A stretch of DNA of 32,819 nucleotides from a virus. Of this stretch, positions 1 through 32,819 are shown piece after piece (position 1 is the first letter of the stretch; each line of letters opens with the position of its first letter). Where the stretch lies: the IMG/VR virus record IMGVR_UViG_3300017917_000013, positions 1-32,819 of that record. One strand, 5' to 3'. The translations under genes and the position numbers were made by a program. The notes beneath the pieces are model-generated. The model ran no database searches. It was not told the origin of the DNA and saw only the letters and a program-made list of their open reading frames with translations.

Positions 1-762
1 GGATTTAATTTTGACATCCCCTGCCTCTGCTGACGCACATGCCTTTTGAATTGGACATGTTTTGCATATCTTGGAGTTTGATCTATAGTTCTTTTGTGGA
101 AGGGTTCTATCAACCCATGCCTTACGAACTGTTCTCATCCAATCAAATGCCTGGTCTACCCACCGACGGTAATGATCGTTTACTTCTACAGGAAGCAATA
201 ATAGTTCATGATTATTTTTATTTTCATAAATCATGACCGCTTTTGCTTTCTTAAAAATTTTCATGTAAATAAGTAACTGAATTAAATGTCCAGTCTTTGG
301 TTTCTTTGCTGCTTTACGATATTCAAAACCTTCGTTAAGCATTGTTTTAATTTCTCCAAGAAGTTCTTCGCCTTCCCAATCAAGCATTACATCGCCGTAA
401 CCAAAAATTGGTGGATCCTCATTCTTTACAATAAACTCTGCATCTTTTAAAATACCAGCATTTTTCATAGCCTCTTGAATACGACCATGAGATAAGGTTC
501 CAGCAGTCATATTTGCTGCGCCATACGGATCTGTATTATCTTCAAATGTTTGTCCATCAAATGCTAGATACCAATATCTTGGACATTCTCCATGAGAATA
601 TGCAATTGTTGATGGAGCAAATGTTTTCTTTTGTTGATGCTTTGGAACACGGTTAACGATGTATCCAGAGTTAATTTTTTCAATAAGTTTTGCAGTGTCT
701 ATGATTTCGGGCTTATCTGCCTCTTTTTTTATCATAACCTGCTTTAGTAAATTTTTTGTCAT
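1..762 (-). CDS. Cas4/RecB-like PD-(D/E)XK exonuclease with Fe-S cluster (3' end cut by window)
   Basis: The frame is open from an ATG at 762 to the window edge without a stop, giving 254 residues with the C-terminus missing. Visible motifs follow the Cas4/AddB-like nuclease pattern: Cys60, a His at 92 (SHGRIQEAM), Asp124 in GYGDVML, Glu137-x-Lys139 in LGEIKTM, a Q-x3-Y motif at 162-166, then Cys233, Cys236 and Cys242 (C-x2-C-x5-C). One early cysteine plus three late ones is the arrangement that holds a 4Fe-4S cluster in this family. Known members are DNA exonucleases that produce single-stranded ends. With RecA and a Hjc-like nuclease just upstream, a role in phage recombination or end processing is inferred. 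Because the last cysteine is present, little is probably missing. There is no CRISPR array in the window, so a CRISPR adaptation role is not supported. A promoter-like extended -10 lies 26 bases upstream of the start. Confidence 0.85.
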   Translation of the reverse strand, partial: MTKNLLKQVMIKKEADKPEIIDTAKLIEKINSGYIVNRVPKHQQKKTFAPSTIAYSHGECPRYWYLAFDGQTFEDNTDPYGAANMTAGTLSHGRIQEAMKNAGILKDAEFIVKNEDPPIFGYGDVMLDWEGEELLGEIKTMLNEGFEYRKAAKKPKTGHLIQLLIYMKIFKKAKAVMIYENKNNHELLLLPVEVNDHYRRWVDQAFDWMRTVRKAWVDRTLPQKNYRSNSKICKTCPIQKACASAEAGDVKIKS

Positions 763-787
763 TTAAAACTCGTTTCTATTAGATATA

Positions 788-796
788 AGTATAGCA
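788..796 (-). promoter_or_regulatory. extended -10 promoter element (TGCTATACT)
   Basis: Read on the minus strand this is TGC followed by TATACT, a good extended -10 box, in the short gap before the Cas4-like gene. No convincing -35 is seen. A transcript would begin near 780 and leave a leader of roughly 20 bases. The ribosome binding site is weak (ACGAG). The motif matches the other TGnTAtAAT elements in this window. Confidence 0.5.
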
Positions 797-798
797 GA

Positions 799-1104
799 TT
801 ATCGTGTTATGTACTTTAAAGCAGAGACAAGATTATTGATTGATTCTGCTGCAGTAAAATAGATATTCTTTTTTGCTCTATCGCTCTTATCAACATTTGC
901 CATCCAGGTAGCCTTGAACGACATCTTGGCTGCAATTGCCTGTAGTCTTACTATCTCTACGGTAGCCACATTTAATGGGATATCTGGCTTGATAATTATC
1001 TTTGCAATAAAAGTCAGGGCAGTAGTCAGTTCTTCATCCTGCATATATTCAGCAATCTCTGCCAAACCATTGACCATGTCTATTGTTGTATTTTGTTGTT
1101 CCAT
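799..1104 (-). CDS. small helical protein of unknown function
   Basis: This 101-residue protein is not recognised. It starts at an ATG preceded by a clear ribosome binding site (AAGGGAG, about ten bases upstream). The sequence looks wholly alpha-helical, with no cysteines, membrane segment or signal peptide. Aromatic and basic residues cluster around 65-80 (KATWMANVDKSDRAKKN). It lies three bases downstream of the dioxygenase-like gene and 36 bases upstream of the Cas4-like nuclease, so it is probably co-transcribed with the recombination genes. A small accessory factor for one of those neighbours is possible, but nothing in the sequence proves it. Confidence 0.75.
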   Translation of the reverse strand: MEQQNTTIDMVNGLAEIAEYMQDEELTTALTFIAKIIIKPDIPLNVATVEIVRLQAIAAKMSFKATWMANVDKSDRAKKNIYFTAAESINNLVSALKYITR

Positions 1105-1107
1105 TTT

Positions 1108-1725
1108 TTATATCTCCCTTTTATAATAATTATTAAAAATATCTCGTATTTTATTTAATTTAATATCATCAAATTCAGGTTTTTCATATTTTGGAATATC
1201 CTTTTCTACAAATCTAAACAATATCATTTTAATATAATCATTCTTTTTAAATTTTTTAACTGGTCTATAGTGAAGAGTTGTTATAGATTTTAATAATAAA
1301 ATATCGTTATCTTCAATTTCATACACATTATCATCAATTCCAACTGCCCAATTAGTATTTGACTCTAGTTGATAGTCTAATGTATATTCAGCAATACCAT
1401 TATCAGAATGTATTCCTAATGAAGGATTTCCATTTAGGTCTCCGACATATTCTGTATATTGAACAGAATAAAGAAAAAAATCTTTTTTAGTTATTCTATT
1501 AATTTCATTAATTAGTTTATCTACAATATGATCTGGAAACTTAATTCTATAAATATCTTTTCTTCCTTGATTACTATATATGTATTGTTCATTTGTATAA
1601 ATATTATGTGATTCTTGATTATCAAAATAGACTGGTACGCTTGATTCTATAGCATTATTTATAGTATCCTTTATTATGTTAACCTCATCATTAGAAAAAA
1701 AGTTTTTGATAATTGGATATGTCAT
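1108..1725 (-). CDS. 2-oxoglutarate/Fe(II) dioxygenase-like protein
   Basis: 205 residues with the layout of a small double-stranded beta-helix oxygenase: an H-x-D pair at 106-108 (IHSDNG), a strand pattern rich in Tyr, Leu and Trp around 114-127, then a second His at 152 (LHYRP) and a basic residue 14 positions later (Lys166) or Arg171 before FRF. In this superfamily these residues bind iron (HxD...H) and 2-oxoglutarate. The substrate cannot be read from the sequence; protein or nucleic acid hydroxylation are both known for phage members. The gene overlaps the upstream nuclease-like gene by four bases (ATGA), indicating translational coupling. Its base composition is strikingly AT-rich (sampled lines are 15-23 percent G+C), well below its neighbours, which may mark a recent acquisition. 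The family call is moderately sure. Confidence 0.6.
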   Translation of the reverse strand: MTYPIIKNFFSNDEVNIIKDTINNAIESSVPVYFDNQESHNIYTNEQYIYSNQGRKDIYRIKFPDHIVDKLINEINRITKKDFFLYSVQYTEYVGDLNGNPSLGIHSDNGIAEYTLDYQLESNTNWAVGIDDNVYEIEDNDILLLKSITTLHYRPVKKFKKNDYIKMILFRFVEKDIPKYEKPEFDDIKLNKIRDIFNNYYKREI

Positions 1726-2009
1726 ATTTCTGTCTCCATAATCTGTTCTAAAAGACTTAGTTCTATTATAGCAAGTCGTACCTTGCTATTTCCATTTCCA
1801 ATTACAACATTTATCATTGGATCTTTATTATTTTTAATAGCATCTGTTGTTGCTTTTGCCCAAACATCTTTGTTTAATGTAAAGGATTTTTCTACTTCTT
1901 TAAAATCAATTACAAAATTTTTCCAAGAAGCATCACCTTTCTGGGTGTTTCTGCCAGAATTTTTGTGTTGCTTTGCGCCAAGACGCTTAGACTCATTCTT
2001 TTCCGTCAA
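1722..2009 (-). CDS. putative Hjc-like PD-(D/E)XK nuclease (Holliday junction resolvase-like)
   Basis: 95 residues. The region 8-38 has the order seen in short archaeal/phage resolvase-like nucleases: basic KRLGAKQ, a Ser-Gly pair at 18-19 (HKNSGR), Lys24-Gly25-Asp26, then Asp35-x-Lys37 in VIDFKEVEK, followed by a helix with the KSFTL and VWAKA segments. Asp26 and the D-x-K pair would be the metal-binding residues; Asp35 stands where Glu is more usual. The start is a TTG at 2009, preceded by a purine-rich ribosome site (AGAAAGAAGAAG); no in-frame ATG exists before the conserved region. It overlaps the upstream zinc-ribbon gene by 17 bases and the downstream dioxygenase by 4. Placement right after recA fits junction processing during recombination. 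The family assignment rests on motif spacing only. Confidence 0.5.
   Translation of the reverse strand: MTEKNESKRLGAKQHKNSGRNTQKGDASWKNFVIDFKEVEKSFTLNKDVWAKATTDAIKNNKDPMINVVIGNGNSKVRLAIIELSLLEQIMETEI
1765..1773 (-). promoter_or_regulatory. possible extended -10 element (TGCTATAAT) inside the Hjc-like gene
   Basis: A perfect TGC-TATAAT on the minus strand within the last codons of the Hjc-like gene, about 40 bases before the dioxygenase start at 1725. No clear -35 is present. It could supply extra transcript for the AT-rich dioxygenase gene. Since it overlaps coding sequence (a Leu-Ala-Ile-Ile stretch), chance cannot be excluded. Confidence 0.3.
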
Positions 2010-2169
2010 AATGCTTCTTCTTTCTTTTTCCGAGATAAACAGTTGTTAGATGTTTATCTTTGCACATCCATGTAAGACTTTGTGTTTCAGCATAACATCT
2101 AAGAGTTCTAACCTCTGCTTTACAAGTATGGCATATCCATTTGCCTTCGTATATTGTATAACTAGCCAT
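1993..2169 (-). CDS. 58-residue zinc-ribbon protein
   Basis: An ATG at 2169 opens a 58-residue frame ending in TGA at 1993. It carries C13-x2-C16 (WICHTCK), C25 and a C36-x3-H40 group (MCKDKH), which is a compact zinc-binding pattern, and ends in a basic stretch (GKRKKKH). It overlaps the end of recA by eight bases and the Hjc-like gene by seventeen, so it fills what would otherwise be a 150-base gap in a tightly packed operon. There is no strong ribosome site, so translation is probably coupled to recA. The function is unknown; small zinc ribbons of this type often contact nucleic acid or protein partners. Confidence 0.7.
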   Translation of the reverse strand: MASYTIYEGKWICHTCKAEVRTLRCYAETQSLTWMCKDKHLTTVYLGKRKKKHFDGKE

Positions 2170-3172
2170 TTAACTTAGACTTTATAGATTCTTGCAAGTC
2201 AAGATCCTCTCTTACTCTATTGATGAATCCATCTCTACCCTGAACCTTTGACCCATCTGGTAATAAATACCAAGCACCAGTACGTTCAACAATACCCATC
2301 ATTTCAGCAGTGTCCACAAGATCACCGATAGAATCAAGACCAATGTCATCTCCACGGAAGTAAAAATCGTATTCCCCAGACTGGAATGCTGGTGATGTTT
2401 TAGAGAATTGTAACTCCCAACGAACTTTTCTACCAACCTTTTCTTCAATAAGTTTATCGCCAACTTGAATCTTAGCCTTGATAGCCTGATTGTCGGACTC
2501 AGAGGAAAATAACTTGATAACACAAGATGAATAGAACTTAGTAGCCTGACCACCAGAAGGTTGCTGGCTAGTATACATAGCGTTAATATTGTTGCGACTT
2601 TGGCTAATAAGAACCAAAAGAGTTGGCTTAACTTTATTATTGGCATAGTTAAGCATTTTCCAAGCGTTACTAAAATCACGAGATTCTGCTCCTATCTGCT
2701 TTGTATTTTCTAAAGCCTTCATCTCATCTGAATCTTTTTCAAAATATATTGCAGGTAGCATTGATGTAATAGAGTCTACAACAATCAAATCTACTCCAGC
2801 ATTCATTAATCCAACACCAACATCAACCATGTCACTAATAGTTCTTGCTTGTGAGTAAATTAATTTTGTTGGATCTACCCCTAGTTGCTTGGCCCAATCT
2901 TCTGAATAAGACATTTCAGAGTCAATCCATGCACAAACCTTGCCTTCTTTTTGTGCCATTGCAATCATTTGTAGACACATAGAAGACTTAGCCGATGACT
3001 TGCTGCCCCAAATAAGAACTTGACGACCATATGGCAAACCACCACCTAATGCTTTATTGAGACCATAACTAGGGGTTGGCTGATACTCAAATGATACCCC
3101 TTCGCCAGTTCCAAGTCTTTTTCTTAACTTTGGATCTAGTTGTGCTAATACTTCTTCTACTGTAACTGTCAT
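2162..3172 (-). CDS. recA: RecA-like recombinase
   Basis: 336 residues of RecA type. Walker A is at 56-64 (GSKSSAKSS), the catalytic Glu is at 86 in AWIDSEM, Walker B is at 129-134 (LIVVDS), the sensor Gln is at 191 in LISQSR, and the L2 loop region near 206-216 reads SGGQATKFY, very close to bacterial RecA. It would form ATP-dependent filaments on single-stranded DNA and drive strand exchange in phage recombination and repair. Bacterial RecA usually runs to about 350 residues, so the C-terminal regulatory tail is short. The Walker A Gly that normally precedes the catalytic Lys is Ala61. The start ATG overlaps the stop of the MazG-like gene (TAATG). Downstream come a zinc-ribbon protein and two nuclease-like genes, consistent with a recombination operon. 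Confidence 0.95.
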   Translation of the reverse strand: MTVTVEEVLAQLDPKLRKRLGTGEGVSFEYQPTPSYGLNKALGGGLPYGRQVLIWGSKSSAKSSMCLQMIAMAQKEGKVCAWIDSEMSYSEDWAKQLGVDPTKLIYSQARTISDMVDVGVGLMNAGVDLIVVDSITSMLPAIYFEKDSDEMKALENTKQIGAESRDFSNAWKMLNYANNKVKPTLLVLISQSRNNINAMYTSQQPSGGQATKFYSSCVIKLFSSESDNQAIKAKIQVGDKLIEEKVGRKVRWELQFSKTSPAFQSGEYDFYFRGDDIGLDSIGDLVDTAEMMGIVERTGAWYLLPDGSKVQGRDGFINRVREDLDLQESIKSKLNG

Positions 3173-3489
3173 TAGAATCTTACTCCATGTTTCTTTGGTC
3201 TTGTTTGATTAAACTCCATCTTTCTCTTAATTGCATAATCTAAAGATGTTTTTGTATACCCAGCATCTACCAAGCCAGCGTATAAATCTAGTGTGCGAAT
3301 GATTATATCTGCAAACTCATCTGCAAGTTTTTCCTCATCCATATCTTTACGAACAACTTCCATTGCCTCAATAACCTCAGAAACAATCATCAGCATTTGC
3401 TTTGCAACAAAAATCTCATCTGCTGGTCTGTCCCAAAACTTTTTCTCTACTGCAACCTTATGTATTTGTTCTGCTAAATCATCAAACAT
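3172..3489 (-). CDS. MazG-like nucleotide pyrophosphohydrolase
   Basis: 105 residues. The MazG/all-alpha NTP pyrophosphatase metal-binding pattern is visible: E38-x2-E41 (SEVIEAM) and E58-x2-D61 (EFADIII), separated by a short helix pair. Members hydrolyse nucleoside triphosphates to monophosphates and pyrophosphate, cleaning the nucleotide pool, and in some phages they are proposed to act on alarmone-related responses. A strong ribosome site (GGAGGATATAA) precedes the ATG. It overlaps the end of the polymerase gene by eight bases and recA begins at its stop codon. Expression together with the polymerase fits a role in nucleotide metabolism during replication. Confidence 0.8.
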   Translation of the reverse strand: MFDDLAEQIHKVAVEKKFWDRPADEIFVAKQMLMIVSEVIEAMEVVRKDMDEEKLADEFADIIIRTLDLYAGLVDAGYTKTSLDYAIKRKMEFNQTRPKKHGVRF

Positions 3490-6400
3490 TTATATCCTCC
3501 AATATGACAGTTCCATCTTTTGTTTTACCAAAAGAAAACTTATAGGCATTGCCTTCTTCTATTTTCATATATGCTTTTGCAAATGCAGTAGGAAACACAG
3601 TTACAGAATGTAAGTCCCTAGATGTATCTGCTAGGGTTAGTGAAGCCATTTTTTTACCAGCCTTTGTTACTCTAGGTTTAAATGATACCACAAACATCTC
3701 ATCATCTTTGTATGGAAGCATCCTATAGTTTAAGAATTTAATCAATCCATTAGTAGATCCTTTAATTTCGTCTACTGGAGTTGCAGACACAATCCTATTA
3801 TCATTTGCTAATAAAATATAAGTTCTTCCTGGCTCAATAGTTGTTTGCTCTTCATCAAATATACCAACTGATCCAGTTTTATCAAGTATTTCTACTCTTG
3901 ACCAACCAGTACCACGCTTAATACTTTTTACCATACCCATCAAAATAAAAGATCCCTTTTCTTCAAAGTCTTCTACTGGTTGAATAAATGCATGGTAGTG
4001 TGAAGGAACTGTAATATTAAACTCTGGTAGATTTAAATACTCATAAAGATTTTCTTTAATCTCATCATCATTTCTAGGATTATCACTGAATGTTGCAGCA
4101 CCAACAACTCTTAATGCTTGAAGTGCTCTGCTATTAACGCCATTTCCTTTTGTAAACGTGAATTCCTCAAGTTGTGCGTAGGATGTGAACGGACGTGCTG
4201 AGATATATCTCTCTGCAATTTTATCCGATATGAATTTAATAGCGGTAAGTCCAAACCTGATTCCTTTACCTTCAATTTTAAAGTCCGTATCCGAATCATT
4301 AATGTGAGGAAGTTTAACCGAGATTCCCATTCTTTTTGCTTCAATTAAGTACTCCGTTCTTGTATCTTTGTCCTTTTCATTCTTGAGCAATGCAAACATA
4401 AACTCAAGAGGATAATAATATTTTAGCCACGCCGTCCAATATGAGAGCGTAGAGTAAGCAACCGCATGAGACTTGTTGAACGAGTATCCCGCATGCGCTT
4501 CAAAGTCGTGCCATAAATCACGAGCCTGATTGGGACTAATATAGGAAGAAGCACCAGAGACAAACTGTTCTTTGAATACATCAAACTCCTTAGCATCCTT
4601 CTTCTTTCCAATGATTTTTCTAACTTTATCCGCTTCCGACATGGACATACCGCCAAGGTGTACGCATGCTTGCATAACTTGCTCCTGGTAAAGAACACAG
4701 CCATAAGTATCCTCCGTAAAATTCTTCATTACCTGATGGATATATGATACAGCCTGTTTTCCATGTTTACGTGCAATATAATCTTTTCCAATTGTATTCA
4801 TTGCACCTGGACGTACAAGAGCATTTGATGCTGCTAATTCGTTAAAGTTCTTTACACCCATCTTAACTAGAAGGTTTGTATAAGGCGTTGCTTCACACTG
4901 GAACACACCCTTTGTATAGCCATCTGACAACATATCATATATGTGCTTATCTTCCATATCAATACTTAAAAGATCTATCTTTTTACCTTCACGATCTTCA
5001 ATAATGTTTAAGGCATCTTTTAATACTGATAAAGTTTTTAAACCTAATGCATCAATCTTGATTAGACCAATCTTTTCAGCCTCTTCCATATCAACTGCAA
5101 CGACTGGAATCCTATCGTCAGATCCAGGAGAAGAACGAGTCTCCATCGGCGCAAACCTAAAGATTGGATCTTTACTAGTAACAACTCCTGCAGCGTGAAT
5201 ACCAGTACCCCTAATTCGACCACGTAATTGCTCTCCATATTTTTCTACCTCTGGATATTTCTCTCTAAACCATGCTGTTGTTTTTGAACTACAAAACTCA
5301 TCCCACGTATCAACAGTCTTTAATACTTTGTTTACATCTGTTAATGGAATATTTAATACTCTTGCTACGTCTCTTACTACCCCTTTGTCTTTAAAGGATA
5401 AGAATGTTGCAATAGATGCTACGTGTCTATATTGTCTAACTAGATAATCTTTTACTTCTTCACGACGTGAATCTTGAATATCTGTATCAATATCAGGAAA
5501 GTCATTACGTTCAGGGTTAATGAATCGGAAAAATAGCAGTCCGTGTTCAATTGGATCAATATCTGTAATACCAAGTAAATAACAAACTAAAGAACCAGCA
5601 GATGATCCACGACCTGGACCAACCATAATTCCTTCTTTCTTAGCCCAGTTAATCATGCTTTGAACAACCAGGAAGTAAGGCGCAAACTTTTTATTTTTAA
5701 TAATGTCTAATTCTTCATATAGGCGTTGCTCATATATATCATTGCCAAGCCAACTAGAAGTTAGTTTCTTTGATTCTAATCCAGCAAATGCCAAACTACC
5801 TAATTCGTCATCTGGATTTTGATATTGAACTGGTAACAAGTTAAGGCCTTCTTTAATATCGTAGTCTTCAACCTTGTTGGCAATATCTAAAGTATTTGAA
5901 TAAATATCTGGTCTATCAACACCTTGTGCCTCCATTGCAGATTTAATCTCTTCATATGTAAGCAAGTGAATATCAAACTTGTTAAATGTGATTTGTCTAT
6001 CTTCTCCATATAAATAGTCAAGACGCTTCATCATATCTTTTTGTTTTTTAGATTTTTCAAAAGTCTTATCTTTATCAATCTTGACGTGTGTATTTAATAA
6101 TAGTTTAAATTCTTGAATTTCTTTTTGATCAGTTGAACTATGATGGCAGTCTGGTGTAACTACAACTTTGATATTAAATTCATCTGCCAAATTAATTAGT
6201 TGCTTGTTTATTTCTGCTTGATTATGTGGCATTACCTCAATATAGTAATCATCTTTAAATACACGCTTAAACCACTCAATGTGCTTCTTAGCAACCGCAA
6301 ACTCATTATTTTCTAATGCTTTAACAAGAACGCTACTTGGACATGCTGATGTAACAATAATACCTTCTGAATACTTTTCTAATATCTCAAAGTCAAATCT

Positions 6401-6766
6401 TGGCTTCTTAAAGTATCCTTCTGTCCATGCAATCTCATTAATCTTATTAAGATTTTCTAAACCAATCTTATTCTTAGCGAGAAGGACTATATGGTTATAA
6501 ACTAGATCAAGATCTCCGTCTCTTTCAGACTTATCTCTTGTATCAAATCTATCTTGACACATATAGCCTTCTACACCAAGTATAGGCTTTATTCCATTTG
6601 CTTTTGCAATACGGTGCAGTTCCCTATGCCCAGATAAAGTACCGTGGTCAGTGATGGCAATCGCTGGCATCCCTAACTCAACTGCACGGTTCACATATTC
6701 TTCTGGAGTAGCAACACCATCAAATAATGAATAGTGTGTATGGACGTGTAAGCCTACGTAGTTCAT
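3482..6766 (-). CDS. dnaE: C-family DNA polymerase (DnaE/Pol III alpha type) with PHP domain
   Basis: 1094 residues. The N-terminal PHP domain (about 1-270) begins with LHVHTHYS and has TDHG at 39-42; nine likely metal ligands are all kept (H7, H9, D16, H41, E66, H92, C142, D206, H208). The palm carries GPGRGSSAG (383-391), the catalytic pair Asp425 and Asp427 in FPDIDTD, and Asp572 in KIDALGL. The fingers region has LYQEQVMQ and the EADKVRKIIGKK segment. A helix-hairpin-helix region and an OB fold follow near 900-1010. It is somewhat shorter than bacterial DnaE (about 1160) and lacks the extended tau-binding tail. It would be the phage replicative polymerase. The ATG follows the SSB stop by two bases without a strong ribosome site, so translation is probably coupled. 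Confidence 0.97.
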   Translation of the reverse strand: MNYVGLHVHTHYSLFDGVATPEEYVNRAVELGMPAIAITDHGTLSGHRELHRIAKANGIKPILGVEGYMCQDRFDTRDKSERDGDLDLVYNHIVLLAKNKIGLENLNKINEIAWTEGYFKKPRFDFEILEKYSEGIIVTSACPSSVLVKALENNEFAVAKKHIEWFKRVFKDDYYIEVMPHNQAEINKQLINLADEFNIKVVVTPDCHHSSTDQKEIQEFKLLLNTHVKIDKDKTFEKSKKQKDMMKRLDYLYGEDRQITFNKFDIHLLTYEEIKSAMEAQGVDRPDIYSNTLDIANKVEDYDIKEGLNLLPVQYQNPDDELGSLAFAGLESKKLTSSWLGNDIYEQRLYEELDIIKNKKFAPYFLVVQSMINWAKKEGIMVGPGRGSSAGSLVCYLLGITDIDPIEHGLLFFRFINPERNDFPDIDTDIQDSRREEVKDYLVRQYRHVASIATFLSFKDKGVVRDVARVLNIPLTDVNKVLKTVDTWDEFCSSKTTAWFREKYPEVEKYGEQLRGRIRGTGIHAAGVVTSKDPIFRFAPMETRSSPGSDDRIPVVAVDMEEAEKIGLIKIDALGLKTLSVLKDALNIIEDREGKKIDLLSIDMEDKHIYDMLSDGYTKGVFQCEATPYTNLLVKMGVKNFNELAASNALVRPGAMNTIGKDYIARKHGKQAVSYIHQVMKNFTEDTYGCVLYQEQVMQACVHLGGMSMSEADKVRKIIGKKKDAKEFDVFKEQFVSGASSYISPNQARDLWHDFEAHAGYSFNKSHAVAYSTLSYWTAWLKYYYPLEFMFALLKNEKDKDTRTEYLIEAKRMGISVKLPHINDSDTDFKIEGKGIRFGLTAIKFISDKIAERYISARPFTSYAQLEEFTFTKGNGVNSRALQALRVVGAATFSDNPRNDDEIKENLYEYLNLPEFNITVPSHYHAFIQPVEDFEEKGSFILMGMVKSIKRGTGWSRVEILDKTGSVGIFDEEQTTIEPGRTYILLANDNRIVSATPVDEIKGSTNGLIKFLNYRMLPYKDDEMFVVSFKPRVTKAGKKMASLTLADTSRDLHSVTVFPTAFAKAYMKIEEGNAYKFSFGKTKDGTVILEDINV

Positions 6767-6768
6767 TC

Positions 6769-7419
6769 TTACCAGTCAATATTTGTGCTGGTAACTGATG
6801 GAGTATCAAAACCAAAGAAGAATGCTTCTTGCTCTGGATATGGTACTTCACGAACAACCTTTTCTAGGTTGAATGCTTCAACGTTCCAATTAAATGGCTC
6901 TGCGTCTGGCTTTGTTGGGATAAGAGTATAGTTTGTCTCTGTTCCTTGTCCATTACGCTTTAACTTCCATTCAAGGTTAGTAATGCTTCCTGTTTCAAGA
7001 GCATACTCACGAATTGTATTGAATGCTGATTGTTTGCTAATGCCTTGTGACCATACTGCCACATATGCATCTTCAGTACCGTCGTCTACTAAAACGTTAC
7101 AGTAGAAACGAAGGCGTGAACGCCAACCTGACTTTGGTTCTTTCTTTGCCATTTCGCAACCGAAACAACGGCCTTCAGATTCCATAGTACAAGCAGCCTT
7201 GCGCTTATAATCTTTTGGATTTGTGTGTTCTGCAACAACAACAGATAGACCACGGTCTTCTGAATAGTGTGCTGAATCTTGATCTAACTCTTCTACAAAG
7301 CGAATCTTTGCAGATTGTCCATCCGCTAGTTTAACCCAGCGAACCTTTTGTCCTGTACTTTCGTATTTTGGTTTGTCGAGCAGGGCGTTGATATCTTTTA
7401 ATCCCTTAATTACGCTCAT
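6769..7419 (-). CDS. phage single-stranded DNA-binding protein, gp32-like zinc site
   Basis: 216 residues. A zinc motif lies at H65-x11-C77-x7-C85-x2-C88 (the last part reads CFGCEM); T4 gp32 uses His64, Cys77, Cys87 and Cys90, so both order and spacing are very similar. Around it is a strand-rich core with aromatic and basic residues (RLRFYCNVLVDD near 104-115), as expected of an OB-type DNA-binding fold. It would coat single-stranded DNA at the fork and work with the polymerase encoded just downstream. The usual acidic C-terminal tail is weak here; the protein ends in TNIDW. A strong ribosome site (AAAGGAG) precedes the ATG, and a near-consensus promoter lies just upstream inside the end of the primase gene. 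The family name is inferred from the zinc site and context. Confidence 0.75.
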   Translation of the reverse strand: MSVIKGLKDINALLDKPKYESTGQKVRWVKLADGQSAKIRFVEELDQDSAHYSEDRGLSVVVAEHTNPKDYKRKAACTMESEGRCFGCEMAKKEPKSGWRSRLRFYCNVLVDDGTEDAYVAVWSQGISKQSAFNTIREYALETGSITNLEWKLKRNGQGTETNYTLIPTKPDAEPFNWNVEAFNLEKVVREVPYPEQEAFFFGFDTPSVTSTNIDW

Positions 7420-7441
7420 ATATTCTCCTTTGTTTGTTATT

Positions 7442-8386
7442 TTATTTTAGCATAGACATAATGGTTTTGTCAAATTCAATATTAAGTTTTTGTATTTCTT
7501 CGTCTGGCATATCGCCTATGTCTTTGTATTCTTTATTAAGTTGTATAACGGAAACACGAGATCCAAGTTTTTCAATTATCTTATCTTTCATATTTCCTCC
7601 CGCTTCATCATTATCGGCAATAACAATAATGTTATTGAAATATTTTTGAAGCAATTCTGTTTGTGAGTTTGATACGTTTGCCCCTAGTGTAGCAACTGCT
7701 GGAAACCCAACCTGATCTAATCTAATAGCATCAAAGGATGACTCTACTACATAAACCCTATCTGCAGTTTTTACCCTATGCAAATTAAACAATGTTTTAC
7801 TCTTTGGTAATCCTGGAGTATTTTTAAAATCTTTTCCTTCAATAGATCTTCCAACAAAACCTACTGGAATTCCTTCTGGACTATGAACTGGAATAGTCAC
7901 CATATCTTGTTTTTCTGAATATCCCAAAGCAAATTTAATAATTGAGTCTTGTGTTATTTTTCTATAAAGCATATAATTTTTTGCTCTATCCGAATCCATC
8001 ATTTGATTATTTAATCTTTTAATAATTAACTCATCATATGGAACATAGTCTGGCTTAATATATAACTTTTTATTAATTTCAATTTCAAGATCATTTTCTT
8101 GTTCTTTGCTTTTGATAAATCTAACAGCCTCAAAATATGTTCTTCCAGAAACATGCATTACTAATTCTACTAAATCCGCAACCTTTTGACATGAGAAACA
8201 AAAAAATGTTCCATTATTTTTATGAACTTCTCCTGCTGGAGTTCTTCTATTGCTATGGAAAGAACAAAAGATAATAAAGTCAGAGTCTACCTCAGACTCA
8301 ATTGTTATACCTGCTCCTGTGAGTACTCTTTTGATTTGTTCTTTGGAGTATGTATTACCTTGTGACCGTCTACCCCTGCTATCCAT
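7442..8386 (-). CDS. DnaG-type primase
   Basis: 314 residues. The N-terminal zinc finger is C41-x2-H44 ... C63-x2-C66, as in CHC2-type primases. The TOPRIM core follows, with Glu215 and Asp219 in VVESSFDAI, the D258-x-D260 pair in IADNDEAG, and a KDIGD segment at 288-292. It makes RNA primers for replication and would act with the DnaB-like helicase encoded just upstream. It is much shorter than cellular DnaG (about 600) because the C-terminal helicase-binding domain is missing, which is common in phage primases. The ATG at 8386 lies 82 bases inside the upstream gene; the zinc finger begins only 40 residues in, and no better start is visible downstream of the overlap. Confidence 0.92.
   Translation of the reverse strand: MDSRGRRSQGNTYSKEQIKRVLTGAGITIESEVDSDFIIFCSFHSNRRTPAGEVHKNNGTFFCFSCQKVADLVELVMHVSGRTYFEAVRFIKSKEQENDLEIEINKKLYIKPDYVPYDELIIKRLNNQMMDSDRAKNYMLYRKITQDSIIKFALGYSEKQDMVTIPVHSPEGIPVGFVGRSIEGKDFKNTPGLPKSKTLFNLHRVKTADRVYVVESSFDAIRLDQVGFPAVATLGANVSNSQTELLQKYFNNIIVIADNDEAGGNMKDKIIEKLGSRVSVIQLNKEYKDIGDMPDEEIQKLNIEFDKTIMSMLK
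7444..7473 (-). promoter_or_regulatory. strong promoter for the SSB-polymerase-recA operon
   Basis: On the minus strand TTGACA (7468-7473) is followed by an 18-base spacer and TAAAAT (7444-7449) with an extended TGC just before it. This is the best full sigma70-like promoter found in the window. It overlaps the last codons of the primase gene. The expected start near 7437 gives a leader of about 18 bases that contains the AAAGGAG ribosome site of the SSB gene. Confidence 0.7.
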
Positions 8387-8631
8387 TCGCTCTGCTTTCT
8401 TCCTGTATATATCCCGTATATCGATAATTTAAATTCAAAACTTTTCTTCTTCTCATTATAGTCTACCGTAAAATCTGGATCTATGTCAAACCTTGGCACA
8501 TATCCAGTTAGTTTCATTTCTGAAACCAGTAGTCTTATATATTCAATTTTTAGTCTTGCCAGTGCTGATTCATCATGGATTACCCCTTCTAGGGCAAATC
8601 GCTTAATTTGCTTATGATGAAAATTTTGCAT
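8305..8631 (-). CDS. hypothetical protein between helicase and primase
   Basis: 108 residues, not recognised. The N-terminal half is helical (HKQIKRFALEGVIHDESALARLKIEY) in two amphipathic segments; the second half is strand-rich and charged (FTVDYNEKKKSFEFKLSIYG). No metal motif, signal or membrane segment is seen. Its last 27 codons overlap the start of the primase gene in another frame, and it follows the helicase gene by 12 bases, so it is almost certainly expressed with both and may serve the primosome. There is no ribosome site before the ATG; instead a TATAAT sits five bases upstream, as expected of a leaderless transcript. Confidence 0.75.
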   Translation of the reverse strand: MQNFHHKQIKRFALEGVIHDESALARLKIEYIRLLVSEMKLTGYVPRFDIDPDFTVDYNEKKKSFEFKLSIYGIYTGRKQSEWIAGVDGHKVIHTPKNKSKEYSQEQV

Positions 8632-8636
8632 ACCAT

Positions 8637-8642
8637 ATTATA
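8637..8642 (-). promoter_or_regulatory. -10 box (TATAAT) placed for a leaderless transcript
   Basis: TATAAT on the minus strand ends five bases before the ATG at 8631, and no Shine-Dalgarno sequence lies between. A start point six bases downstream of the -10 would be the A of the ATG. The -35 is poor (about three of six consensus bases) and there is no extended TG. Confidence 0.4.
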
Positions 8643-8643
8643 A

Positions 8644-9864
8644 CTACTTATCTTCATAGTCTTTATAACGGTAGTAACCCTTATCAAAGTCTGCTTGAAC
8701 CAAAAACTCTCCCATAAAGCCGTTTCTGTTCTTTCTAAACACACATTCTAGGATGTCGCTATTGGTAGCACGACCCATTGCCAATACCCAGTCAGCATCG
8801 TAGGCTATCTGACGGGACCAAGCAGTTTGACCTAATGTTGGAACAGTATCTAGTTTAGTAACATCATCAGGTGTGGCAGATGATATTGCCATAATGGGAA
8901 CCTCTTCTCCAATAGCCATAAGTTTAAGTTCTCGTGAAAGGTTCTTCATTCGTACCGTTTCATTATCTGACTTTTGGTTTGGAGACATCAATTGTAGGTA
9001 ATCAACAATTACAAAGTCTGGCTTGTATTGATCAATTTTTCCACGAAGAACTGAAGGTGTAATGTCTCCACCAGTATCATTAGAAATAATATGAAACTCT
9101 GGTTTACCAGCAAGATTCTTAGCATGCCATTGCTTCAACATATCTAATTCAATTTGTCCAGAACTGATCTTTCTGTGAGACCAAAGACCTTCACCCATAA
9201 TTGTAAAAACACGATTACGAACTTCAGTCTCAGACATTTCTAGTGAAATTACTAATGGCGACTTGCCTTGTTTCCATGCCTGTACTGCAAAGTATAAAGA
9301 AAGCCATGACTTACCAATTCCTGGATATGCAAGGAACACACCAAGTTGTCCTGGCATAATTCCTGCAGGAAGATAGTTATCAAATCCTGGTAGTCCAGTT
9401 TTAATTCCAACTTGACCCAACTCTTGTTGCCTCTTTACATTTTCAAAATATGCAATTGCAGAATCTAAGTCTGTCGCATCAATGTCACGAATAGCAGATG
9501 TATTCTTCTTTAACTCTGATGTTTTCATAATTAAAGATTCAAGGGCATCATTACCGTTTCCATTTTGAACTTCTGATGCTGTAGATCTAAGAATATCTTT
9601 TAAACTATCATTTAAGTATTCTGTTTGTAATTCTTCTAGGTGATGCTTAGTTGCACCAACACCTTCTACTGGTGTAAAGTCTCTAAATTTTTCAATGACT
9701 AATGTTTTTGGTGGAACAGAACTATTATGCTCAGTATAGTTTCTAATAAACTGCCAAATATCATTATGGGTTCTTAAAAGGTTTTCAACATTAGCCTGTA
9801 ATAGTATATGAATTTGCTTGTCTTCTAAAACCGCAGAGATTACTTTTGCTTCTGTATTATTCAC
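8644..9864 (-). CDS. DnaB-like replicative helicase
   Basis: 406 residues. The RecA-type motor is clear: Walker A at 179-186 (AYPGIGKS), the catalytic Glu at 209 in ISLEMSE, Walker B at 285-293 (VIVDYLQLM), and a later SRQIAYDADWVLA segment. The first 130 residues are a reduced N-terminal helical domain. It would unwind the fork as a hexameric ring and recruit the primase encoded downstream. The start is a GTG at 9864, overlapping the stop of the upstream gene by eight bases and preceded by AAGGAAG at a suitable distance. It is slightly shorter than bacterial DnaB (about 470). Confidence 0.93.
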   Translation of the reverse strand: MNNTEAKVISAVLEDKQIHILLQANVENLLRTHNDIWQFIRNYTEHNSSVPPKTLVIEKFRDFTPVEGVGATKHHLEELQTEYLNDSLKDILRSTASEVQNGNGNDALESLIMKTSELKKNTSAIRDIDATDLDSAIAYFENVKRQQELGQVGIKTGLPGFDNYLPAGIMPGQLGVFLAYPGIGKSWLSLYFAVQAWKQGKSPLVISLEMSETEVRNRVFTIMGEGLWSHRKISSGQIELDMLKQWHAKNLAGKPEFHIISNDTGGDITPSVLRGKIDQYKPDFVIVDYLQLMSPNQKSDNETVRMKNLSRELKLMAIGEEVPIMAISSATPDDVTKLDTVPTLGQTAWSRQIAYDADWVLAMGRATNSDILECVFRKNRNGFMGEFLVQADFDKGYYRYKDYEDK

Positions 9865-10165
9865 TTAGCCACTTCCTTGCCTTTTCTCTACGTTCTGCAC
9901 GTTCTTTTTCATCTATCGCTTGCTGCTCTTGCTTTTCAATTATAGCATCTGCATAATTTGCAAAATACTTCCATGCTGGATTTTGTGCAACACTAAAATA
10001 ATATTCTAGCAGATCATAGCATTTAGACATACCATATGACTCAATAAGTGCGTCTGCAGCCCACTGCTCTACATTTAAATTTAATGATGGCTTTTGCTCA
10101 TACTTTGCAGTATGAAACTTACTATAGCGACTAAGCAAAGCCATGCGGTCTTTGCGTTCAGCCAT
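9857..10165 (-). CDS. small helical protein, possible helicase-loader-like partner
   Basis: 102 residues, mostly helical. The middle region (about 37-75) reads like the C-terminal segment of phage replication-initiation or loader proteins: an ESYGMSKCYDLLEYYF stretch followed by NPAWKYFANYADAII, then a long Lys/Glu-rich helix. This resemblance is from memory of the pattern and is weak. It overlaps the DnaB-like helicase start by eight bases and shares its ATG with the stop of the gene before it (TAATG), so it is made together with the helicase. A role in loading or regulating the helicase is an inference from position. Confidence 0.7.
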   Translation of the reverse strand: MAERKDRMALLSRYSKFHTAKYEQKPSLNLNVEQWAADALIESYGMSKCYDLLEYYFSVAQNPAWKYFANYADAIIEKQEQQAIDEKERAERREKARKWLSE

Positions 10166-10374
10166 TATTGCTCGTTAACCTCTAACTTAGCCTCATTGAT
10201 TTTTTCAGTAAGTTTATCTTCTACAAACTTATAAACACGCTCAAATGCGTCATTTGTATTTTCATCATTACGCTTGCTATCAACAACTCCTAGATCAACT
10301 CTTAGCGATTGAAAGTTTCCAAGGTTAAGTGTATATCCTAAAGTTACAGATACTTTTGTTTCTTCGTTTTGCAT
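10165..10374 (-). CDS. hypothetical small protein
   Basis: 69 residues, not recognised. The first half is strand-like (VSVTLGYTLNLGNFQSLRV) and the second a charged helix (DAFERVYKFVEDKLTEKI). No metal motif, signal or membrane segment is present. A reasonable ribosome site (AGAAGGG) precedes the ATG, and its stop overlaps the next start as TAATG. Position at the head of the helicase-primase genes suggests a replication accessory or regulatory role, not proven. Confidence 0.7.
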   Translation of the reverse strand: MQNEETKVSVTLGYTLNLGNFQSLRVDLGVVDSKRNDENTNDAFERVYKFVEDKLTEKINEAKLEVNEQ

Positions 10375-10385
10375 TTCATACCCTT

Positions 10386-10931
10386 CTAGTTAATAGATTC
10401 ATTCCAAATAGGGATAAATCGTCCATCTTCAGTTCTCGTATAAGTAAGTATACCATCGCCCATTCTACGTGTCAACTCTTGCTTTGTAGGCGTAATATCA
10501 TTCGTTATTAAGTTATCTTTTCTTGGTCTGCCAATATGGTACGTAGCCAGTATATCACGTATCTCTCTTACTTGTGATTCTGAATAATATGATCTTACTT
10601 GCCATCCCCGTGCCCCGCCTTTTTGTGATCCAGTAGGAAATGGGATAACTCCTCGTTTCATTAATGATGGCATATATTTTTTATGCCTATTTACTAGATC
10701 GGCAGTCTGCCCAACAGTATAAGCCTTTTCCCTTTTATTTTTAAAATCAGTAATTAAACAACTTTCAATTCTATCTTTTGTAATATTATAAACAGACATA
10801 ATTCCATTTGACTTGTTCAAATGATGTACACGAACTAAGTCTCCGTTTAAAAACCAAACCTTTTTATTGCCAGGTATTACAGGGGCGAGATTGTAACCCT
10901 CGACCTCAAGACTTCCCTTTTTAGTAGCCAT
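10386..10931 (-). CDS. MerR-like helix-turn-helix DNA-binding protein
   Basis: 181 residues. Residues about 70-128 form a winged helix-turn-helix pattern of the MerR/excisionase kind: AYTVGQTADLVNRHKKYM, then a basic loop with PFPTGSQKGGARGWQ, and a final helix (SESQVREIRDIL). It is followed by an AT-hook-like GRPRK at 134-138. The N-terminal 60 residues form a strand-rich domain that could be a sensor or protein contact region. A clear ribosome site (GAAGAGGG) precedes the ATG, although the start lies 55 bases inside the upstream zinc-ribbon gene. It sits at the junction between tail and replication genes, so a transcriptional regulator of the phage is inferred. No operator was identified. 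Confidence 0.65.
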   Translation of the reverse strand: MATKKGSLEVEGYNLAPVIPGNKKVWFLNGDLVRVHHLNKSNGIMSVYNITKDRIESCLITDFKNKREKAYTVGQTADLVNRHKKYMPSLMKRGVIPFPTGSQKGGARGWQVRSYYSESQVREIRDILATYHIGRPRKDNLITNDITPTKQELTRRMGDGILTYTRTEDGRFIPIWNESIN

Positions 10932-11068
10932 TTTCCCTCTTCAGAACTTTCTGGTGGATTAAAAAATCTTCTTGTGCCACACATAATACAATAAACTTCA
11001 AGATGTGTTGATGAACTATAAATTCTATCAACAAACATACGACCTTTGCATTTATTGCATTTTATCAA
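10877..11068 (-). CDS. small zinc-ribbon protein
   Basis: 63 residues with two knuckles, C4-x2-C7 (KCNKCK) and C27-x2-C30 (YCIMCG), a classic zinc ribbon. The only possible start that keeps the first knuckle is a TTG at 11068, which overlaps the stop of the upstream tail gene as TTGA; the nearby ATG is out of frame. The 3' end overlaps the helix-turn-helix gene by 55 bases. The zinc knuckles suggest contact with nucleic acid or a protein such as RNA polymerase; with the neighbouring regulator this hints at a control function, but that is inference. Confidence 0.65.
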   Translation of the reverse strand: MIKCNKCKGRMFVDRIYSSSTHLEVYCIMCGTRRFFNPPESSEEGKWLLKREVLRSRVTISPL

Positions 11069-11490
11069 TTTGGTAATCCAACTGCTACAATATTAACATT
11101 TACAGATAAAATACCAGAAGATCCGAATCTTACAATACCAGACACGCTAGATGTAGTTACGCTAGTAAGAACAACAGATATGTCTTTTCCAGATACGGTG
11201 CCTCCTTCATTTACTGGTGTTGCTGTAACAACTGGAACATTTTTAAAATTATCTAATGTTGCGGTAAATGTTTGTTCTGTTCCAGCGTTAACGCTCTTAT
11301 TAATTGCTACTTGAACAGTTTTTGCATCTATTTTAAGATCTGATATTTTTTTGCTTTCACCATTAATTTTAGAATAGTTATTTCCAGAAGATGATATTTG
11401 TGTTGATAAATCATTAACAGCACTAACTAACTGATAAACATAAGTTACATCAATTGGTTGACCTCTTTGAGGTAATGGAATTTTTGCCAT
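11065..11490 (-). CDS. tail-tip structural protein
   Basis: 141 residues. The N-terminus (MAKIPLPQRGQPIDVTYVYQLV) and a helix with NDLSTQIS are followed by a Ser/Thr/Val-rich beta domain lacking cysteines, typical of small virion proteins near a tail tip. The beta part resembles an Ig-like or fibre-attachment domain. It is the last gene of the virion module. The start has no ribosome site, but an extended -10 lies nine bases upstream, so the transcript may be leaderless or nearly so. Its stop overlaps the zinc-ribbon start. Confidence 0.6.
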   Translation of the reverse strand: MAKIPLPQRGQPIDVTYVYQLVSAVNDLSTQISSSGNNYSKINGESKKISDLKIDAKTVQVAINKSVNAGTEQTFTATLDNFKNVPVVTATPVNEGGTVSGKDISVVLTSVTTSSVSGIVRFGSSGILSVNVNIVAVGLPN

Positions 11491-11499
11491 AGTTATTCA

Positions 11500-11508
11500 A
11501 TTATACCA
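11500..11508 (-). promoter_or_regulatory. extended -10 element (TGGTATAAT), near-leaderless
   Basis: TGG-TATAAT on the minus strand, ending nine bases before the ATG at 11490. No Shine-Dalgarno sequence fits between. A start six to nine bases downstream of the -10 would give a leader of zero to three bases. It overlaps the stop codon of the upstream gene. Confidence 0.5.
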
Positions 11509-12066
11509 CTACAAAGCGACAAAATCTGTCTCTAAATATGTAGCAGCATTAAACCTTTCTTTTATTTGTGTGACTTTTTGAACTGCAAATTTAATATAAT
11601 CTGGACCAGCAGGCCCCACCTTTTCTGGAAACTTCATTGAAAACCTTGTTCCATCTGAGGTTCCAACCCAGATCCAATCGCTATTTACTGATGCCTCTTG
11701 CCATTGTACATATACGTCAAATGACTTTATTGCTGCCTGGATTTTTTGTAACTCTTTTTCTTCTGCAGTTGGATTTGTTATCAACAAAGATGGCATTGTC
11801 CATGATATTTCTGCAATATGATCTGATGACTTTATTGCAACATTGTATGGAATGCTAGTTCCTTCAACATCGTTTGGGTCGAATCCAGTCTCATCTTCTG
11901 TATTTTGTGCTTCAAGTATATTGATTGGTGACCAGTGCGACAGTCTATTCTTGTCTTCTGAGATAACTCTGTATCTTATTTCATAGTTAAGAGTTGTGTT
12001 ATCACCTATAACACTTGGAAGATCTTTTTTTAGTATTATATTTTTTTTAATATTTTTGTCGGGCAT
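11509..12066 (-). CDS. minor tail protein with fibronectin III-like domains
   Basis: 185 residues. The order of strands resembles fibronectin type III: YEIRYRVISEDKNRLSHWSP in the first half and DHIAEISWTMP, FDVYVQWQE, WIWVGTSDG and YIKFAVQKV in the second, so one or two such modules are likely. In phages such domains decorate tail tips and help bind the cell surface. It starts at the stop of the preceding gene (TAATG). No enzymatic motif was found. Confidence 0.6.
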   Translation of the reverse strand: MPDKNIKKNIILKKDLPSVIGDNTTLNYEIRYRVISEDKNRLSHWSPINILEAQNTEDETGFDPNDVEGTSIPYNVAIKSSDHIAEISWTMPSLLITNPTAEEKELQKIQAAIKSFDVYVQWQEASVNSDWIWVGTSDGTRFSMKFPEKVGPAGPDYIKFAVQKVTQIKERFNAATYLETDFVAL

Positions 12067-13220
12067 TAGGCAACCCCTATTGCAAACCTAAACTCAATAT
12101 AGTTATTTGTATTAGGACTTTTAACAATGGTAGATGCTGTTGAATTTTGAACTATGCTGTATCCAGTTAATCCATACAGTGGATTGATTGTTGATACATT
12201 TTCTAATCTAATAGCGTCAAATGCTACGTAGTAGTTGCTAGAAGCAGAACCACCATCAATAACATTAGAATAAATCTGAACCTGATTCACCAAGTTCCAG
12301 TTAAATCCTGCAGTTGTATATAAGTCTTCTAACTTTTTAGATATAACATGATATCTATTATTAGCAAAATCATATTGTCCAGAACTTGTTCCATTTGTTA
12401 GCACTGCTTCAAACCTAGCATACTCAGATCCGTCAGCATTTGTAAAGTTGACTAGCACATTTACTGTATCTGGAACATCTGTTGATGATGACTTTGTCAC
12501 TAAAGAAAGCGCTAATCTAATTTCATCAGTAGGGGAGTTTTCAGAAAATGAGGCAATACTGCTTGGATAGACAATATATTTTCCGCCCACTGTAGAAAAA
12601 TGAGATCCGCTATAAGTTAGTGTTGATGAATCTCCACGCATTAAAATTGTATTGTTAAAAAATCGACTGCGTTCATATCTTTCTACACGATCTTCATTAA
12701 AAAATACTGCATTGTCTGCATTAGTTTCAAATACAAATAATTCATCTGTTAATGTCTGCCCATTATTAATATTAACCTTGTCAATAGTGCTTATGTTATT
12801 TATGCTTGTAGAGTCTAACTGCTCTGTTATTTTTGGAATATCAGAGTTAGATGTTCCATTATTGTATTGCCAGTTTTCTGTATCTGTAAAACCAAATATT
12901 GTTTTACTATCTGATTGACCAGCAGATGGATTAGCACCAGATGAAAATATGCCAACCTCTGTAATTTCGTATCTTTCTTCTGTTGGTAATTCTGCCGTAA
13001 GAACTAATTTATTAGTACCCCCATCATTTATATACCCTCTTGAAGAAATAGGAATTCTGAACATTTCAAAATCTAATGAAGTTTTAGACGAAAAGTCTGG
13101 CATTGTGTCTGAATTCAATATTGGTTTTTTACCGCAGCCAACTGCAATATGAGAGGCATAAGAAGGTGCCTGGCTCAATAAGAACTTGCTAATAATGGTT
13201 TTGCCTGTATTTGTAATCAT
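12066..13220 (-). CDS. tail-tip/baseplate structural protein
   Basis: 384 residues. The first 100 residues (NTGKTIISKFLLSQAP, SYASHIAVGCG, then ELPTEERYEITEVGIFSSG) resemble the N-terminal attachment region of phage tail fibre-type proteins, in which a GxGxxP-like turn is followed by the EITEVGIF strand. The remainder is a beta-rich Ser/Thr/Asn domain, possibly a receptor-binding or carbohydrate-facing part. It overlaps the upstream gene by four bases (ATGA) with ribosome site GAGGCG. The function is inferred from position and composition. Confidence 0.6.
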   Translation of the reverse strand: MITNTGKTIISKFLLSQAPSYASHIAVGCGKKPILNSDTMPDFSSKTSLDFEMFRIPISSRGYINDGGTNKLVLTAELPTEERYEITEVGIFSSGANPSAGQSDSKTIFGFTDTENWQYNNGTSNSDIPKITEQLDSTSINNISTIDKVNINNGQTLTDELFVFETNADNAVFFNEDRVERYERSRFFNNTILMRGDSSTLTYSGSHFSTVGGKYIVYPSSIASFSENSPTDEIRLALSLVTKSSSTDVPDTVNVLVNFTNADGSEYARFEAVLTNGTSSGQYDFANNRYHVISKKLEDLYTTAGFNWNLVNQVQIYSNVIDGGSASSNYYVAFDAIRLENVSTINPLYGLTGYSIVQNSTASTIVKSPNTNNYIEFRFAIGVA

Positions 13221-13693
13221 AATATCGCCTCATATATTGTACCACCTAAAGCAATTTGAACCTCTAATTGTTCATCTGCAAGGTTATTTACAGTCTCTAT
13301 AATTAAATTACCGTCAGCGTCAAAGTATATGTTTGTTCCATTTGGGCCATTGCCTTCGTTAGGAATTTTGTCGTCTAGTTTAATAGGATACTTAGTAAAG
13401 TGCTGTTCTGAAGTATCCTGTAACTTTAATATGTTATTAGGATTAAACTGAGACTGTATGTCTACCAGATTCTTAATAGGATTATAATAAAACTTTTGAC
13501 CATTGATATTGTTATTTCTTGCTATAGTTATAAGTTCTTGAGAACTAATATTTTCAAATAATAGATCTATAATCTGTTGCTCGTTGACAATTTCTTCTTC
13601 TGGAAGTATGTATTGAGGTGTAGAACTTTTTACCTGATCACTTAATTTAGGTTTTATGGTTGCTGGAACCTGTGGAATTGGATTTACTGACAT
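13217..13693 (-). CDS. tail-tip protein
   Basis: 158 residues, not recognised as a named family. The N-terminal third is Pro-rich (PIPQVPATIKPKL), the middle helical (EQQIIDLLFENI), and the end contains NIYFDADGNLIIETVNNL, an extended beta segment as found in fibre or adaptor proteins. A ribosome site (CGAGG) precedes the ATG. It lies between the long hub-like protein and the baseplate-type protein, so a connector in the tail tip is the likely role. Confidence 0.55.
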   Translation of the reverse strand: MSVNPIPQVPATIKPKLSDQVKSSTPQYILPEEEIVNEQQIIDLLFENISSQELITIARNNNINGQKFYYNPIKNLVDIQSQFNPNNILKLQDTSEQHFTKYPIKLDDKIPNEGNGPNGTNIYFDADGNLIIETVNNLADEQLEVQIALGGTIYEAIL

Positions 13694-13694
13694 T

Positions 13695-16600
13695 TTATAC
13701 CTCGCTTAGATAAACTGTCATTTTTGGCCCATCGACAGTTTTTCCGTATTCTATATTATATACTACAAATCTATCATCCGAACCTGCTACTAAATCTATT
13801 CCACTATTATCCTTATAGTCAATAGTTACTATATCTCCAAGTTGTATTGTTGGAATTGGAAATATCTCAACACCTACTGATTTTTTAGCAGACATTAGTT
13901 TGTTTATTAACCAAGACATTAACTCTTCTGCTTGATCCTGAGTTTGTATGTATTCTGCATTAATACCAAACTCGTTAATTCCATAATTAATTCTGCTCAA
14001 CTTAATATCATTATATTGATTTAATGCCGTTGTTGGTGATGTAACTACGGATGTTCCACTTAATTGAGGATCAGACAAGTTGCCACGTTTTTTAAAATAT
14101 TCATCGACTGTATATTCGTGTGTTGTGTCTTGAGTAAAAGTGATACCCTGAATTTTTAGATAATTCCCAGATGATTCATCTAGGCTTAATGCTGTATCTG
14201 TATTATTAAAGATTAAAAATTCTGCACCGTAAGCACCAGCAAAGAATCCAGATATACTGTATCCTTTAAACTTGTTAAATGTTGGTGCAATTTGTGCATA
14301 TAATGCTGGATAAGATTTATCATATTTAATATTAAAATATGCACACTCTCTCATTACGCTACCAAACTCATCATAGTATAAGTTATATTTTGGCGTAGTT
14401 TGTGCAGAGATTCCAGATAGGTAGGTTGATTGAATCATTCCACTTAAAGTGTATTTTGCAAAAGCATTATTTACTGATATTGTAGAAACTCCAAAAATAT
14501 CAGATATTGGCTCTGCTATTGCAAAAGAAGAATTTTGAGAATAGTTTTGATCTAGTGCATATATATTTTCAAATATACATTTAGATGATCCACGAACAAA
14601 TAAAGCAGTATTATTAAACATATTTATAGGGTTATCATCATCAACAGTTGCTATTAATTGATTATTGACATATAGGTAGAATCTACGTATTTTATCTATG
14701 TCAACATACTCTACTGCAAGATCATATACTGTACTATTTTCTTCTCCAATAACTCTTTGCTGACCTGCAAAAGATCCATCATCTACAGCAATCTTAGCCA
14801 AGCCACCATATAATTTAATTGGGATAGCATTATTTGATGCTGCATCTTTTTGTATTTTATAAAATATAACATTATTAATTGCTACACCTTGATTGATATA
14901 AGAGTTAATGTTTGCATCTGTTAAAGCAATTAGTTCAAAGTAGTACCCGTTGTTTGTTTTTTCATCTATACCAACAGCAATACCACCTGAGCCACCGCCA
15001 ATATTTATTTGTTGTTCTGCAGTTCCAGATCCTGGAATTTGATAATAGGACATAGAGCCAAGCGCTGTTTGTTTTTCATTATCCTGCAACTGACCAATAA
15101 TTCTCATTCGTGTTCCAAAATGTTTATAAGCATCTGTTAATGGTTTATATACATAAGATAAAAAGTTTAATGGTTTTTCGGTAGTTTTAAAACTTGGGCC
15201 ATTTAAAACAAACGCTGAGGCCTGTACTGTTCCAGTCTGAGTAGACTGTAGACTATTTATTTCTGTTTCCGAAAGACTTGTATTTGCTAAAAAGTTTTTA
15301 ATAATACTATTTCTTGTAGAGCCTTTTGCTAAATCATTATTAACTCCTGCTGGTAAATTTAAATTAGATACTTCTGGTAGTTCTGTATTTTCATTAATAT
15401 TAAATAAATATTCAGAACTCATATAGCATCCTCTAACATTATCATTACTACTCCAAGAAGATGGCAAGCCAGCATAGTGGTATGTTATGGGTGTTCCAAA
15501 TTGACCACGACCATGTTCAAATACTTCTCCATTTTTTATTCTTACAGAATTATTAAATGTTTCATAATAAGGTGTGCAATAAATTCTTATCAATCCTGTT
15601 GGATATATTTTTCCATTAAATGGCAAGGATGCAAAATACTTTTGATATTCTTGATTACTACTTATCCAAACTTTACCAGTACCAGTAATATCAAACTCTA
15701 CAGAATCATATCTAATAACCTCTCCACCAGAATAAAAATATCCATTATATCTAGTTAGCCAATATATATTTTCACCAACATCTAAAATATTATTTGTTAT
15801 AACATTATTAACTACTATTGGAATATCTGATGATAGATCTGAGTTTAATGGCATGGCTGATAAAGAATAACTAGACTGATCAGAGGCCTTCTCGTTGATT
15901 GTTTTTGTTGTTTGATCTCCAGATACCTCCCACAGCAGAGAAGGCTTGTATACCCAGTTTCTGGCGTTATTAGAGGTATCTACGGTATATGCCTGCTGTA
16001 TTGACTTAAATGATTTTTGAATATATCTCTCAGTATAGTTAATCTTTCCACTGTTATATATTTTTTTATCCTGTGAAGAAATTGTAATAATATTAGGCAT
16101 TTTATTAGTTGTCAATTTTTCATTTTCAACTATGTTATTTTTTTGATGCGTTTTAGATCCAATCAATGTAAAGTCTGTTGATCTTTGACTTTCGCTTGGC
16201 ATCAAATAATTTTTGCTCATTACAATAAAGTTATTATATTCATCAAAATACATTGCTGACTGAGTTGATATTGCTAGTTCATTTAAAATTTCAGCAACAT
16301 TTTTGTTTGAAGATATGAAGAAAAATGGAATAACTGGGTCTTGCTCATCTGCTGTTCTATAAAAACTATAATTGCTAAATCCAATAGAATCTAATAATAA
16401 AGAAACTGCATAACTTAAAGAACACTCTGTAATTAATATTTCTGGTGCTGGTGTTGATTCAAATAAAAAGAATAAATCTCTAAGGGTTATTGCTACAGTT
16501 TTTCCAGTAATATCTGCCTGTGGAAAACCTTCTGAATATAAAGTTTTTAATGGAACAGTATAATTATTTTGATTATCAACATCCATAATTGTTTCATAAA

Positions 16601-18029
16601 AAGAAAACTTAATATTTCTTTTTAGATAATTTTTAATTATACTATTTTCATTGTTTTGATTAAATGCTTGATCATCATCAAAAATATCAACAACACCTGT
16701 GGAAACTAATAATTGGCCTACTGGCAAAGAAGTAATTCCTAAATCTGATAAAGACTTTTTAATATTAAAGCCAATTGTCTTTTCTGAAATATCTACTAGT
16801 AATCTTGGCGATAATTCAATTAAATCAAAAGTGGCCTCTGCTCTGTTCATTGACTCAACAGCAATTCTTATACCTTCAATATAAATAAACTCTCTATATT
16901 CAACTGTCTTGTTAATTAAATTATTAAAAGATGCTGGAGACGTTAAATCTTTTACTAATGGAGTATCTACATTTATTTCTTCTGATTGTAGTGACCAACC
17001 ATATTCTGGCAAAAATGTTAAATAACTTTGTGTTGCATCATTCCAGATATAAAGTGTTCCAAGATCTCCAGCATTTGGCACTATTAAATATCCATTTCCA
17101 TTAATATTCTTTTCTGGTAAAAGATGCTCTGCTGCCAATGTATCAACTAGAACAAAGTTATTAGCAAACTGTGATGGTGTCTTAAGTCCATAAGATACTT
17201 CGACTGTACCATTTGATGATATTATTCTAGAACCATTATCTCTTAAAGATGTCTCATTAAATGAGATAGCATCTATCCAAACCCCGTCTTTAAGGTATTG
17301 AATTTTCCATCTTTGTGGAGTATAAGAATTACCAGTACCATAAAATGGATCAGATATAGTTGCTGTACCATTGACAAATGTTCCTATAGTTGTAGAGCCA
17401 ACATGGGTTTGCATTTTAACTACAATTTTATTAGTTGGAACACTATCTTTATATACTACGAATGGAGCAGCATCTTCTATTGGATATACTCTATTAGCAT
17501 TATTTTTTGATACACCCCGCTCAATTCCATTTTCTGTTCTATAAGATGTCCAGTATTTAAAGTTATCATCTCGTGAACCCATATAGTATCTTGGTCTTGT
17601 TGCAATATTTTCATCAACATTTGGAAGGTATCTTGTATTAAAATATGAGGCCTTGTTAATTCCAGATCTTGGTCTAAATGGCTTAATGCAATCTTCTAAT
17701 GAGTACAAAAGTTTAATTTGATCCTTTTTTGATGTAAAAAGTGAAGGTACTTGTGATCCAGACTCATCATAAGCATATCCGTTAAGAATGGTAATATCTG
17801 CGTCTGTTGCATCTGTATAAAAATACCCAGTATCTAATGGGTCAAAGTTTGATGGTAAAGATGTATATTTAGAGTCTGACTCCTGTGTGCTATTTTTTCT
17901 ATAGCGGTAGTTGCCAAGTTTTTGTATATTATCAGATAAGTTCATATTCCATTCTGCAACAACTAGTGATCTTGATTTAATTGTTGTAGAAGTTTCAAAA
18001 TATGATTTTAACTCTTCGTTTAAAAACAT
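13695..18029 (-). CDS. large tail hub/minor tail protein with lectin-like domain
   Basis: 1444 residues from the ATG at 18029. An in-frame TTG at 18062 would add 11 residues, but the ATG is preferred because it overlaps the upstream stop (TAATG) and has GGAAGAAG just before it. Residues 370-700 carry hub-like features, including a segment with SAMYFDEYNNFIVMSK near 590-608, like tail-associated proteins that form the tip below the tube. Residues about 960-1160 form a concanavalin/LamG-like jelly roll (FGTRMRIIGQL, GYYFELIAL, RRFYLYVNNQLIATV, NTALFVRGSSKCIFENIYAL), a likely carbohydrate-binding unit. The C-terminus returns to a hub-like sequence with VEIFPIPTIQLGDIVTIDY. It probably contacts the host surface. 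Confidence 0.7.
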   Translation of the reverse strand: MFLNEELKSYFETSTTIKSRSLVVAEWNMNLSDNIQKLGNYRYRKNSTQESDSKYTSLPSNFDPLDTGYFYTDATDADITILNGYAYDESGSQVPSLFTSKKDQIKLLYSLEDCIKPFRPRSGINKASYFNTRYLPNVDENIATRPRYYMGSRDDNFKYWTSYRTENGIERGVSKNNANRVYPIEDAAPFVVYKDSVPTNKIVVKMQTHVGSTTIGTFVNGTATISDPFYGTGNSYTPQRWKIQYLKDGVWIDAISFNETSLRDNGSRIISSNGTVEVSYGLKTPSQFANNFVLVDTLAAEHLLPEKNINGNGYLIVPNAGDLGTLYIWNDATQSYLTFLPEYGWSLQSEEINVDTPLVKDLTSPASFNNLINKTVEYREFIYIEGIRIAVESMNRAEATFDLIELSPRLLVDISEKTIGFNIKKSLSDLGITSLPVGQLLVSTGVVDIFDDDQAFNQNNENSIIKNYLKRNIKFSFYETIMDVDNQNNYTVPLKTLYSEGFPQADITGKTVAITLRDLFFLFESTPAPEILITECSLSYAVSLLLDSIGFSNYSFYRTADEQDPVIPFFFISSNKNVAEILNELAISTQSAMYFDEYNNFIVMSKNYLMPSESQRSTDFTLIGSKTHQKNNIVENEKLTTNKMPNIITISSQDKKIYNSGKINYTERYIQKSFKSIQQAYTVDTSNNARNWVYKPSLLWEVSGDQTTKTINEKASDQSSYSLSAMPLNSDLSSDIPIVVNNVITNNILDVGENIYWLTRYNGYFYSGGEVIRYDSVEFDITGTGKVWISSNQEYQKYFASLPFNGKIYPTGLIRIYCTPYYETFNNSVRIKNGEVFEHGRGQFGTPITYHYAGLPSSWSSNDNVRGCYMSSEYLFNINENTELPEVSNLNLPAGVNNDLAKGSTRNSIIKNFLANTSLSETEINSLQSTQTGTVQASAFVLNGPSFKTTEKPLNFLSYVYKPLTDAYKHFGTRMRIIGQLQDNEKQTALGSMSYYQIPGSGTAEQQINIGGGSGGIAVGIDEKTNNGYYFELIALTDANINSYINQGVAINNVIFYKIQKDAASNNAIPIKLYGGLAKIAVDDGSFAGQQRVIGEENSTVYDLAVEYVDIDKIRRFYLYVNNQLIATVDDDNPINMFNNTALFVRGSSKCIFENIYALDQNYSQNSSFAIAEPISDIFGVSTISVNNAFAKYTLSGMIQSTYLSGISAQTTPKYNLYYDEFGSVMRECAYFNIKYDKSYPALYAQIAPTFNKFKGYSISGFFAGAYGAEFLIFNNTDTALSLDESSGNYLKIQGITFTQDTTHEYTVDEYFKKRGNLSDPQLSGTSVVTSPTTALNQYNDIKLSRINYGINEFGINAEYIQTQDQAEELMSWLINKLMSAKKSVGVEIFPIPTIQLGDIVTIDYKDNSGIDLVAGSDDRFVVYNIEYGKTVDGPKMTVYLSEV

Positions 18030-18658
18030 TATGCTTCTTCCAGTGTTACCGAGACATTCCAAAGATCATGATTTGTTCTTCCACGTTTTACAACATCATA
18101 CGTGAAATTGCTAAAATATACTTCAACTATTTGATTATATTCAACTAGGTGATCCATATCTTCTTCTGTTTTACCAAAATTATTATATTTGTCATATGCT
18201 AAAAACATCCAGAATGAGCCTTTGTGTGTTTCATACCAATCTAAAAGTTCAACTGCACCTGCACCACCATCTACAGTATATGAAACAATAGTATTATCCA
18301 TTCCAGATGCACCATTAGAATCAAAATATGCTACGCTATCGTATGCTCTAGATGGAAGATTTGTCCAATTAAATGATATAGTATTTTTATCTGCAATATG
18401 ATACGACCTCATATTTCCATTAATCATTCTTTGTTTTTGCTCTATTCTAGTTGGTATAAATGAAAGTTCAGACCTATTGTGATCAGATAATATTAAAAAT
18501 TCATTTGTTCCTCCAGTAGTTAGCGATGGATCTGCTCCGACTTCTTGTCCAGTTGGTATATAAATTCCATCTACCAAGGTTCCAGGATTATTTGACCAAG
18601 CAATAGCCTGTGGCCTACCATACTTTTTACGACCAACCATGTATTGTGCTGTTGCCAT
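18029..18658 (-). CDS. distal-tail-like protein
   Basis: 209 residues. It directly follows the tape measure gene (TAATG overlap) and precedes the hub, the position of Dit-type distal tail proteins in siphoviruses. The sequence is beta-rich with many aromatic residues (KNTISFNWTNLPSRAYD, GSFWMFLAYDKYNN) and ends with a strand (LWNVSVTLEEA) typical of tail tube-like folds. It would form the ring connecting the tail tube to the hub. The identification rests on order and fold-like pattern, not on a diagnostic motif. Confidence 0.6.
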   Translation of the reverse strand: MATAQYMVGRKKYGRPQAIAWSNNPGTLVDGIYIPTGQEVGADPSLTTGGTNEFLILSDHNRSELSFIPTRIEQKQRMINGNMRSYHIADKNTISFNWTNLPSRAYDSVAYFDSNGASGMDNTIVSYTVDGGAGAVELLDWYETHKGSFWMFLAYDKYNNFGKTEEDMDHLVEYNQIVEVYFSNFTYDVVKRGRTNHDLWNVSVTLEEA

Positions 18659-21600
18659 TATCTAATACCCCTAATTCTTTGAGAGTCAATCTTTTTAATT
18701 TCAGACATTACCGTTCTTGCAATATCGTCTGCACTATTATTGCTTCCCTCAACGTTAACGCTTAAACTATAATTATACACTGGACTAGATGGTATATTGC
18801 CATTATTAATAGAATTCATAGTTCCTACACCAAGTGAGTCAACAGCACTCTTTTTAATAACATACTCTCCTGCTGTTAACATTGCAGGAATTCTATCTGT
18901 TCCTCTAGATAATCCACCAGTAGCAAAGTATTTAGGAACGATTCCTCCAGTATTGAATCCCCAAGCCTGACCAACATTTTTTGGAACTGTTATTTTTGTT
19001 CCATTAGATGTAAATGTTGATGTAGTGGACGATCCACCAAGAGAAGACGCTGCATTTGATGATGCAGTTCCAATTTCACTCCATAGCCCCTTAACCCTCT
19101 TTAGAGTATCTTCAATATTTTTTAATGCATCGTTATATTCTGTTGATCTAACCTTTGCACCATCTACACTAAGTTGTATATCGTTCCATTTTTTACGTTG
19201 TACCTCAATTGCTTCAAGTTCTTTATCAAGTTTAGCCTGTAATGGTGCTATAGAGTTTACTTGATAATTATAGTTAGCATCCTGTAATTTTTTAATTTCT
19301 GCAAGCACTGGTATTTGTTTTTGTTCAAGAACATAAATTTGTTCAGATATATCGTATAACTTTTCTTCAATTTGAACTCTTGTTAATCCACCAGGACTTC
19401 TTAGTCCAGTCAGTTCTGCATCCCTTGCAGATTGCAATGCTTCTAAACTTCTCTCTTTTGCTGCTTGTGCTGCTGCCTGTCTTTGTTCTTGTAATGCTTG
19501 TGCTGCTAAGGCAATATCTCCCTCTACTAAAGCATTAACAATTGAAAGTTTTTCTTTTTCTTGTTCGGCAATTCTACTATTAATATCATATATTTTTGTT
19601 AACGCTTCTTCTTGATCGTTATATTTTTTATTAATTGCATCTGCTGCTTTATCAATCAGTGATAAATCATGGTTTAGTATTGTTGACTGTTCATTTAATA
19701 GTGCAATTGGCCTATCATAATTAATTTCAATATCACGTTGTTTTGTTTCAATTAATTTTTCATTAGCATCAATTAATTTATTTACAGCATCAATTTGTGG
19801 TTGATAAACATTTCTTGCTTCTCTTTCAAGAACATCGTAGTATTCTTGAGCCATGTCTATTTGTTCTTTAACATACTTTGCTGGATTAATTTCTGCAAGC
19901 GTTGCCTTTTCTTGTGTTCTAAGATTTCTTAGTCCTACAATTATTCTGTCAACCTCTTCTTTGCTCTTACCACTTGCTAAAGCAAGAGCCACCTGCTCAT
20001 TTGTAACAATAGATAATGCTTCTGCTGCAGATAATCCAGCAGCCTTTAGTTCTATAAACTTAGCACTTTGTGCCTTTAGACCATCAACCTGTTGTTGATA
20101 CCCATCTTCTAACTCTCCAATAACTGCTTCATTAAGTGCTGCTGCTAACTTTTTACCATCTTTAGTTATTGACACAATTCCATTTTTAATAGTAATAAAC
20201 TTCTTTTGAATTGCAGGATCTAAATCACCAACAAAATCAATAAAGTCTTGATTTACCCCTTGTCCTCTAAGTTGTTGGTTAACACCTTTAAATATTTTAA
20301 TATCTCCGCCAGACTTTGAAAGAACTCTTCTTAATTCTTCAAGACCGCCAGTAGCCTTAATTGCTGCATCTCTTGTTAATTTTAATCTCTTTAGAAGATC
20401 ATCTAAATATGTTAATCTCTTACCTTGTTCTGGAGTCTCTGTTGCTCCAGATGGGGCCTTAACTGCAGCCAGATCAAATCCTTTAGCAATATATTCTGGA
20501 ACTGACATATTGGCAGCCTTTGCTGCTGCAATTACATTTGGATCATTTGCTGCTATCTTATAATTAACAAATAAATATTTGCTTATTGTAGATTTACCCT
20601 GACTTAAAACATCAAAGTCTTTTGCAAATGCACCAAAGTTATTTGGATCTTTTACTGCTAAATCAAGAACTTGTTCCTTTGTTAGTGTGTCTGGTTGGTC
20701 GGCAATAACTCCTAATGCTGCAGTTGCGGTTGCTAGATCTTGTACCCCATCCGTTTTAACATCTAATGTAATTCCATATTGTTGTTTAAAACTTGCAAGA
20801 GCATTTAAACCTGCTAGATCATCTTTTAAATCTGCAGAGTTGCTGTTAATATAATTTAACATGTACTCTCTAGTTTGTGTTGGAGCACTATCACCAAATT
20901 TACCAAATACCTGTTGTAGAGTTTCTAATTCAGCAAATCCATGCTGTTTAATAAAAAAGTCAATTTGTTTTTGAGCATTATCTGAACTTGATACAAAAGT
21001 TGCAAGATCAATAATTGATGCTGGGCTTAACCCATTGTCTGAGACAAAACCAATTTGTAAAGTTCTTCTCATATTTTGATCTGTTACCTTTAACAAATCC
21101 TGTTGTGCAGCATCTGCTAATAATTTAGTTCCAGCAGATGCGTCTTTAAATTTAGTGCTTGCTGCATTTGATATAGAAGTATTAAATGTTTTATCATCCA
21201 TAGCAGATGATAGTTTAATGATGTCTGCAAGGCTTTGACTGTTTGCTTTATTTAATTCTGCAATATCGCTTTTACGTTTTGCTTGTAGATCATTAATCTC
21301 TTTTTCGGTTTTTGCAATTTTAATTTTTTTATCATACTGTTCATTAATTGCATCAATTAGTTGTTGATTTTGACCTATAGATTCAATTCCTAACTGTACT
21401 GCTGCTGCATCTAATTTTGCATTTGCTGCTTTTGCTTTATTTTGATCATACGCTGCTTTTACTATTGCCCCTGCGCTTAATACAGCAAGTGCTGCAGCAA
21501 CTGGAGCACCTACACCTGTTGCAAGGAGTGCGCCTGAAGCAGCAAGACCTGTAGTTCCAGCAAGGGTTGTTGCAGTTCCACCTGCAGTGACTTCACGCTT

Positions 21601-24600
21601 TCTTCTATTTCTAGCAAAATCAAACTGTGACTGAACATTTTTCATGCTTTCTTTTTTAATATCTAAAGCAACCTTAAGAGGATTCTTTTCTAAGTTTTCT
21701 CCATTTGGACCAACTAATTGATTTATAGTGGCAGTAATATTAAGTGGTATTGCATAACTTCCTAATTCTTCACCAAGGGCGGAGGCAATACTTGCTGCTT
21801 GGTCTGTAGATATCGCTCCTTGCAATACAGCCTGACTTAAGTTAGTTCCTAATATTTTACCAATTTGTTCTGTAGAAAATTGTTGCTTAATTAGTCCTTC
21901 AACATCTGACAGTATTTGTTTTCCTGTATCACTTTGTAAAACATTCTGACCAAATTTTCTTTGTTCTTCTCCCAATGGGTTTAAAAGATTTTGTCTCTTT
22001 CTAGCCTGTATTTCTGAAGCACCAATCTTTCCAGATATCATAGATAGATCTCTAACCCTATCTGCTGACATTGACATACCCTTTGCTAGTTTAACTCCTT
22101 CTTTTCTAGCATCATTTATATTTTTGTTAAACTTATAAATCATTGCTGCACCAGCAAGCATGCTTGCAATGAATATATTTAGTGGATTAGTTAACATTGG
22201 AGCAATTGAGGCAATAGCGGATATACCCATCATTGTGTTTCCTAGTGCCATGTTGCCAGTCATATACCCTGCCATAGCACCCATTCCTGCAACACCTGCT
22301 ATTGGTCCTGCTACTGATCCAACTCTTTGTGCTCTTTGTGCTCTCATTTCTCGTTTTTGTTCTTTTGAAGTTTTTGTAACTTCATTAGTTGTCTTTGTGT
22401 TTTTATTATTTGATTCTGTATTATTATCTATTGAATTAGTAAAATTCTTTAATTGTGATGCTGGAATAACTATTCCTGATGCAAGTTGTCCATATTGCTG
22501 ACCTGTAGGTAAATTTGTAAAAGGAGCATTTGCACGTCCTGCTACCCAAGGGGCCATTCCAAGGGCATTTCTAGGAACGTTTCTTACTCTAGGTGCATTT
22601 TCTTTAGGTGTTAATAAAGTATCTTTTGAAGATGCTGTCTTAATACCCTTTGGTTTTTTAACTGCAGGTATTGGTTTTATCTTACCATTTTTCTCAAGAA
22701 CTTCTGTTGGTTTTACTGCAACAGATCTTGATGCAAGATATCTATTATGTATACCTTTAAAGTCAATATCAAGACCACCAGCCAATCTTGATTTTATCTT
22801 TGCTGCTTCAGATGGAGAATACCCAGAATTAGCAAGTGCCTTATCTGCTTTCTTTAATAGATCATTAACTTCTTTTTTCATTTTTTGATCAAATTCTTCT
22901 GCAGTCATATTGTTCATTAATGGTTCTATCTTATTAGAGAAGTCTTTACTTGCTCCTCCTGCATCAACAATTCTAAGATTTTTCTCTATCATTTCTTGCA
23001 TTGAAGACATCTTTGTAGAAGGTTCTCTTACTCCAGAAGCCTTATCATAAATATATGCATTACCTGGATCTACAACATACCTGCCAGACATATTGCCAGT
23101 TTTAACATCTTTGTCTCCACGAAGAGCAGATGCAACCAATTGTTTTACCATGTTGTCTGCATTAAACTTTTGTCGTTTCATATTTTCTTCAGTAAATCTT
23201 GAATCAAAATCAGATATTAATACTGGAATTTGTCTTCCTGGATTATTTGGATCTTGTGTCATACGGATTTGTCCTTGTGGTGATACAAGTCCGTGTAGAT
23301 TTCTTGCTAAAGCATTTGCTTTCATTTCTGCTTTTGCGTTTTCTAAAGTTTCAAATCCTTTAACAAAAACCTTTCTATCATTTATGCGATACTCACCATC
23401 TAAATTCTTAATTGTTCCACCACGTCCAGAAGATTTATTTATTCTTTCTCCTAGATTCACAGATTGACGAATAGCCGATGGGCTGTCTTTGCTGCCAAGC
23501 AATGTAAGTGGTTCTAATGTTTTGTAAAAACTATATTGAGTTTTTGCTCTTAATCTTGCAAGAGCCCTCACACCTTTTGCCTGATATGCTCCACTAGCAT
23601 ATTTTTCAGAAATTCCTAAAGTTTTAAGAAGTTTTTTATTAGTGGAAATTTTTTCATCAAATAATGCTAAATTCATAACGCTCTTAAGTTCTGAAGGTGT
23701 TACTGGATGTCTTCCTGATTTTACAAACTCAAAGTCTTTCTTTAGTCTATCAATTTGATTTCTATTAATGCCTGGTAAAAGTGATGGATTTTTATCTACT
23801 GCTAATAATAATTTTTCAAACGATCCTTGAGTTCCTGACTTAATTCTATTTGGATCTATTCTATTTAGATAGTTGTTTAATCCCTTTACATCTCTAACCA
23901 CTTCTCCTTCAAACCATTTATTAGATGGGTTTGCTGATTTTTTAATGTGAGACTCATTCATTCCAATGAAGTTTCTTGCTTCTATGTCAGTTAAACCTGC
24001 TTCACGAAGTGAAACATATAATCTACTCATGTTTTCAGATTTTACTGGCTTGCCAGTAATTGGATCTCTATATCCAGCAGACCTTCTTTGTTTTGATATT
24101 GCAGGATTGGCGTCTGATCCAGTTCTTTCAGTTTTTTTAGTTGCTCTTGAGGCAGTAAGTCCTAGAGAAGTTGCTGTTATATTTTTTGGCTTTCTTCCCT
24201 TTCTATTTGAACCTTCTCCTTCAGGATTAACAAGATCTCTCATTCTTCTAGATATTTCTTGTGCTCTGCTTGGATTTTCATTAATTGCAGCATTAATTCT
24301 ATTAATTATTTCATCTGGTTTAGATTTTACTGGGAAAATAGAACCGTCAAAAGAGATTGAGCCATTAGCAGTTTTTGTTGCTTTAGTAACTCCAGTAGTT
24401 CCTCCTTGGAAGCCTTGCAATTTTCCATTAACCATTGCATCAATAATTGGTTGGAATCTAGGATCTTGTGCAACAGGTGCTGGAATTACTGCTTCTCCAG
24501 GTGTTAACATAGATGGAACAGTGTCTTCGTTTCCTGTTCCTGGAACATAGGTTGCTCCTCTTGCAAACTTCTTTGGTGTTCTTCCACCTGTCATTGGCAT

Positions 24601-26571
24601 CATCATTCCTGGATTTGCCCTTGCAAAGTTTGTCGCTGCTACAGTAGCATCAACATATGCTTTGCGTAATAAAGATACAGCAGTTGCTTCTGCAGTAAAT
24701 GATTGTGTTAATCTTGTATGTGCTTGGTTTAATGATGCTGCAACAGTTGCTGACTCTAACTGCTCTGCATTTAAATATTGTGTTTGTTGAGCAAGAATAT
24801 TTGTATTGGTTCCAGCCCTTAAAAATCCAGAACGCATTGTTATAAATAATTTAATAATATTTGCTACACCGTTTGCAAGTAAACCAAAAGTCATTAATAA
24901 TACTGGACCAACTGCTCCTATTAATGTTGATGCCACTACAATAAATTTCTTTGTACCATCTCCAAGACTATTAAACTTATCTAAAAGTCTTCCAACAACT
25001 TCAACTACTGGAGTTATTGCTTTTAAGAATGTTTCTCCTATTGGTGCTATTGCTAACTTAAGTTTTTCTACAGACTCTCTAAAGTTAGTTCCTACAGCAT
25101 TTTCTAAAACTCCCAATTCTCGTTCAGATAGGATTGCAAGTTCTTCAACTGAAGATGTTGCAAGTTGTAAAACTCTGCTGGCCTGTGTTCCATCTTTTGT
25201 AACGTTTTGGAACAAAGTAGATAAACGTGAAAACTGGAACTTACCAAATAATTGCTCAATAGCACGAGCACGGTTTAATGGGTCAAGTGTATCTAATGCT
25301 CTAGAGAAGTCAATTACGGTATTTCTAATATTACCTTTGTTTGTTTCTACTATCTTATTTATATTAATTCCAAGTTTACCGAGGAATCCTGCTGCCTTAT
25401 CAGATGGATTAATTAATGAAGCAAGACCAGACTTAAGTGCGTTAGCACCTTCCGATGCATTAATTCCACCCTCTTTCATAGCGGTTAAGAAAAATGCTAA
25501 GTCTTCAACTGATCCACCTAATTGCTTTACAACTGGTCCTGCTTTTGGAATTGCTTCAGTTAAGTCTTCGATAGATACTACAGTCTGGTTTTCAACTGCG
25601 TTTAAAAAGTTAATTTTAGATGCAAGATCTTCTGCTGCAATACCAAATGCATTTGTAACTGAAATTGTAGTTTCTAATGCTTGAGCCTGTTCTACACCAC
25701 CAAGAACTGCAAGTCTAGTTGCTCCCGCTACCTGTGCAGTAAGTTCTGCTCCAGTCTTACCCATTGCTGCTGCTGATGCAGCCATCTCTATGGTTTTAGT
25801 AACTGCAACGCCATACTTTGTAAATTCTTTAGCAAGTTCTTGTACATCTGCTAATGCCTTATTTGTTTCTTCTTTTGTTGTAAACATGTCTCCGTAAACA
25901 CGCTTAAACTTAATTGCCTGTGCTTCAAGATCCATGAATACTTTAGATGCTGCACCACCAAAATACATAAGCGGAATTGTAAAACCAACCATTAACTGGC
26001 GACCAGCCCACTGAGTATTCTTACCAAAATTTAATAAATTTGTAGAGCCTTGTTTTAATAATTGATTTAAGATTGCTTGCTTTTGTGCTGCAATAGCAGT
26101 CTTGGTTGCATAATTTTCCATGTCAAGTGCTGTTGGAGTAATTGACATTGCCTTAATTGCACCAGACGCATCACGACCCATTTTGATGTATTGGGTTTGC
26201 ATCTTTTTAACACGTTCTTCTGCCACTTGGCTAATTGTGTTAAATTCTTGTTTAAATAATTTTCCAAATGTTCTTGTTGATCCGCTTGCATAACGGAAAT
26301 ACTCACGCATTGAAAGTTTATTAGTCTCAAGTGCGTGAGTAAAGGATTCTGTTGAACTTCGTACTAGCCCCATTGAGGCTTGGAATTGACCTGTTGCGTT
26401 TATAGCATTTAAAAGATTAGTCTGCAATCCCTTTTGGGCTGCTGCTGCTGCAGAACTACTTTTTGCTACAGATGAATGGAAAGTTGCTAATTGACGTTGT
26501 AGATTTTTTAATTCTGCCAACGCTGCTGACGTATCAATATGTACGCCAATATTAGCATTTACATCAGCCAT
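18658..26571 (-). CDS. tail tape measure protein, very long, with inserted domain
   Basis: 2637 residues. A TP901-type tape measure core is at about 190-480 (EFTKYGVAVTKTIEMAASAA, AVENQTVVSIEDLTEAIPKA, GGINASEGANALKSGL). Hydrophobic segments lie near 543-578, 1416-1480 and 1665-1706. Two copies of a tape-measure motif (GTxDxxPxMLTxGExVI) are at 680-696 and 2557-2572. Residues 840-1285 are unlike the rest, polar and globular, with a possible kinase-like core at 1030-1185. Residues 2235-2500 are coiled coil. The protein sets tail length and is expected to line the tube and reach the host envelope at infection; at roughly 0.15 nm per residue the tail would be near 400 nm, less any globular part. 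A ribosome site (AGAGGTG) precedes the ATG. Confidence 0.95.
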   Translation of the reverse strand: MADVNANIGVHIDTSAALAELKNLQRQLATFHSSVAKSSSAAAAAQKGLQTNLLNAINATGQFQASMGLVRSSTESFTHALETNKLSMREYFRYASGSTRTFGKLFKQEFNTISQVAEERVKKMQTQYIKMGRDASGAIKAMSITPTALDMENYATKTAIAAQKQAILNQLLKQGSTNLLNFGKNTQWAGRQLMVGFTIPLMYFGGAASKVFMDLEAQAIKFKRVYGDMFTTKEETNKALADVQELAKEFTKYGVAVTKTIEMAASAAAMGKTGAELTAQVAGATRLAVLGGVEQAQALETTISVTNAFGIAAEDLASKINFLNAVENQTVVSIEDLTEAIPKAGPVVKQLGGSVEDLAFFLTAMKEGGINASEGANALKSGLASLINPSDKAAGFLGKLGININKIVETNKGNIRNTVIDFSRALDTLDPLNRARAIEQLFGKFQFSRLSTLFQNVTKDGTQASRVLQLATSSVEELAILSERELGVLENAVGTNFRESVEKLKLAIAPIGETFLKAITPVVEVVGRLLDKFNSLGDGTKKFIVVASTLIGAVGPVLLMTFGLLANGVANIIKLFITMRSGFLRAGTNTNILAQQTQYLNAEQLESATVAASLNQAHTRLTQSFTAEATAVSLLRKAYVDATVAATNFARANPGMMMPMTGGRTPKKFARGATYVPGTGNEDTVPSMLTPGEAVIPAPVAQDPRFQPIIDAMVNGKLQGFQGGTTGVTKATKTANGSISFDGSIFPVKSKPDEIINRINAAINENPSRAQEISRRMRDLVNPEGEGSNRKGRKPKNITATSLGLTASRATKKTERTGSDANPAISKQRRSAGYRDPITGKPVKSENMSRLYVSLREAGLTDIEARNFIGMNESHIKKSANPSNKWFEGEVVRDVKGLNNYLNRIDPNRIKSGTQGSFEKLLLAVDKNPSLLPGINRNQIDRLKKDFEFVKSGRHPVTPSELKSVMNLALFDEKISTNKKLLKTLGISEKYASGAYQAKGVRALARLRAKTQYSFYKTLEPLTLLGSKDSPSAIRQSVNLGERINKSSGRGGTIKNLDGEYRINDRKVFVKGFETLENAKAEMKANALARNLHGLVSPQGQIRMTQDPNNPGRQIPVLISDFDSRFTEENMKRQKFNADNMVKQLVASALRGDKDVKTGNMSGRYVVDPGNAYIYDKASGVREPSTKMSSMQEMIEKNLRIVDAGGASKDFSNKIEPLMNNMTAEEFDQKMKKEVNDLLKKADKALANSGYSPSEAAKIKSRLAGGLDIDFKGIHNRYLASRSVAVKPTEVLEKNGKIKPIPAVKKPKGIKTASSKDTLLTPKENAPRVRNVPRNALGMAPWVAGRANAPFTNLPTGQQYGQLASGIVIPASQLKNFTNSIDNNTESNNKNTKTTNEVTKTSKEQKREMRAQRAQRVGSVAGPIAGVAGMGAMAGYMTGNMALGNTMMGISAIASIAPMLTNPLNIFIASMLAGAAMIYKFNKNINDARKEGVKLAKGMSMSADRVRDLSMISGKIGASEIQARKRQNLLNPLGEEQRKFGQNVLQSDTGKQILSDVEGLIKQQFSTEQIGKILGTNLSQAVLQGAISTDQAASIASALGEELGSYAIPLNITATINQLVGPNGENLEKNPLKVALDIKKESMKNVQSQFDFARNRRKREVTAGGTATTLAGTTGLAASGALLATGVGAPVAAALAVLSAGAIVKAAYDQNKAKAANAKLDAAAVQLGIESIGQNQQLIDAINEQYDKKIKIAKTEKEINDLQAKRKSDIAELNKANSQSLADIIKLSSAMDDKTFNTSISNAASTKFKDASAGTKLLADAAQQDLLKVTDQNMRRTLQIGFVSDNGLSPASIIDLATFVSSSDNAQKQIDFFIKQHGFAELETLQQVFGKFGDSAPTQTREYMLNYINSNSADLKDDLAGLNALASFKQQYGITLDVKTDGVQDLATATAALGVIADQPDTLTKEQVLDLAVKDPNNFGAFAKDFDVLSQGKSTISKYLFVNYKIAANDPNVIAAAKAANMSVPEYIAKGFDLAAVKAPSGATETPEQGKRLTYLDDLLKRLKLTRDAAIKATGGLEELRRVLSKSGGDIKIFKGVNQQLRGQGVNQDFIDFVGDLDPAIQKKFITIKNGIVSITKDGKKLAAALNEAVIGELEDGYQQQVDGLKAQSAKFIELKAAGLSAAEALSIVTNEQVALALASGKSKEEVDRIIVGLRNLRTQEKATLAEINPAKYVKEQIDMAQEYYDVLEREARNVYQPQIDAVNKLIDANEKLIETKQRDIEINYDRPIALLNEQSTILNHDLSLIDKAADAINKKYNDQEEALTKIYDINSRIAEQEKEKLSIVNALVEGDIALAAQALQEQRQAAAQAAKERSLEALQSARDAELTGLRSPGGLTRVQIEEKLYDISEQIYVLEQKQIPVLAEIKKLQDANYNYQVNSIAPLQAKLDKELEAIEVQRKKWNDIQLSVDGAKVRSTEYNDALKNIEDTLKRVKGLWSEIGTASSNAASSLGGSSTTSTFTSNGTKITVPKNVGQAWGFNTGGIVPKYFATGGLSRGTDRIPAMLTAGEYVIKKSAVDSLGVGTMNSINNGNIPSSPVYNYSLSVNVEGSNNSADDIARTVMSEIKKIDSQRIRGIR
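22717..24054 (-). other. globular insert in tape measure protein with kinase-like core
   Basis: Covers tape measure residues about 840-1285. The core (1030-1185) shows, in order: a Gly-rich stretch (SSGRGG, 1047-1052), Lys1071 in KVFVKGF, Glu1082 on a following helix (AEMKANALAR), a helix NMVKQLVASAL, then a loop with Asp1155 and Asn1160 (DVKTGN, D-x4-N) and an Asp at 1168 or 1176 in a strand-turn-strand. This is the order of ATP, metal and catalytic residues in protein kinase, aminoglycoside phosphotransferase and HipA-like folds. Residues 850-990 before it are helical and unrecognised. Activity is not shown; the fold call is an inference. Confidence 0.4.
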
Positions 26572-26590
26572 TCATTTACACCTCTTTTAT

Positions 26591-26923
26591 TTAATTATTT
26601 GCAAGCACTGTATTTAAAAGAGCGTTTGCATCTGCCAATTTTACTCCAGAGGCTGCTTCAATAATCTTGTAAACTGTTGGAAGGTCTAAAACCTCTTCTA
26701 GTTTGCTGATCTCTTTTGCTAACTCTGGGCTGTATTGCTCCATAGCAATTTGTACGCACTCAATAAGAAGAGTCATTGACTTTTCATTATCTTCTGCAAC
26801 TACTGCTATTTGTTCGAACTTCTTCATAAATGGACGAAGCAAAGAGATCTTTAATGGACGTGCCTTAATCTTTGTGCCGTCAATAAGAACAAGTTCTATT
26901 TCTTCGTGTACTGTTGTTGCCAT
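26591..26923 (-). CDS. short tail assembly chaperone (gpG-like paralogue)
   Basis: 110 residues, homologous to the first 92 residues of the upstream gene. With no gaps in the first part, both have LIDGT at 13-17, PLKI at 23-26 and LR at 29-30, then F-M-x2-F-E, a central Cys, a Met-x-Gln-Tyr segment, and a PT-[IV]-YKI-x-E motif. It lacks the second domain of its paralogue and ends 20 bases before the tape measure gene. In siphoviruses the short chaperone (like lambda gpG) is normally in excess over the fused long form (gpGT). Here a strong ribosome site (GGAGGAA) and its own extended -10 promoter would give such an excess. It would coat the tape measure during tail assembly. Confidence 0.75.
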   Translation of the reverse strand: MATTVHEEIELVLIDGTKIKARPLKISLLRPFMKKFEQIAVVAEDNEKSMTLLIECVQIAMEQYSPELAKEISKLEEVLDLPTVYKIIEAASGVKLADANALLNTVLANN

Positions 26924-26951
26924 TTTTATTCCTCCAAATGTAGACTAACCA

Positions 26952-26960
26952 ATTATAGCA
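26952..26960 (-). promoter_or_regulatory. extended -10 promoter element (TGCTATAAT) before short chaperone
   Basis: TGC-TATAAT on the minus strand in the gap between the long and short chaperones. CTGAAA, 17 bases upstream, matches four of six -35 positions. A start near 26945 would give a leader of about 21 bases containing GGAGGAA. It could also serve the tape measure and tail-tip genes. Confidence 0.6.
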
Positions 26961-26969
26961 TAAAAGACT

Positions 26970-27650
26970 TTATTTTTCAGTTAAATCTTCGTAGTCTAAC
27001 CCCATGCCAATACCAAATCCAGCCTTACTAGCATTTGCTCCTTGATAGGCTAAAATATCATTAGAGTCTTGTGCCTTACCACCACTGAATACTCTTGCCT
27101 TCATTTCTTCCCAAGCATTTTGTTTACCGCTTTGTTTATCAAGATCTACCCCTTGCATAGCAGCCATAAACTTTTTTTCTTGATAGTCTAAATCTCTTTT
27201 TGCTGATAAGGTGGCTATTAGTTCTGGCATAGATAATGATTTCTCTAACTCCTCATAGTCTTTCCAAATACCCAATAAAAATACTTCAGACTCTAATTCT
27301 GCTAAATCTAACTCACTCCATGTTGAACCAGACTCTTTAGCCTGCTTAGTTACAGGCTCTTCTGATTTTTGATTAATCTTTATTCCAGCAGACAATTCTA
27401 AAATTTTATATATCGTGGGCATATCTACATGATCTGCCAGATCATTAACTATACTAGGATAGTACTGTTTCATAGTAATACTTGCACATTTACACAAATG
27501 TTCTATTGCTTCATCATCTGTGCTTGATGCTTTTACGGTCTCAAATATATCCATAAATTCTCTAAGATATTTTATCTTTAATGGAGTAATATAAATCTCA
27601 GTTCCATCAATTAATGAAATATATCCAGAATCGTATATTTTTGTAGGCAT
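26970..27650 (-). CDS. long tail assembly chaperone (gpG-T-like, naturally fused)
   Basis: 226 residues from the ATG at 27650. An in-frame GTG at 27683 would add 11 residues, but it lies inside the terminator stem; the ATG also puts LIDGT at 13-17, exactly as in the shorter paralogue downstream. Residues 1-92 form the chaperone domain shared with that paralogue. Residues about 110-226 are a second domain (AELESEVFLLGIW, KKFMAAMQGVDL, GFGIGMGLDYED) of the kind normally reached by programmed frameshifting. Here it is fused in frame. It would bind tape measure and major tail protein during assembly. No ribosome site precedes the ATG; a -10 box lies six bases upstream, so a leaderless transcript is likely. 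Confidence 0.75.
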   Translation of the reverse strand: MPTKIYDSGYISLIDGTEIYITPLKIKYLREFMDIFETVKASSTDDEAIEHLCKCASITMKQYYPSIVNDLADHVDMPTIYKILELSAGIKINQKSEEPVTKQAKESGSTWSELDLAELESEVFLLGIWKDYEELEKSLSMPELIATLSAKRDLDYQEKKFMAAMQGVDLDKQSGKQNAWEEMKARVFSGGKAQDSNDILAYQGANASKAGFGIGMGLDYEDLTEK

Positions 27651-27656
27651 TATACT

Positions 27657-27665
27657 ATTGTACCA
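27657..27665 (-). promoter_or_regulatory. extended -10 element (TGGTACAAT) for a leaderless transcript
   Basis: TGG-TACAAT on the minus strand, separated from the ATG at 27650 by six bases. A start seven bases downstream of the -10 would be the A of the ATG. No Shine-Dalgarno sequence is present. It lies immediately after the terminator of the major tail protein gene. Confidence 0.55.
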
Positions 27666-27698
27666 AAAAAGAAAACTGCCCACCTAAAAAGATGGGCA
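27666..27698 (-). terminator. intrinsic terminator after major tail protein gene
   Basis: On the minus strand an eight-pair stem (27677-27684 with 27691-27698, one G-U pair) encloses a six-base loop and is followed by a U-rich tract (TTTTCTTTTTT). It begins about 20 bases after the stop of the major tail protein gene. A new promoter follows at once. Confidence 0.8.
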
Positions 27699-27718
27699 AT
27701 TCTCACTATATTAAATTG

Positions 27719-28342
27719 TTATGATGCTGATACTGTACGATCTACGATCTTACCGTATGAAGCGTTATCATTTGGAAGTAGACGGAATGAAACTTCAAAC
27801 ATTGTTGCTTCATCACGCTTTGCAGATACTGTTACATTTTCGATTGAAAGTGCACGGTATGCTACATAAACTCTTTCTAGATTGCTTCCTTCAGCGCAGT
27901 CACCTGTTCCAGGACCTACCGCAACCAATCCACGCTCAACTGGGCATTCGCCAAGTTCACCTGCAGAAAGATTAAGGGTTGGATTACCTGATACAGTTGA
28001 TAGATTTGAATCTGAGCCTGCTAATGCAAACAAAAGATTCTCAAGTGTTGACTCAGCAAAAGTTGTATTAAGGTTAACTTGCATTCCTTGCTTGTATAAC
28101 TTTGCTACGTCAAGTACCTGGTCAACGTTAACCTCACCAAAATCTGGTTGGAATTGAAGTTCCAAACCATTCATGGTGTAACCAACGTTACGGAAATCTG
28201 CATCTGAAGAGAGAGTCTCTCTGAAAGATGTTCCGTTTACGTAATTTGGTAGATCAGCGTCTGTTAGTGGACCTGCCTCAAATGTGAAAAGTGCTGCTGC
28301 ACCCACAATGATATTAGCGTTCGAACCACGGGTATATGCCAT
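27719..28342 (-). CDS. major tail (tube) protein
   Basis: 207 residues. Its place between the tail terminator and the chaperones, and its beta-rich sequence, mark it as the tail tube subunit: GSNANIIVGAAALFTFEAG at the N-terminus, a central LELQFQPDFGEVNV, and a C-terminal VTVSAKRDEATMFEVSFRLLP strand set. It has its own promoter upstream, a strong ribosome site (AGAGGTGA) and a terminator downstream, as expected of a protein needed in hundreds of copies. Its G+C is far above that of neighbours (one sampled 60-base line is 57 percent), which suggests selection on codon use for high expression. Confidence 0.8.
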   Translation of the reverse strand: MAYTRGSNANIIVGAAALFTFEAGPLTDADLPNYVNGTSFRETLSSDADFRNVGYTMNGLELQFQPDFGEVNVDQVLDVAKLYKQGMQVNLNTTFAESTLENLLFALAGSDSNLSTVSGNPTLNLSAGELGECPVERGLVAVGPGTGDCAEGSNLERVYVAYRALSIENVTVSAKRDEATMFEVSFRLLPNDNASYGKIVDRTVSAS

Positions 28343-28397
28343 AATTATTCACCTCTTTTTTCTTTGTTGAAATAAAGGGCTTGTTTCCTCATTTACA

Positions 28398-28406
28398 ATT
28401 ATAACA
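28398..28406 (-). promoter_or_regulatory. extended -10 promoter element (TGTTATAAT) for major tail protein
   Basis: TGT-TATAAT on the minus strand, near the end of the tail terminator gene. A start near 28391 would give a leader of about 48 bases with the AGAGGTGA ribosome site. No clear -35 is seen. Together with the downstream terminator it isolates the major tail protein gene as one transcript. Confidence 0.6.
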
Positions 28407-28411
28407 GCCTT

Positions 28412-29047
28412 TTATATTGTTTCTTTGGTTGCCCGCTTAGGTTCAGGGGTCCAGTCATCGAATGCTAGTCCGTCAGTTTTTGCCTCATAAATTGTTCTTC
28501 CATTTTCATCAAAGCCTATAGGTCTTTTACTTCCCATTTGGTGATAGTCAAACTCTATAATTATCTTGTTTCCACCATAGGTTCTGGCAGTTCCAAAGTC
28601 TATAATGTCTCTAGTTTCTTCTAGTTGATATACCTTGAAGGTATGAAAAAAGAACATATTATCTATAAGGCTTCCATCATCTAGTTCTACCTGTCTATTC
28701 ATACACCAGTTATTAATCTCTTGTGCCGTCTCATCTCCACGATCCATAAGTCTCAACACTGCTTCCTGAATTTTTACCATATTTAGAATTGAGTTATCTG
28801 CAGTAGCATAAAAGTAATAGAGTAATTGCTCACACTTTATGTGTGGGAATGCAGACCTATTCATCTTAATAAGCCTATCCCATGTTGCCATTACTCCACC
28901 ATCTGGAAAGTATTGTGTAAGATCATTTATTGTAGATGGAGTTGAAGGAAAAAATGGTGTTTCAATATTTGTTAATTGCTCTATTTTAGCCTTTAAATAT
29001 TTGTTAATCCATAATACTGGAGTATTCAATAAATCATTGTTTGCCAT
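28412..29047 (-). CDS. tail terminator-like protein
   Basis: 211 residues. Position directly upstream of the major tail protein is that of tail terminators (lambda gpU-like), which cap the growing tube and join it to the head. The sequence mixes helices in the first half (LNTPVLWINKYLKAKIEQL, NMVKIQEAVLRLMDRGDE) and strands in the second (FFFHTFKVYQLEETRDI, GGNKIIIEFDYHQMG), compatible with that fold. The start overlaps the upstream stop as TAATG with a ribosome site GGTAGGG. The assignment rests mainly on gene order. Confidence 0.6.
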   Translation of the reverse strand: MANNDLLNTPVLWINKYLKAKIEQLTNIETPFFPSTPSTINDLTQYFPDGGVMATWDRLIKMNRSAFPHIKCEQLLYYFYATADNSILNMVKIQEAVLRLMDRGDETAQEINNWCMNRQVELDDGSLIDNMFFFHTFKVYQLEETRDIIDFGTARTYGGNKIIIEFDYHQMGSKRPIGFDENGRTIYEAKTDGLAFDDWTPEPKRATKETI

Positions 29048-29718
29048 TATGCACCTACCCTAACATTTGTAATCCATCTGTATCCAATTTGAATACCTTT
29101 ATTTTTACCCATTTTTTTACCAGATGCAATATTCTTCTTATATGCTACTGGATTTTTTATATTATCTAACAGTCCGCTATTTCTTAAAAATGATTGTTTA
29201 AAATATCTAGACATAAATAAATTAAATACCTTTTCAAACCCATCCTGTGTATTTCCTCCAGGATTATCTACTGTTATTGGTGCTTTAGAAAATATTTCTT
29301 CTCCATTAACTTCAAATCTTAGTGCCTTGGCTCTTTTAGGTTTGATAGTAACTGGTATGCCATTTTCCATAATAATTGCTTTATTATAAAATGGAGTATT
29401 TGATCCATTTTGAACTGAAGATGATTGCTTAAAAGTAGATTTTAAAGATAATCCTAAATTACTAACAGTATAATCAATATCAAATAATCTTGCTGCTGGG
29501 CTACCAGTTCTATACCATTCATATACGTGATGAAGTGTATCTGGACTCATTCTAGCATTTGAATCAATAAACTCTTTTAATATTTCTATTGTCTCTTTTC
29601 CTAAAGCATCTAAGAATTTTGTCTTTCCTTTTTGTGCTCCGTCTAAAAATCCAAATGAATATTGAATAATATTATCCATTTCTTTTTGAAACATTTTGTT
29701 ATCTAGTTTAACTATCAT
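29047..29718 (-). CDS. neck/tail-completion protein (HK97 gp10-like)
   Basis: 223 residues. Near the start is a helical region (MFQKEMDNIIQYSFGFLDGAQKG cut by a Lys-rich turn), then KETIEILKEFIDSNARMSPDTLHHVYEWYRTG, a pattern seen in HK97 gp10-type neck proteins where a long helix precedes a HVYEWY-like motif. The C-terminal half is beta-rich and basic (IQIGYRWITNVRVGA). It sits between head closure and tail terminator genes, with ATGA and TAATG overlaps on both sides. It would help seal the head-tail joint. Confidence 0.6.
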   Translation of the reverse strand: MIVKLDNKMFQKEMDNIIQYSFGFLDGAQKGKTKFLDALGKETIEILKEFIDSNARMSPDTLHHVYEWYRTGSPAARLFDIDYTVSNLGLSLKSTFKQSSSVQNGSNTPFYNKAIIMENGIPVTIKPKRAKALRFEVNGEEIFSKAPITVDNPGGNTQDGFEKVFNLFMSRYFKQSFLRNSGLLDNIKNPVAYKKNIASGKKMGKNKGIQIGYRWITNVRVGA

Positions 29719-30161
29719 AGATCAACCGCCTGATTTTCGGATCTTCTAATAACAAGTTTATAGTATTCTATATTGCCAAAAGGACCTACGATAGGTTCTT
29801 GTGATGCAACTTCATATATGGTCGGCTTTCCTGCACGAATACCAGCAGTTTCTTTATAAATAATATTAGAATGTTTGTCACGTATATTACTAATTACAAT
29901 ATTTGTTATAGAATTTTGTGTCTCAAGATGTGAGATTCTAATATCAGATTTTGTTCGACCTAAAAGGATATTCTCTTGTGTAATGTTTACATTTGGCTTA
30001 ATCTCTTCTTGTCCTGCTGCGCCAACAACATTAAAGTTACAGGCTACTGATCTATCTAAAATCCAATTCTTTTTAACATTTCCATACGCACCCTGGTCAA
30101 CAATTGGGTAATATACATCTGCAAGCATTGGGAAAATATAGTCGGTTGGTTCGCATATCAT
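29715..30161 (-). CDS. head closure protein
   Basis: 148 residues. It follows the connector gene and has the composition of head-tail stopper proteins: a strand-rich core (ACNFNVVGAAGQEEI, ITNIVISNIRDKHSNIIY, YYKLVIRRSENQ) with an N-terminal segment holding DVYYPIVDQGAYGNVKKNW. Such proteins close the portal channel after packaging. The start overlaps the connector stop (TAATG). The call is based on order and general pattern. Confidence 0.55.
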   Translation of the reverse strand: MICEPTDYIFPMLADVYYPIVDQGAYGNVKKNWILDRSVACNFNVVGAAGQEEIKPNVNITQENILLGRTKSDIRISHLETQNSITNIVISNIRDKHSNIIYKETAGIRAGKPTIYEVASQEPIVGPFGNIEYYKLVIRRSENQAVDL

Positions 30162-31072
30162 TATAATATTCCTGGTTTAACAATTGTCACAACATACTTG
30201 TCAAGTATCTTATCAACTAACATATTTCCAGTTCCATCCAATACAGATTTATCAAACTGAATTCTAAACTGATCTGTGTTATATCCAGTTACATACCTCT
30301 TATAATAATCTAACTTTCCACACTTAAGATCTTCAATTAAAAGTTTTGTAGCATACTCAACATCTGCTGGAATTGTTTTAAATCCAGTATCTAAAATAAA
30401 TGTATAGTCATAGCCTTTAGGGAAATCTACAGTTCTGCTAGATCCAACATTTCCTAAATCTCCGTATGCTGGAATATATGTTCCTGGAGTTGACTCTGCT
30501 CTATTATAATTATCATTAATAACTCTTTGTATTGCTGAGTTATCCAATGTAACAATATAATCATAAACATTTTCTTCTGGCGTATCTACATCATAGACTA
30601 AAACGTTATTTTCATAAGCCTTTAAAACTTTATTTGTGTCATCCCATAAACTAAAATAGTCTGTTCCTTGACCTGTGGCTTGAACAACTTGTTTATGATT
30701 ATAAAATCCATCACCTACGTATGTATCTATAAGTGAACGAGCAACTAACTCTAGTGTTTTATATTCGGTAATCTCTGATGCAGTTGTTCCAAGTGTTTCT
30801 GGATTTATATATGGACGCATTACATCTAGATTACTTTCTAAAAGAATGTGCTCATGCTCTGTATCATAGAAACGAATAAGGAACTTTCTGTCAAACTGTA
30901 CCTTTTCTAAAGGCAATTCATACTCAACAACGCCATTTGCATCTGATGTTACTTCTGTCTCTTCTACTGAATGGTCAACTAGATCTTCAACGTATTGAAT
31001 GTAATCATAGTTTGCAATAGGCAAAGTCCATACTGTTGTTAATGGGTAGGGTGGTACTCTCATAACTTCCAT
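30161..31072 (-). CDS. head-tail connector (adaptor) protein
   Basis: 303 residues. The first 90 form a beta domain (VEYELPLEKVQFDRKFLIRFYDTE). The middle and end carry features of gp6/gp15-type adaptors: ELVARSLIDTYVGDGF near 108-123 and DVEYATKLLIEDLKCGKLDYYKRYV near 240-264, helices that dock on the portal ring. It is longer than typical adaptors (about 100-150) because of the N-terminal beta domain. A ribosome site (GGAG) precedes the ATG by nine bases. It would connect the portal to the head closure protein. Confidence 0.65.
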   Translation of the reverse strand: MEVMRVPPYPLTTVWTLPIANYDYIQYVEDLVDHSVEETEVTSDANGVVEYELPLEKVQFDRKFLIRFYDTEHEHILLESNLDVMRPYINPETLGTTASEITEYKTLELVARSLIDTYVGDGFYNHKQVVQATGQGTDYFSLWDDTNKVLKAYENNVLVYDVDTPEENVYDYIVTLDNSAIQRVINDNYNRAESTPGTYIPAYGDLGNVGSSRTVDFPKGYDYTFILDTGFKTIPADVEYATKLLIEDLKCGKLDYYKRYVTGYNTDQFRIQFDKSVLDGTGNMLVDKILDKYVVTIVKPGIL

Positions 31073-31453
31073 TTAAATTACTCCAAACTCTCGTGCAACT
31101 TCTTCAGGTGTAGCCAATCTGACGTGTTCACGGGTAAGCCATTTATCGGCTACCTCTTTTTCTAAAATATTATATCCACATAATACCTTGCCAATTTCTG
31201 GCCAAAATACATTTTTAGTTGAATGGATTGCAACTGTTTCAGACTTTGTCTTTTTTGGACTATTTGTTTTAACTTTTTTTCCATTGGTTTCGGCTTTTTT
31301 AATTCCAATTGCTCCGCTAGGAATTGCTCCAAGAGCCTCTTTGATTTTTGTTTCTTTAGGATTATTATTCAATGCAGAAGTGGCATCAGTTTCGTCTGTA
31401 TTAAAAACTTCATCTGATGCAGATATTTCAAAACTTTTTAATTCTTCTGACAT
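31073..31453 (-). CDS. small head protein of unknown role
   Basis: 126 residues. The first 75 are polar and probably unstructured, with an acidic start and a Lys-rich middle (KKAETNGKKVKTNSPKKTK). The last 45 form a compact domain (KVLCGYNILEKEVADKWLTREHVRLATPEEVAREFGV). This looks like a small capsid-associated or head-tail joining protein, but no family is certain. Its own promoter and a strong ribosome site (GGGAGGA) follow the terminator of the capsid gene. Confidence 0.6.
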   Translation of the reverse strand: MSEELKSFEISASDEVFNTDETDATSALNNNPKETKIKEALGAIPSGAIGIKKAETNGKKVKTNSPKKTKSETVAIHSTKNVFWPEIGKVLCGYNILEKEVADKWLTREHVRLATPEEVAREFGVI

Positions 31454-31476
31454 TATTGTCCTCCCATTTACTCTAT

Positions 31477-31485
31477 ATTATAACA
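31477..31485 (-). promoter_or_regulatory. extended -10 promoter element (TGTTATAAT) after capsid gene
   Basis: TGT-TATAAT on the minus strand, nine bases after the T-tract of the capsid terminator. A start near 31470 gives a leader of about 17 bases carrying GGGAGGA. No -35 is visible. It restarts transcription for the head-tail joining genes. Confidence 0.6.
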
Positions 31486-31493
31486 TGTTAACT

Positions 31494-31530
31494 AAAAAAG
31501 GAGGCAGGAGTTTTATTTCCCCTGCCCCCT
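31494..31530 (-). terminator. intrinsic terminator after major capsid gene
   Basis: A stem of about eleven pairs (31500-31510 with 31519-31529, two G-U pairs) with an eight-base loop, followed on the minus strand by six T. It starts about 20 bases after the capsid stop codon. This is the strongest terminator in the window. Confidence 0.88.
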
Positions 31531-31548
31531 ATAATTACTGTTTACAGA

Positions 31549-32697
31549 TTAGGAATCTGAAGCAGCGTCAGCAAACGCAACTGCGTCTTGCTCTTCCCAT
31601 TGAATTCCGAAACGAACGAATACTGTGTATTCGATTGTATCTTTCTTTGGCTTGTATTCACGGTTTACAGTGATGTCTCTTTGGAATCCCCATACACGGT
31701 TTGCAGGGAATGTTAAATCAACATATCCTGCTGGGTAGTAAGGAACTTCCTGTACATCGATTCCTAGAACACGAGTTGTACGTGCTCCTCCGAATGTCTG
31801 TGCTCCGCCATCAAGGTATGCTTGACGGTTTGCTGCAGTACCTGCAGTACGTGGTGCGAATGCCTCTGAGATAGCATCTGCAAGTGTACCGTTGTTCTTA
31901 ACGATACCTTGGAATGCATCTGTACCAGCATAGAACTTTAGGTTGTTCTTAATTGCACGGTACTTACGTGGCATTGCAAGAATGATGTTTTGCATAACTT
32001 CAGTAGTCCATGCGTTGTTAGACACAGTTACTAGTGATTCGTGAGCATCTCCATCATTTTGTACTTTGTTAACGAAACCTTCCATGATTCCAAGGAATGC
32101 TCCGTCGCCAGAGTCACCTGTTCCGTTAATTGCTAGATCTTCAATATCGTTAGCAAAAGCATTTGTCATCAAGCGAACTAAATGATCTTCTAATGCTGCT
32201 CCTTCAATATTGTCTTCTAGACCTTCTGCAGAAACTTCCCAATCTAGACGAATCTTCTTGGTTGTAAGTTCTACCTTGCTGAATGTTGCTCCAGCATTTG
32301 TGTACTCTCCGAGTGCTTGTGCAGCAGAACGGATAACACGCTCTCCAACGTTAACTTTTTCAAGTTCCATTGTGTTGGCACGCATTGTGACACGACGACC
32401 ATCTTGGGCGAGAACTGTTGCATCCCACACGTAATCAATAAAACGACGTGCTTGCTCTGGGCGTAGGATTCCTGATCCAGCCTCACCTGAAGGGTTTACT
32501 GCATTTGGACCATCTGTTACGCCTGATAGTGCTGTTGGGATATTCCCAATAACTCCACCATCTGCGTAGTTACCTGGTACGTTTGCGCCTGCATCTGAAC
32601 CTGATGCAAATGCACCTTGTCCTTGATACAATCCTGGTTGTGTTCCACCTAGATTTCCGCTGGTACCTGGTTGATTTTTCTTAATTTCTTCCGACAT
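31549..32697 (-). CDS. major capsid protein (HK97-fold)
   Basis: 382 residues. The first 75 are Gly, Asn and Pro rich, probably a flexible arm or delta-like region. From about 77 (ILRPEQARRFIDYVWD) the sequence follows HK97-type capsid proteins: a strand block (VELTTKKIRLDWEVS), a helix (LEDHLVRLMTNAFANDIEDLAING), and a C-terminal set ending in FVRFGIQWEEQDAVAF. It forms the icosahedral shell. A near-perfect ribosome site (AGGAGGTGA) precedes the ATG, and a strong terminator follows. G+C is high for this window (two sampled 60-base lines are 42 and 55 percent), in line with high expression. Confidence 0.88.
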   Translation of the reverse strand: MSEEIKKNQPGTSGNLGGTQPGLYQGQGAFASGSDAGANVPGNYADGGVIGNIPTALSGVTDGPNAVNPSGEAGSGILRPEQARRFIDYVWDATVLAQDGRRVTMRANTMELEKVNVGERVIRSAAQALGEYTNAGATFSKVELTTKKIRLDWEVSAEGLEDNIEGAALEDHLVRLMTNAFANDIEDLAINGTGDSGDGAFLGIMEGFVNKVQNDGDAHESLVTVSNNAWTTEVMQNIILAMPRKYRAIKNNLKFYAGTDAFQGIVKNNGTLADAISEAFAPRTAGTAANRQAYLDGGAQTFGGARTTRVLGIDVQEVPYYPAGYVDLTFPANRVWGFQRDITVNREYKPKKDTIEYTVFVRFGIQWEEQDAVAFADAASDS

Positions 32698-32722
32698 ATT
32701 GTCACCTCCTAGTGAATTTTAC

Positions 32723-32818
32723 TTATCGAAATAAGTCGGCTGTTTTGAGGAAACTACCGCCCCATAGGGATTTTTCAACCATTTCAGGTTGATCCTGTAC
32801 AATCTCGCCGAGATCGCC
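32723..32818 (-). CDS. C-terminal end of an upstream head gene (cut by window)
   Basis: The last 31 codons of an open frame entering from the right edge end in TAA at 32723. The visible residues (start GDLGEIVQDQPEM, end GSFLKTADLFR) are acidic then mixed, with plausible protein composition. A second minus-strand frame is also open over this short stretch, so the choice is not certain. The 25 bases to the capsid ATG hold only the capsid ribosome site. By position a scaffold, protease or portal-related protein is expected. Confidence 0.4.
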   Translation of the reverse strand, partial: GDLGEIVQDQPEMVEKSLWGGSFLKTADLFR

Positions 32819-32819
32819 A

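What the first reader, a model, noticed from the sequence alone, without database searches (positions are those of the whole stretch)
23017..23484. Possible kinase-like domain embedded in the tape measure protein
Tape measure residues 1030-1185 contain, in the right order, a Gly-rich turn, Lys1071 on a strand, Glu1082 on the next helix, a long helix, then a D-x4-N loop (Asp1155 to Asn1160, with Lys two after the Asp) and an Asp at 1168 or 1176 after a beta hairpin. This is the layout of protein kinase, APH and HipA-like folds. Known tape measure domains are mostly peptidoglycan hydrolases. If real, an ATP-using effector may travel in the tail and enter the host with the DNA.
Basis: partly seen in the sequence, partly recalled or inferred. 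Interest (0 to 1): 0.68.

Follow-up and report, generated by a model that had tools for sequence, protein, structure and literature searches.

The report
Kinase-like domain in phage tape-measure protein
The protein that sets this phage's tail length carries, in its middle, an optional and swappable domain with the fold and the complete set of catalytic residues of a kinase, which suggests that these phages deliver an ATP-using enzyme into the bacterium along with their DNA; the enzyme activity and the delivery have not been shown.

Summary
Residues 1030-1318 of the 2637-aa tape measure protein (TMP) form a kinase-like domain. AlphaFold2 (23 homologues) gives pLDDT 84.7 and pTM 0.81. The best-matching solved structures all have the kinase fold: CtkA Z 11.1, CotH 10.9, LepB, PI4KII-alpha and HipA about 9.5. 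The neighbouring TMP module, run the same way, gives no kinase matches. In 64 distinct homologues K1071, E1082, D1155, N1160 and D1168 are invariant. The DFG-type Asp is D1168 (a DxG motif); the alternative D1176 varies. Median dN/dS is 0.15. The domain is absent from the closest relative's TMP (89% identical N-terminus). Its presence changes at least six times on the TMP tree, and its divergence hardly follows the TMP's, so it is a swappable cassette and not a part of the ruler. No Pfam, NCBIfam, PHROG or PDB profile detects it by sequence. Profile comparison links it to kinase-like domains in cultured phages, in portal-adjacent or ADP-ribosyltransferase-annotated proteins (one annotated as particle-associated), and those to HipA. 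Best reading: a virion-carried phosphotransferase effector. Fold ~0.95, active enzyme ~0.75, delivery into the host ~0.6 (inferred). I found no published kinase-like domain in a TMP in the open-access library.

The parts
18658..26571 (-). Tape measure protein ORF, 2637 aa
   Evidence: Intact ORF; PF10145 PhageMin_Tail 97.3 bits, residues 245-443; TIGR01760 100.3 bits; phrog_10030 TMP E 3e-97
24682..26571 (-). Conserved TMP N-terminal part (residues 1-630); 65-89% identical in 80 viral loci
22342..24411 (-). Variable cassette region of the TMP (residues 721-1410): 361-518 aa in TMPs without, 624-1274 aa in TMPs with the kinase-like domain
   Evidence: mosaic behaviour
23503..24018 (-). Upstream cassette module (residues 852-1023), invariant His and Asn motif SHI..W..NxYxN, occurs with or without the kinase domain; no fold match
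22618..23484 (-). Kinase-like domain, modelled stretch (residues 1030-1318; the confident part of the model ends near 1290)
   Evidence: AF2 pLDDT 84.7, pTM 0.81; fold matches to CtkA, CotH, PI4K, HipA; 52- to 64-sequence alignments
23392..23430 (-). Gly-rich turn between strands 1 and 2 (residues 1048-1060); G1049 and G1059 invariant
   Evidence: DSSP
23359..23361 (-). K1071, strand-3 lysine (VFVK), invariant
   Evidence: 64/64; on strand E37-43 of the model
23326..23328 (-). E1082, helix-C glutamate, invariant
   Evidence: 64/64; in helix H47-64 of the model
23092..23121 (-). Catalytic loop RGDKDVKTGN (residues 1151-1160): R1151, D1153, D1155 and N1160 invariant
   Evidence: loop after helix H109-122; in register with HipA GNNDAHGKN
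23062..23070 (-). DPG (residues 1168-1170), the DxG (DFG-type) motif, D and G invariant
   Evidence: aligned with RVDAGG of other phage kinase-like domains
21445..21546 (-). Hydrophobic stretch (residues 1676-1709), possible membrane segment downstream of the cassette
   Evidence: hydropathy scan

Best explanation
The TMP of this phage carries an optional, horizontally swapped domain with a kinase-like fold, most like HipA/CtkA, CotH and PI4K-type atypical kinases. It most likely works as an ATP-Mg-dependent phosphotransferase: the Gly-rich turn and K1071, held by E1082, bind ATP phosphates; N1160 and D1168 (DxG) bind Mg; D1155 is the catalytic base or positioning Asp of a D-x4-N loop. Shown here: the fold prediction, the invariance of the whole catalytic set, purifying selection, the optional and mosaic distribution, and homology to kinase-like domains in other phages' virion-type proteins. 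Inferred: that it is enzymatically active; that, being part of the TMP (a protein held inside the tail and ejected ahead of the DNA), it enters the host envelope or cytoplasm at infection; and that it modifies a host target (protein, or possibly lipid) to favour takeover or blunt defence.
For: Fold: AF2 pLDDT 84.7, pTM 0.81, secondary structure in canonical kinase order with K1071 on strand 3, E1082 in helix C, D1155/N1160 in the loop after helix E, and DxG after a short hairpin. The listed top 50 of both PDB rankings are kinase-fold entries: CtkA Z 11.1 (198 aa, 4.3 A), CotH Z 10.9, LepB 9.7, PI4KIIa 9.5, HipA 9.4. The adjacent module, run identically, has best Foldseek E 0.97 and no kinase in its list. 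Active site: five catalytic positions invariant. Selection: dN/dS median 0.15 over 86 pairs. Homology: profile E 1.6e-5, score 43.1 against at most 28.1 in 300 column shuffles, to kinase-like domains of cultured phages, which match HipA at E 1e-4 with 0 of 200 shuffles as high. These domains are in portal-adjacent proteins (GodonK gp67, Mareelih gp77, Sixama gp73) or in proteins annotated as ADP-ribosyltransferases, one noted 'phage particle associated protein'. Accessory nature: absent from the sister TMP L002 (89% N-terminal identity); 7 changes on the tree, 6 forced by well-supported branches; N-terminal and kinase identities only weakly related (Spearman 0.28). All 104 kinase-bearing ORFs also hold TMP parts; none is stand-alone.
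Against: No experiment of any kind. No sequence-profile match to a named kinase family; direct comparison with HipA, CotH and APH profiles is not significant (E 0.26, 0.22, 0.08). Foldseek TM-scores are low (0.2-0.35) and rmsd over the alignments is large, so detailed similarity is limited. A folded domain of this size would fit poorly in a siphophage tail lumen, so it may have to travel unfolded and refold (general knowledge; not tested). Delivery is inferred from TMP biology only, and no substrate is known.
Confidence: 0.62

Rival explanations
1. A virion-assembly kinase: the domain acts in the dying cell, on tail proteins or on the TMP itself, for example to regulate chaperone release or tail assembly, and is merely packaged afterwards.
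For: It is part of a structural protein made late; all copies found are inside TMPs and none is stand-alone.
Against: TMPs of the same family, including the sister with an 89% identical N-terminus, do without it, and it is swapped between phages with little regard to the rest of the TMP. An assembly enzyme would be expected to co-evolve with its tail.
Confidence: 0.15
2. A kinase-fold enzyme with another chemistry or another class of substrate, for example AMP transfer, or phosphorylation of a lipid such as the phosphatidylinositol common in actinobacterial membranes.
For: The best structural neighbours include lipid kinases (PI4KII-alpha, PI4KIII-beta, VPS34) and LepB next to protein kinases; kinase folds are known to switch chemistry (general knowledge). 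The relatives of the TMP and capsid protein suggest an actinobacterial host.
Against: Fold similarity does not predict substrate. The top hits CtkA and HipA are protein kinases (Z differences of about 1.5, nearly tied). The canonical D-x4-N and DxG are those of ordinary phosphotransfer.
Confidence: 0.15
3. A pseudokinase or pure spacer: a kinase-derived fold kept for binding or for tail length, with no catalysis.
For: TMP length sets tail length, so any insert could serve as a spacer; many kinase-fold domains are inactive (general knowledge).
Against: Every catalytic position is invariant in 64 divergent sequences, whereas pseudokinases usually lose one or more; dN/dS about 0.15; the rest of the domain is only about 35% identical.
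Confidence: 0.07
4. Not a kinase fold: the reader's pattern and the model are coincidental.
For: No Pfam or PDB sequence match; modest TM-scores.
Against: Kinase-only hit lists, Z 11, invariance of the predicted residues, shuffle-tested profile homology to other phage kinase-like domains, and a negative control with the neighbouring module.
Confidence: 0.03

Closest known systems
Kinase-like domains in virion-type proteins of cultured phages (Gordonia phage GodonK gp67, Mareelih gp77, Sixama gp73; Yersinia phage fHe-Yen8-01 'ADP-ribosyltransferase toxin'; Pseudomonas phage Dolphis gp117; Aeromonas phage ST4)
   Same: Homologous by profile comparison (E 1.6e-5, 0 of 300 shuffles as high): GG..x..DG.xYVK, helix-C Glu, GLxxP-like turn, xVDxGG motif.
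   Different: They are in portal-adjacent or ADP-ribosyltransferase-annotated proteins, not in the TMP. Their catalytic loop is NWD..(x5-8)..DN instead of RxDxDLxxGN. The cultured TMPs checked, including GodonK's own, lack the domain.
HipA / CtkA family kinases (PF07804)
   Same: Fold (CtkA Z 11.1, HipA Z 9.4); catalytic loop GNNDAHGKN in register with RGDKDVKTGN; linked to it through the phage domains above.
   Different: No PF07804 match; direct profile E 0.26; not a toxin-antitoxin gene but one domain of a structural protein.
CotH, PI4K type II, PI3K/VPS34 and actin-fragmin atypical kinases
   Same: Overall fold, Z 8-11.
   Different: No sequence relationship detected; different carriers and hosts.
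Protein kinases in phage 'polyvalent proteins' (Iyer et al. 2017, PMC5512222)
   Same: The idea of virion-delivered kinase domains thought to modify host proteins at infection.
   Different: That group is described as a distinct branch of Ser/Thr/Tyr kinases that lost the C-terminal subdomain, mainly in Verrucomicrobia-Chlamydia and Bacteroidetes prophages. The term 'tape measure' does not occur in that paper. Our domain keeps helices after the DxG motif.
TMPs with enzymatic or signalling motifs, and TMP-derived effectors of Streptomyces contractile injection systems (Tme, Sle1; PMC11126660, PMC13277306)
   Same: TMPs, or TMP-like proteins, as carriers of exchangeable functional domains.
   Different: No kinase is mentioned in PMC13277306; known TMP enzyme domains are mostly cell-wall hydrolases (general knowledge).

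Membership tests
Protein-kinase-like fold superfamily | Bilobal kinase fold in the predicted structure | tested here: met
   pLDDT 84.7; kinase-only top hits, Z up to 11.1. It is a predicted, not a solved, structure.
Protein-kinase-like fold superfamily | Strand-3 Lys, helix-C Glu, catalytic Asp, Mg-binding Asn and DxG Asp, conserved and in the right elements | tested here: met
   K1071, E1082, D1155, N1160, D1168 all 64/64; placement by DSSP.
Protein-kinase-like fold superfamily | ATP-dependent transfer activity | not testable with these tools
   Needs the purified domain.
HipA family (PF07804) | Match to the family profile | tested here: not met
   No Pfam match for the window domain or for 23 and 52 members; direct hhalign E 0.26.
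HipA family (PF07804) | Catalytic loop xNxDxHxxN in register | tested here: inconclusive
   The alignment puts RGDKDVKTGN on GNNDAHGKN, but the alignment as a whole is not significant.
CotH (PF08757) and APH (PF01636) | Profile similarity | tested here: not met
   hhalign E 0.22 and 0.08; the CotH set held only 6 sequences.
Kinase-like domain of phage virion-type proteins (GodonK gp67 type) | Profile homology above shuffled controls | tested here: met
   Score 43.1, best of 300 shuffles 28.1.
Kinase-like domain of phage virion-type proteins (GodonK gp67 type) | Carried in a portal-adjacent or ART-linked protein | tested here: not met
   Carried in the TMP instead; 104 of 104 ORFs hold TMP parts.
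Polyvalent-protein kinases of Iyer et al. 2017 | C-terminal subdomain lost; conserved Glu before strand 2; conserved Gln in the last N-lobe strand; insert between His and Asp | tested here: inconclusive
   The model keeps helices after the DxG motif; the other features were not compared, as their alignment is not at hand.
Tape measure protein | TMP profile match and tail gene neighbourhood | tested here: met
   PF10145, TIGR01760, phrog_10030; minor tail genes downstream, capsid gene upstream.

The most novel reading that the evidence does not exclude
The tape measure proteins of this large family of uncultured, probably actinobacterial phages are an effector delivery platform: a variable cassette between the ruler core and the rest of the protein takes up exchangeable enzyme domains (the kinase-like domain, a HIGH-type nucleotidyltransferase in L031, an ADP-ribosyltransferase-like stretch in L131, the SHI module) that are injected with the DNA to modify the host in the first moments of infection, before any phage gene is expressed.
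Probability: 0.4. Interest if true: 0.85.

Novelty: new variant of a known kind. Interest (0 to 1): 0.7.

Why it matters
Tape measure proteins are usually regarded as rulers and DNA channels, with cell-wall hydrolases as their only common enzymatic domains. A complete, conserved kinase-like active site inside them, present in some phages and missing in their sisters, suggests that the tail carries regulatory enzymes into the cell ahead of gene expression. It makes an open question testable: what a siphophage does to its host in the first seconds. It also gives a sequence signature (K...E...RxDxDLxxGN...DxG) for finding such domains in viral metagenomes, where 405 loci in one collection already carry it.

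Tried and rejected
tblastn of the window's domain, and of a consensus-like member, against 50,697 phage genomes: no relative. Single-sequence search of viral contigs: nothing; only the TMP N-terminus and later the family alignment opened up the relatives. Genome collection: none with the domain; one weak TMP relative in a MAG labelled cyanobacterial, without the domain. PDB sequence search: only designed helical bundles and PKC C2 regions at E 0.015-10, judged chance. A LepB_N Pfam hit in one of 57 cassettes (E 7e-4) did not recur when the kinase domains alone were scanned, so it was rejected as chance although LepB is also a structural neighbour. D1176 as the DFG Asp was rejected (34/64). Direct HipA, CotH and APH profile comparisons were not significant. 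The PI3/PI4-kinase family could not be compared because only one weak bacterial match was found. The ADP-ribosyltransferase-like stretch in L131 got no support from PDB or phage searches and remains an observation by eye. Papers pairing 'tape measure' with kinase terms were unrelated on reading or by title and abstract; subscription papers and preprints were not searchable.

Full report
WHAT IS THERE. The window is a 32.8-kb virus record. Window 18658-26571, minus strand, is one intact ORF of 2637 aa. It is a tape measure protein (TMP) by PF10145 (97 bits), TIGR01760 (100 bits) and phrog_10030 (E 3e-97), with minor tail protein genes downstream and a capsid gene upstream. The finding's coordinates are residues 1030-1185.

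RELATIVES. The domain alone finds nothing in 50,697 phage genomes or, as a single sequence, in the viral contigs. The TMP N-terminus finds 584 related stretches, of which the 80 best, 65-89% identical, were fetched. Of these, 25 loci carry the domain at 29-41% identity to the window and the others do not. The 23-sequence alignment (A1) then finds 405 stretches with the domain in the viral contigs. All 104 ORFs with the domain among the fetched loci also contain TMP N- or C-terminal parts, and none is stand-alone. Four TMPs of cultured phages (three of them detectably related to the window's TMP) lack it.

CONSERVATION TEST. In 64 distinct sequences all five are 64/64; D1176 is 34/64. Part of that larger set was fetched with patterns that include K1071 or D1153/D1155, so it is unbiased only for E1082, N1160 and D1168; A1 was not motif-selected. 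Median dN/dS over 86 pairs of domains is 0.15.

STRUCTURE. AlphaFold2 on A1 gives pLDDT 84.7 and pTM 0.81. The order of elements is that of a kinase: three strands with K1071 on the third, a helix with E1082, two strands, a short and a longer helix, a loop with RGDKDVKTGN, a short hairpin, DPG, then five helices. In the PDB both rankings list kinase-fold proteins throughout their top 50: CtkA Z 11.1 over 198 residues, CotH 10.9, LepB 9.7, PI4KII-alpha 9.5, HipA 9.4, PI4KIII-beta 9.1, actin-fragmin kinase 9.0, VPS34 8.9. Foldseek TM-scores are only 0.2-0.35. As a control, the neighbouring module (residues about 850-1030; pLDDT 81) run through the same pipeline has best E 0.97, best Z 6.2 and no kinase in its list.

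HOMOLOGY. No curated profile recognises the domain. The viral structure library pointed to Gordonia phage GodonK; its gp67 directly follows the portal gene. Ten of these, as a profile, match the TMP domain with E 1.6e-5 and score 43.1; 300 column shuffles reach 28.1 at most, and the reversed profile gives 15.6. The same ten match a HipA profile with E 1e-4 (0 of 200 shuffles as high). The direct TMP-domain-to-HipA comparison is not significant (E 0.26), although it puts the catalytic loops in register.

A SWAPPABLE CASSETTE. The stretch between the TMP core and the later part is 361-518 aa in TMPs without and 624-1274 aa in TMPs with the domain. On a tree of 55 TMP N-termini presence changes 7 times, at least 6 of them forced by starred branches; direction cannot be told. 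The window's nearest neighbour L002 lacks it. Among TMPs that carry it, N-terminal identity hardly predicts kinase identity (Spearman 0.28; pairs over 90% identical in the N-terminus can be 38% in the kinase). Cassettes also hold other modules: the SHI module with or without the kinase domain, a cytidylyltransferase-like domain in L031 (PF01467 over its cut-off; phrog_3041 E 5e-13 in the set scan) and, by eye only, an ADP-ribosyltransferase-like stretch in L131.

MECHANISM. Shown by computation: fold, intact conserved active site, selection, mosaic and optional presence, relatedness to kinase-like domains in phage virion-type proteins. Inferred: ATP-dependent phosphotransfer with K1071/E1082 on the ATP phosphates, N1160/D1168 on Mg and D1155 as catalytic Asp; delivery with the TMP, which is ejected from the tail at infection; a host target. 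An assembly role is less likely because sister TMPs do without the domain; a pseudokinase is less likely because no catalytic position varies. Protein, lipid or other substrate cannot be decided from the fold. Host: the TMP and capsid protein are nearest to Streptomyces and Gordonia phages among cultured ones, so an actinobacterial host is likely but not shown. A folded domain may not fit the tail lumen; refolding after ejection would be needed (not tested).

NOVELTY. Kinase domains thought to be delivered with phage DNA were described in capsid-associated polyvalent proteins (PMC5512222), and TMP-like proteins as exchangeable effector carriers in Streptomyces contractile injection systems (PMC13277306, PMC11126660). 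I found no report of a kinase-like domain in a TMP, but only open-access papers could be searched. I therefore class it as a new variant of a known kind.

Noticed in passing
window 23503-24018, minus strand (TMP residues 852-1023): A separate module with invariant His and Asn residues (SHI..KxW..NxYxN); predicted beta-beta-helix start followed by a helical bundle, confident model (pLDDT 81) but no fold match. The start of the motif recalls HNH/His-Me finger nucleases; this is by eye only.
   Followed up: partly
L031:5253-5700 (also expected in L034): TMP cassette that begins with a HIGH-type nucleotidyltransferase (PF01467 E 4e-5, over the cut-off; phrog_3041 cytidyltransferase E 5e-13 in one member of the cassette set), an unusual domain for a tape measure protein.
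   Followed up: partly
L131:6204-6773: Stretch in a TMP cassette, upstream of the kinase-like domain, that looks like an ADP-ribosyltransferase (FFRGTG ... RTSSWSS ... ESERLFGGKF); no profile or PDB support.
   Followed up: partly
L234:26522-30961 (Gordonia phage GodonK gp67): Portal-adjacent 1479-aa hypothetical protein with a kinase-like domain (about residues 85-315), a DGHHR (ParB/Srx-like) motif and an ADP-ribosyltransferase-like C-terminal part by eye: apparently an unannotated multi-effector protein in a cultured phage.
   Followed up: partly
L237 (Yersinia phage fHe-Yen8-01), L240 (Dolphis), L243 (ST4): Proteins annotated as ADP-ribosyltransferases also contain an unannotated kinase-like domain; ORFs annotated as NUDIX hydrolase or nucleotide phosphatase follow two genes downstream in several of these phages.
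   Followed up: no
window 24457-24570 (TMP residues 668-705) and about residues 2542-2590: A PGxGxxDTVPxMLTPGEAVIP-type motif occurs on both sides of the variable part of the TMP and in extra copies in some relatives; it may mark recombination or packing boundaries of the cassettes.
   Followed up: no
L161 (contig CAINGU010000031.1, MAG labelled cyanobacterium): The only GTDB-genome relative of this TMP (34% identity in the N-terminus) is on a contig binned as cyanobacterial; it may be a phage contig mis-binned from a lake metagenome.
   Followed up: no
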